Source of the DNA: Zychaea mexicana
Lineage: Eukaryota; Mucoromycota; Mucoromycetes; Mucorales; Lichtheimiaceae
Assembly (NCBI RefSeq): GCF_025766255.1
Contig: NW_026516673.1
Span: 603,598 to 667,597, forward strand
Direction: 5' to 3'
Length of the DNA: 64,000 bases
The notes under the pieces were generated by a model. The model made no database searches and was not told where the DNA came from. It worked only from the letters and a program-made list of their open reading frames with translations. Below are positions 1 through 64,000 of this stretch, piece after piece. The position numbers and the translations under genes are program-made. Every line of letters begins with the position of its first letter. Position 1 is the stretch's first letter.

Positions 1-757
1 TGAACGTATCGACATTGTAAAATAACTGAGTCATGATGAAATCAGCACCACAGTCCACCTTGGCCTTCAGGTACTGCAGATCCTGCGCCTTGTCTGGGGT
101 ATCCATGTGGCCTTCTGGGTAGCCGGCAACGCCAATGCAAAAGTAATCGCCGTATTGCTGTCGGATATACGATACCAAGTCAGATGCGTGCGTGAATCCT
201 GGGTCAACCGGTGTCCAGTACTCTTGATCGCGTGGAGCGTCGCCTCGGAGTGCAAGAATGTTTTGCATACCGGCGTCTTTTGCGTCCTATACGTTAATTA
301 ATGTGTGTAAGCAAAAAAGTTCTTGATTTCTTTTTCTACTTTTTGCAAAGGAAGAAACAAGAAAATATAACGAACCTTGAGTGCGCGATCTATCTTGTCT
401 TTGCCCATGTTGGTACATGTCAAGTGCATGAGCGTTTCGAGACCATACACGCTTTGTGCCGTAGAGCAAACTTCAAGTGTGCGTCCTTGCGTGGAACCAC
501 CAGCGCCCCAAGTACATGAAATAAAGTCAGGTTCGCATCGCGCCATGCGTCCCATACGGTCGAACAAGTTGGCAAGACCCTAGCAACAACAAGAAAGAAG
601 CGTAATACTGAGTCATTGTATTTCATTATGTGTGGGGTGTGTCGGTCAAAAAAAGCTGTCGATTATTTACAGCTTCTGTCTTTGGAGGGAAATATTCAAA
701 CGAGTAGCTTAATCGATGTTGGTCATGAGCATGCTTCAACTTGTCGGAAATCTTCAT
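1..757 (-). CDS. Methylenetetrahydrofolate reductase (MTHFR), 3' end cut by window
   Basis: Reduces 5,10-methylene-THF to 5-methyl-THF, the methyl donor for methionine synthesis, in the cytosol. Exons (minus strand) 671-757, 376-579 and 1-286, all joined in phase 0. Exon 1 encodes the FAD/NADH barrel start MKISDKLKHAH followed by SFEYFPPKTEA; exon 2 continues with FISCTWGAGGST and LTCTNMGKDKID; exon 3 has NILALRGDAPRD and DCGADFIMTQLFYN. These are signature segments of the catalytic N-terminal barrel. About 190 residues are visible of a protein that normally has about 600; the rest, including the C-terminal domain, lies beyond position 1. The start at 757 fits because it directly precedes the conserved SFEYFPPK motif, and in-frame upstream sequence is AT-rich. 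Yeasts have two paralogues (MET12, MET13); I cannot say which this is. First of four tandem minus-strand genes; the gap to RRG9 is 151 bp. Confidence 0.95.
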
Positions 758-908
758 ATTTAATGATATATATATTCTAATATACTATATAGAGAGCGAA
801 AACGAAGAAGCGAGTTTTCCAGGAAACCCCCTCGAGTTAGATAATAGATGATCTAGGATAGGACTTTGCTTTAATTCGCGCCGCTTTAAAAATAACTTGA
901 CAGCTTTT

Positions 909-1413
909 TCATTTATCGACACTACTTTTCCTTTTAGTCTTTGTCGTTCCTGTCCGGCGAAACGCCTTTTGCCGCTCCCCCATCGCCCTATATCGGTTCT
1001 CTTCCTGTCGTTGCGCAACCTCATGTGTTGGCGTATAATTGGATTTGATGATCCGTCGTACGGCTTCATGCGAGATATGGAATTTTTCGGATAATGCTGG
1101 TATATCGTAGTGTTCCGGTGACTGGATATAAATCATTTGTTTTTCAAAAAAAAAAAAAGGTAGTGTGAGTAGGGTGCTCACGATTAAACAGAGCAACTGC
1201 TGTTTCTGGGAAACATGGTACAACGAGAGAAAGTTTGCGTTTTACCATGGCGTATAGTTCACGTAGTTGGCCCATGGCTGCTCGCGATAATCGTTTCTTT
1301 GGTTGCCAATTGCCTTGATCGCTTGACATGCTTCGTGTTACATTGTGTAGTCCATGTCGTGGTTGTTGCTGTAAGAATCGAAGACAAGTGAGCGATCGTT
1401 GTATTGATTGCAT
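909..1413 (-). CDS. RRG9: RRG9/neugrin-domain mitochondrial protein
   Basis: Two exons, 1246-1413 and 909-1121, joined in phase 0, give 126 aa. Yeast Rrg9 is a mitochondrial protein needed for respiratory growth and mtDNA maintenance; metazoan neugrin assists mitochondrial rRNA biogenesis. The start MQSIQRSLTCLRF is basic, Leu/Arg-rich and lacks acidic residues, as in mitochondrial presequences. The core reads WQPKKRLSRAAMGQLREL (exon 1), then SEKFHISHEAVRRIIKS (exon 2), which matches the family pattern 'W..KK.LSR.AM..LR' followed by 'L...F.IS.EAVRRILKS'. The tail is very basic. The intron (1122-1245) uses GTAAAA...CAG and includes an A-run. Function is inferred from the family; the assignment rests on the helix-turn-helix-like core. 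It sits between the MTHFR promoter and the end of the sugar permease. Confidence 0.8.
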
Positions 1414-1570
1414 AATGTATGCTTCTGTTATGTAACAGAATAAAAAAAATTTAATGGGGCCGGGAACGGGTAAGGTAAGAAAGAGTAATTGAACGCAGTC
1501 CAAAGATTTTTTTTAAATCTTATGCCGCATGAAAAATGTCAACTTTTTTAATGCTGGATACATATTGCTG

Positions 1571-2697
1571 CTACATGCGTGCTTGTACATCAATCACTCG
1601 TCTACTCAAAACAGCGGCAATCACAGCCATTAGACCGCCGAAACGAAGCACCCAAGCAACACCTGCGGCTTCTTCCATGCTTCCTTCCTCCGGTGATCCG
1701 CCGCCGCCCTCCGCGTCTTTGTTCTTGGATTGAAGATGATGGACAATAGCAAAGATTACTGCTGAAATGATTGCGACGGCAAATTGGGGGAATACGACGT
1801 ACATGTTGAGCACACCGAGCACCATGCCTGCATCGTATTTCGTTTTCTTGTTATGATCCTCTTTTTGCGTTTGGACTGCTGCTGGTCCTTGTTGTGATGA
1901 TGATGAAGATACCGACGACGATCCAACAGCTGTTGTTGTCGCTCCGTAATTTACATCCTTGCTGCTGCTGCTGCTGTTGCTACTAGCTGTTCTTGGACGA
2001 GCAGTGCTATTGCCACTTTGTTCCACACCATCTTCACCATCAATACGACAACCATCCTCTACAATCATCACTTGTTCTTCGACATCCTGCTGCTGCTTAT
2101 TTTCGACCACAAGGTATTCGCCGACCAGAGCATACGGGATCCACATGGCACATGCAAAAGAGATACCCAATAAACTGAGCAAAAAGGTGGCACCTGCGAC
2201 TGTGTGCACAAACACGGTCGACACCATGGCTATTGCAAAGACAACATGTGATAGAGTGTAGGTGTTTTTCAGCGAAACATACCCATTGGCCGTAAGGATG
2301 GGTAATACTGTTCCAGCAATGACTGCGACTATTGCGTATAATAAGAGGGCAAAGGATCCCGCGCGTGTTCCTTTGTCCCATGCGTCTGGATCTTCCATTT
2401 CGTGCGTTTGAAAGTAAATGTCAGAGATCCATGTCGTGCTACCACAGCATATAATCGCATATCAATAAAGAGGACTTGTGCTTGGTCACGGAAAGAGACA
2501 TATTATATGTGTAGTAATGATAGCAGCACTGTACCTGTAGAACAAAAACGGAAACCATCCCATCCAAGCAAAGAACATCACGTTGCATAATTTTTGCACA
2601 GACGATGGAAGCTGGCGGAATGCATGCCAGATGTACACGAAAATTAGATACCATGGTCTACACACAAATCAAAAAGGGTTAAGCAACAACATCATGC

Positions 2698-2729
<32 letters not shown>

Positions 2730-3959
2730 CAGTAGTGAATGCCCGTTATCAATGTCTGCTTATACACATCATTCGCCCTTTCTTCCCAGATACACATGTC
2801 AGCTACACTCCTGGGGGGCAGATGACGATGAAGCTGTTATTGTGCCCCTCCAACTACTTACTCGGATGACTCATCTCGTGTTTTCCGATACGGGACCTCT
2901 TTCACCGCGAAACATGTTACAGATATAGCACATACAAATACAATCACGCCTGCTGTACAGAATGCTTCCATTTGCGATTTCCCGAGCCCTGGCACATACT
3001 TGACCAAGTCAACAAAGCCGATAAAGTATCCAAACACATTGGTGACGTTTTGGGTATTGCTTGCAAACGCATTCGCCGTGTCTTGCTGTGTGATGGGAAA
3101 CACGTCGAGAATGAGAGATCGGCACGACGCTTGAACTGCATTCAGTGAGAAATCCAACACGTAAAATGCGCTCACAGCTACTGCGATTGCCACCTTACTC
3201 TTTTCAATTGAAGTAAGTAGATTAGCTGTGGCAAGCGATATTCCATTCAATTTGTTTACCTGAGCAGGATTATCATCTGTTACAAAGATTGCTGCAATCT
3301 GTTTGGAATAAGCAACACAAAGCAAGGATAAACAAACAAACACTCCACCACCGAGGATGAACGGTCGCCTCCGACCCAATCGAGATGTATGCTTATCACT
3401 CCATGCACCAACAAGCTACGAGGAGAATAAAAAAAGAGTGACAGGTCTTAAAGAAGAACTATTGGCGGAAGTAGTCGCTAGGAAGGATAGAAGACTTTCA
3501 TATCTGTTGTTGGCTTACCGGTTGGACAATCAAGCCTATCGTACATTTTAAACGAGTTCTGCGTGATGAGACGTTTGGATTGCGTCATTATGTCAAAGCG
3601 CACCGCTATTACCTGATAGGGGTGCTGCAAACCACACGAGCGCCGTTAACTCTTTGGATAACTCTAGCGATAAAAGATAGGGTGTCCCATATCTATCAGA
3701 CACGAGCAAATCAGTATCCATGGCCATGTACACATCATGATGCAAAGTCCAAGACGTACGATAGCTCAACCGTCCCTGGTTGCATGTGCGTGTAAAAAGT
3801 TCAGTAACTCTTCTTTAAGGGAGGGGGTGGGAAATGGTAGGCAGTATTATTATTATTACAGGTGAATTGAATGCCGGCAAAGCACATGGTCGTCAGACAT
3901 AGTTGTAATAGCGACGCCTTTGGCCTAGTGTCGACGGCCTTTGTATCCAGAGTACACAT
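1571..3959 (-). CDS. MFS sucrose/alpha-glucoside transporter (GPH/SUT-SLC45 type)
   Basis: A 12-TM proton-coupled sugar permease of the plasma or organelle membrane, related to plant SUT, animal SLC45 and S. pombe Sut1. Exons 3860-3959, 3760-3775, 3613-3692, 3519-3535, 2862-3415, 2535-2657 and 1571-2438 give 585 aa in one unbroken frame. Diagnostic segments in order: FAGIQFTWTVELSYGTPYLL (TM1, encoded across three exons), GLIVQPLVGAWSDKHTSRLG then RRRPFILGGG (the family signature loop), the TM5-6 region with DVFPITQQDTANAF, AWMGWFPFLFYSTTWISDIY, DPDAWDKGTRAGS, and GMVLGVLNMYVVFPQFAV near the end. A Ser/Gln-rich cytosolic loop (about 80 residues) separates TM10 and TM11. Two exons are only 16 and 17 nt. 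Intron 5 (2658-2861) holds a TAG microsatellite. The start at 3959 is the first ATG before TM1; an extra 5' exon cannot be excluded. Substrate is inferred from family only. Confidence 0.9.
2698..2737. repeat. (TAG)n microsatellite in intron of sugar permease
   Basis: Around ten uninterrupted AGT/TAG units with one AGC interruption, lying in the 204-nt intron 2658-2861. A very similar run occurs in the class IV chitin synthase intron near 25.15 kb. Confidence 0.9.
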
Positions 3960-4136
3960 CAATGTATATGCTACGGCTTGCGCGGAAAGAAAAGAGAGTG
4001 AGAGAGAGAGAGCGAGAAAGGGAGAGGGTAAAAAATAAAACCACAAAGGCACATTATAAATCTTTGTATTCTGTGTAACATGGGATTTCTCAAAACTAAA
4101 CTTTGGTGCATCTTGCATGAAAAGATGCTTTTTTCT

Positions 4137-5805
<1,669 letters not shown>

Positions 5806-5986
5806 GTTGCTAGGGTGAGTGTCAACAAAGTGTCCCAAACCCAAGAGCGGGGCTTTTTTTTTTCTCTTCACGGTTCGCCTCGCCTGTGTTTCACAGGATC
5901 CTTGCCCTTTTACTTTCACACACTTTTTTTTTCCGCGTATTCTTTCGTCTTCTTTTTCTTCTTCTTCTTCTTCACAATTCCTGATT
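5806..5986. promoter_or_regulatory. Divergent promoter between MSF1 and DERA
   Basis: Only 181 bp separate the two start codons. The DERA side (about 5850-5975) is a strongly pyrimidine-rich leader with long T and CTT runs directly before its ATG, a common fungal 5' UTR style. I see no convincing TATA box. Regulation of the two genes from one region is inferred from spacing only. Confidence 0.6.
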
Positions 5987-6798
5987 ATGACCAAGATCAA
6001 CGTTGAGACGCTTACCTATACTCAGCTCGCCAAGGTGTTTGATCACGCCATTTTGAAGCCTGAACAAACAACCAAGGACGTAGAGCAAGGCTGTAAGCTC
6101 GCAATCAAATACGACGCCAAGTCCGTGTGTGTCAAACCGTGCGATGTCAAGCAGGCTGCCGACATTCTGAAAGGCTCGAGTGTTCTTGTTGGTACCGTCA
6201 TTTCTTTCCCGCACGGCAACTCGCCTACTACAGCCAAGGTCGCCGAAGCTTTGCAGGCCGTAGAAGACGGTGCTATCGAGTTGGATGTTGTCATCAATAT
6301 CGGTCACTTGAAATCGGGCCTCTACGACGAATGTCAAAAGGAACTCGAGGCTATTATCAAGACCTGCAAGGCCAAGCGATCCGATGTCATCTTTAAGATT
6401 ATTTTCGAAAATGCTTATTTGTCAAAGGATGAAATTGTTCAGGCATGCAAGATTGCCGAGGCTGCTGGTGCAGAGTTTGTAAAGGTACAGATATCGGGTG
6501 TCGCAACCCGGGGGAGAGGGGGAGGGGAGAATACACTGTATATAGTTATTGGCCAACTCACGCATGCTTTGTGAATATGTGTATATAGACTTCCACTGGC
6601 TTTGCATCTTCGGGCGCCACCTACGATGACATTGAATTGATGCGTGCTAGCGTCTCGGATCATATCCAAGTCAAGGCATCCGGTGGCATCAAGAGCCTGG
6701 ATCAAGTGATCACCTTCTTACAAAAGGGTGCCACACGATGCGGATCGTCTTCGACGGATAAGATCCTTGAAGAATTCAAGCAGAAGAACAGCGCATAA
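5987..6798 (+). CDS. DERA: Deoxyribose-phosphate aldolase
   Basis: Class I aldolase that cleaves 2-deoxyribose-5-phosphate to glyceraldehyde-3-phosphate and acetaldehyde, in deoxynucleoside salvage. Exons 5987-6484 and 6589-6798 give 235 aa, close to the bacterial DeoC length. Key residues: D19 in FDHAILKP; K50 in VCVKPCDV; V-G-T-V-I-S-F-P-H-G (69-77 region); D100 in AIELDVVINIG; the Schiff-base lysine K166 in EFVK-TSTGF; and K195 in QVKASGG, which is the proton-relay lysine. The intron lies exactly after the K166 codon, separating the catalytic lysine from its TSTGF motif. An in-frame extension upstream to 5819 exists but consists of the T-rich leader, so the ATG at 5987 next to the conserved domain is preferred. 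All expected catalytic residues are present, so the enzyme is probably active. Confidence 0.96.
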
Positions 6799-8103
6799 GA
6801 TATTTACTACTGGTCACAGCAGTAGATATATAGCCTACTATACCTCTTTATCTCTCTCCCTCTCTCCCAATGTATCGTGTGTTGTTGTAGATGTTTTGAA
6901 TTATAACATTTTGTACAGTTTATAGCCCGCAAAATACCAGTTATACCCGTTACACTGGCATGCTGTTGTTTAAAAAGGAAAGAGGTGGAGAGACTTTATA
7001 CCGGGTATACACAGCATCTATGTTGCTTGAGATCATTCTGGAATCCTTACGTATAACACCTATTTAGGAGCTTACTTGCGCTATGTGGGGAGAATACGTT
7101 CAGCAACAGCATTCGAACATCTCCTAATATGGACACTATTTGCCATAATCCAACATGGGTCAAAACAATGTGCCCCGCTACTGCTGATATCGGTTGACAG
7201 GAACGGGCGTTGCTATGGCGACATCCACAGTTGACGGGCGTGTCACGTGTCACTACGGATGAAAACACACAAAGTCTTGTTGCTGTAAACAAGCCGGTGG
7301 GTTGGGGGGGGGGTTGGGTGTTGTTGGATGGCTTGAATGAAAGAGACAAGAAGAAAGAGACAAGAAATAAAGCAAAAGCAAAAGGGCCCATGCCCTTTCA
7401 TGTTGCACGCATCCGTTTTGCATGATTTGTTCCCGTAATTCCAAATAATTGACTGCCACCGATTAACCGAAAATCCAGCAAATTATGAAGCACGTTCCAT
7501 GCGGAGCTTTTTTTTTTCTCTTCTTTGAGACAAACAATGAACCCAGTCTTCAATGATTCAAATTGCTCGCTTATCTCACCTCTTTCTGGTGCAAATAAAA
7601 ACTGATCGGTGGCACAATCCCATATTTTTGTACATCAAAGAGTTAAAAAAAGAAGTACCTCTTTTGTCTACAGACAAAACGGCACTTGTTCTACTACTAC
7701 TTCTTCCTCCTTCTGCCCTTCAAGTGAGGCCGCGATGTTGCCCTGGTAACGTCCACAGAACGGATTGACAAGAAGCATGTGCAGACTCGTTATAGCATCG
7801 GTTGTTTCCAGCTGCCATGACGGCTATATTTGTGGTTTCAAGCAGTAAAACTTCTCCGAAAAAAGGCAAAAAGGAAATCAATAAAAGGAAAGTGCAGAGC
7901 TCCGAAGAAAGGGGCGTAAACGGCATCTTTCTCGTGATGGGCAAAGAGTAAAAAGGGCAACAGGCTCTTTTCCTTTCAACTTTGTTTTTTTTCTTTCTTT
8001 CGTCTGTTCTTTTTTACTTCTTGCTCTGCTTTGCCTCAACTGCTATTACAAAATAAAGAATACATAACCATCGTCGTATCGATCTTGTGCTCGGGCAGTC
8101 ATC
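6799..8103. other. Intergenic, no gene seen
   Basis: Follows the DERA stop. A CT-rich stretch (about 6841-6868) belongs to its 3' UTR. A G-run (about 7302-7312) and a long pyrimidine tract before 8060 precede the next gene, the latter probably its leader. Small frames here show no family resemblance. Confidence 0.6.
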
Positions 8104-10443
8104 ATGGAGAAACCACCAGAAGATAAAAATGTTGTCAACGAGAAAAAACATGACGGACCAAGCCAGCAAAACAACAATGACAACGACGACGCCGCATCAC
8201 TTGGATTTAGAGACGAAGTTGATCCTTATACCTTCGAGGCTGAGTATAAGGTCCGACGGTAAGGGCAACGAACACAACAAGATGAAAAGAAGAAGAGACT
8301 GACGCGACAGTAACGCATCAAACAATGGGCTTATGTCAACACGGATCATGGTATCCAGAAAAGTAGATCTTCATGTCATGCCCGTACTTCTTCTTGCCGA
8401 ATTAGTGGCACGCTATGGGCAGTAAGTTGGATTTTCCAGAAATTCCTAGCGCCGTTTGATTCCCTCTTCCTGCCACATACTATCATGATATTCTTCTGGC
8501 TTGGGGTGGGGGAGGTGTCATTGCATGAACAACCAAGCTGTTGACTGATGATTCGCATTATTATTATAGTCTGGTCGTATCCAATGCTAAATTAGGTGGT
8601 CTTCTGGAAGATCTCTCCATGACCGAAGGGCAGTACCGGTGGTGCCTCTCAGCATATTATTTTGCTTTCGTCATTCTCAATATACCCATTACCATTCTCT
8701 TCCGCAGATGGCGTCCGTCGCTTTTTCTGACGATTCTTATATTGTAAGTAGTCTTCCATGTGCCAGAGAGACGAAAGCCACTTGTTTGTGCTACATTGGG
8801 CGATTGACAGCAGCCACAACTGTGTGTAATTTTCTAGTTCCTGGGGCGTGCTGGGCATGTCAACTGCCGCGGCTACAGACTTTCCTGGATTTCTCATATG
8901 TCGAATCATCATGGGTGCATCTGAAGCAGGTAAAGATGCATCTGCTACCTTCTCTTTGCTCCTACAAGAGTGAGGTTCTCTAACATTTTCTTGATTATGC
9001 TTAATAGTGTATAGCCCAGTTCAAAAGTAGGGTGTCACACACAGATTAATGCTGAGTTCTTTGTGTGAGAATCTTAAAACTGACGTAGCAGCATATAAAA
9101 TCACAGGTACTATATCTCGCTCTGGTACAAGAGAAACGAACTCGCTCAACGAGTAGGGTATACGGCGGTGGTTACGACTCTGGGAGGTGCCTCTGTGGGA
9201 TTAATTGCGTTCGGTGTTAGTCACATACCTACAAACTCATTGAATACCTGGCAATGGTATGTAAAAGGTGGTTTCAGTATAAAATGTGAGAAAACCAGAC
9301 TTCCAACCCTTTATTATAAACTATTGTATGTATTAGGATGTGTTTAATATTTGGTTCACCCGCTATCGTACTTGCAGTCTATGCGTTCTTCCAAATTCCG
9401 GACAAGCCAGAAACAGCCAAATTTCTCAAGGAAGAAGAGCGGGAATTAGAGATTAAACGATTAAAAATTGGTAAGAGATTACAGATTTGTACAGTATGGT
9501 TATCCAAGAGCCATATCAGCGACGATTTCTCTAAGTACACTATGCCCTATTTCATACAGATCAGGGAGCCGCACATGATCATTCGTGGTCCTGGTCTCAA
9601 GTTAGAACGGTGCTGACGGACTGGAAGGCATATTACTTTGCAGTCCTTTACTGCCTCACCGGCATCTCTGGATCAGGCGTAAAGTTGGCACTACCTTCCA
9701 TCATTGACGGTATGGGAGACTGGCAGCCTGATGTGTCTCAGGCCTTGACAACCCCACCTTACGTTTTAGCTTGTGTTTTCATTCTGGTCTCCTCTTATTA
9801 CTCAGGTATGCATACATACTTACTGATTGAATGGAAATTATGCCATGCTTAACTTGTTATCACTAATTGTAAGAAACGCATATCTATAGATCGAGTGTTT
9901 GAAAGAGCATACTTCTTACTGCTGGCGAATGCCATTGCTGTTGTTGCGTTTTTTATGATTATGTTTATACCCAATCAGCACGTCTGGCCACGTTATATCG
10001 GCACCTGTATCTTAGTAGCATCCACGGTAAAGAACAGAAAGAGGGTCATTTTTTTTGTATTGATAACACTAACGCAGGAATCTCATCATTATCATTATTA
10101 GCGAATGGACAATTCCATCCGATCAGCTTGGTACACCAGCAACTTTTCTGGTCTTACTCGTCGTGCGGTTGCCTCCGGAGTTATCTACACCATCCATGCT
10201 ATTGGTAATGCACTCGGTGGCCAGATTTATTTCGATCCACCAAATTATCGCAAAGGACATACCATTGCCATTTGTGTTGTCGTTCTCCAATCATTTATGA
10301 TTTTGGCTTTACGAATAATACTTAAACGGATCAACAAAAGGCGAGACGCAATGACGGTAGAAGAAAAGGAGCGCGAGCTTGCTAAATATACTGATCCAGG
10401 CCAAATTGGCGATAGACATCCAGACTTTCGTTACGCTTTGTAG
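8104..10443 (+). CDS. MFS permease, DAL5/allantoate-type, one exon junction unresolved
   Basis: A 12-TM permease of the anion:cation symporter family (allantoate, nicotinate, pantothenate and similar substrates). Exons in frame: 8104-8258, 8359-8421, 8570-8743, 8838-8929, 9107-9256, 9337-9470, 9560-9805, 9890-10026 and 10102-10443. The hydrophilic start MEKPPEDKNVV and the segment VRRKVDLHVMPVLLLAELVA followed by SNAKLGGLLEDL, then WRPSLFLTILI, FLICRIIMGASEAG, YYISLWYKRNELAQRVG and IPDKPETAKFLKEEER are typical of the family. The C-terminus NYRKGHTIAICVVVL is also typical. Between 8929 and 9107 the frame does not close: the conserved FFPG loop expected after SEAG is missing. A 7-nt exon at 9020-9026 flanked by AG and GT would restore the frame but not the motif. 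The gene may be defective or use an unusual splice. Substrate unknown. Confidence 0.8.
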
Positions 10444-11760
10444 CAGCATCAGCAGTAGTATCTGTATACTCCTGTATTCCATTTTTCAATTTCATTTTCT
10501 CGCACACGAAACTAATAGCCAATATATACTACTACCCCTCCACACCATCATTTATATTGTAGATGTTCCAATTCCTTTCCGTTCAATTCTTCTTGTATTC
10601 ACGATACCATATTTATTGTTAATTTTTAAAAAACACGTCCTTGTGAAAATATAATTAAATAAATAATGTGCTCCATCAACAGCACATCATGATATGTTTT
10701 TGACTGTCAGGATATTTTGCTTGGTCTAGGCTGCTGTCATCTTGTAATAAAAGATAATATGTCGTTCTACAGAACGTTCTTAGTGAGTTGCAAGAGAGAG
10801 AACGGTACATCACTCCACTGACTCAGATCTGAAACATGACTGTATCATAGCGACTTTGAGATTACCGAGTTGACACAGATCAGTAAAGCATTACTGCTCT
10901 TTTATGGCTTAACCAAGAGTTTTCGTATCACTACATAGTCAGCAGTTTCATTACTTTATTGCTTTACGTATAGCAATTTATTTTTGAATACACGTTGTTG
11001 TCAATAAAAAATGAGCAGATAGTCCAATTATTGTGCGATCCATATAGTTCTTTGATATTGAACTCGAATTGGCTACGTGATAAGTTGTAATAAAGACCCT
11101 CTTTCCCAAAAAACCACAATCTATTTCTGCTCGCAACTATTTAGCGATACCCTTCATATTTTCGCTAGTATGTAATCTTCAACCGACTGCTTTAATCAAG
11201 AGATATCCCCATCACTCTTGCAATTTTTCTTTAACAGACCCTGTGTCTGAACGTCAGGAGTTAACCTGACTAAGATTCATCCATTGGTGGGACGTAGAGA
11301 CATCGCTGCTCTTACGATATCCTTTAGACTGCACCACATCAAGAATCGCATCTTCTTTTTTCTTCGATCAAGACAACGATATGTCTCAGGCAGCTGATGA
11401 ATTGAATTGTATCAACCAGTAGAGATGGGCAGGCACCTGATCCGAGACAAGAGGGACCGATAGCTTAGATACACGCTTTCCGTGACACTGGGGACTTATA
11501 AAAAGCCAGATTATCCAGATAAGCATATCCGCGCGCTCAAAAGAGCTAAGGACCTTTGTCCTGATCGACACTATCGCTCACCTTCCACTTTTACAATGTT
11601 CTAAAGAAACAAAACATTCTGATAGTATGTCTTTTGTCAATGTATGTGATTCATTCGACCACTTTAATATACATATAATAAACAAGATGAACGTATCGTG
11701 TAAAAACAAGGCAACATCAAGCACGCGTATGAAAATCCAAGATGGTAGTTTATTGTTTAT
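10444..11760. other. Intergenic, AT-rich, no gene seen
   Basis: Downstream of the MFS permease. Only short frames without recognisable similarity, rich in stops on both strands. Confidence 0.6.
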
Positions 11761-11790
11761 AAAAGCCTTCAGAAGTCTTTGAAGGCTTTT
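11761..11790. repeat. Perfect 11-bp inverted repeat (hairpin)
   Basis: AAAAGCCTTCA at 11761-11771 is the exact reverse complement of 11780-11790, with an 8-nt loop. A further partial copy (ACGGCTTTTGAAAA) follows at about 11793. It lies in a non-coding stretch; it could be a terminator-like or transposon-end structure. Confidence 0.6.
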
Positions 11791-14700
11791 CCACGGCTTT
11801 TGAAAATTTCAAAGAGCATCAAGTTATAAACATTTATTTTTTGACGACGTGGAAGCATTAAGTATCAAGCGCCTACATTATCAAGGAATAGTCAATCACT
11901 TCTGATTTCACAATGAGGAACATGTTAGCCCACACTACCCCGCACCCCATCCACTACTCGGCACACACGCTTACTTTAACGACACGGATTTAGCTAGCCT
12001 CGCGTTCGCCAGCATGGCGGCCCAGTACACATCAACTTTTCGCTGTCCAGCCAAACGTAACACTTGTCGAAAGGTGCGGCTCCTGCTACTACACGAAAAA
12101 GAGAAAACCACGCAAGCGTAATTTTTGTCTAACTACATATCATCCCACTCCATCCACCCTCCCCATTTTCCATGATACCTGCTCTCTTCGTTGATAAGTC
12201 ACCAGACAACAGCCCTCGCAATTAAAGACGCGCCGCTGCTCGGGACCGCGTCATCGTTCAAGAAGAAGAGGGTGTAAAAAAAAGGTGAATATAATAAACA
12301 AAGATCGCAGAGAGAGTTCCAAACTGAGAGGCAAGCCCTTCCCCAGCGTCCACAAACCCACTTGGGAGTACACAACTGCGCGAGTAACTCAAACAGCAGA
12401 AGGTTCCCTTGATGGTGTAAGAATGCCCCAGGAGCAGCCAGCCACGGTCAGAGATGCAGGACTAGCCACACTTGGAGCTCTTGGTAATCAGATACAAAGA
12501 AAGGCTTCGCAGCCACTGGTCGCCGGACAAGTAGGGATTCGTCCTCGCTTACTCTGAATACTCGCAGAGGGCATATACTTGGAGCCGGTTACGGTTTAGG
12601 ACCACTAGGCATGCTCATATCAGCCCGCCATGCACAGCGGATCCAAAGGCGGCCAACCCTCAAACCCGCACACTTGCTGCACACTTTGGGCAGTCTGCTG
12701 ACATGAGATGCCCTAAAAGAAAAAGTAAAAGGGAGAGAAGAAGTGATCCCAAGCAGCATCGCGTGCCTGCAATTATGAAAAAGAAAGAAAAAAAATGTCA
12801 TTAAGAACGTGTTATCAGAATTTACGAAAAATTAAGATTGAAGAGAAAACAACCATTCAAAAAGTGTTCTGCGTCTCTTACCTAACGTTTTTTAACGTTG
12901 ATCAGGGGCAGTTTGAGTCGTACCCCAGACTTTCGGAAGGCTCTTGTGTGAAGCAAAGCTCAATGGCAATGTTTCGAGCAAACCGGGCTTCTATTGCAAA
13001 AAAAGCCAGTTGTAAATGCTTGAAGACGAAAGTAAATGCCATAATGATTAACGTTTGTTTCTATTTCAAAAGTGCTAACAATTGCTAAAGCTACGAAATC
13101 TCTTTATACATACTTGTTGTCGTTTGCGGGCTACAACTGTTGATTGCTGTCCTGTACACTTTGTGAGATGTTGATTTGGTGCAGAGCAAGCACTTTTTTG
13201 CAGGTGAAGGTGCAGAGCACACACTGGAAAATACGCGCTAAAAAAACACGTCACTAAAATTCAGCCCCGCTGTGACGTCATCTAATCTCTTATGATATTG
13301 CTACTGTGCACCTTTCATCAAAAAGAGCTATAAAGAAGTTTTCGAACTTAAAGAAGTTGCCTGTCATTGTCTTGGGTGTCGTTTCCAAGCAGTGCATGAA
13401 TGTTTCACAACTGCAAGGCAGCTCCGCTTACTTTTGTGGCAGATGTAGTACCTGAACTGTCGCCGCAGAAATCAGCGACAAAAACAGAAGCAAGGAAAAA
13501 AGGTTCTACAGGTGTTCTGTGCCTGAAAGTTGATATACTAGCCCAGGAGCTGCGGATATCATTGATAAGCGCTAGTTCTGACACCAGGTAGAAGCAAATT
13601 TGTTTGTTCTTTAAATGCCTCATATACTATTATGATATGTTTATGACCTGATAAACGCAAAAGGAACGCATTATTATAAAGAACCTTTTTCCCTGTGTCA
13701 ATTCACGACCTTTTCAATTTAACATGCTCCTTCAATCTGTTTTGAGCATACATATCCGTCCAAGACACTGTAAAATTTTACAAAAACACAACTTTTAGTA
13801 GTATAATAAACCTTTGAGATCCGAACATCAACTAACCTGTGTTGACGTTGGATTGAACGTCCTAGTCCCTCCCTGCGATTAATAGATGCTTCCTCGTAGA
13901 GTACCACTACTGTTTACTGATTATTTGTCTGCTTCTTCTACCGATTACTTAATACTACTTTTACGTAATACAAGGGCGGCGCGAAAGGCAATGGCTACGA
14001 GAAGAAAGTACAAAATACACAATCATAATAATGTGGTGCGGTTGTCCTGAGAGTAGTTTAATGAAGCACACTTATTCTCGCCAATTTTTAAACTTTTACG
14101 ATCAAACTATGAGTACTTTTCTCTTTGTGAAATGATTCTATATGACTGTATGTTTCATGGGTGTTTTGTCCTTCTTGAAGTAGGTAATCTCGCTGGCCAA
14201 TGAGTTCCTTTTTTTTCACACCAACTTATCCCAACGTGACACGCTTTCATTGTTTGCTTTGCTGTCTGATAACACACGGCTGGTACAGGACATTTGGTGC
14301 TACTGAAGAATACAATGATCACATATATCTTGGCACTATATTATAATTCATAACGGATAAATTAATTGCATCGAGTTCGCATTGTGCGATTTATTGCTTA
14401 GCATTAACGTGCATATTTGTTATTGAAAACTCAACAACTATTATGTCGACGCACCATAAACAAATAATGAGTACCCTTTCTTAAAAATCCTTCTTTTCTA
14501 AGATTAGGTTTATTTGTGGCTAATGATAACAAGTGATCCCGCGCCTCGTTGTTAATATAAGGTTTTTACTTTTCACTTTGATTCCATGTAGAAGGACGAA
14601 TAAAAAAAGCACATTTGCAATTGTAGTAGAAAATAATTTTATTTCTTAGAAAAGAAAGCGCCATTCAGATAATCAGACTGTAATAGTCTCTTTCCGGAAT

Positions 14701-16526
14701 CGACGAATTGTAACGAGAAAAAAAAGGCTCTTTCACCCCTATGTTTGGGGTTACTTGGAAAACCTTGAGCAATAATGACATAATGGGCCGAAATTTCAAA
14801 GCCAAAAAACCCTTTGGTGCTGTGATAACACTCTCCTTCCTTTGAGCACACTCTCTTGAATACGCAAAAAATGCGTGGTTCTGGCCCTTTCTTCGTGATG
14901 TTTGCAAAGTGTGCACACACTCTATGGAAATTGCTTATCCTAACAACAGGATTTCGCTTTTAAATTTATAGCTGGTTTTAAGCTTCCTTTTGAAAAAAGA
15001 AAAAGGTTGCGACCTGGGATATGATAGAATGAGCTTCACTTCACGCAGTCTAATGATCTTGTTGTTGCTATGAAGAAAATGTCGATAAAACGGCAGTGAG
15101 ACGCTTGTTACTTAGTCTTTCGAGATTACAAGTTTTCTCCAAATAGCCTAATTCAGTAACACGAGCGAAACCTTTTTTCTGGTTTGTGGCACCTTAGAGA
15201 CGGCAATCCTGGACATTGTTTTTAAAAGTATGTACCACAAAACTTCTTAGACACCAGTTTGTTCCGAACGGATGTAAGAAATATTTTAAATGCTGAGCAA
15301 ACGCGGGGGTTTGAAGGAACGCACTCGTTCCATTGAAAGTTTTGAAGTAAAGGTCCAGCTGTCAGTAGTAAAGAAAAGCTGGTGCATCGAATGGTAGTGG
15401 AAAGAAAACGATCCCCCATTACAGCATCATCATGATATCAAATGCTTTTATCTCCTAAAACAAATACTGGTCTCTCTGACAACAACAAGCTCAAGGATCA
15501 TTCAAACTTACAATGATGATATATTTGATCTAGAGGATCAAAGCTACCGAAGAGTTGACAGCTGGGATCACATTTATTCCGCTGCGGAGCGGAGGTCATC
15601 GGATGGGTTAAGACAAATTTAAGGCATACTCTGCTGGTGCTGGTGATGTGCACCAATGATAATTTTAGCTATTCCATTTTAGAATTGCTTCCTTTATACT
15701 TCTTTATATGGTAGGGGAGTCTTTATAATGCTGTCATAGTAACTTGATCCATCATGTGAGAATGAACATTAAAGCCAGTTGACAGCAAGGTAGTAGTTGT
15801 TTTACATCATATGGAGCGATATATGAATCTTTGTAACATGAAACAGGTACGGTGAAAGGATGCATGTAAGGTAAGTTTTTCTTGGCTACTGGTAATAATA
15901 GACAGAATGCATGATGTGAGCTTTTGAAATTCAGTTTTAACTGCAGCATGTCGTCGGATGTTTGACCATGTTTGTATATCGTTTTACCATCATTGTCCTC
16001 AATGACGACATGGAAGTAACCCTTCTGCTGCGACAGCCCAATGAATGTGTGCTTTGATGCGCATTTTGTAGCATTTGGCTCTAACATTTTTTAAAAGCCT
16101 GTGGTGGAAATTAGAGGCATGTACAGTATCATAAAAGTACGTAAAGTCATCGTAGTTAGTGGCACTCGATGCGCATCAACAATATCACTCATCATGCAAT
16201 ACACCATGAAATCGTTTCGAAGGAGCTTGGATGTTAAAGGATCTGTCACCCTTATAAATGTAGCATATGCAAAATCAAATTACGCACTACGACGCAACAT
16301 TCATTTGCGCCACTTTGAAGCATGCACCGTTCAGTCGTACGACGCCGCGAGAATATAAATAAAGGATACTTTTCCACTTATGAACTGGGTTTAATACTTT
16401 CTCTTTCCCTCACTTTCTGGTAAAGATCATATTCTAATACTGTCACAGTGTATGACAAACCCTATACCCGCGAGTAACTAACAATTATGCTCTATCACAA
16501 CTCTCAGTTAAACATATTTTCGGGTT
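11791..16526. other. Long gene-poor region
   Basis: No gene recognised over 4.7 kb. 12.0-12.75 kb is visibly more GC-rich than its surroundings and has small frames (plus strand 12285-12557, 90 codons) with no family I recognise. 13.1-16.1 kb is AT-rich. A minus-strand frame at 15752-16087 (111 codons; starts MLEPNATKCASKHTF) could be a relic but I cannot identify it. Confidence 0.5.
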
Positions 16527-17720
16527 ATGGTCCAGACACCCGCCCCCTTCACCGATATCCTTACGTTTTTACACAGCGTCCCTGTTGAACTCCAAAAGAA
16601 ACCTGAACCTTCGAATCAAGTCATTCTCGAATCGTTCCTGTTCGCAGCCCATTGCGATCTCGGCATTTACATCATCGAGCCGATTCTTGCCAATGACGTA
16701 CATTTGAAGCATCAGTTATGGCAGCACCGCAATGGTGAGCTGGTCAACAAGGCGCTCGAGAGCGGATACAAGCAGATTCTCAAGGACATTGTCCGCTTAG
16801 TCAACCACGCAAACCAGCGCCATGAACAATTTACGACGGCCAACTATACGTACAACGAAGTCCAACGTCAAACACACATTGATTACTTGAAAGAAGAGAC
16901 CGCCAAACTGCGCCGACTTCTCAATGCACTCTTCTTGCAGAATGTGCCCAGCACCCCGGCACTGACGATTTCCATGTTTGAACCAATCATGTCCGTCGAC
17001 GCCTATGACTTTTGGAAGCTCCTTGGCAAGGATGTTGTCGTTCCATGGGACAAATTCTCAACAACATACAACATTCTCTTTGGAAACGTCGAGCCACAGT
17101 ACAAGAAATACATCCAGAACTTCTTGTGCGAATCAAGCAGTAACAATGTAACGGCATTCACCTTTATCTCACTTGTCGACAGCTTCGGTTTCCCTTTCGG
17201 CAGAAACAACGACAAACAGGCTCTCTCAGAAAAGGGCCGTGTGCAAGTGACCCAAATGATCGTCGAACTCATGCGCGAACTCGGTTCTCCGGAAATGCGT
17301 GCCCATCTCTTGGAGGTCTATGAATGGTACAAGGGCATTGATCGTACCGATGCTGGCGCTATCCAGCAGAGAGCAAACGAATGGGCTGCTATCATCAAAA
17401 AACATCCACGCACTGACACCTCGACCCCTAAAAGTGAAGAACAGAAGCGTGCTGACGACATCGACTTGGCCAGACGTGCTATTTCTCTTTTCTACCAACG
17501 CTACATGGTGCTCTGGAAAATTGGTCCAACTGCTCGCGATGTGATCAAGAATGTTGATACTCCCGGAAAAGCACGCATTCGCGACTTTCTTACATATGTG
17601 AAGCCTCTGGACTATGCGAATCTGATCACGGTCATTGGCGCCGACCCCGCAAGTTGGCCAAAGAAGAAACCAGTTGTCTACAGCTTCTTAGACACTCTCG
17701 TCAACCCTCCTTCAAAGTAG
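16527..17720 (+). CDS. Intronless 397-aa protein with Cbl-N-like (four-helix + EF-hand) features
   Basis: Single exon, ATG 16527 to TAG 17720, with codon use that looks strongly biased (C-ending codons), so it is probably well expressed. No signal peptide or membrane segment is apparent. Residues about 20-150 look helical. The stretch MSVDAYDFWKLLGKDVVVPW (about 154-173), then DKF and about 40 residues later NNVTAFTFISLVDSFGFPF, follows the pattern of the Cbl TKB EF-hand region (DA..FW...G....VPW..F, then F.F.....F.P). This similarity is from memory of the family and unverified. The SH2-like and RING parts of Cbl are not visible; residues 230-397 look helical and unknown. Function unassigned. 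It stands alone, with gene-poor DNA on both sides. Confidence 0.85.
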   Translation: MVQTPAPFTDILTFLHSVPVELQKKPEPSNQVILESFLFAAHCDLGIYIIEPILANDVHLKHQLWQHRNGELVNKALESGYKQILKDIVRLVNHANQRHEQFTTANYTYNEVQRQTHIDYLKEETAKLRRLLNALFLQNVPSTPALTISMFEPIMSVDAYDFWKLLGKDVVVPWDKFSTTYNILFGNVEPQYKKYIQNFLCESSSNNVTAFTFISLVDSFGFPFGRNNDKQALSEKGRVQVTQMIVELMRELGSPEMRAHLLEVYEWYKGIDRTDAGAIQQRANEWAAIIKKHPRTDTSTPKSEEQKRADDIDLARRAISLFYQRYMVLWKIGPTARDVIKNVDTPGKARIRDFLTYVKPLDYANLITVIGADPASWPKKKPVVYSFLDTLVNPPSK

Positions 17721-20227
17721 CTTCTTTGATTATCGACGCATTCACTTGTATCAATCTTTCTTATTTTTTTTTTCTTCGCTTGTTAGTAATAAAAGGTTGT
17801 CCAAGTGCATAATATTTATTTTCACCTTGTGTGAACTGTTGGTGTTTTAGTTCACGTCCAATTACCTACTGCATGCACCACTGTTTTGGATGTCTTGCTT
17901 CCATTTATCATGCTGATGCGCGCGGGAAAAAGACCCGTGTTGTTTACATAAAATTAAATGCTTGCTGCTTCACACAGTCGTCACTTGGCTCATTTAGTGC
18001 TGGCATTCTTTAGTATAAGCATAAACGGATCCTTACTTATTCGAAACACAGTGTTAAAGTTCATCGGCTTGGCTCTTAAAATGTACAACACTGTAACAGC
18101 GCCCTATCGTTATGTACGTATGTTTAAGTACTACGATGATTGAGAATAAAATCGCTGTATTACTGCCAGCTAGTCTTCTGACTAGACCCAGTCTTGCGGG
18201 TGCTTCTTATCTCTCATTATTCTGTGGAACTGCACATTTTCGTTTCTCAGTGCCGTTATAACAAGATAAATGGCACCGTCAGCAGAGACCTAAAGATTGT
18301 TTGTATACTAAAAACACATGTTTTGCCCTTGCAGTATATATACATCACTATCACCACAGTGGCAGTAAATACGGGTTTCCTTTTTATGGGATGCGTTTCG
18401 AAAACTATTAATTATTACATTTTGGGCCCTCATAATTTAACTGTACTCAATAAACAATCGGATTTTTGGCATTACTGTATGTGTGAAATTGGTGTTCAAC
18501 GAGCTAGCCGATGCCATTAAATGCTACATGATGGTTGCTATTTTCCAAATTGAAGCTGAACATGCGACTTACTACTCCATAGTCAGCAATTGATTATATG
18601 TTCAGTGCGATTTTTGCAAGGTGGATAGTGGCAAGAAATGGAAAATTATCAATGTTACGCTGATAAGCATTATACCCAATTTTCGGTTAACATGAACAGG
18701 AATCCACAGCCGGTTTTACAAAGTTGTATTTGCAGATGAGCTTTATTAGAGAATGATCAACAAGGTTGTTTATATTTTGTGTAGAGATTTATAGATACTA
18801 AATGAAATTTACGTAGCGGCTAATAGTCTGCGAGAAGAGAACGCTCAGATTCCCCGTAAAAATGGACGCGGGTAAAATAATGATCAAGTTAGTAAGCACA
18901 GATGCTAATATATGAAGCCTCAAGGTACAACCTCAAGTTCCTAGAAGGAATCTGACAGATCGTTTAAACTGACTATCCGTTTTTCAAGGATTGACGTACA
19001 TGGTCATGTTTTACACAAAGCAGTCGGTGGCTGAGTAACTAGCATTGGTTGAAATATGATCTACGGGACGACGTCAATGACTAGATATTTTGGTGGTGCA
19101 CAACGTTGTGAGGATCTTTTTGTACACCAAGCTCCTGGAAAAAGAAAGAAAATGAAATGTACTATCGCTATATCACTATTTTCAATAAAGTTTCTCTTGG
19201 GGAGCTCACCATCTTATTTATTCATCTTTCGGCTTCTTCATCTGTCCACAGCATACGGAAGAATACGTATTGATGGATAATAAAGAAAAACAATGGTTTG
19301 GAAGATGTAGCATTAAGAATTTGTCTTGCGCCACCGACGGCATGGCTTGTTTTTGTGAATGCTGGTTGTACAAAATGGCTTGGATCAGTAGATCATTGCT
19401 TACGTACTGAATTACCACGAGATAAAATGGAGGTTGTCATGTATAGAGATAAGCTCCACTGCTGAAGAGTATTAGCATGACGTTTTACAGAATCCGAACA
19501 ACGCTGCGGCAGCAGCTGGAATACACAGAAATCAAGATTGTTGGATGGGTAATCAATCATAGTCGAAAGACAGAAAGCATCCAGTGTTATTTCAATACAG
19601 CCTTATGCCCAACAACGGTCCATATCCAGGTTCATCCGCTGATACGTTCTCCAAAACGCCAAGCTATAAACTTGTTGTTTTTTTTTTCCGAACGTCGTCC
19701 CACCAGCATATACATACATACGCTCACACGCTGAGCTAATTTATGCAACGAAAGTATTGATAGCAGTAGAATGCTATTTACGTTCTTGGACACTATGGTC
19801 TTGGGTGCTAGCCGAGTAAAATGTCTCTTTGTAGGTGTACTAATAATACTTTGATTCCATCAACTCATGGGTGAGTACAAGCAAAATGGGCTTAGCGCCA
19901 GTGCTGGAGGAACACTTTAAAGTAATATGATGTAGCTCCTTTTGCACAAATTGGGCGTCGGCGATCGGTTGCTACCGGAATAGTGAGCCGTGTAGCGGAA
20001 GAAATGTCAAGCCGACATTAGATAAGTCACTGCTCCCTTTTGCTACATCAGGCTGCTGTGTATAACAGCAATAGTAGTGGGTTATCAATGATCTGTATCC
20101 AGCAGACATTCAATCAGTCAGGGTGTGCGCGAAAAGATTGGCCGACAATGATGCTGTGTGTGCATAAATGATACGAAAATATGGATCTCAGAAAAAAATT
20201 GATACTTACTCTTTCTTATAATACAAC
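17721..20227. other. Intergenic, no gene seen
   Basis: AT-rich, many stops in all frames; only short frames without recognisable similarity. A T-run at 17764-17773 is likely 3' UTR of the preceding gene. Confidence 0.6.
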
Positions 20228-21476
20228 ATGCTCCCAATTACAGCGTATGAAAGTAGCAGCGACTCAGAAGGCTCCTCGGATACCGAACAACAACAGTAAG
20301 CATGATTTCATAGATCTAAGCTTTTTTGACACAGGAATTGACTTTATTACATTAGATCAAGCTCAATGCCGGCATTGCCAGGCTTTTTTTCACCAGGTAA
20401 AGTCAAGAAGATCTGTTAGATTCGAGCGTGTGCGAGAAAGGGAATTCCGGCAAAGAGAAAGAGAGAAGATTTGACTCATTAGCGAGATGCAATAGCGTCC
20501 ACCAAAGCAGAAGATCCTGTCAAGCATCAAGGAAGGAAACGGACAAAGCCGCATACTGCAAATAGCTGGGCTACACATGTTTATGTCCAAGGTATGTTTG
20601 CGGCAGCTTATCAAATTCCAAAGGGGCCAATTTATTGATGGGGAATGATATTTTTTGAAATTTGGTTTGTTAGTGCCAGTTACTGAGGAAGTCAAGCAGA
20701 TTGTTGGCCCAACCATAACAGACGACATACACTCAATGATCCAGCAAGAAGAGGACGAGATGCTGCATGTTAGTCTGAGTAGATGCGTGTTCCTGAAGGA
20801 GCATCAGCTTGATACGTTTGCACAGAATATTCGTGACAGCATCGCACAGAGCAGGTACGCGTTTTCCTGAAACACAAGCAATAATCTTCGCAATGAATGA
20901 AAGAAGCTAAGCAACTCATGGTTACCTCCAAATACAAACCCAAAGCTTCTGTATCACCTTTGCCGATGTGTCCGTATTGACGAACGACGAAAAAACGCGG
21001 TCTTTTGTCACTGTCGAAGTTGGAGCGGGGTACAATGAGGTAAAGAGCTTACTTTGATTGGGTGGATGATATGTGTGTTTCCTAGGCTGATGTCACACAA
21101 AACGCAAACCAGCTTCAGTCCCTGCTCAGGGCGGTCGACAAGGTCATGGAGAAATTTGGGCAGCCGGTGTTCTACAAGGTAATGTTGTGCATACGTGTTT
21201 TGTTTATCTGCTGTGCATTTATATTACTTGCATGTGTGGCTGTTTTTTTTATTATGAAAGGAGCTGCAAGATTACTAAAATTACGTAATGGCGACGCATT
21301 AGCCCGCGCGCTTCCATGCTAGCATTGCATGGAGCTTGACGTCCGCGCCTCTGGAAGCTGCAGTCGGAAGAATCCCGACATTAGCGGTAGATGACCTCAC
21401 TACCGTTAGCCACATGGTATCCAAGGTGGTCGTCAAGATGGGCAACCGAGTCGTCGAGGTGCCATTACAGAAATAA
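20228..21476 (+). CDS. USB1: U6 snRNA 3'-exonuclease/phosphodiesterase Usb1
   Basis: Trims the oligo(U) tail of U6 snRNA and leaves a terminal phosphate; a nuclear 2H phosphoesterase. Seven small exons, 20228-20295, 20356-20396, 20511-20591, 20674-20854, 20946-21039, 21086-21178 and 21303-21476, give 243 aa in one frame. N-terminus MLPITAYESSSDSEGSS is followed by MPALPGFF and GRKRTKPHTANSWATHVYVQ. Both catalytic HxS motifs are present: HVSLSR in exon 4 and FHASIAW in exon 7. Between them are CVFLKEHQLDTF, FADVSVLTNDEKTRSFVTVE and AVDKVMEKFGQPVFYK, all typical of Usb1. The short exon 2 was placed because it is the only in-phase join and supplies the conserved LP.LP..F segment. Both catalytic dyads are intact, so the enzyme is probably functional. 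Confidence 0.93.
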
Positions 21477-22565
21477 AGACATTGCATTCAGAGCGAGTAC
21501 CGCTGCTATACCACACATTACGACCTATCATTCCTCTGTTAATTTGATTCGACTGCCTTTATCTCTGGGTCATTGGAGTGCTCCAACCAACTGTCAAGTC
21601 TTGTGCCTACTACCGAAACCCGCTAGTTGCGCGGATAACGAAAAAAGAACAACACCAGTCGATCGCCCGCTCGCAGGTCCCTAAAAAAGACAGAGGGCAC
21701 CCAAAAAAAAACCACAAAAAACGCTTCGCATGCTGCCATATTTATACACACCACAACACACACTCCCAAAAGGTTCTGCTTAGCCGAATAGCCGCCGCTC
21801 CCACTTGTTTGTCGCTTGGGCCACACACCCTCTCTGTGGACTACAGCACACAGCTCATGCATCTTACACAATGTATTGCGTTCTCCTATTTGCTTTGTGC
21901 GCTCAAAAGAAGACGAAGAAAAAAAAATTATTATCGACTTTCCTTTTTTATCGTTCCCATTCAAAAATAACTGAAACCGATCGACCAGCATTCTGTTTTT
22001 CTGGCTCAGAGCTGATCGCCTATGTTTCTGGGCATCACTGGCTCCGACCAATGGGTGTCGACGGGCTGCTGCTGAGCCTCTCTGTTCAGCCCAAAGGACT
22101 CGAACGTGGCAACGAGGCAGGAAGAAGGAGGGATGACGGAATGGCCGAATCTGCTGGTGTGCGTCGAGTCGACATGGGAACCAAAAATAGCGGTGGTTAC
22201 ACCAAAAGCGAACAAAAAAAAAAAATAATAATAAAGAAAATTTAGCCACCCGTTTCCAGGGGCAACACATAAGAAAAAAAAAAGTTAGACAGTGGCAGAA
22301 GCAGAAGCAGGTCCGTCAAGCGCGTTATAATAGGTCTCGTAATACTTCCTGTATTAGATTCGAGCCCCGTCTATATTCCCTTCTGAAAGGACCAAAGCTT
22401 CCCTCTCTTTTCCTCTTCTTCTTCCTCTTCTTTTTTTTCTTCTTCTTTGTCACGCTCTTTCTTATCTCTCATCCTCTTCTTTCCCCTTTCCTCACTTTTT
22501 CCTCTCTTCCCCTCTCTTCCTCTCTCTCTCTCTCTATCTTTTTTTCTCTCTCCGCTTGATTCGAC
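21477..22565. promoter_or_regulatory. Intergenic and pyrimidine-rich leader of the class IV chitin synthase
   Basis: No gene recognised. 22385-22557 is almost pure C/T on the plus strand, ending 9 bp before the chitin synthase ATG, so it is probably its promoter or 5' UTR. A-runs occur at 21704-21720 and 22213-22224. Confidence 0.55.
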
Positions 22566-25147
22566 ATGTCGAATCCTCATCGGGCCTCCGGCTACCAACC
22601 GGGGCTTCGAGGATATCCCAACGATCCTCGCGCTTCTCGTCAGGGCTTTCACCCGGGCCAACCACAACAACCACAGCCTCCACGTCATTCCGGTGTCGGC
22701 CCGCCGCGGCCACCTATGCACAACCGTCAGTCGCAAGCCGGCATGCCAATGAATCGTCCCTCAATGCGCATGGAGGACGCTCGACGATCGAGCGATTACA
22801 GGCAACACAGTCAACATCACCGTAGCAGCCGTCCACTACCACCACAACCACAACCACAACCTCACCACCACCATCCACAACATCAACAACAACAGCAACA
22901 ACAACGAATGCCTTCGCCGCCTTCGGGTATGATGATGGGCCAGCAATCTCGTCCAATGCGTGCTCCTCCAGCAAACATGCAACAACAATCCCAGCCGTAC
23001 CGTCGAGTGAGCGTCAGTCGCGCTCGATCCCTCTCTCGTCCAGAACGTCAGCGACCGCGACAAGGCATGCTCAACCGAACACCATCGCAACATCGAGCTG
23101 CGGCCGGTGCCCGACTGGCACCTGGTGCCAACAATCCAATGCCACCTCCTGGCATGTATGCCGGTGGACAGCAGCCAATGTCTCCGCATCTGCAGCAACA
23201 GCTTCAGCAGCAGAAGCTTCAGCAACAGCAGGCCGCTGGATTAGACACGCCGATGCCCAACCAGGGACGCCCTACTGATCCAGAAGAAGACGAAATCAAG
23301 CCCAAGGTGCTTGTCAGCTGGTGGTCCTGGATTGCATTCTTGGTGACGTGCTGCTTCCCCAATTGCTGTATCAAAGTCGTCTTTCGGAAACCCAATGCGC
23401 TGATGCAGCAAGCTTGGCGTGAAAAGATGGCCTTGTGCTACATCATTCTGCTTCTGATGGGTGCACTGGCGTATATCACTTATGGTCTGAACCAGACATT
23501 GTGTCCGGACTCTGTACAGAACCCGCCGTTTTCGAGCGTGCTTGACGGCGTGCGGACACCAATGTACTATGACAATCCTCGCGTGTTTGGAGAATTCTAC
23601 AGGATGGAGGACTTGCAAAGCTTCTTTTCGTCGAAAGGCTTGGAGCTCAACAATGACTATCAGAACATGGAAATCGGCTCGATCTTTGACGGCGATACCG
23701 CAGGCGTCTGTTCCGGATTTGATCAAGGCAGCGCATCGACAGTAGGCAACTGCAGATTGGACAGCCCTTATGGTAAGTCTGCGTATTTCTTTGTTATTGT
23801 TGTCCTCTTTGTTTGCTATTGTGACAAACTGCTGATGCTCTGCAACCTTGCTGCTCAATAAAAAATAGGCGGCTCGATTTCCACATCGGACGGCAGCTGC
23901 TTGTCGCTTCGAGAATTGCAGGCATTTGCGTCGTCCACGGGCACGATTGGCTTCGAATGGGCGGACTTGAGGCCGGGCGGTGTTGACACTCTCGGACAGA
24001 CTGATCTTGTAGTCCTGGGTGACATAGGTAAATACTTATAACAGACCACAGCTTCCGCCCTCTCGCTGGCGGAGTTCTGAAAATAAGAGAATCTCTTGTA
24101 ATTTTTTTTTTTTCGTTTGCATATGCACTAACTCAAAATGTATTCTTAGTACTCAACATCACAAAGTACATTGACGAGAACACCCAGTTCTTTGGCGAAG
24201 ACATCGACACTGCACTGCGAGCCACCCGCGGCAACGACGGCTCCCTCGCCGTCATGTACAGCGGCGGCAAGACCACCCGCGACTGTCTCCTGGCAAGATA
24301 CACCGTAGGCAACATGGAAACCGAGTCCGGTGGCTGTATTGCCAACACCATCGTCATGAACATGATGCTTGCTGTCATTGTCACCATCATTGCTGTGCGC
24401 TACTCGATGGCCCTGCTCTTCCAGTGGGTCATTTCCAAGCGTCTTGTCAAGCCCGGCGGTCGTTCCAACTGGCTCGCTTGGCGCTCGATCAAGGGTGGCA
24501 ACGACGACCCTGCCAACCACATCCCGGGCCCTTACAACAACTACGGACCAATGAATGCTGCACGCGGCTCGTCTGCCTCGGTCAGCTCGGGCGCATCATC
24601 TTCGCGCGGCCCTCAGAGCGAACAGAGCTCAGCATTCAACCTTGGAAACAACCCGACGGACATTGTCTCGACTGAACTGTACTCGGTGATGCTGGTCACT
24701 TGTTATTCGGAAGGCGAAGATGGTCTTCGTACCACCATGGATAGTTTGGCGGAAACAACTTACTCAAAGAAGCACAAGTGCTTCTTTGTGATTGCTGACG
24801 GTATGATCACGGGTGCAGGCGAGACAAAGTCGACGCCAGACATCGTGGTCAGCATGATGGATTTGGACCCTGCCATGGCCAACCCAAAGGCTGCATCTTA
24901 CCTTGCTATTGCAGACGGTGAAAAGCAACTGAACATGGCGAAAGTGGTATGTTTCCTGCCCAAAAAAAAGGTCATAAACAAAAACTCTAAAATATTTATA
25001 TCTCCCGCCTTCTAGTACGCTGGCCACTATAAGGGCGTACCTTGTGTCACTATTGTCAAGTGTGGTACCGAAGAAGAACAGCAAGGTGCCAAGGCAGGCA
25101 ACCGTGGTAAACGTGACTCTCAGGTTAGTGAGCGTGTGCATCTAAAG

Positions 25148-25189
<42 letters not shown>

Positions 25190-26743
25190 CAGCAGCAGCA
25201 GCAACAATTACAAGGACTAACGTGAGATGCTGTACTACATTGCTAGCTTATTCTCATGTCGTTCTTCCAACGCGTCTTATTTAACGATCGTTTGTCGGAG
25301 CTTGATTACGAGATATTCTGGAAACTGACCTGGCTGATGAAGGGAGTGACACCAGATAAATTTGAATTGGTGCTTATGGTGAGTTTTGGCGTGGTCCAGA
25401 GTCCTCTCCCTTTTCTCAGTGGTCCAGTGCTCACACGCCGCATTTGCTGATGTTTATGCTTGTGGTCATTTGTTTTAGGTCGACGCCGACACCAAAGTCC
25501 TGCCCGACGCATTGACGTACATGGTCGCAGCAATGGCCAATGATATCACGATTATGGGTCTTTGTGGTGAAACGCGCATTGCAAACAAACGATCCTCTTG
25601 GGTTACAGCCATCCAGGTCTTCGAGTACTACATTTCGCATCACTACGCCAAGGCCTTCGAATCGCTGTTTGGTATCGTCACCTGTCTGCCCGGTTGTTTC
25701 AGTATGTTCCGCATCAAGGCACCCAAGAACGGTGCCTGGGTTCCTCTTTTGGCCAACCCCGACATCATCCTCGAATACAACCAGAACGTTGTCAACACAC
25801 TGCACGAAAAGAACCTGCTCCTTCTTGGTGAAGATCGTTTCTTGTCAACCCTCATGCTGCGCACGTTCCCCAAGCGACAAATGATGTTTGTTCCCCAGGC
25901 GCGCTGCCGTACGATTGTCCCCGACGAATTCAAGGTGCTCCTTTCGCAGCGTCGTCGTTGGATCAACTCGACCATTCACAACTTGATGGAATTGGTGCTT
26001 GTGTCCGACCTGTGTGGTATTGCATGCTTGTCCATGCAGTTCTCCATCTTTGTTGATCTGATTGCCGCCCTTGTCCTGCCCGCTGCTATTGTCATGACCA
26101 TTTACTTGATCGTCACCTCTGCCATATCCGATAGCCCGCAATGGCAATCTCTTGCCCTGCTTATCTGTATTCTTGGTTTACCTGGTGTACTGATTGCCAT
26201 TACTACGTTCAAACTCATTTACATTGCCTGGATGGCCAGTAAGTACCAAGTCCTAATCATTTACATTTTCCAGATACGTATACGTATTGCGAAGCATCTA
26301 CTAACTTTGATCTTACTTGTCTAGTTTATATCATTGCTTTACCTATTTGGAATTTTGTCCTGCCACTGTACTCGTTCTGGCACTTTGATGACTTCTCCTG
26401 GGGCGCCACGCGTATGGTCGAAGGTGAAAAGAAGGATAAAGGACACGGTGACGCTGAAGGCAAATTCGACTCATCTCGACTGCTTATGCGCAAATGGGAG
26501 GACTGGGAAGCCGACCGCACAGGTCAGCGGATCACTCGGAATCGATTCACGCTCAAGACGCCCTTGGATCCGCCCTTGGCTTTTGATGGCAAGTCGACGG
26601 TCACCCCGGTTACACCAGCGTTTGGTAACATCTTTAACGACCGGAAGATGTTTAACTCGTCCACTTCTCTTGCGAGTGCCACACCAACACCGACGTCCAC
26701 GCCACCTCCCCATCCTCCAACTCCTCCTTCGGGAGCCCAATAA
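22566..26743 (+). CDS. Chitin synthase, division 2, class IV type
   Basis: Processive membrane glycosyltransferase that polymerises UDP-GlcNAc to chitin for the cell wall. Seven exons, 22566-23772, 23869-24027, 24150-24946, 25016-25123, 25247-25378, 25479-26238 and 26325-26743, give 1193 aa. Residues about 1-240 are low-complexity (Gln, Pro, His, Arg). Two N-terminal membrane stretches follow ([28 protein letters not shown]), then a luminal region, another TM pair, and the catalytic domain with [43 protein letters not shown] (about 918) and QRRRWINS (958). C-terminal TMs ([20 protein letters not shown] and after) precede a Pro/Thr-rich tail. There is no myosin domain, which argues for class IV rather than V or VII. 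All catalytic motifs are intact. Intron 4 (25124-25246) carries a TAG/AGC microsatellite. Confidence 0.95.
25150..25203. repeat. (TAG)n(CAG)n microsatellite in chitin synthase intron
   Basis: Thirteen or so TAG units run directly into four to five CAG units inside intron 25124-25246. It parallels the TAG run at 2698-2737. Confidence 0.9.
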
Positions 26744-27822
26744 CCTTATAACTTAAACCTCTACTACCAAACCCTTTCCCGCCGCACACACAAACACACA
26801 CACAAACACACACACACACACCAAAATACAACCATGCACATAATTTATATATCATTTTCTCTTCATCCCGTTCCTCTTCATATATAAAAAATCTACCCCA
26901 CATCCGCATCACCTTTTATCTTCCTCCACACCTTTTGTAAGTCCTGAGAAGGGCAAACCTTATTCATGATCCTTTTACTTTTCTTTTTAGATATTACTTG
27001 TACAAAATGCTTGCCAATCTGCACCTTTTTTTTAATAATATAAAAAGATTATCTATTACTACTTCTGGTGGGCTATCATAATATATATTTCACTTTCATC
27101 ATTGGGGACATAATTGATCAGTGCACGAGAGTTTGCAAACTTTGCATTCTTGCATGCTGGGATCATATCGAAATGCCACTATCCCATATAGGGATCGCTT
27201 CCCGAAATTTGCATAATTCATGGTCAAAGTCCACGTTTTCTGCTTTTGTGGGCACTCCTGCTTATTTAGACTGCACTGTATGTGCTATACACATATCACG
27301 TCTTACTGTATACGAAAAATTAGCAGTCGTTATCTAGTGCGGCTATAATATACGTATCTATGTCGTGCTGATACAAGCACATTCGAAGTGCATACTTAAT
27401 GTCATAGCGATAAAAATTATATAGCTGACGACTTACAATGAAGGCAGTTAACATTTGCTACAGTATTATCGGATTATATAGAGTCGCCTCAATGATCATA
27501 GTCGCAATTGAGCAAGACCACCTCCACAGCAGGATATAATGTACCCCTTTGTGAATGCTGTGTCGTCATTTGTAACGAGTCCAAAAACGCTTTTCCAGCC
27601 TGCTGCAAATGCATCCATGTCTTCGTTGAGTCAAAGGAGTGTAAAATTAGGCGGCTATTAAATTGCTGCTGCAATGTTTTATTTCCTGAAGCGCTGTCGT
27701 ATACAGTGCTTCCAACAAGTAATGTCACAGCCAATCAAAATCAATGTCACTGGTAATGAAGTCGCTTGCCTAGAAATCAAACATTGTGATTCTTGGCACC
27801 CGAAAAATATATAGAGAGAGTG
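26744..27822. other. 3' UTR with CA repeat, then intergenic
   Basis: 26784-26822 is a (CA)n-type repeat with AAACA interruptions, close behind the chitin synthase stop. The remainder to 27.8 kb has no recognisable gene; the last 100 bp may belong to the following transposon relic. Confidence 0.6.
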
Positions 27823-29081
27823 TTATATGAAGATGGACATGGGAATGTTATTGATGAGAATGGTGGTCCTGAGCCCTTGGACTACATTGTTGATCAGAAT
27901 GAATTCATTGTTTAGACTATTGCTACTCACACAGAGTACTTGAGAAATGCAGTCCCCAAAGAATCATCTCTGACTTGCCCAATGTCATTAGAAAAGCCAA
28001 AGAATGAAGTTGTTCATATGAAGGAGACAAAACCAAAACGAGAATAAGTGCGTTACACAGACCAGGATAAAGCTAGATTTTTCGATCCAAAGATTGAAAA
28101 GTGTATGACTGCATCAGCTGCAGTAAAGCAGTTGGGCATTCACATTCGAACAGCTTATAGATGGGTTAGCCAGTATAATGTGTGCCCCGACAGATTTTTG
28201 CGAGCTGTAAAAAAGCAGGTCGAAAGTGCATCTTAACTGAAGAGCATAAAACGACTGTTATCAACTTCATTGATGCTAATCCCTCTGCAACTGTTGTTGA
28301 AGTGACTGAGCATTTATTAAAGCAATTTCATGATCTTAAAGTGTTACGCAGCACTGTTAATAACTTTATGAGACGCGAATGCAATCTTTCGTTGCAAAAG
28401 CAGACTTTCATTCTATTGAGAGAAACAGTCCAGCAAAGATTGAGGAGCGGTACAATTGGGTTTGTAGATGGGAAAATACGGACATGAACTTTCTGCCGAA
28501 TTGCGTGTTTCTTGACGAGTCTGCTTTTGATATGAAACGTTCACAAGCTTGGTCAAAAAAAAAGGTGCTCGTGCTATTGTCACCAGGCCTACCACGAGAG
28601 CAAACACAACGTCTATACTGGGCGCTATTTCTGTTGCAGGATTGATTACAGTGGGTTTAAAAAAGCCGAGACCTGCAAAGAAGAGAAAGGCCGATGGATA
28701 TATAAGCTCAGGGACTGTAACAGGCCACTATAGTTTCTTGAAAACGACTCTTGATGAAATGGACAAACATCCACATATGAAAGGTCAATATATTGTTATG
28801 GATAATGCACCCGTTCACTTACATGAAACATATAAAAGTACATTGAGTATCGAGGATACAAATGTGTGCACCTTCCTACTTATTCTCCAGAGCTTTATCC
28901 AATAGAGCATTTCTGGGCAGTGGCAAAGAGTAAGGTTAAGCGCCACAGGTTTTTGCAGGAAGACACTTTATCCAAACGAATCATGGAGGCTTGCAATAAT
29001 GTGAAGAAAAGTCATCTCAATGGTTTTGTTTCGCATTCTTACAAGTGTTGGGATAACTGTCGAAACAAAATACCTATGTAA
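27823..29081 (+). pseudogene. Decayed Tc1/mariner-type DDE transposase
   Basis: Cut-and-paste transposase relic. Readable parts in order: an N-terminal acidic stretch; a helix-turn-helix domain (ASAAVKQLGIHIRTAYRWVS); LTEEHKTTVINFIDANPSAT; the first catalytic Asp in NCVFLDESAFDMKRS; the second in YIVMDNAPVHLHETY; and the Glu in TYSPELYPIEHFWAVAK, so a DDE triad is recognisable. In-frame stops lie at 27913-27915 and 28045-28047. The frame shifts at about 28209-28214 (an A-run that looks one base short), near 28410, at the A-run 28554-28563, and near 28865. It cannot be translated as one protein. Terminal inverted repeats were not securely found. A 29120-29162 hairpin follows the stop. Confidence 0.85.
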
Positions 29082-29119
29082 TGGTTAATAAGCTAAAAAG
29101 ATAGGAAGAAAAAAAAGAA

Positions 29120-29162
29120 GCTGCTCAACATTTTTTTTTACTGTGGCCAGCTGTTGAGCAGC
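29120..29162. repeat. 11-bp perfect inverted repeat after the transposase relic
   Basis: GCTGCTCAACA at 29120-29130 pairs exactly with TGTTGAGCAGC at 29152-29162, around a 21-nt spacer that contains a run of nine T. It lies between two decayed element genes. Its CTCAACA core recurs in the palindrome at 32330-32351. Confidence 0.65.
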
Positions 29163-29169
29163 AAATCTT

Positions 29170-31018
29170 TTTGCTGCGGCACAACGGTTAGCAGAAATGC
29201 CACCGCCGAATCGATCTGGACCACAAAGCATCACCTGTAAGCGTAACCCACGAATATTATAAGATATATTTCACCTCATGGATATAATCCAGGTTTCGAA
29301 AAAACACGGTTTAGCAAAGGAATTTGCCCGTCGATTATGTGACGCTATTTTTGTTGTCAACAAAGAAGACCGCGACCGAGTAGAGAGACATTTAAGAAGC
29401 CAAGGGCTGTCATGGGACTACATGCTTTTGAAAAATTCTGCCTGGGTATTATGAAGAGTTAGACGAAGTGTACCACAGCCCGAGGGGTTATTACCTGTTG
29501 TGCATAATTTTTTCGCCGAGTATGGTCCTCATCAGTGCGCGCGAACTGGACGTGCCCTCTTTAATCAGGAAGCATAGAAGCAAGGCCGACGCGTTTTGGA
29601 AGCTATCCGAGCCCGAGAAGCCACTGATCCAACCGGTATTTCATTATATCTTCAAATTGGTGTTGATCGTCACAACCTGCCCATGTATTGTTGTAGCCGT
29701 GGAACGAACTCGCTAGAAGGCGGCGTGCATCAGAATATAATACGGAAGTTTGGTTCCTTTGGTGCAGGACCACAAATGACAGATTGCATGCTGGCTGACT
29801 ATAAATTGCGACACAACATTGATGTAAGTACGCAACACAGTGTAAGACCGTTTTTCTTTTTAGGTCGTAAGTAACTATATCTAATAACTTTGACATACAA
29901 AGGTTGGGTCCAAGAACAGACACTGCAAGACACATCTTGGGCATTACGATCTATGATTGACTCAGACGATATGTGACAAGCTATCATTGCTTAACATGAA
30001 TGATAATGAGAGTTTTCCCAGACACTCATTGTTAAAAACTCCTTGTATCTTAAGATGTCTCGTGAATCCTTCGGTATCGCTTCCTTCCCTGCACTTTCAG
30101 CTGGTGATATTAACATCCAAAATATTGATTATGACCTTGAAAGTCGCCGCTCTGACCCGTTCCTTGCGCAAAAACTAAGCGTGAATATTTCGTTACCCAA
30201 GGGATCAACCACTAATGCTCAAGGCCAAATGTACATGTATATTGCATCGAAGCTTGGAAAGAGATACGCTGTTACACCTGTCCACACACCTAAGGAATAC
30301 ATGTTGTTTGCGAGCTTGATGCCGAATGATCTGGACAAGCAGAGCTCAATCTCCTGGAAACGAATTGCTCGGGAGTGGAATGAACAGCATGCGAATGGGG
30401 TTGATGTCTTCTACAAAACTGTCGAGTGTTTATAAACACATCATAGCGCTTGGACAACGAACCAGTTTGCCATACGAACAATTCGAAACAATGACAACGT
30501 AACGTCGGACATGCAACTGCAGCTTCAATTGCCTGGAAGGGATGACAATAATATGATGCCATCAGCACGTGCAGAAGTCGTACCTTCTGATGATAATTCG
30601 CTTTTATTTCCTCCGTTTCTCTGAAAGTAACCCGTCTACACATCAAGCAGCAACGGCCCAGTCGTCTACAACAACTTTAGCAACAACGAGCAACATCAGC
30701 ACGCAGACACATCGTATCTATTATCAACCGATGTATGATCCCCTTTATTACTCTCGTCCTCCCGCTGCACCACCATCGCCATATATGCCATACAACAATT
30801 GTTTGCAGTGCTACTCTCTTCCACTGCCACAACAGTACCAAGCAACAGCAGCATACCCACCACCACCAGTTCTAAACTTGCCTTCCCATTCGAGCTCAAG
30901 TTACCGGCAGCTGATACCTAAACCTTCTCAATCATCGACAGTAGTTCCTCAATCCACCTGTAAATTTTCAAAGCACCGCACTCGTACTGACAAGCGAAAG
31001 AGAGATAATCTGTAGTTT
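29170..31018 (+). pseudogene. Decayed mobile-element-associated gene of unknown function
   Basis: A gene-like stretch with readable blocks: AQRLAEMPPPNRSGPQSIT; then KEFARRLCDAIFVVNKEDRD, LSWDYMLLKNSAW, EGLLPVVHNFF, YLQIGVDRHNLPMYCCSRG, TNSLEGGVHQNIIRKFGSFG, MLADYKLRHNID, and after an intact-looking intron (29824-29902) VGSKNRHCKTHLGHYDL. A further block (SWKRIAREWNEQHANG, then VDVFYKTVE) and a Pro/Ser/Tyr-rich tail to 31018 follow. Premature stops are at 29452-29454, 29575-29577 and 29954-29956, and the frame shifts near 30000 and 30600. The RGTNSLEGGVHQNIIRKFG-type block resembles a protein family I associate with repetitive elements in fungi, but I cannot name the superfamily. Not functional as it stands. 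Confidence 0.6.
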
Positions 31019-32329
31019 TTATTCTACACATTATGTACCCTCACAAACTCTCTTACATACTTCACCTGATTAGAAGGATCCTCCAACGGGGAAAGCTTCT
31101 ACAAATGAGGTAAATGAGCCGATAGAAACGTCCTCTCAAGAAATCCATTACGGATAAGCATCACTTCAACAGGCAATCGTCGATAGTAATAAAGCTGATG
31201 CTTATTATACCCAGCTGTTGCATTGTTTGATAGTAACAAGAAGATGGAGATGGAGAAGAGGAGAAACAGATCGGTAAACTGGAAAATGGATGATACTTTG
31301 ACTTTCTTTTTATTGATATGTAGCCTTTATGCTAGATTTATAGAAGAGCTCAGGAATCAGGAGCCCACAACCGCACATCAGACAAAGAATCACATTTCTG
31401 AAAGCGATGAGCCATGACCTGATTTAGGTTTCATAGAAGCCAGAAATGACAGCGTCAGCAAATTGGAACTAGATGTTAGCCTATGACATGAATATTGGTA
31501 TTTTGCGCATTTGTATTTATGTTGCAAAATTATCGTATTGTGGTGAGAAAGGAAGTACTTATTACCTGTATGGCAAACATTACTAACGTTTAAAGATGCT
31601 TAAAATAGTAAGTTTTTACGCTCTCTCTTGTATCATAGTCAGTGTGATTGCTTGACTACAAGTAGGCGTCATGTTGATATCGACATAAATGCAGCAGAAT
31701 ACAGTTATTAGCACCTCCTAACATATCAATCACTTTTCGTCATGTACTGTTTAACCAGGACAGTATTCATCGACATATATTCGACATAGCATTAAATCAA
31801 TGTTAGGAGACTGCTATTCTGTCTTCAGGTGCCGTTTGGAAAACGCATGATGTATCACAAACATTGTTTATGAACACGAAATATAAATAAAAGTAATGAA
31901 ATGCATATACACCGCCGCAATTGTAGAGATCATCCTGCTTCGGATTCCTACCATGTCATGAAAGGCGCTATTTCTACTATCGTAGCTGACAACACGCTTC
32001 AAAAAGAGAGTATGTGCCAGAGAATAACTGTATTGCATTACAAAACATTACGTCCAACATGAGATGAAGTGATCTGATAGGTTTTCTAGTTGGTTCTCTT
32101 CTGATTATATAAATAACATAGCGCTTACAAAAGCATGCATGGTACCATGAAAAGGAGCACGCCATTAGGTCAAAATATAACGATGTAAGGAGTCTAGATG
32201 AACTATGCAGAGATAGCTGCTTCTTCGCAAGTTGCAAATTACTCGTAATAGACTTGTCAAGAGAAAACTGTCGTCAGAAGTCGTTGTGAGGGACCGGTCA
32301 AACACATTCTAACAGGTCGTCAACGAGAT
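31019..32329. other. Intergenic with relics, no gene seen
   Basis: A frame at 31223-31417 (64 codons) is unrecognised. 31690-31820 contains an imperfect inverted repeat: CTCCTAACAT at 31715-31724 and its reverse complement at 31800-31809, with partial pairing further out, as in a small non-autonomous element. The rest is AT-rich and stop-rich. Confidence 0.5.
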
Positions 32330-32351
32330 GCTCAACAAATATTTGTTGAGC
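32330..32351. repeat. Perfect 22-bp palindrome
   Basis: GCTCAACAAAT is followed immediately by its exact reverse complement ATTTGTTGAGC. It lies 182 bp upstream of the start codon of the repeat protein and about 90 bp upstream of its TATA-like sequence (TATATATAAAG near 32440). It could be a dimeric regulator site, a cruciform, or a remnant of an element end. Confidence 0.75.
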
Positions 32352-32437
32352 TATTTCTACAGCATTCTCTCGTTATTATGGTCCTCAAATCTACTATGTA
32401 CAATATCCACTACTCAAAAAACGCAGGGTCGCAAAAA

Positions 32438-32450
32438 ATATATATAAAGA
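32438..32450 (+). promoter_or_regulatory. TATA-like element of repeat-protein gene
   Basis: AATATATATAAAG lies about 85-95 bp upstream of the ATG at 32534 and is followed by a CT-rich leader. This is the best TATA box seen in the window and suits a strongly, possibly conditionally, expressed gene. Confidence 0.5.
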
Positions 32451-32533
32451 GACTGTTGCAACTATTTTTTACCTCTCTCTCTAACAGATCTTTTTCACAC
32501 TTCTCCACATCACTCCAATTTCGCCACAACAAC

Positions 32534-33427
32534 ATGCGCTTCAACATTGGTCTCTCCGCCGTTGCCTTGGCCGCTCTTTCCGCTGTTCAAGCTTCCCCTA
32601 TCCAGTTCGCTCGCCGTGGTGACGACGTCGACCATAACAAGAAGGAAGACACCACCAAGCTCGAGACCACCTTTTTCGGTACCAAGTTTGTTGATTTCCC
32701 AACCGACCCCAACAAGAACTTGGTCATCGTGTTCCCCGCCAAGGGCAAGGATTCAGAATACGCCGACAGTGTCGTCATTTACGCCAACGTCGACGAAGAT
32801 TACAAGGATGATCACCGTGATGATGACAAGAAGGGCGATGTTGTAGTCAAGGAACAATACGTCAGTGATGATGAGTACAATGGCAAGGATGGCTATGACA
32901 ACGGTGACAAGGATGGCTATGACAACGGCGACAAGGATGGCTATGACAACGGCGACAAGGATGGCTATGACAACGGCGACAAGGATGGCTATGACAACGG
33001 CGACAAGGATGGCTATGACAACGGCGACAAGGATAGCTATGACAACGGCAACAAGGATGGCTATGACAACGGCGACAAGGATGGCTATGACAACGGCGAC
33101 AAGGATGGCTATGACAACGGCGACAAGGATGGCTATGACAACGGCGACAAGGATGGCTATGACAACGGCGACAAGGATAGCTATGACAACGGCGACAAGG
33201 ATGGCTATGACAACGGCGACAAGGATGGCTATGACAACGGCGACAAGGATGGCTATGACAACGGCGACAAGGATGGCTATGACAACGGTGACAAGGATGT
33301 CTATGACAACGGTGACAAGGATGGAGAAAACGCCGACAAGAAGTACAAGCGTGATCTCTTCCGCTACATGAAGCAGAAGAACAAGGAAAAGAAGGAAAAG
33401 GACAACAAGAAGCAGGATGCCAAATAA
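32534..33427 (+). CDS. Secreted acidic tandem-repeat protein (DGYDNGDK x18)
   Basis: Single exon, 297 aa. The signal peptide MRFNIGLSAVALAALSAVQA is followed by SPIQFARR, a likely cleavage and possible basic processing site. Residues about 30-118 form a non-repetitive segment (KLETTFFGTKFVDFP, NLVIVFPAKGKDSEYADSVV). From 32888 to 33319 come eighteen 24-nt units encoding DGYDNGDK, with three variants of the second residue (DSY twice, DVY once) and one DN-to-NK change (DNGNK). The C-terminal tail is basic (KKYKRDLFRYMKQKNKEKKE). The acidic Asp/Asn/Gly spacing resembles calcium-binding D-x-D-N-G-D loops; calcium binding is inference. ATG 32534 is chosen over an in-frame upstream start because it begins the signal peptide. 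I recognise no family; a cell-wall or extracellular role is likely. Confidence 0.9.
   Translation: MRFNIGLSAVALAALSAVQASPIQFARRGDDVDHNKKEDTTKLETTFFGTKFVDFPTDPNKNLVIVFPAKGKDSEYADSVVIYANVDEDYKDDHRDDDKKGDVVVKEQYVSDDEYNGKDGYDNGDKDGYDNGDKDGYDNGDKDGYDNGDKDGYDNGDKDGYDNGDKDSYDNGNKDGYDNGDKDGYDNGDKDGYDNGDKDGYDNGDKDGYDNGDKDSYDNGDKDGYDNGDKDGYDNGDKDGYDNGDKDGYDNGDKDVYDNGDKDGENADKKYKRDLFRYMKQKNKEKKEKDNKKQDAK
32888..33319 (+). repeat. Tandem array of 18 x 24 bp
   Basis: The unit GATGGCTATGACAACGGCGA plus CAAG repeats eighteen times with few third-position or GGC/AGC/GTC changes. The near identity of DNA (not only protein) between units indicates recent expansion or homogenisation by slippage or gene conversion. 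All units keep the 24-bp length, so the copy number can vary without frameshift. Confidence 0.95.
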
Positions 33428-34708
33428 GTTTCTCAGTTTCTTTCCCTTAGATTTTCCCCTTCTTTCTCTCTTGTCTCTCTTTCTACCACAAGCAAAAAAA
33501 AGCAGTTCCATTCTTTTAGCAGTACCCAATCACTTTCCCTCAGTAGTAATAAGTTCATCATGGCAGTACCCACTTTAGTAACCAAAATTCCCAAAAATCT
33601 TAGTACCTTCTCTCACCCACCCCAAAAAGAGCATAACAAGAAGCTTAGTTTTTTCTCCATTTGTGCAGTACCATAAAAATGTTGCTAAATAAAATCATTT
33701 TAATAAATTGTTTTTCTAGAAAACATAAGAACCTTTGCATTATGATATGAGCTAACATCATAGACGTGGTGGGGCTTACAGCACGCAGCACATCAAGTCG
33801 AGGACAGATAGCAAGCTAAATAAAATTGGATAATTCATCCATTTATTAAACATTCGATCCCTGTTAATGTCAACCCTCAGATACAGCTGAAAGTGCTGAA
33901 GATAAAGGCTGTTGCGGCTTGGAAGGAACGATCGCTCGGCTATTGTTGCTTAGAAGGGGTGATACCGTAAAGACTGGTATCATTTGGTTGACATTAACGG
34001 GATGGATTGTATCAATGCAAGTCCCTGAATCCTTCCTTCCTTCCGTTTTTCCCTCTACCGCTCTAAGATGAAATACCAATTCGTATCTACGATACGATCT
34101 ACACGTCAGTTTTCGGTCGACCTCAAGCACTCATCTATTATAATAATAGATGAACAGCAACATACCGTAGGACATGATACCAGCTGAGAACCCTTGTAGA
34201 CTAAATACGCATGTCGCCACCAACAACCGATATACTCAAGAACTAGTACAAAATAGATGAGTCATGCTTATCAAATATGGAACCTCTTTACGCAATGAGT
34301 GCTTACCTCAGGGTTGTACCTCAACCCACAGGATCCAGGACCGTTGCTAATGCTCAAGAAAGGGAGCGGAAAAAAATATAGGGACGGAGACAGGCCCAAC
34401 TGTCGCATGGGCGCAGGTCCATAAAGAACCTATAGCGGAGAGCAATCGCTTTAGTGGCAAATGATTACCCAGGGAGCCACCGGCACTTGACCCGCTGACA
34501 GCTACCGCGGCCGTCGCCGGCATATGCGCTCCCCCCTGTAGTGGGTAACTGCTTCTCGTTATCCACCTGACGAATTTTGACATTCGCACTCGGAGCCAGG
34601 GGCGCCTTGAGGGAATCTCACCCTCAGAATGTTCAGACTTTCAGGCTCAACTCGAAGCAGACTATAGAGAATGGTCAAGGAGCCTATAGCCGCGTCCCCG
34701 GCCTCCCA
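33428..34708. other. Intergenic with GC-rich island
   Basis: CT-rich 3' UTR to about 33.5 kb. 34.33-34.75 kb is clearly more GC-rich than flanking DNA; its minus strand is open for 80 codons (34347-34589; Ala/Gly/Ser-rich), not recognised. No known RNA gene could be matched. Confidence 0.45.
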
Positions 34709-34761
34709 GATCAGGAGAGGACTCGAACCTCAAGCGTGTTCCATAACAAACACACCTGATC
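34709..34761 (-). other. tRNA-like three-way fold with Pol III B-box, no D-arm
   Basis: On the minus strand, GATCAGG (34761-34755) and CCTGATC (34715-34709) form a perfect 7-bp acceptor-like stem. Inside are an anticodon-like hairpin (GTGTT...AACAC) and a T-arm-like hairpin GAGG-TTCGAGT-CCTC, which contains a perfect B-box GGTTCGAGTCC. Total 53 nt, too short for a cytosolic tRNA, because a D-arm and A-box are missing at the usual place. Best read as a truncated tRNA or tRNA-derived relic. Confidence 0.35.
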
Positions 34762-37662
34762 AAAACACCAAGGTGCACAATCGCGTTGCAGTATAAGCCT
34801 GGAGCCAAACGCTGGAGGAGAATAAGAAGCGACAGGGAATAGTTTGACTTTCCTAACAAAGTATAACAAGAAAGGGTAATCGTAAGTCATTTTAAGACCT
34901 AGAGGTTTACCTGAGCAAGACAAAGCAGAAGCTTAGAGGCCTGTGCAACAAAAGAACGAGGACATGAAGGTGAATTTATAGAGAACTAAAGGAACGGTAC
35001 AAATCTTTCTCTTCCTTTAAAAATATATAGTAAATTGAGCTTGCTTACCATAATTAAAGCAACACTGGTTCCAAGAGATCGAAGCAAGCCAAAACCAAAG
35101 GCTTCATATGCATTTAATGGTCTTTTCACGGCAGCGCGCTTCCTTCATATATCACCAAGCAACATTGTGCACGAATGTTTAAAAAGCGGCATCAACGCAA
35201 ACAGATGACACAGTAGACAGCTACAGCAGACACTTGCAAAACAATGCCAAAGGTGCGAGTTCGCCAATGAGGACGATTGTTAAGGAGGAGAGGGTGCACA
35301 GCAACTTCTGCTGCGTAAAATGCACATTCTTATGCTGCGTTTGAAATCGCTGATTCGCCATTGTATGATTCGTATCGCAAGCAAAATTGGCGTTTTGAGC
35401 CATGAACGAGTTGAATACAACCTGCAATAGCTCGACTATTAAATTGGCTGCATCACTATAGTTAGATGTTTTATAAACGGTACAAAAAGTATTGCGACGT
35501 GGAGCTGCTTTTTATTTTTATGTACTATATGATAAGTATTTATAAAAATTTCTAATAATTTCTGTGGCGTGTGTTTTATGGCGATTGCGGGAATATAACG
35601 GTAGACGGTAGTGTTGGTAATACCATGTTGTGAGTATGCTCCTTTTAAAAAATCTAACATCTTACCTTCTAGTGGGTAGCGCAGGCGATTTGTGGTTACT
35701 TATTCAATATACGGACCAAAAGCTGAAATGGCTGGTTGACTTGACTCCTCCGGAAAATGATCTTGTGAAAAGCTCATCATCCATCCGAGTTGTCGAAAAT
35801 AAGTACACCACAACCTTGGGCGATTCGAAGTTGATGCCAATCGCACACTGGTTTTGAGAAAGCCCTACTATACAAGGACACGGATCATACATTCAATAAC
35901 ACTAGTTTGACTGAGAGAACATAAAGTATGGCTCAATATGCGTTTCCTTGACATTTGAAGGCTCGTTTACTTTGTGTGTGTTATATGCTTTATTCGGAGA
36001 TATGGGCACGAACTTGATCTGGATCTTGCGGCCAGTCGAAACAAGTGACCTTTGGAAGATGACGATGACGTCTAGCAAGCAGCATTCATCATCATCCTCA
36101 TAAGCGTCATATTCTTCCCCGCCAAAAGCAAAAAAGATTCGGAATATCGTCGGATGAAATGATCTCAGAGCTCGTACAAAAGATGTGAGTTTTCAAATTA
36201 ACACGCCAATGGTATACAAAATTAAGTGAAATCCCATTATATTATCATGGGCAGTACAGTGTGACACTCGGCCTGACAGCCATCACACTGACTCGAACCT
36301 TTGCCGCAACCTTTGCTGTTACAAGAAAAGCTGACCGAACGCCACAATGTCAGTCTCCCATATGCTCTGGCAATAAATGAACGTATCGTGCTGGCACCTT
36401 TATCAGCCGGAATTAGCCTTGGTAATATTTAACAAATAAGTATTTGCCAGATCTGAAATACCGTGACGCCCAGCGTCAAGTACTTTCAAACGGCATCAAA
36501 ACAGCTGTGCGTATAGCAAATCTCTATTACGTGTTTTACATTTCCTTTTATCACAGTAGCACCTCCACGAATACTGACAATGGGATTTCTTCCCACTTGT
36601 ATATCATTCCTGTTCTCTCGTCTTTCGCACCATTCAAATAGGACTTGGCAGATAGCTCGATGGTAAATATCTCGTGACAATCCTTTTGTATATAAATAGA
36701 TAGTGCACGTATAATCTGCAGTCGACGATTATTTGACTGTTTGGTGGACAGTATCTGGTATATAGAGGTCTTATGACAGTGATGATCCCTCGATCATGCT
36801 CAGGATGTCGTTCATGATACGTACAACGACTGCCTGCTTCCAACATCTATAGCCCTTTTTATATTTGGTTCTATTTTCTTGTCATGAGACAAACTCGATA
36901 TTCGAGTAGTGGGAGTCTAAAATGTCATCCCGCCAAATAATTCATGCATCGGACCTTCTTTTCTGATCTGCCATGCGGGATTTATCTTAACGATTATGTA
37001 TACTTTCTTATATAATTGGAAAAAAAGAATCAGCTAATAGCATCTATCGACATGTTGACCTTTTTAATCTGCTAATAACTTACATCGTCGTTATGTCTGA
37101 AGCATCATACCACCGGAATAAACATTGCTAAGAGAAAGAGGCTCACAGTGTTGAGCCAATAGGAACGTCTACGGAATCACGTGTGTTACACAGACAAGGA
37201 TGAAGGGGATCGATCCTCTTGTAAAAGTGTTTACGAGAAGAGCAAGCTAGTCTGCTGCACTGTTATGTAGGTTGCATTTTTTGATATCTAAATTATTGGA
37301 TTGTTGTAGAACTGATTGACTACTAGAGACATATCTTCTTTTTGATCCGCTCCCTCTTTTATAACACTAATATATGGCGCGGAAAGCAATTTGGCAAGTT
37401 CTATGTCGCATACATCATATCACTGATCCTCAGCAGCAATGGCATTTTGTTAACCCGATGATGAGAAAGCGGTAGCTACTCTAGTGTACCCGTAGTATGT
37501 AGCGATGAAAATGTGCAACACTTATTAGTGAAAGCGATATTGTTATATAGAATATATTTCTCTTCTTTTGAGGCTAAACGGAAAGTAGTGCCAAGAAAGC
37601 AATTTAAAAGTGTGTTATGTGTTGGGTGAAAGAATGAATAGCGGAGAGTATATTAAACTTTT
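34762..37662. other. Intergenic with transposon scraps
   Basis: No gene recognised over 2.9 kb. A frame at 35630-35857 (75 codons) is unassigned. At about 37150-37270 a short stretch resembles the start of the 28-kb transposase relic (GTTACACAGACAAGGATGAA against GTTACACAGACCAGGATAAA at 28052), so it is probably another decayed copy. Confidence 0.5.
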
Positions 37663-39746
37663 TTAATGGTTATTGCCGTTGCGCAAAAGTGGTTGGGTTT
37701 CTTGCTCGGGATAATTCGAAGGCGACGTGGACATTCTAGCTTCGGCCACAGCACCATAGGTCTTTTGATGTGGCTCAATGACCTTGTGAGATTGCGTATT
37801 GGTGATGGAACCACTGGAATTCGAGCGAATGATGCCCTCAGAACTACCGGTGCGTTCTCGAGGTGGGAACGGATGAGAGTGTCGTTTTCGCGCAGCCCAT
37901 CTGTTCTGCAAACGAGCACTGCTGCCCTTCTTACTGTTGTGGACTTGTCGACGCACAACACGAATCTTGTTACGAACTACGTTGAAGATTACAAACGTGT
38001 TAGTTAGTTTCTGTTTGCTCTGTGTCAGCTGTTTCATCCATCCTGCTCTATTGCTTCAAATATTTACCATCCACATAGACATCCGTTTCATCGATGATTT
38101 CCTATTAAAGAAGAAGAATAAGCGACAGTGTGAGCATATATCTTTAGCAGTTTCATAATATATCGTCTTTTGCCTTACCTCCCCAATAAGCTCTTCAATC
38201 ACATCCTCAAGGGTAATAACGCCAATACCACCACTTTCACCTCCAGGATCATTCGAAACCAAAGCCATATGGCCTAAATAAAACAAAACAAATAAAGTGT
38301 TACACAAGACGTTCTAGTCTTTTTTTGGGGAGAGAAATAAACTTCTTGTCGATGATGGATGAGGTTACACCACTTACTCTTTCCTTCCTGGAAGAAATTG
38401 AGAATATCGAGACAGCTAGTGTCGGGGCCTGTTTCGGGCAATGTGCTCATCTGCAGTGTCTTGACAGGAAGTGCATCTTCGGGGTCGTAGGTGATAAGGC
38501 GCTTAGTCAACAACATGCCGACGAAGTTTGTTTTGCTGCCAGACGAATAGACGGGTATGCGCGAGTAACCAGCTGTCAAGATTCTGTCAACCAGGGCCTC
38601 ATCGAGGATATCATCTACTGCCAGCGTGAACACGTCAGCAATGGGCGTCATGATCTGCGATACGGGTTTGGATCTCAAGTCCAGCACGGCACCAATGATT
38701 GTAACTTCGTCGGACGTAAGTGCTTCAACATCCGAGGGATGGACCGCTTGATGCAACGACACCAACGTCTTCAATCCGGCCTTTTTGTAAACCGTACCGT
38801 GGGATTCGCCCAAAAAGTAATCCAGCAGAATAGCAGTTGGGTAGGCAATAGGGTACATGGCGTACATGAGCACAAGGACCATCCAGGCTGTCTTTGCGCC
38901 AATGGCAAGACCATGGCGTACGCAGATCGCTATAAAGAAAGGATGCATGTTAATTAACGGTCGCTGCAGTTCATTTGCTGCTCCACATGGCATGCATGGA
39001 ATCATCGCATTGGACAGGAAAGCAGTAACACTATCAACCGGTGCATAAAGTAGTTTTAAGCTTACATTGAGGAATAACCCTGGAATAGACCACAAACAAA
39101 AAGGATAAGGAGTACGTTAATAATCTGTCTCTTTATTGTTCGTTCCCCCTTTCTTCTCACTCGGGCCTCCTTCCTTTTCATTAACTTACTCGCCGAAAAT
39201 GACAATCAGTGCAGTTGATATGACAACGGCTTGCCAACCACCGCCGAGCACGCCGTCGAGAATAATAGGCAGCGTTTCGTTAATCACCACGTTCGATAGC
39301 AAAAGCGTCACCAACACCCAGTGCTTGCCACGGGCCAACAGCGCGAGAACCTTTTTGGCATTCTCGCGCTCCGTCGGTGTTCCAGATTCAATAAGCACAT
39401 GGAGATTCGTCTCGTCCAAGCCCATAAGACCCAGCGTCAAGCCTGTTGTTCACAATTCCATACGACAATTAGCACACCGGTTACATGAGCTCTTGCAGAT
39501 CTCTCCATGCCGTTTATTGGGGGAAAATGAGGCAAAAGACACTTTACCGGCAAAGACGCCACCGAGCAAGACCAAAGCAATAATAACAACGACTTTTTCA
39601 TAAAACTCTGGGGAGCCAAAGTCAATATGAGGCTCCTCGACTACCTCGAGAACGCCAGTGGGGTAAGCATAGATAAACGATGTCAATGAACTCAAAGTAA
39701 TGAGAAATGCACGTAATGCAGATATCCGCACTGCCAAGAGTGCCAT
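37663..39746 (-). CDS. CNNM/Mam3-type DUF21 + CBS membrane protein
   Basis: Family members (yeast Mam3, animal CNNM, bacterial CorC) handle Mg2+ or other divalent cations at the vacuole or plasma membrane. Exons 39548-39746, 39190-39442, 39066-39079, 38378-38929, 38179-38273, 38068-38101 and 37663-37976 give 486 aa. The N-terminus has a hydrophobic leader. The DUF21 core is [20 protein letters not shown], then [41 protein letters not shown] and a third TM ([17 protein letters not shown]). The CBS pair follows: [17 protein letters not shown] ... SRIPVYSS, and [18 protein letters not shown] then [21 protein letters not shown] basic, Ser-rich tail ends the protein. The 14-nt exon 39066-39079 is needed: it completes the invariant GE(V/I)IPQS motif. 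Ends 80 bp downstream of the division 1 chitin synthase stop on the same strand. Confidence 0.93.
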
Positions 39747-39826
39747 AACGGAGAAACAGAAAAGAAATCAAAAGACCCAAGCGATAAAAAATCTCCTTTT
39801 ATATATAATTTTTCTTGCAGACAATT

Positions 39827-42611
39827 TTAGGAACCGGTGAATATGGAGAACGTACGGTAGCATACGCTTCCAATAAAGCGAAACGCGGCCAGCGCAGCTA
39901 CGGACCATAATATAAAAGCCAGATATCCATTCGTTCGCTGCTCAAAGTTGCCTAGAATTATTTTTACGCTTCTTTTTAGTCACATCTGACCATGGAGTAG
40001 CTCATATTCACCAAAGAATCATTATCCCACCGATTTATCTTACCTAACCAGTCGAGATCGAGTGCGGTAGCGATGAGAGCAACCAAGATAAGATTACTGA
40101 GGATCCAAGTAGTGACAAGACGGGTGCGAAATGCTCGATAGTAGTCTTCTTGCTTTGTCTTCGGATCAACTTTATTGGGCGGATCCTCCCGTGCACGCTT
40201 GCGCAGGTTTACACAAGCTTCCTCATAGAGAAGTCCGACATCTTTTTGCTCCGGCATATCAACGTCCGCCTGCTGGTGATCTCCTTCTACAACACCGAGG
40301 TCTACTGCTACGAGGTGGATATCCTTGGTGCCCCAGCTAATGTTACTTGTTTGTTAGCATTTCTTCTTCGCGTTGCTCTTACCAGAGAGAAGAGGGCATT
40401 ACCTGACGTCATGAGTGTTACAGAATGCATAGGTATTCAAAATATTGATATAGCTTGGTGTCATCATCAGATACTGTATGCAGCTGGTGATCAAATGCCA
40501 GGGATCTAAAAACAGCAAGGAGGCGAGGCAATAGAGTGCATAGGTTGCGCCAACGGAAATCAAAATGTCACGGAACGATCCATCTGTCAACAGTGAATCG
40601 GTGGCAACTGCATTGTTGATTCCATCGTATGCCAGCCAGACTGATGCAAATATGATGTAGCCCATGAGTCCAGCAAAGAATATCATGATCATTGTATAAG
40701 TGCCTTTCGAGCTAAAATAAATCAAGTATTATAAAGTGTCCCCACGCTCTTCTTTTTTCGCTGAAAAAGTCATGCAAGGTAGCATTTATCACTAATGCAA
40801 CAGATGCTTACCCTTGTGGCCGATTTCCCATAGAGAATAGAAACAGGACTATCAGCAAGACAATGTACACGTAGGTCAATGCAATATGGACATGCTCTGC
40901 TGTTTCACGGGCAAATGGCGGGTGTGTCATGGTGGAGAGCGCGCTAGTGAGGATATAGAAGCACAGGAAAAAGTTGCCCAGGGCGAACCAGGAAAAGATC
41001 CAGGATAACGACAGGTATATGAGCTCGATGAAAAGCAGGATCTTCCGTAGCATCGAGTGATCCGTGGACAATATCTTGCCCCAATGAAACAACGCATAGA
41101 TGCCCGAGAAGAACGAGCCATTGAGCCATCGCCGTCGCTGCGTGACAAACTCAGGCACTGCGCTGGGCACATCTGTTTCGCCGTACGCGTTTGATACATA
41201 GTGAAGCACCCACTGTGCATTGCGTTTTGCTATCAACTATATGCCCAATATCCCAACAGGATCAATTTTCTGAATACTTGTTATTACTACCAAAAGTTGG
41301 CATGAATTACCTCGAAACAGAGGATGCGATCCTCGGCAAGGTACATGTTGGCCTCAAAGATCCCACCATCTGAATGCAACCTCTCTCCCAAAAAGTACTT
41401 TTGCAGCGGACCCGACCCATCGACATTGTCCTTCAAAGCCGTATAGCGATAGGCTGAGAAAGCACCGGGAAGTACTTGGATATAGCCCAGGACAGATTCG
41501 AGCGGCTTGTCAAGGATATTGGAAATCTTGTACTCAAAGTTCTGACTCGCCACGAGCGGATTCAGTAGCCCCACACCCGCCGTCCCTGTCATTGCTCTGA
41601 CCTCGCCACACGCGCCACCAACATGCAAGTTTATATCAAACGTCTTCCACAACTTGTAGATGGATGTAGGTCCCGGCCGCGTGCCAACATCCAGCAACAT
41701 GCATACATTGGGGCTGAGCTTCGGACAGAACGCCTGAAAGAACCACCGGTGCGAATTGATTTTGCGTTGATTCTTCTCCTTGAGACAAAACAGGATCTGT
41801 GTGGGCACAATGTTGTCGACGGCGCCCTTGAATTTCATGTCCGGGTTCAGCGAGAGCTGTGTCGTGTATTCGTAGATGTGTGCATGGACCTGCCGGGCAT
41901 TGACAAAGTTCTTGGCGACACCTTCTTGGTACACGCCCAGTGCGGATAGCAGATCAAGCACACGCGGATGTACCTTGTCACGCCCGTCAGCCATTATGCA
42001 AATCACGACTTTGGTCCATGAATCGGCACCCCATGTTCGTGAGCGTTTCCTGCCACATAGATGGGCTATATTTTTCATGATCCCGTGCAACGTGCGTGAC
42101 AATAGGATCTCGTCTTCCTAAAAACAGTCAGTACGATCACAATACAGTGGAAGCGTGCGAAACTTTTCAAGAACAGTAGTCTATCATTTACGTTGTAAAG
42201 CGTGATGCAGATAAATAGCTCAGTGCGACGCTCCATGAGTTCTTGGCGAAGCGTGTAGTTTTGTTGGTTATACTCGGCCGGATCAGCAGTGACGGCTGTA
42301 TATCGCATTTGATCAAACTCTTTCTCGTTCCTGCGTGGCACGGACTGCAGGTATTGTTCTGGCACTGGACAGTCCAGCACTAGGTTGCCCTGCACGAGCG
42401 GCACACGTCGTATTGTCCGTCGTCGTGGCTGTCGTGCTGGCGCGAGGTGTGGTGTTGGGCTTGGCATCATGTACGGTCGCCATTGCGTTGGAAATGGGGT
42501 CTGTGACATTACCAGCGGAGGTTGTGGAGGAGGAGGTCTGCGGTAGTCTATGCTACTACGGCTGCCGACACTTGCATGAACGGGCGGCGTAGGTGGCGGT
42601 TGCATCATCAT
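39827..42611 (-). CDS. Chitin synthase, division 1 (class I-III type)
   Basis: Plasma-membrane chitin synthase. Exons 42192-42611, 41311-42117, 40812-41236, 40403-40711, 40044-40336 and 39827-39951 give 792 aa. The first 140 residues are Pro-rich, then [19 protein letters not shown] and [13 protein letters not shown], hallmarks of the chitin synthase 1N region. Catalytic motifs: [87 protein letters not shown] and [11 protein letters not shown] (442-452). Seven or so C-terminal TM segments follow, with the conserved THDVSWGTKD loop before the last ones. All active-site motifs are intact. It starts with three consecutive ATGs at 42611. It is a different division from the gene at 22.6 kb, and unlike it has no low-complexity Gln-rich start. 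Confidence 0.95.
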
Positions 42612-42877
42612 TGATCGTATGCTACCACAAAAGGTGGTTGGATGGATATGGCTTTCTTATTAAAATGATGATGCGGTGCCAAGAGAAGGGTCCAAACAAG
42701 AAAGAAGGAAGAAGACAGTCAAAGGAGTCGAAAAAACAAACAAACGATCTTCACAGTAATGCAGCTAGGGCAATTCTGTTGCTGGCTGGCGCTGGTGCTA
42801 CAAATTACCCGTACAAGCACATAAGCAAATGGGGGCCAGGTGACAACAACAGTGGTCCTTTTTTATTTTTTATCCAA

Positions 42878-43964
42878 TCACAGCGACGCATCAATAAAGG
42901 TGCCCAAAAAGTCACTGAGCGTGATAACGCCTTTCACATGGCCCGCCTCATCCACCCACCACAGACGATGGGCTTTGCGCAGCACAAAGGCCGTCATCAG
43001 CTGAGACAGCGTAAAGCGGTCGTGGCAAGTCAGTGGCGGGTACAGATCGCCTTGGCTCTCCTTCAAGTACATGACCACCGGCTTCTGCAGTGCGTCGTAC
43101 CGCTCCCGGTTCAGTCCTCGCAAGTTCTCTGCGCTCAATTCCCCAACCATGTCGTCCTCGTCGTCCACAACGGCCAAGGCGCCCACGCGCGACTGTGCAA
43201 GCTGCAAGAATGCGTCCATTGCCGTGCAGCGATAGTTCAGGGAGGCCAAGGGATGCTCGCCTCGTCGGGTGCGTGCATGATCTACAATCGTCGGCGTCGT
43301 CAGGTCGAGGATAGGGCCCAGCTGGTGGTTGTGAGCCTGGAGGTATTTGACGACATCCATCTGAGACAGCAGGATGGGTGATTCTTCTTGAAGCACCAAG
43401 ACACGGTGGGCGGCATGGGTGCTGAACAGCTCCATGACGTACTGCAACGAGTCCGTCGGCCGCACGCTGACGAGTTGCGAGCTTTCGGCTGTTCTTCCTG
43501 CGGCTTCAGCGAGTGGCCTCAGCAGGCAGCTGCGATCTACATTGTCCTACGACGAGCCAAAAAAGAAAGACAAGGTTTTTTTTTTGTTTGTGTGAATCAA
43601 CAAATGCACATCGTTGTTGATGGCGGTGGGGTGGCCGGGGTTCAAACATGAAATTTTTTTTCTCACGGCCACAGCCATTTACATTGAGCAGTTTGAGCAA
43701 GTCCAAGACGCTGACAATGGCCAAGTACTTTTTGGCGTGCTGATCTGCCTCCAGCTGGTATACGGGCACCGATAAGATATCCTCAGCCAAGAGGACGTCG
43801 AACGCTTCTTCCATCGTTGCCGTTGAGGGCAGATCAACAAGCTGACGGGTCGATGCTGCTTTCACCTCTGACAAGACGTTGGCCACCGTCTTGGATGCAA
43901 TGAACTCACGCTGGATGCTGTTGCGTCGAGGAAGGCCGTTCATTGAGTTCGTCAGTGTCGTCAT
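42878..43964 (-). CDS. Four-CBS-domain protein (Sds23/AMPK-gamma-like)
   Basis: Exons 43683-43964 and 42878-43546, joined in phase 0, give 316 aa. Four CBS repeats can be traced: SKTVANVLSEVKAASTRQLV with LLAEDILSVPVYQLE (about 25-75); SVRPTDSLQYVMELFSTHAA with HRVLVLQEE (about 118-150); YRCTAMDAFLQLAQSRVGAL with VVDDEDDMVGELS; and CHDRFTLSQLMTAFVLRKAH with VKGVITLSDFLGTFI at the C-terminus. CBS pairs bind adenine nucleotides; proteins with two Bateman modules include Sds23/Sds24 and AMPK gamma. There is no kinase or membrane segment. The role, probably energy or nutrient sensing, is inferred. It lies directly upstream of the chitin synthase on the same strand. Confidence 0.85.
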
Positions 43965-44331
43965 GTTGAAGACGGGGTTGTTGGATGATGAATGGTGGAG
44001 GGTGTAAGAAAAAAAAAAGTGGAGTGTGCGTAAAAAGGAGTAAGTGGAAGAAAGAAGTCTAAAAAGCCGTCTCCCACTTTGCCTGTCTCTCTTATAATAT
44101 GTACGGAATCCCAAACTTGTTTGAGTTGGCGATCGAGCAAAGGATTGCATCATCCCTCCCTGCGCTCACTAGTCGCTCCCATCCCACCCCTGATATGACT
44201 TTTCAATGATGACAGTTTCGTCTTTTATTATGTCATTTATGTTTATATCCGAGAGCAGCAATGCCAATCGCGGATGCAGTGTAGTAGTATATGTATGGTA
44301 TGTGGGTGGTATTATGAATGGATGATTATGT
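43965..44331. other. Intergenic, promoter of four-CBS gene
   Basis: 367 bp with a CT-rich (plus strand purine-rich) leader near 44000-44060. No gene seen. Confidence 0.5.
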
Positions 44332-45117
44332 CTATGCACGTGATTGCTCTTCTTCTATTAAAATGCGTCGGTGGTGCACAAGCACAGGATTAAGTTTGCT
44401 GCTGTCAGAATGATAGTAGACCCCCATATTGGGCACAAAGAACACCTGCTCGAGGCGCGGACACGTTTCGAGGAGCTGCTCGCCGTACTGACTGGAGATG
44501 GCCACGCCGTCGTACTGCTGTTCGTGATGGTAGACCGGCAGCGTGATGGCACGGAGGGCAAGTGGCGGTTTCTTTTGGATGGCTTTGAGCAACGTTGGTA
44601 TGTGCACATGCGCGTGTGCGACCATGGCAAGGATTTGCAGATTGGGCAGTCGGAGCAAAAGCTGGGCAAGCGAATTGGCATCAATGGCGGTGTACGGTGT
44701 GTTGTCGCCATGCAGCGCAAAGGACCGGAGTCCCAAATGCTCCTTGTCCAATTGGAGTGCGTGGTCAGACAGCGTCCGCCATCGATGAACGCTTAGTTCT
44801 TGGAGATTTGGACAGTGGTTCAGCAGGAAGCGCAGTGTTTCATCGCGGACGCCTTGGACAGAGAGAGATCGGATGTGCTGGAGATGGGGTGTGAGGATGT
44901 GGCGTAGCTCGTCCAATTGCCAGAGTGACGCGTGTGTCAGGGCGACAGACTGCCAGAATTTAGGATGGCTGCAGATTCTGTAAAGCTGCCTGGATACTGT
45001 GCGTGCTGCACAGCGTTCTCGTGGTGATGCAAATGAAAAAATATGCCACAGGATTTCAGAAGGGAGCCGCTCAAGTAAGGAGCGTTGGCGATGGTGGTGG
45101 CGCCTAAGACATGCCAT
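44332..45117 (-). CDS. F-box protein with leucine-rich repeats
   Basis: Intronless, 261 aa. F-box at about residues 13-55: LLERLPSEILWHIFSFASPR, then CAARTVSRQLYRICSHPKFW. It is followed by degenerate LRR-type units (LRHILTPHLQHIRSLSVQGV; HCPNLQELSVHRWRTLSDHA; LLRLPNLQILAMVAHAHVHI; CPRLEQVFFVPNMG). Likely a substrate receptor of an SCF ubiquitin ligase; the substrate is unknown. ATG 45117 directly precedes the F-box; upstream sequence is open but reads low-complexity Phe/Ser from a purine-rich leader, so it is not used. Confidence 0.88.
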   Translation of the reverse strand: MACLRRHHHRQRSLLERLPSEILWHIFSFASPRERCAARTVSRQLYRICSHPKFWQSVALTHASLWQLDELRHILTPHLQHIRSLSVQGVRDETLRFLLNHCPNLQELSVHRWRTLSDHALQLDKEHLGLRSFALHGDNTPYTAIDANSLAQLLLRLPNLQILAMVAHAHVHIPTLLKAIQKKPPLALRAITLPVYHHEQQYDGVAISSQYGEQLLETCPRLEQVFFVPNMGVYYHSDSSKLNPVLVHHRRILIEEEQSRA

Positions 45118-47394
45118 TTGAACGGAAAGAATCGACTTTGAGGAGAAATCAAGGAAGAAGAAAGAGGGAGCGAAGAAAGAAAAGAAGAGAGAGGGGATCA
45201 CAGTTTTTATTTGCTTCTCCTTTATATCAGCAACGAGCGTTCTTTATGCAGATCAATGCAGCAGCAGCACGGTCAGCACAATAAGTAATCGCTTTTTGGG
45301 CAAGCCACTTTTATCCTATATGGGTCCAGGATGCAAGATGAGATGAAACGTGCCAAATGCGTCGGCTGCCTCTAGGTTTATGAGCCCACAACTATTGCTT
45401 TTTGTAACGGATGATGATCACGCCCTTTCCTCAGGAGAGCGTGGCACTTTTGCTACTGACGACTGAAAGCCAGGCACCAGCCTTCTGCAGCAAACACGGC
45501 AAACACTGCACACCAGAAATCTTCCTTCGCGTATCGACTGGCGCGCATACGCACCCGCAATTGTGCTTACTACACGGAACGGGATGGCTGACTTTTCAAC
45601 AACAGTCGACAAAAGATGGGCGTCGTGTGAACTGACTTTCTGTTTTTGGAGGTTCACCCTCGGCAACAGAAATTGGGGTTTTAATCCTCCTCGGGTTGAT
45701 AGATAAATTCGCCCTCACGCCACGCGAGCGGTTTTGACAAAATACCCTCCGCACAATTATATCCCCGGAGCAATCCACAGACTCTGTTTTCTATTCTTTC
45801 TATGTTCACCCATTATATCTTGTGTCGCTATCGATCCTCATTGTTGACAGCATTCGGTTCGTGTAACCGCTGATTCGTCTATCACGACATGTCTTATTTG
45901 CTTCTGGTACTAGTGGCCATATTCAAGCCTGTTTGAGACCACTTCTATGCCACACGTATTATTTTGTCAACCACACAAAGTAGTAGTTTGCTGTAATAGA
46001 TTGCTTAGCGAAAGCAAACTATCATCCTCGATAAAGTGCTGTTCCCCTTCTATACACACACCATTAAAACTATACCAATTATGTTGTACAGATCAAGACC
46101 GACAAGAAGAGTCCAGAGCTCAATTTTTTTTTGAGAGCTACTGTCTCTCCTCATTTCGTTGACCTTTTAGAGTAGTACCATCAAAGATACCAACGTAAAA
46201 GACGCCGATAGGTTTAATTTTCTCTATAAGCAATCAGTTGCTTTTGGCAACACATCCTACAAGCGACGAATGCTTACTTAATCATTTCACATTTCCCGAC
46301 CAACAAGTTTAATAGCTGCTTCTTACCTTGCATAAGTCCATCTCGAGTCAGATAGTGCAAACGTGGAGCTAATTCATTATTCTAGTCGTCATCATCATTT
46401 GATTTCTTTTTGTGATTATCGTCGCAGTATGATAGCTTGTTCTGTATACCTTCGAAAACATAGCCCACTGTGCTGTTGTAGTGGTATATTAATACGATAT
46501 GTATGTAGCTTTACACATGTACAAATTGTCGTTTGCCTCCCAAAGAAGAAGCAGACGCTTTGTTATTAACGTTACTGGGAAAGGCTACATATCTTTTACA
46601 GCATATATTTGATTATGCGAGAAGTAACAACAGATCTAGAAGCCATAATGGGAAACACAAGAAGATAACTGATGTCACATACTAACGTTGAATAATGACT
46701 TGGACATTAGTAAAAGTGTCATATACGTAGTAGAGTGATTTGGCAACCACAAAAATACATACTCAGAATAATGGTATTGTACATAGAATTTTGTATGCAT
46801 AATGAAAAGATTAATTAACTACGAACGTCTGTTTCTTATTGACCTTAAGTTAAAGATGTGGAATGATGCCCATAGCGACACTGCTATCATTGAAACTTAT
46901 ATTTATATATATCGAAGGTCTCAATCCATACCGGACCGCAAGAAACTTTGACGACTGCATATGCATAAATGTGAGCAGCATTCAGCTCCAGAAACGAAAT
47001 GTATAGCTTTATGTCACTCTTTGTGAAGCAATCTACATTGTATCGACGTGTATATAAGTAGAACCTGTGAGCACCTGTAAGCTTTTATCTCTCCTCTTGA
47101 TGCCTTATGCAACTTTTTGAAACTCCAAGTCACGTTGATTAAAGATGCAGCTGATATGAGCATTGCCGAGATTAATTGCTTTCGCAGATTAGAGCACAGT
47201 GACAACATTTATAAGAAAGTATAGCAAAGATATTAATTTCGTTACAAAATGGAGTACATGGTATGGAAGAATTGCACGATTGTATGTTTGTAGCAAAGAA
47301 GGATATGGTCCAGAAAGTGTTTTGCATTGTCCAAGTCAGCCAAGTTAATATACCTTCCACCAATTCTTATTCCAACATATCGAACTATTGATGG
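45118..47394. other. Intergenic, no gene seen
   Basis: Over 2 kb without a recognisable gene. A plus-strand frame at 45411-45635 (74 codons) has no family resemblance. 46-47.3 kb is AT-rich. Confidence 0.6.
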
Positions 47395-50300
47395 CTACGT
47401 TAGTAAAAGGTACTGATTACACAAGCTCCTCCAAGTTCTACTAACCAAATCTTCGTTTGATGGACCATTGTCGTCATCCATGCTTTCTTGGGGACCTGTA
47501 CTTCTTGTCGGCTTTTCTTCTTCCAAGAACTAGTATTAAGGAAAGAAGATTGCATATAAGCGAATGTATATATCACAAAGCATAGCACATAATGGACTTA
47601 CAGTTCTTGCTTCTCCAGATGTTACGTTGCTATCTGGTGCTTCCTCATTGGTAATCAATGTCAGGCGTTTGTTCTTCATGATATCCCAGAAGCCGCGTCT
47701 GTGCGACTGTGGATTGCTAGGATCGCACGTATTTTTTAATTGATACAAATACTTGTTGAACGCCTCCGACTCGTCTTCCTTTGCTGCTGTTGATCGGAGA
47801 CACTCCAAGCATTCAAAAGCTTGCTCGTAATCTCGGTCTCCAAAAGATTGGGTGACAAGCTTGGTGATAATAACGCACATTTGTTCCACAGCTACAGAGT
47901 ATTGTGTCAAAGAGCAAGTAAGTAAAACTTTACATAAAATTGTGCATCGCATATAACAATAAACGTACCGCTGGTGACCAAATCCTCTTCTCGGTTATTG
48001 ATCATGTTAGTGAAGTCTCGTTTGGGATTTTCCATTGTAATCTCGCGTGTCTCCTTATTAAAGAGTGCGCGTATCTCGGAGCCTGTTTGTTCTTCCTGCT
48101 TGATATGCATTTCGGGAACACGTTGCTGCTGAGTCTGCAGCACTTGATCGAGAGGTAATAGATTTTCTGGTACACCTTGGTCTGCATCGATACCTCCATA
48201 TCGTTTTCTCTTGCTTGCACGATCAACTACAACAATAATGAGTTATTCAGTAATTTGCTTGATCATTTCTCGGTTTAATTGAATGTTTACCTTTTTTTAC
48301 ATTGAGCACTCGCTTCAGATTTTCAATACTGTTCTTGTTTTTGGCTATCAATTTTGCGGGTTGATCAAACTGTTGTTTTAGACGCGGATCCAGTTCAGGG
48401 ATGGCAGCTGCAGGGTTGAGTGCTCGAGCAATCATAGCCTTTTGGGTCAGCCATAACTGAGGGTTGTATATTTCATCGATTTCGATCATTGCATCTTCTT
48501 CATCAGTTTCATCGTCTCTATACGCTCTCCAGTAAGAAAACATACTCTCTTGCTTTAAAATTCATTAAAAAATCTCATCGATTACCCTTTGTCATCATCT
48601 GCATATACTGGTTCTTTGATGGTCATGCCTTTAACAAAAGCTGACATTGCGTCTCGTACGTCTTGTGTTGGCAAGAGAGGATGATCTTCCGTTATTTCTT
48701 TGCCAGATTCAGTAAAGACCTTGTCCAACGAACTGAAAGTGAAATCTCGATAATCTTCTGCAAAAGGGACCTATAGGAAGATTATATGAATCTAGCAACA
48801 TCAGTAGCAACACTATTAGCTTCAATATAAACATGGTTGACGACATACCCGAACAAAGTACAAGGCATCAATGTCTTCTCGCAACACAGGCTTAAGAATA
48901 CCAAGCCTAGGCGGAACGTTTGCACGCGACACATGACGGACCAATGCCACCCAGTTGTTTTTTCCCAAAGCCTGTGCAAACGCTGATATAGCTTTTGCAG
49001 CGAAAACGGGCTGGTCACTACCTCCAACGATAGTGTATACGTTGGACATTTGAAGTTGTGGTGGGAACTATGTAGACAGAAATGTGGTGTTATATTATCG
49101 CACATGAGATCTGTCACTACTTTAATTGAGCATAGAATAGCAAGACTTACTGCCTTTTTGTGGTAGATTCCCAAAACAGTCATACATGGCTCGGTCTTCA
49201 GCTTCAAGTGTTCTTCAGTATCTGGAGATACCACAACTTTTTCCTTGCCAAAATTATATGCCTTTGCAAGCTCCGATTTCTCCACCACTATATTTTCGTC
49301 TTCGTTTGCATGATTATCGTCATTATGTCCGCTGTCGTCGGCGTTGTCGTTGTCTTCGTTGTTGGCATGCTTGCCCGAATCTAAATGTTTGACTTTGTAT
49401 ACGGTGTCGGATGCTACTTGATGACTTTCTGCTCCGTGTTCGTTCCTTGTGCCAGTTACATTCGAAATCGACGACCATTTTCCTGCAGACGGAACTTTTG
49501 CCTCCATTGTTCTTGCGTACATGTTAATACTGACAGAAAGCGACGTATCAGGAAATTGAACGCGATCACCAAATGTTAGATAGCCACGATATGTCGGCGT
49601 GGGTCGGACTTCCTTCTTGTGAAATTGAGTGGATTCTTCAATGGCGTCCATCAAGTCAATAAGAAAGCCGTTCGGTACGTCCTTCATTAATTGCTTCCAG
49701 TTTTCCAGATTCGTTTTGACTCTCTCGTTTGCCCTATTGCCTAGTTCTTCCGCGTCGGAAAGACCCAAACAGCTGATCACAAATTTTAAAACATGTGTAA
49801 ATCAGAATGATCTATCGTTGCACATAGAGATTTATAGAGTGCCTGGTAAACTCCAGCTTCCTTACGCGATTGAAATTTCGATACCGCATCCGCGCAGCAT
49901 TTGATTGACATCTTCGATGTTGTCCCAGTTGACGTTTCCTTCCAAAGTCGTAAACAATCGGATACGTTTTTCGAACTTCAAGTGGCGTACATAGTCCTTG
50001 ATCATGGCAACAGTCAATATAACCGCATCGAAAGCTAATCGATCAGAACTCTGTTGGTTATTTCAAAAGTCTTTAAAATGCACGCAGTATATCCATACAG
50101 TAAGAAAGAAAATCACTCTGTATCGCCAATACTTACGGTCAGCACTGTTTTCTTTTGAGTCCAAGAGTGGGACGTTCACAAATTTGCGCACTAGCTCGAG
50201 ATCAGGTTGCTTGATCTGGCTCATTACAGTTATGTGCTGGTATTGGCCAGGCTGTTCAACCGCGAGGTGGTTGTCAGATTCTAGATATAGTCATCTTTAG

Positions 50301-50615
50301 AAGAATCGCAGGTGAGGCATGGTAAAAAAAAGAAAAAGTGACCAACATATACCTTCAGTGCCAGCAATGACAATGCTCACTTGATCAGTCTTGCGTCCGG
50401 CAAGTAACTACATAATTCTCAAAAAAAGACATTCACGACTAGTGTAAAGAAGCTGGGAGAATAAACCAAGAATTAAGGCGACAAACCTTTTCCTCGAGAG
50501 CCGTTTGAATGACTTCTTTCGATTTCTGAAAAGCAGTTGCTTCATGCAGTTTAAGCCATTTGCCCATGGATGGGCCGCTGTCGAGAATGTATACAGTGGC
50601 CTTTTTGTTTGCCAT
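47395..50615 (-). CDS. KU80: Ku80 subunit of the Ku DNA-end-binding heterodimer
   Basis: With Ku70 forms the ring that binds double-strand break ends and starts non-homologous end joining; also acts at telomeres. Exons 50487-50615, 50353-50407, 50137-50280, 49866-50034, 49151-49772, 48849-49067, 48586-48770, 48291-48544, 47969-48226, 47602-47891 and 47395-47529 give 819 aa. The vWA-like domain starts MANKKATVYILDSGPSMGKW, with VSIVIAGTE and RLFTTLEGNVNWDNIEDVNQ. The beta-barrel region has LTFGDRVQFPDTSLSVSINM, GIYHKKAFPPQLQMSNVYTI, then NNWVALVRHVSRANVPPRLG and EDIDALYFVRVPFAEDYRDF. An acidic Asp/Asn-rich insert (about 285-310) interrupts the barrel. The C-terminal helical domain has QAFECLECLRSTAAKED and FNKYLYQLKN. 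The 41-nt intron 48545-48585 is very short. The last exon may instead splice at GTTAGT with a TACTAAC branch site, changing the final residues. Confidence 0.93.
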
Positions 50616-50803
50616 TGAGTGTGTATCCAGTCAAAAAATGCAGGACAAAGTACAATTGCGCGCGTTTTATAATCAGCGAATTGCTGCGCGTTCGCGACTG
50701 CCAATGACATGCAAGTTTCACAAATATTATTCATGCAGGTGATTTTTCGAGCAAGTATGAATCGATAATAGTAATATTTTAACAGATTATATTATGTGTC
50801 TGG
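50616..50803. promoter_or_regulatory. KU80 upstream region / ABC gene terminator
   Basis: 188 bp between the ABC transporter stop and the KU80 start, both on the minus strand; must hold the end of one transcript and the start of the next. AT-rich, with no clear motif. Confidence 0.45.
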
Positions 50804-53631
50804 TTATAACTGCTCAGCAGTTTCTAACTGGTTGTTTAATTTAAAGTACACTCCTCGCTTGGCCATCAGTTCGTCGTGTGTGCCTTATCGTTTAAAACGC
50901 AATGGTGGTATGTTAGTGATATTCAACCACAGACGTTGTCAGTAATACTGTCACCTACCCATTTCAACAATGTTTCCTGGGACTCTCCCCATGACTACAA
51001 TCATGTCAGCAGCACGAATAGTGGATAGACGATGGGCAATAACAAGTACAGTGCGTCCCTTCATCACCTTATCCAAAGCATCTTGGACAACCTTTTCCGA
51101 GTGGGTATCCAAGGCTGATGTAGCTTCATCCAGGATCAAAATCTAATAATAAACCAATCATCATACAGCCATTAGTATTTGACTTTCCATACATTAGATA
51201 GTCCAAGTGAGCGCTGATTACCTTTGGATCCTTTAAAATGGCACGAGCGATAGCGATGCGCTGTTTTTGTCCTCCAGATAATGCAGCTCCACGCTCGCCA
51301 ACAACGGTATCATATCCGTCAGGGAAACTTTCAATGAATGTTTCTGCATTTGCCTGACGTGCAGCTTGCTGTACTTGCTCCATTGACGCATCCGGCCTGC
51401 CATAACGAATGTTTTCCAAAATGGATGTGGCGAACAAAACAGGCTCTGTATACATAATGCTTGCATTTTTAGAACTTATAACAAACATCACTTTGTGGTG
51501 CTTTATTTCTGATTACCTTGATTGATGAAACCAATTTGCTGTCTCAGCCATGACGGATCCATTTCTGATAAGTCATGTCCATCCAAGAAAACAGTACCAG
51601 CAATAGGCTCGTAGAATCGTTCTAATAAGGAAGCAATTGTCGACTTGCCGGATCCTAATGAAATTAAAAGTATTCGATATGAAAAAGGTATTCAAACATC
51701 CTTTTTTATCCTTTTTTTTTACCAGAAGAGCCACATAAGGCGACAGTGGTCCCTTGAGGTACATGCAAATTGAATTTTTCCAAAACTTGGTGTTCAGGGC
51801 GGGATGGATAAGCAAATCCGATATCCTGGAATCGAACATCTCCCCATACATTGAGAAGCGTATCGCCACCCTTAATAGGTACGGCAGGTTCCATGTGAAT
51901 GAACTCAAAAACGCGAGTAGCAGAAGCAGCAGCTTTAATCGTCTGTCCGAACAAAACGCCTAGCGACACTGTTTTATGTAAAAGTTCAAACAAGAAGTCA
52001 TGGGCATTAGCAAAAATGAACCATGAATGTGCTCTATGTCGAGTACTAGTATGTAGTGAATTACCTAGCGACTGTTGCGCGGTTTGGGTGGAGAGCATGT
52101 AGCTATATGGCGTGTTCTTGAGTAAATCAATGTATGTTTATACAATTTTGTAGTCTGCAAAAGAAATGACTTACGACATCAGCTCTCCTCCTGTCAATTC
52201 ATTTCGAACAACCAAAGAACCGCCATAATATAGAACGGTAAGGACCTGCGTTTGGCGCGTTAATACTGCTTATATTTTCCCTATTTTTGCTCTTCAATTG
52301 TTCAATTTCATGTACCATGCATCCAATTGATACGTTGGTCAACCCTAGTACGTACGTTTGATAAAAGTCACGTTTAGAAGTATTCAAAAAGTTGGATTTA
52401 TATATCTAATGAATCTACCTTGGAACATGCCGACATGGAAGCCTAACTTTCGGCTCGTCGAAGCAAGCCTGTCGCAAGCTTCACTGTAATGATTCATTTC
52501 TTTATCTTCGGCCGCAAAGGCACGAACAGTACGCATATTGGAAATCACCTCTCCAGCAACACCGCTAGCTTTTCCGTCAATATCCTTGCTATGTCTACTC
52601 AGTTTTCTAAGATAAGCACCATAAACATTGAGCAAAACATAAAGGACAGGCATTGTGCCAAGCATAGTCAATGTCAAGGGAGTGGAGATACGGAATAGGT
52701 GGATGGCAGAACCGACCGTTTGCGTGACCGACTTCAAACCCTGTGTCACCAATTGCTTGAATGTGTGCTACCAAACAATATGCATTACATAAATCGTTAA
52801 CATTGAGAGAGGTAAAAGAGATAAGAGATAGCAATACCTTGAAATCTGCAACATCTGTCGTTAGACGTCCCACTAGCTCGCCACTGCGGTGGGAATCAAA
52901 GAAAGACATGTCTTGCCTCACCATCGCCGAGAACAGTTGCGCCCGCAATCGCTTGGCAACATTTTCGCCAAAGATCGAAACCAACGAGATATGCGCAAAT
53001 GTCAAAATGCCTTTTGTGTCATACAAATACAAATCAAATTTTCTTTTTCATACATTTGGTTTTCTATTAGAAATCCTCTTTTACCTTGTGCAGACAAGAG
53101 TCCAAAGAGCTTTAATGCAGGACGATTTAATTGACTAATTCCCGCACTAGCAAGTAACGCCGATGATCCTGAGGAAATTATGTTGATAAGCTCGCCCGTA
53201 ATTAGAGGCGTTTGTAGTTGGATAAATGCTGCTGCTACTGCTGTGAGTATAATACAACCCATGAGCAGCAGATCCGGCCTGATCAGATTCCAAATGTCGC
53301 GGATCAAAGAAACATCCTGGCATTGTTGTCGTTGTTGTTGTCTATGGTGTTCCGCTATCTGCTTTGCTGCAGACGGTACTCTAAGGGAGATGGGCTCTTG
53401 CTGAAAAGGAGCAGCTTCGCAGTAGCATGTTTTCAAGATTGCAGTTGGATATGTTGTCACCAGTTTGTAACCACCAGCAACAATGCAGAGTGTTCCAATT
53501 GGTTGCAGTATCAAATGCTGAGAGCTGCTGAAAGATATCATTTTTGCGGCAGCATACTTCGAAGCACTACATAAACAGATACCCGCGTCAGCGATAAGCC
53601 TGTCAACCATGAATAAGCCCAACAGTGGCAT
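50804..53631 (-). CDS. Mitochondrial-type ABC half-transporter (ABCB/Mdl family)
   Basis: Half-size exporter with one TM domain and one nucleotide-binding domain, like yeast Mdl1/Mdl2 and human ABCB8/ABCB10 in the inner membrane. Exons 53085-53631, 52838-53010, 52419-52767, 52316-52344, 52175-52245, 52065-52102, 51723-51968, 51517-51654, 51222-51445, 50959-51142 and 50804-50883 give 692 aa. TM domain: [61 protein letters not shown]: Walker A GSSGSGKST, Q-loop [17 protein letters not shown], signature [14 protein letters not shown], Walker [14 protein letters not shown]-loop [12 protein letters not shown]. All motifs intact. The ATG at 53631 is tentative: the frame is open farther upstream to 53742 and another ATG (53729) lies in a different frame. 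The substrate (peptides or other) is unknown. Confidence 0.92.
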
Positions 53632-53982
53632 ATTACCTTGTCGAGTTCCATAGCGTCTTCTTCGTCGTTGAGGTGTTTGAAAGTGCACGTCGAAATGAAA
53701 GTGATGCTGCTTTCGTTGGAGACAGGCATTGCAACAGGCCACTCCTTGAGGACTGATTTTATATTAGCTGGTGCTTTTCCGAAAAGACTGATTTAATGCA
53801 ACTTTATAGTTTCGAGATCTTACAGTTGGCAGAATCCGGCACGAAGCGAGTCGTGCCAGTGTTGCAGGCATTATTTTTCAACAAAAGAGAGCTATGCCAC
53901 ATAAACTCCGGTTGTTGGCCATTCTTTAAGTTTTTGCGCAGAAAAAAAAAAAAAACTTTTGTACATTTCCCGACGACGAACA
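53632..53982. promoter_or_regulatory. Divergent promoter between ABC transporter and DBP4
   Basis: 351 bp between the two start codons (shorter if the ABC protein starts upstream). An A-run (53942-53955) and CATTTCCCGACGACGAACA precede the DBP4 ATG. Shared regulation is possible by position only. Confidence 0.5.
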
Positions 53983-56722
53983 ATGTCTGAAGAGCAACCG
54001 GCACCAAAGCTCTCATTAAAGCAGAAGCGAAAGCTGCAAGAGCAAGAAGAGCTAGAATCACTTGAATCGAAAGTGGCTCAACCTGTATGTTTATCGATTA
54101 TACCTTCTTCGTTAGATCTATAATAAAACTAACCCGAGATCTTCAATTTTTGACAGGACAACTATGTTGACACCAAATTCTTTGATGATCTACCGATCTC
54201 GACCAAAACTCGCAAAGGATTGAAACGAAGCAACTTTCGGCAATTAACCGACATTCAACGTAAAGCGATCCCACTTGCTTTGGCTAAACGAGACGTTCTG
54301 GGTGCAGCAAAGACCGGTAGTGGCAAAACACTGTCATTCCTTGTACCTGTAAGCGCTGCTAAAGCAATTAGTTTAAGTAGGATGTATAAATTGTACAAAG
54401 TGCTCACCTGTAGAATATGTCATGCTGATAGGTGTTGGAAATCCTGTATCGTGCTCGATGGAACGCAGCAGACGGCTTGGGTGCCTTGATCATCTCGCCC
54501 ACCCGTGAGTTGGCTGTCCAAATCTTTGAGGTGCTCAAGAAGATTGGCCGTGAGCACTCATTCTCAGCAGGCTTGATTATTGGTGGCAAGGATTTCAAGG
54601 TGGAACAGGAACGTGTGTCACGAATGAATATTTTGGTGGCTACGCCGGGACGTTTGTTACAGCATATGGATCAATCTGTTGGCTTTGATTGCGACAATCT
54701 GCAAGCGCTGGTGCTGGATGAAGCAGATCGTATCCTCGACATGGGTTTTCAAAAGACGGTTAACGCCATTATCGAAAACCTGCCAAGGAGCAGACAAACG
54801 ATGCTCTTTTCGGCTACACAGACTCGATCCGTCAAAGATCTTGCACGACTTAGTTTACAAGATCCCGAATACGTTGCTGTCCACGAAAAGTCAGAGCACA
54901 GTACACCTCACAACTTGACACAACACTATGTCGTTTGCGAACTGCACAAAAAGCTCGACGTTTTATTCTCGTTTATCCGATCTCATCTTCAATCCAAGAC
55001 GATCGTATTCATGTCCAGCTGCAAGCAGACTCGGTTTGTCTATGAAGCATTTTGTAAACTCCAGCCCGGTATTTCGCTCTTACATCTGCACGGCAAGCAA
55101 AAACAGACCAAGCGCGTTGAGATTTTCCGCAAGTTTACCACTACGCAGCACGCCGTTCTGTTCAGCACGGATATCGCCGCTCGTGGTTTGGATTTCCCAG
55201 CCGTAGACTGGGTGTTGCAGCTAGACTGCCCTGAAGATGCAGACACATATATTCACCGTGTTGGACGTACCGCACGTTTTGATGCCAGTGGCCATAGTCT
55301 TTTGCTGTTATTACCTACTGAAGTCGAGGGAATGATGGAGGAACTCAAAAAGAAGAAGGTGCCAATTGAGGAAATCAAGGTTCGCGACAGTAAGCAGCAG
55401 TCTGTCCAAAAACAATTACAAAGCTACTGTTTCCAGGATTCAGAAATGAAGTATCTTGGACAAAGGGTAAAGGAAACTTTATTTGATTTCTGCCAGGAGT
55501 ACATTGAACATGTCTACTAACACTTTCATCGTTAGGCTTTTGTCTCGTACATGCGCTCAGTGTTTTTACAACGTAACAAGAACATTTTCAAAGCAACCGA
55601 ATTGCCAACAGAAGAGTATGCGGCATCGCTTGGTCTTGCGGGTACACCTAAGATCAAGTTTATAAACAAAGCCAAAGCTAAAGAAACCGCCGCCTCCCAA
55701 CTACTTGAAGAAGAAAAAGAAGAAGAGGATGAGGAAGAGGATGAAGAAAAGGAAAAGGTAAGAGACAAAGTGGATTTCTGCCAGCAGTAAGATATCTTAC
55801 TTTAATTCGATCATAACTTTAGGATCGAGTCAGAACGAAATACGATCGCATGTTTCAGCGAAAGAATCAGGATATTTTGTCAGAGCATTACAACAAGCTT
55901 GTCGATTTTGCAAATGACACTGTTACCAAAGATGATGATGGCGATGACTTTTTGACGATTCAACGAAAGGATCATGATCTGGAAAGCGAGCCCGAAGAAG
56001 ATATCAATGAGTTGGTGTCAGAAAATATATCCAAGCGACAAGCAAAGATGACCAAGAAGCACGTTGCAAAGAAACAGACCAAGGGTGAACGAATTGTGTT
56101 TGATGATGAAGGCAACGTAAGTACAATACATTTTCTGGTTTTTCGTTTTTACTAAATTTATCTAATTCATTTATTAGCCACATCAATTGTATGAAATGGT
56201 GAATGAAGAAGAGTTTTTGAAGGATGGTGATGCGAAGGCACAAAAGGAAGCGTACATCAGTGAAGAGACCAAGGCCATGGAGACTGCTGATTGGGAAGAT
56301 AAGGCAACCGCAAAGCAGAAGCGCAAAGAAAAGCGAGAAAAGCGGAAGCTACGAAAGCAACAAGAGGTAGGGCTAATGCCTAGTCCCAGTATTTATAAAG
56401 CCTAGTAGTAATCAGCACTAACACATTTTCGATTTCTTTTCAGCTGATGGAAGCCAGAAAGGAACGAGGTGAAGACGTGGACGAAGTAGTTTACACATTG
56501 GGATCTGGTGCAGAGGATTCTTACAGCGATGCATCCATGTCGGAGTATTCATCTGATGAAGAAGAGGACGAAGAACGTGAGGCGTTCAAGCGAAAATGGC
56601 GTGAAGCTCAAGAAGACGAAGAGGACGAATCGCGATCTGGAAAGAAACGTGTCATTGAAACCGATGAGCCTGTTACTCTGGCAGATCAGGAAGCATTGGC
56701 ACTTAAACTTTTGGGAGCATAA
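53983..56722 (+). CDS. DBP4: DEAD-box RNA helicase Dbp4 (DDX10)
   Basis: Nucleolar helicase for early 18S pre-rRNA processing and U14 snoRNA release. Seven exons, 53983-54084, 54157-54348, 54432-55466, 55536-55757, 55823-56116, 56178-56366 and 56444-56722, give 770 aa. All introns are phase 0. Motifs: Q-motif [16 protein letters not shown], Walker [10 protein letters not shown], Ia [11 protein letters not shown], Ib [78 protein letters not shown]. The Dbp4-specific region follows ([17 protein letters not shown], then [20 protein letters not shown]). The C-terminal half is highly charged ([30 protein letters not shown]). Ends 104 bp before the SET gene. Confidence 0.96.
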
Positions 56723-56826
56723 AATTAATTCTTTTGTACATTTTCTATAATTCATTTAATCCAAACTTTTTTCAATATCAGCATACATAATTTTTTTTGC
56801 GTCTTTCGTTCCATACCCTATACCTG

Positions 56827-57309
56827 ATGGAAAAGAAGCAAGGCGACGACGCTGCCAACAACGGCAACGACACAGTTGTCTTGTCCCCACATCGACTCCA
56901 GCTTGAATTGAGAACTCATCCTGTCCGTGGACGAGGTGTGTTTCCAAAGGAACGGATCAAACGCAATACGCTTATCGAAATCTCACCTGTTTTGTTGTTT
57001 TCGCCGGACGAGTACAAGGAACACGGTCAACATACTGTCCTTGATCACTACACGTATATATGGGAAGGTGGCCAATTTGCCCTTGCACTTGGTCTTGGCT
57101 CCATGTTTAATCACAACACCAACCCCAATGTGGGCTACTATAGAGATTTCAAAAACAAGGTCATTCGTTACACGACAACGCGCGACATTGAAATAGACGA
57201 AGAAATGTGTATATCTTATGGCTCGAATCTTTGGTTCGAAGACACTGAAGAGCAAGTTGAGTCGGATCTCGACGAACAAGACTGGTTGGGAAGCTTTGAT
57301 TTGGATTAA
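56827..57309 (+). CDS. Small SET-domain protein
   Basis: Intronless, 160 aa, almost entirely a SET domain: RTHPVRGRGVFPKERIKRNT at the start, ALALGLGSMFNHNTNPNVGY (the NH motif: FNHNTNPN), VIRYTTTRDIEIDEEMCISY then GSNLWF (the catalytic Tyr region). SET enzymes transfer methyl from AdoMet to lysines, on histones or other proteins. No pre- or post-SET cysteines. The acidic C-terminus ends SFDLD. The substrate is unknown; small free-standing SET proteins in fungi are often non-histone methyltransferases. ATG 56827 is the first ATG of the frame. Same strand as DBP4, 104 bp after it. Confidence 0.85.
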   Translation: MEKKQGDDAANNGNDTVVLSPHRLQLELRTHPVRGRGVFPKERIKRNTLIEISPVLLFSPDEYKEHGQHTVLDHYTYIWEGGQFALALGLGSMFNHNTNPNVGYYRDFKNKVIRYTTTRDIEIDEEMCISYGSNLWFEDTEEQVESDLDEQDWLGSFDLD

Positions 57310-57696
57310 GAAAAAGCGTACCTGACTTTTTGCGTTTACCATAACAAAGTTGGGTGTCACCAGCGGGCAGTAAGCGGTAGTTTCTGCCACTGAGAACCGC
57401 ATGCGTGACATTATCATTCTAGATGCAGTAGATTAATCAATCTGTAAGAAAAAAATCAATGTAATATATATCTTTTTTGATTTTCTGTATATTCAACTTA
57501 TTTACGCCAGAAATAATCTTGCGTTACTCAAGAAAGATTTTGTGTTGTCTGGGGAACAGATTTGCGCCAGTGATTTAGGGCTATTCGACGCATGGAAACA
57601 TATATTCTACGTCGTCGCCTGGGAATAAAATAATACCGAATGGCCTTGTTAGACTCTATCAAGAGTCTTTTTTTTGTAATGAATTATAGCAACCAA
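57310..57696. other. Intergenic, no gene seen
   Basis: 387 bp of AT-rich DNA between the SET gene and the left copy of the long direct repeat. Confidence 0.55.
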
Positions 57697-58378
57697 GATG
57701 CTACTTTCATGAATATCATATCAATCGTAACATCAATCTATTAAATTAATTATAATGGTGTCATGGTACTATTATTTACTTACACATTTTTGTGAACTTT
57801 TGGTTAAATCCAACAATAAAATGGCGTTTCTTCGAAAAGGGCAAAAGGAAAACTGTGGATCGACCTCCCAAGAATGGAATAGCTAAGAAAAATTTTCACT
57901 CATTTAGCCACTGATAGCAATAAATTTTTTTCCCCTTTTCTTTCCTTCTTCCCTTCGCGCAAAATATTGTGTCTTGTTACTTCCTGTGGTTTTTGAAGTT
58001 TTATTATCAAAGCAAAAAGTAGGTATACCGAGGAGTTTCAATATAACTAGCATGAACCTCTCATAAATACATCTAAAAACTATTGTTAACGTTTAATTTG
58101 TTGGTATTTCCATTCCAACTTCATCGACAACGACAGGGTCGAACCCAATATGACAGAACACAGCTTGGTTGAAAAAGGTGTGTATCTAGTTCTGATTTAT
58201 TCACAAATAGCATTGACACTCTTTTAATATCCGAAATAGCAATCTCCGAACTCTCAAAAACAACAAAAAAAATCTCTTACCAACAAATCATCGATCACCT
58301 CACCGATGATATTGTCAGCAGTTGCGATGCAACAAAAGAAAACGCAATCGATGATCTCAAATCATTTTGGATATACGA
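57697..58378 (+). repeat. Long direct repeat, left copy (about 680 bp)
   Basis: Starts at GATGCTACTTT and matches 63318-64000 base for base, except for eight substitutions and one 1-bp indel by my count. It contains the promoter, exon 1 and most of exon 2 of the gene at 58150. The match begins abruptly at 57697; its true right end is unknown because the right copy is cut by the window end. Confidence 0.95.
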
Positions 58379-59778
58379 GCTGGAAAGAGCCATGTGCGAT
58401 GCTGAAATTACTCTTGTATGCGTTATCACAATTAAAATGAAATGCTATATAATTATATACATACGTGTTACTGATACCATTGACATTCAATCATATATTT
58501 ATCAGATTCGAGCTGAGCCATCCTTTAAAAATATCAAAAAGAAACTAGAAGACAAAATGGAAGTAACGCAAGGAAATGGCCCAGCCACTGCTGTCACAGC
58601 AACAAAACCTGCAACACCATCAATAAGTCCCAAAGCCAAGGCAAAATCAACATCAACAGCTTCGAGCAAATTGTTGACTAAAGAAGAAAAACAACAAATT
58701 GACAAGATGTTCGCAAAACTGGATCCGGAAAAGTTCCGGACACTCAAAGCAACAGAAAAAGAAGCTGCAAAAAAGAAGGAGAAGCCCAAAGCAGTTGAAG
58801 AAAAAATAATGGAATTCGCACGAAAATGCAACTACTACTAGTAAGTAAAAAAAAAACTTTTCCTTGATATGTTATGCTTAACCATAGATGCTCAAATTAA
58901 ATTACTCATTTTTATACCAGCCCAAGTCAATCATTAATCCTTGATCTTGAAGACGATCATTGTGAAAGCGTTTTCACCACAGACGAATTGGGCGAATTAG
59001 AAGAAGATCATGGCAACCCGCTGTTGTTGCCTGTGACCGAATGCATCGCTGATAAGTTGACCGAACTTCTTCAAACAGTAGTAAGTTAAAACAAACACGG
59101 ATTATGATGATTGTGGTATGTTTTTAACCCTTTTGGTATTATATCGCTATTTGTAGAAAACGCCCAAGGACGTTTATAAATATGCATAGAAGATTGACCA
59201 CGATCCTATCGATGATCCTCTTCTCGTATGGTTGACGATGACTTTGATGCCCGTTTCGCTCCTTTGCATGAAGCATGCTGATGTCAAGGAAGGATATCTT
59301 GAGTCCGACAAACAGTACCAGATGTGGGGCTTCATCAATACTGTCTTCATTGGCTCGCCGATCACCGCTTACAGGTATGCGATAGCAATTATGCACACCA
59401 TCACTTTAATAACATATGAACTAACACATTATTTCAATGATTGTGTTTTTATGTATCATACAGCAAAGAAAAGTCCAGCAAAGCAAACGCAACAGCATCC
59501 AATAGCAAGCACAAACTTTCTACAGTTGAAGAAGTTCAACGAAAGGCGATGGGAAGAAAAATGGATGCCATTTATATCAGTGGTGGAAAGGAAGTGGGGT
59601 GCATGGAAGTTGTAAGCGAAGCAGATCAGACGAAGGAATGGAAAGATGGTATGGTGAAAATGCCCGTTGTCATGTAAGACCAACTTTGGGAGATTGTCCA
59701 AGAAGCACCCGAGCTGATTCGCAAGGTTGAGGGGGGTAATGGGTTTAACACGAAACAGTTATTTACATATCCTCCTTT
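58150..59778 (+). pseudogene. Decayed member of an uncharacterised fungal multigene family (copy A)
   Basis: Recoverable exons: 58150-58177, 58240-58415, 58506-58840, 58921-59080, 59157-59374 and 59464-59778, with good GT-AG borders. The start reads MTEHSLVEKAISELSKTTKK; exon 3 is Lys/Ala/Thr-rich (KLLTKEEKQQIDKMFAKLDP); later blocks are ESDKQYQMWGFINTVFIGSP and MDAIYISGGKEVGCMEVVSE with KEWKDGMVKMPVVM. Defects: a TAG after DVYKYA in exon 5; a shifted segment near 59230-59285, where a neighbouring frame reads VDDDFDARFAPLHEAC; and a TAA after MPVVM (59675-59677), beyond which the frame still reads DQLWEIVQEAPELIRKV. I associate this type of protein with expanded, uncharacterised families in Mucorales; function unknown. 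The first two exons are inside the long direct repeat. Confidence 0.75.
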
Positions 59779-59831
59779 AGAAGGGTAATGGGTTTAACAC
59801 GAAACTGTTATTTACATATCCTCCTCTAGAA
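59734..59831 (+). repeat. Tandem duplication, 2 x 49 bp
   Basis: 59734-59782 and 59783-59831 are identical except for two bases. The first unit still reads in frame with the decayed gene (GNGFNTKQLFTYPPLEG). A 12-bp perfect inverted repeat, TCTAGAAGGAAA (59825-59836) and its complement (59854-59865), sits at the right end, just before the AT-rich insert. Confidence 0.9.
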
Positions 59832-59970
59832 GGAAAGAAAACAAACATACTTATTTCCTTCTAGATAGGATCTTATTCAGACATACCTTTTCGAGGTGGA
59901 TTCTATAAGTATCATTATTTAATGAGAAACTAAATGTCTTTATTTTTTAAAAAAATAGTGTTATTTAATT

Positions 59971-60078
59971 GATGCTATCTAATTTTATTAATTTATTAAA
60001 AAAAATGTTTACAAAAATGTCTTTTAAAATTTTAGCAATCGCCCTATTCCCCCTTCGTATCCTGCGATTAACTTTAAA
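59971..60078 (+). repeat. Plasmid leader motif, copy 1
   Basis: Begins GATGCTATCTAATT, then after an AT-rich spacer TGTTTACAAA and TTTTAGCAATCGCCCTATTC, CCTTCGTA and CCTGCGATTAA. The same order of blocks occurs at 61332-61432. Each copy lies just upstream of a plasmid reading frame, so it could be a promoter or RNA-processing signal of the plasmid. Confidence 0.7.
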
Positions 60079-60107
60079 CTTAGTTTGGGTTATTTCTACT
60101 TATTAGT

Positions 60108-61199
60108 TTAAAATACTTATTTATGGATGTAATAGATTATTACAAACTTATTATTCTTTATTACAGAATAATATTCTATCCATTATTAAGTTTATTAAAC
60201 ATAAGTATTACTATTCTACAGATAAAAATCATTTTAGATTTGCATCTGTATTTTTTAATCCTAATATTCTAGTTGATTCTATTCATCTTTATTTTATAGA
60301 ATTTATTCACTTCTTAAATGATAATCTTTTTAACATTTTTACGGGCTCTTTAGGTTTAGTATTACTAGGTTTATTAATTTATATAAGTTCTGCCCCTCAT
60401 TCATCTAATACAAATCCTTCATCAAAAAATACTTTTAATGTTAATTTTGGAGATGGAGGTGTAGGGTCAAATAATCATCCATCAAATAGTAATTCTAATA
60501 ATGATAAACCAATTACTTCTCCTGGAGTTGCTGCAGGAATTATTTCTGGAACAACAATAACTGCTGCAGTTGAAATTGCAAAAACAAATCCTAGAAATGG
60601 ATTGTTTTTAGGTGTTGTTGGTACTATTGGTAGTTTTGCTACTTATGGATTAGGTGAAATGATGAATCGTAACTATGAAGAAAAAAAAAATGAGAGAAAT
60701 GTGTGAAAGAATGTATTATCACTCTATTAAAAGATCTGGTAGTCCTCTACTAGATGGAAACTTCAAAATTAATTCTCCAAATGAAAATAGTAATAATTTT
60801 GTAGAATTAATTTCAAAATTCATTGAAAATCCACAAGATGTATTTAATTTATTAAATGAATATTTTAGAGGTAGTGATGGAAATCCCAGTCCTATTTTAA
60901 TTTTATGTGTTTGTCTATTTACATTTATTGGAATTCTTGGTTGTTTCTTTTTAATTATAGGTATGTTAAGTAAACTAATTAAAATTGAAGAACGAGAATT
61001 TATTAAGAATAGACCTTTATTACATAAATTAGTTTGCCTTATTATTTCATTAAGAGATTGGAATAATTTTGTATTAATAATAATTATGTTATTATGTCAT
61101 ATTGGAATTTTAGTTATTTGCTATTATTTAAACGAATTATTCTGGGTTGATGATTCATATAAAAGATTGTTATTATTATTTTATAATAATAATAAATAA
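60108..61199 (+). pseudogene. Plasmid-borne membrane-protein ORF, frameshifted
   Basis: From about 60108 one frame is open without an early ATG to a TGA at 60704-60706: it reads CNRLLQTYYSLLQNNILSII, FRFASVFFNPNILVDSIHLY, a TM segment (GSLGLVLLGLLIYISSA), an Asn/Ser-rich linker, then a Gly/Ala-rich hydrophobic stretch (GVAAGIISGTTITAAVEIAK; LFLGVVGTIGSFATYG) and MMNRNYEEKKN. At the A-run 60680-60689 the next frame (open from 60675 to 61199) takes over: MREMCERMYYHSIKR, ELISKFIENPQDVFNLLNEY, and two more TM segments (ILCVCLFTFIGILGCFFLII; NFVLIIIMLLCHIGILVICY). Probably one ancestral protein broken by a slip in the A-run. Similar unassigned membrane ORFs occur on fungal mitochondrial plasmids and mtDNA; function unknown. 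Confidence 0.6.
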
Positions 61200-61331
61200 T
61201 CTCCCATGATATCAATATTTATTATTATTTTTTAAAATTCTCCCCTGGTACCTTGATTTATGTCTTCTTGTGGCGGTACTGTAAGTAGAGATAATTAATC
61301 TTGAAACTAAATAAATCATTACTAAAAATTA

Positions 61332-61432
61332 GATGCTATCTAATTACTTACTTTAAAAATATGATGTTTACAAACTTATTCTATATTTTTAGCGATTGCC
61401 CTATTTTCCCTTCGAATACCTGCGATTTAAAC
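61332..61432 (+). repeat. Plasmid leader motif, copy 2
   Basis: GATGCTATCTAATT, then TGATGTTTACAAA and TTTTTAGCGATTGCCCTATT, CCTTCGAATACCTGCGATTTA. It parallels 59971-60078 block by block, with substitutions, and lies at the start of the RNA polymerase relic. Confidence 0.7.
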
Positions 61433-63317
61433 TCTTTTACAGAGCTTATTTCAAGTTACATTAGGATTAAAACACCTGATGGTTTAATTACTAGTAATAT
61501 CTAGATTAATACTCCAGATAATTTACTTTTAGCTTTATTACCTTCAGTGGTATGTATAAATAAAAACCCTTCAGAAAATAATATTTTAAATTCAACTTTT
61601 AATGATTTAAAAGATTTTTCTCTTATAAATAAAGATTCTAGTGGTTATATTACTATTAAAGAAATTTTATCAAACGATATTTTATCTCTTAAAGAAAAAC
61701 AATTAAATTTAAAAGAAATATTACATTCTTTATAGTTGAAAAAACTAGAAAAAATGAGTAAGTCTAAGGATTTCTTAATACAAATCCTAGGTTTAGAATA
61801 CTTTTAAATAACTATAAGTTCTTAGAAGACGATTTAAAAATGTATTTTGAAAATGAAAAATATATTAGAAACAAAAAATATCTTTTTATGTTTAAAGAAA
61901 TAGATAAATCCTTGATGCTGTTCTTGATTTTAAGTTTGTTAATCCCCTTTATTATGAAATATGAAGATAATAAAGAACAATCAGTTACTACTTTACTTCA
62001 TAGATTAGGAAAAACTTTATATAAAGAATGTTTATATCAAAAATATATTAAAGAAGTTGATGATAAATCTAAGGATATTGTAACTTTTAATTTATATTTG
62101 AAAATTTTACAATGAATGAAGAGAATTTTATTAATATTGGTGGTACTATTATTAGTTATTTGGATATGAAAAGTGATCTTTTTAATATCTTAGAACGATA
62201 TGATGTTAAAAGTAAAAAAACTCATAGAGAAATTATTCCTAGTTACCAATTGAAAAACTATATTAAATATTTAGGTATGATTGATGGTCATGAATTACCT
62301 ATAGTATATCCACCTATTTATTGGGAATAAATGATAACAAAGAATTTAAGATATATAGTGGATATATTACTAATAATATTAAGAATTTTAATCCTTTAAT
62401 TAGAAGTAAAAGGTTTACTGAGTCAAATATTAAATTTATAAATAAAATGACAATTAAAATGGTTAATTATATGTCATCTATTGGTTTCAATATTAATCTT
62501 AAAGTATTAGATCTTTTAATGAATCTGCCACTTAATGATGATTTAATTATTAGAACATTACATAAGGAGACAGATGAAATGAGTGAGATTATTAAAAAGA
62601 ATAATAAAGAAAAAGAATTTGAAATTACATCTTATAATAGTAAATTCTTATATAATAATTCAATTTTAACTATTGCTAAACTTTATAGAGATGTTGAACA
62701 ATTTTATTTTACTTTCTTTTTAGACTAGAGAGGAAGAGTTTATTGCCAAGGGGGTGAATTAAATTTCCAAGGTGGTGAATTAGCAAGATCATTATTGTTA
62801 TTCAAAAAAGGTAATGTATTATCTGAAAATGGATTAAATTCATTAAAGGTTTATAGAGCAAATGCTTTTGAATTAAATAAATTATCTATTACCAAAAGAT
62901 TAGAATGGGTTGATCAACATTTTTCAAAAATCTTAAATTTAAATTCAGGATTATGGAGAAAAGCTAATGAACCTATGTTATTTTTAGCTTTTTGTTTTGA
63001 GTTACAAGGTTATAATAAGGATCCATTAAACTTTATTTCTAGTTTACCAATTTATTTAGATGCAATATGTAATGGTGTACAACATTTAGCTGCAATGATT
63101 TCTGATTTTGATCTAGCTAGTAAAGTTAATTTAGTTGAATCTGATATGAAAGATGATCTTAATGATCTTTATAGTTTAATGTTAAATCCTATTAATGAAG
63201 AAATTAAGAAAATAGAGGAATGTGATTTAGAGTATGCCAGATTAAAGGGTTTAGTATTAAATAGAAAGATTGTAAAAAGAAGCTTAATAACTATTTCATA
63301 TGGAGTTAAGATTAAAG
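61400..63317 (+). pseudogene. Broken T7-type RNA polymerase of a linear mitochondrial plasmid
   Basis: Single-subunit, phage-type RNA polymerase that would transcribe the plasmid. It is split over several frames: 61400-61735 (stop TAG at 61502-61504), 61840-62115, 62112-62330, 62321-62728 and about 62735-63317. Conserved landmarks: DVEQFYFTFFLD then RGRVYCQGGELNFQGGELA and RSLLLFKKG; LDAICNGVQHLAAMISDFDL, which is motif A (the catalytic Asp, then the NG.QH pattern); and LNRKIVKRSLITISYGVKIK, which is motif B (RK.VK...MT..YG). Motif C and the rest of the palm are absent because the sequence switches to nuclear repeat DNA at 63318. Many frame breaks plus truncation make it inactive. No evidence that TGA is read as Trp in the readable parts. 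Confidence 0.8.
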
Positions 63318-64000
63318 GATGCTACTTTTATGAATATCATATCAATCGTAACATCAATCTATTAAATTAATTATAATGGTGTCATGGTACTATTATTTAC
63401 TTACACATTTTTGTGAACTTTTGGGTTAAATCCAACAATAAAATGGCGTTTCTTCGAAAAGGGCAAAAGGAAAACTGTGGATCGACCTCCCAAGAATGGA
63501 ATAGCTAAGAAAAATTTTCACTCATTTAGCCACTGATAGTAATAAATTTTTTTCCCCTTTTCTTTCCTTCTTCCCTTCGCGCAAAATATTATGTCTTGTT
63601 ACTTCCTATGGTTTTTGAAGTTTTATTATCAAAGCAAAAAGTAGGTATACCGAGGAGTTTCAATATAACTAGCATGAACCTCTCATAAATACATCTAAAA
63701 ACTATTGTTAACGTTTATTTTGTTGGTATTTCCATTGCAACTTCATCGACAACGACAGGGTCGAACCCAATATGACAGAACACAGCTTGGTTGAAAAAGG
63801 TGTGTATCTAGTTCTGATTTATTCACAAATAGCATTGACACTCTTTTAATATCCAAAATAGCAATCTCCGAACTCTCAAAAACAACAAAAAAAATCTCTT
63901 ACCAACAAATCATCGATCACCTCGCCGATGATATTGTCAGCAGTTGCGATGCAACAAAAGAAAACGCAATCGATGATCTCAAATCATTTTGGATATACGA
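63318..64000 (+). repeat. Long direct repeat, right copy (cut by window end)
   Basis: Begins at the same GATGCTACTTT as the left copy, fused directly to the RNA polymerase motif B. Offset from the left copy is 5621 bp, 5622 after the 1-bp insertion at about 63422. Most differences from the left copy are transitions. Confidence 0.95.
63772..64000 (+). CDS. Second copy of the multigene-family gene (copy B), 5' part only
   Basis: ATG 63772, exon 1 63772-63799, exon 2 from 63862 to beyond the window. It encodes the same MTEHSLVEK-AISELSKTTKK start as copy A with one amino-acid difference (HLADD for HLTDD). No defect is visible in the part present, so copy B may be the intact gene. The upstream 450 bp are also duplicated, so the promoter came along. 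Function unknown. Confidence 0.65.

Follow-up and report, generated by a model that had tools for sequence, protein, structure and literature searches.

A tandem gene duplication in Zychaea mexicana with plasmid-derived DNA at its join, and a dispersed family of plasmid copies with RIP-like mutation

Geometry and origin of the duplicated locus

Plasmid DNA lies exactly at the join of a 2,034-bp tandem duplication in the genome of Zychaea mexicana, and related copies elsewhere in the genome mostly share one plasmid terminus and carry RIP-like mutation. Coordinates refer to the window, the whole stretch of 64,000 nucleotides analyzed here, and all features of the locus are on the + strand. Copy A of the duplicated segment (57697-59730) consists of the upstream region and the 5' part of an uncharacterized Mucorales gene with relatives in Circinella, Fennellomyces, and Mucor, which the plasmid cuts off after 59730. 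The plasmid-derived segment (59731-63317) has a G-capped terminus at its left join and is truncated on its right side within an RNA polymerase gene, and it is followed by the start of copy B (63318-64000). DEAD helicase and SET genes are found upstream, which places the plasmid segment among host genes in nuclear DNA.

The initial annotation had described two near-identical repeats 5.6 kb apart, and alignment of 57697-58378 with 63318-64000 agrees with it: over 683 columns, the identity is 98.68% (8 substitutions and one gap, an indel) at an offset of 5621-5622, a length and identity that exclude a chance origin of the pair. The AT-rich segment that it placed exactly against the second repeat does stop there, with its last base at 63317, immediately 5' of copy B. 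The GC content is 20 to 28% in the plasmid-derived stretch (60001-63500), compared with 40 to 46% at 54001-57500 and 34 to 41% in the gene region (57501-59500). However, 680 bp is not the natural length of the second repeat. Contig C2 (667,597 bp) terminates at the last base of the window, inside copy B, and thereby truncates it. The plasmid/host junction (63317-63319), which includes a 2-bp overlap (GA) between the host repeat and the plasmid sequence continuing in copy C201, is also present on contigs C202 and C246, where copy B continues to and past the base that corresponds to 59730, the final host base ahead of the plasmid. Because the same junction is thus accompanied by a longer copy B, the duplicated segment is 57697-59730.

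Copy B on C202 is uninterrupted across the position at which copy A gives way to plasmid sequence, and its translation there (KVE-IVGYAIHG) can be aligned with the Circinella counterpart (KVD-IVGYSIHG). Since it matches Circinella across the join, copy B represents the empty site, and copy A has lost no host bases on the left. On the left, the plasmid is joined by its own terminus, which, together with the uninterrupted copy B, supports the original proposal that mitochondrial-type plasmid DNA fills the breakpoint of a tandem duplication. In all five aligned Zychaea copies of the gene, a stop follows PVVM/PVVI, where Circinella P0006 reads through; this stop is probably older than the duplication, although the change involved, CAA to TAA, is itself a favored one.

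Most of the arrangement is found on three contigs (C2, C246, and C202), with the left copy on C246 and C202 beginning only at 58610. The final 1.5 kb of C2 (62501-64000) is unusually close to C202, with only 4 substitutions, whereas the difference elsewhere (58601-62200) is ~2.3%; the end of C2 may have been over-extended in assembly, or gene conversion may have occurred there. This closeness and the termination of C2 inside copy B were both counted against the account that we favor, and both would be expected if a C202-like copy had supplied the end of C2 during assembly and copy B were in fact absent from C2. Such an artifact seems quite improbable, since the junction and the arrangement also occur on C202 and C246, so that the locus would move and the feature would remain. 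The concern about assembly that accompanied the initial annotation is therefore weakened for the junction at 63317/63318, which two other contigs share, although it may still apply to the end of C2 itself.

The account that we favor, and consider probable as a whole, is plasmid capture at a break with a change of template, copying to C246 and C202, many entries elsewhere, and nuclear decay. An invertron-type linear mitochondrial plasmid would have reached the nucleus, where its intact, G-capped left end would have been joined to a chromosomal break after position 59730, and the broken right end (63317) of the same molecule to 57697 on a second template of the locus (sister or homologue), using the 2-bp overlap. 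The outcome would be 2,034 bp duplicated, with plasmid DNA at the join, and most of this arrangement would later have been copied to the two further places. The same plasmid would have entered many other sites, mostly by the same end, and its copies would then have decayed in the nucleus with a strong CpA/CpG C-to-T bias, which would have broken the genes while identity is still 93 to 98%. In this account, the geometry, the plasmid genes, the shared terminus, the flank classes, and the mutation bias are observed, whereas the mitochondrial residence of the source, the end joining with template change, and the order of these events are inferred.

A history in two steps, in which the plasmid inserts into the gene at 59730 on one homologue and a later break within the plasmid, at 63317, is joined to position 57697 of a homologue or sister that lacks the insert, leads to the identical end product, which was also counted against the favored account. 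Plasmid copies differ in their right ends (63289, 63306, 63317, and roughly 200 bp beyond), which may mean that the right end is secondary. However, this route needs two events where one would do, and no plasmid copy followed by host sequence from 59731 on is present among the matches listed; we regard it as unlikely. Also counted against the favored account is a conflict among the gene copies, in which two sites group B versus A and three group A and B of one contig. With regard to the neighborhood, the initial annotation had pointed, as a curiosity, to Ku80 being encoded 8 kb away. A gene with a Ku beta-barrel, which may be Ku70 or Ku80, is found at 48782-49801; a link to the insert would be conjecture.

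Plasmid genes, terminus, and dispersed copies

Two plasmid open reading frames, ORF 1 (60107-60706) and ORF 2 (60666-61199), are open from stop to stop, appear membrane-like by eye, and have no Pfam match above the cutoff; compared with most aligned copies, two bases are missing near 60683, where the two frames overlap. The remains of a T7-like RNA polymerase gene occupy 61340-63317; the start is provisional and follows the 470-codon open frame in copy C201. PF00940 is matched at 62729-63370 (E = 3.2e-39), and the relatives of solved structure (PDB) are mitochondrial and T7 RNA polymerases; a homologue search with the 470-aa piece gave a single weak match. The gene contains small deletions and in-frame stops at 61502, 61733, and 62726, each of which is TGG in some other copies. 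Stop codon reassignment was set aside, as these positions hold sense codons in other copies. The reading frames of the nuclear copies are decayed, with stops and indels, and dN/dS ranges from 0.44 to 1.38 across 10 comparisons, which have small counts.

Copies C237 and C201 encode a convergent type B DNA polymerase (DNA_pol_B_2) in the orientation opposite to that of the RNA polymerase; the window segment is truncated before this gene. A search of solved structures with a DNA polymerase piece returned nothing relevant. This pair of polymerase genes indicates an invertron-like source plasmid, the family of the DNA polymerase suggests protein priming, and the plasmid was presumably resident in mitochondria. 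No free plasmid was seen in the assembly, in which COX1 also has no match. One plasmid end has been identified: the DNA polymerase copies examined break off before their upstream end, and six terminus copies traced inward contain the left part of the plasmid only. On C201, the low-GC DNA below 98.7 kb was rejected as further plasmid; it resembles a stretch of C237 with a weak DDE_Tnp_4 transposase match (below the Pfam cutoff).

The left terminus in the window consists of six G (59731-59736) and then TAATGGG, and two 49-bp tandem copies of the plasmid terminal unit span 59727-59824; other sites have between 1 and 4 such units in tandem. The segment at 60000-63317 has at least 49 matches in the genome and thus belongs to a dispersed family instead of the single capture event first envisaged. 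The 37 plasmid ends (copies of the terminus) represent 15 flank classes, with no similarity between classes at E ≤ 0.01, and in 14 of these classes the join falls at an identical plasmid base, behind the G run. In 13 classes, at least one copy has 4 to 7 G beside TAATGGG; C273 has GGGGGAGG, and the C240/C305 class has none. A tally less biased than the count of terminus motifs gives a similar picture: among the matches listed, the terminus is present in 28 of the 31 that reach base 60000 from the right (13 of 15 groups). Entry may not always have been by one end, as two further flank classes without the terminus (C79 and C146) start inside or after the terminal region, and C237 and C274 hold right-hand plasmid parts only.

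The tree of the copies is close to a star, and some flank classes cluster in it (two on C277 and two on C90). Because these pairs group, the independent entries perhaps number about 13, fewer than the 15 classes. (For class means among copies, C79 was left out, C90 was treated as one class, and pairs with fewer than 380 shared columns were dropped.) No flank duplication was found at seven other copies belonging to four classes, in flanks of up to ~1.5 kb (the right side of C201 being still plasmid); the 2-kb duplication is therefore peculiar to this locus and does not represent a general habit of the plasmid.

These copies do not behave as a DNA transposon with two fixed ends, a constant target duplication, and a transposase: the right ends vary, the seven other copies lack a flank duplication, and the ORFs scanned include no transposase. 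Plasmid DNA could instead have turned into a nuclear transposon whose broken copies spread from nucleus to nucleus with transposase supplied in trans, which would explain the left end fixed at 15 flank classes and the stops common to more than one class in the RNA polymerase stretch (5 of 13 positions), including codon 464 (TAG in six classes and TGG in three). However, C-to-T mutation at CpA or CpG, on one of the two strands, underlies all five of these stops, and four of them vary within a class, as recurrent mutation predicts, so they are no proof of nucleus-to-nucleus copying; the codon 464 difference may be a variant in the source plasmid. Given also the variable right ends and the lack of any regular target duplication, we find such an origin very improbable.

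Mutation signature of the copies

Counted with one row per class (14 classes, with C238 left out as too short), C-to-T changes affect 92/1266 cells at CpA, 23/166 at CpG, 6/775 at CpC, and 13/1491 at CpT, alongside 86/14261 transversions, an 8- to 18-fold enrichment of CpA and CpG over CpC and CpT. The plasmid copies thus carry RIP-like mutation, in which the C-to-T changes fall mostly at CpA in duplicated DNA, as in RIP, with CpG raised as well. The same bias is found in the gene copies (an alignment of 5 rows) and in other nuclear duplicates. In each column, the commonest letter was treated as ancestral, an assumption that is unsafe for alignments of 3 rows, as in the C116/C203 flank set, where TpA (21/146) reaches the level of CpA (16/107). 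In a transposon set, the signature is weak, with CpA (42/1260) equal to TpA (43/1280). The ratio of observed to expected CpA is 1.19 in window positions 1-57000 and 1.17 in rough noncoding pieces, which indicates no depletion. The initial annotation saw a tension between the recent age implied by high identity and the broken ORFs, which dissolves here because context-biased C-to-T mutation creates stops quickly.

A PF00145 search gave three matches at two loci. One is a gene with a BAH domain (DNMT1/DIM-2-like), and the other is presumably DNMT2-like, by its motif. Decay at CpA and CpG is suggestive of mutation directed at repeats in Mucorales; to our knowledge, such a mutation pattern is familiar only from other fungal groups. 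The bias toward C-to-T at CpA in duplicated DNA is shared with RIP as presented in the available parts of PMC12543289 and PMC7862722, the former of which reports strong RIP signatures in 130 species of four Ascomycota classes. In contrast, CpG is hit at least equally hard in Zychaea, the host belongs to the Mucorales, and no RID-like methyltransferase was found in the PF00145 search, which was run exon by exon and may have missed one.

Comparison with known systems and significance

Kalilo is an invertron plasmid that inserts into mtDNA. Plasmids of this kind, as far as the available text of PMC9925561 describes them, resemble the Zychaea copies in their opposite RNA and DNA polymerase genes, whole or partial insertion, and gene decay. 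They differ in that the Zychaea target is nuclear and the terminal units are 49-bp tandem copies; terminal inverted repeats are not demonstrated here, one end being known.

Agrobacterium T-DNA has one precise end, at a protein-bound border, and another that is truncated. The Zychaea copies likewise combine a precise and a truncated end, and, by analogy, a covalently bound terminal protein would be a natural guide for end-first entry, although a protein guide in Zychaea is conjecture. We know of no common fixed end among numts, whereas 14 of the 15 terminus classes in Zychaea have one. The use of organelle DNA as filler at breaks would be common to both (PMC2567098, in the part available).

The nuclear captures of Satwika 2012, as cited in the accessible part of PMC4431711, are similar in that AT-rich DNA of linear plasmids was taken into the nucleus repeatedly and then decayed. 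Those captures involve cytoplasmic elements of ascomycete yeasts, whereas the Zychaea copies have a T7/mitochondrial-type RNA polymerase and most of their left junctions are end precise. Linear mitochondrial plasmids have been reported in fungal and plant nuclear genomes, with Mucorales among the fungi named (PMC10583447), and those systems share with ours the elements of a protein-primed DNA polymerase and an RNA polymerase in nuclear genomes. Many integrations at one plasmid end, a tandem duplication around one of them, and CpA/CpG decay are not described in the available text of that report. Within that scope, nuclear plasmid copies in fungi were known already, and the end-precise entry and the mutation signature are new.

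More tentatively, the family may record a burst of nuclear entry, as a rule with the G-capped end first and the other end lost, followed by CpA/CpG mutation of the duplicated DNA, RIP-like but outside the clades with reported RIP; we offer this as a possibility rather than an expectation. At the locus itself, organelle-plasmid DNA occupies the breakpoint of a gene duplicated in tandem. If true, end-precise entry at many sites would make a route from organelle to nucleus testable, because random numt fragments do not show which end of a molecule is active, and the CpA/CpG decay would bear on the age of genome defense by cytosine mutation in fungi.

The repeat pair and the plasmid DNA between them

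The two direct repeats of the initial annotation (57697 to 58378 in copy A and 63318 to 64000 in copy B) do lie where it had placed them, and they differ by eight substitutions and one indel over 683 columns. The window covers bases 603598 to 667597 of contig C2, which stops exactly at the window end (64000), so the second repeat is shortened by the contig and is not naturally ~680 bp long. The duplicated DNA comprises the upstream region and the first part of an uncharacterised gene related to ones in Circinella minor (identity of 72% across 65% of the query), in Fennellomyces, and in Mucor bainieri; none of the four proteins scanned has a Pfam match above the family cut-off. The Circinella sequence (P0006) reads KMPVVMQDQL...KVDIVGYSIHG, and a stop follows PVVM in all five aligned Zychaea copies (PVVI in copy B of contig C246). 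Copy A meets the plasmid at the codon for E/D in KVE/D-IVGY. Copy B of contig C202, in our translation, continues through this join point as KVE-IVGYAIHG, which makes it the empty site. Copy B of C246 has 13 more bases in common and then runs into other sequence.

The segment between the repeats (59731 to 63317) is AT rich, with 20 to 28% GC at 60001 to 63500 versus 40 to 46% at 54001 to 57500. Its derivation from a plasmid is borne out by a T7-like RNA polymerase family match (62729 to 63370; E = 3.2e-39), the solved relatives of which are mitochondrial and T7 RNA polymerases, and by the copies on contigs C237 and C201, which include more of the RNA polymerase and continue into a convergent type B DNA polymerase (organellar and viral in Pfam). 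Invertron plasmids are described as having these two genes in such opposite orientation (PMC9925561). Two further open reading frames (ORFs) sit between the left plasmid terminus (at 59731, a G run followed by TAATGGG) and the RNA polymerase. A stretch of ~105 bp upstream of plasmid ORF 1 (59967 to 60069) recurs at 77% identity upstream of the RNA polymerase gene (61327 to 61427) and may be a promoter or processing site of the plasmid. COX1 had no match in the assembly. There are 13 NADH dehydrogenase subunit matches on C264, C250, and C107, some pieces being present twofold and 9 of the 13 having in-frame stops; we provisionally take them as nuclear mitochondrial DNA.

The junction at 63317/63318 is not confined to C2, as the plasmid right end, junction, and copy B recur in identical order on C246 and C202. 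The left copies on those two contigs start at the equivalent of 58610 and are preceded by a common flank (99.8% identity over 1,019 bp); on C2, a different sequence precedes 57697. The duplicated extent of 57697 to 59730 is thus a composite, with its left limit from C2 and its right limit from C202 and C246. Pairwise, the three contigs differ by ~1.6 to 1.9% substitutions over 58610 to 64000 (summed by segments). C2 and C202 have only four substitutions over 62501 to 64000, at the contig end, versus ~2.3% over the preceding 58601 to 62200, which reflects either gene conversion or over-extension of the contig.

One plasmid end at many sites

A single capture event, as first proposed, is not supported by the genome (50.3 Mb in 305 contigs), in which a 3.3-kb insert query has at least 49 matches and the 191-bp terminus at least 43. 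The 37 terminus copies with flanks read, chosen by having the terminus, fall into 15 classes by host flank, with no cross-class similarity at E ≤ 0.01, which speaks for a dispersed family. By a less biased count, 28 of the 31 insert matches reaching base 60000 extend to the terminus (13 of 15 by group); the exceptions are two copies on C79, starting near 59906, and one on C146, starting near 59824. Six further terminus copies, traced inward, have the same left plasmid part or an early break. Plasmid right ends differ between copies, and coverage by the at least 49 matches falls from 31 to 34 at positions within the first 600 bases to 18 to 19 from base 2400 on. The C237 copy begins at the equivalent of 62817, C274 has DNA polymerase sequence only, and the genome has nine DNA polymerase matches, eight of them above cut-off.

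In 13 of the 15 classes, at least one copy has four to seven G directly ahead of TAATGGG. The C273 class has the end GGGGGAGG, and that of the C240/C305 class is altered (GAGAATGGG). At the join point of the window class, no G is present in the empty site, so the six G of the window are plasmid bases. A 49-bp terminal unit is present in one to four tandem copies, the number differing within two classes. One locus (L034; C54:19900-21150) has four such units in tandem, separated from a fifth by an interrupting element that has inverted ends. A transposon with inverted ends of ~1.38 kb (starting CAGGATTTTTCA) lies inside several plasmid copies (L026:3699-7474, L054, L058, L059, L015, and L016).

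Most deep branches in a 30-copy tree have near-zero length and members of a flank class mostly cluster, with C2, C246, and C202 together (support, 0.998). Departures from a pure star are C273 with C146 (1.000), two C277 classes (0.974), two C90 classes (0.985), and the copy C201_107k with one C79 arm (0.947), while C242_73k stands apart from its partners. Such cross-class clusters mean that some classes may derive from a single entry by rearrangement of its copies, and the sequences suggest perhaps ~13 entries, counted by the left terminus alone, such that entries by the other plasmid end could escape notice. Mean divergence is 2.6% within groups (29 pairs) and 4.1% between them (348 pairs), with C79 left out, C90 treated as one class, and pairs with <380 shared columns dropped. 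The two C79 copies (L015 and L016) form an inverted duplication whose flanks are 99.6 to 99.9% identical and whose plasmid parts have 23 differences in 990 bases.

C-to-T changes and broken reading frames

The high identity of the repeats had seemed at odds with the broken ORFs, but C-to-T change at CpA and CpG makes stops, so that both can coexist. When each of 14 classes is represented by a single row, C-to-T changes number 92/1266 at CpA, 23/166 at CpG, 6/775 at CpC, and 13/1491 at CpT, compared with 44/3560 for TpA to CpA and 86/14261 for transversions. The same bias is seen in the polymorphic sites of the host gene copies (CpA, 20/175; CpG, 10/78; CpC, 1/88; CpT, 2/115) and in six pooled sets of other nuclear duplicates (47/469, 26/208, 7/245, and 5/382, respectively), although in one of the latter sets TpA is equally high. 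In transposon copies, CpG is prominent (32/382) and CpA (42/1260) is not above TpA (43/1280).

Stops occur in some copy at 13 codon positions of the RNA polymerase stretch, and each of the five common to more than one class is a change at CpA or CpG (TGG to TAG three times, CGA to TGA and CAA to TAA once each). Four of these five vary within a class; at the fifth, codon 464, six classes have TAG and three have TGG, a difference that may trace to the plasmid population. CpA is not depleted at window bases 1 to 57000 (observed/expected, 1.19), a point against an effect of long standing across the genome.

One BAH-domain gene and a second gene that is DNMT2-like came out of a genome search for cytosine methyltransferases, in which nothing RID-like was found. 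Strong signatures of repeat-induced point mutation (RIP) have been placed in 130 species of four Ascomycota classes (PMC12543289), and RID is listed for the Ascomycota, with a homologue of DIM-2 for Phycomyces (PMC13297926). A narrow literature search returned no report of a RIP-like signature in Mucorales, the order to which Zychaea belongs.

Origin of the locus

The arrangement most likely arose when the plasmid was joined by its intact end to a chromosomal break after 59730. Its broken end, overlapping by 2 bp, would have been joined at 57697 on a second template, so that 2,034 bp became duplicated in tandem and the plasmid DNA lies where the two copies meet. A single repair event suffices; a history in two steps, with plasmid entry and duplication as separate events, is less probable. 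A gene with a Ku70/Ku80 beta-barrel domain does lie ~8 kb from the repeat (48782 to 49801, minus strand), as noted initially; its match is to the Ku70/Ku80 domain rather than to Ku80 as such, and it is noted only as a neighbour.

The literature searched, mostly as titles and the beginnings of abstracts, gave no account of entry at many sites by a single end with base precision. The plasmid would resemble T-DNA in that one of its ends leads, and by analogy a bound terminal protein would explain this.
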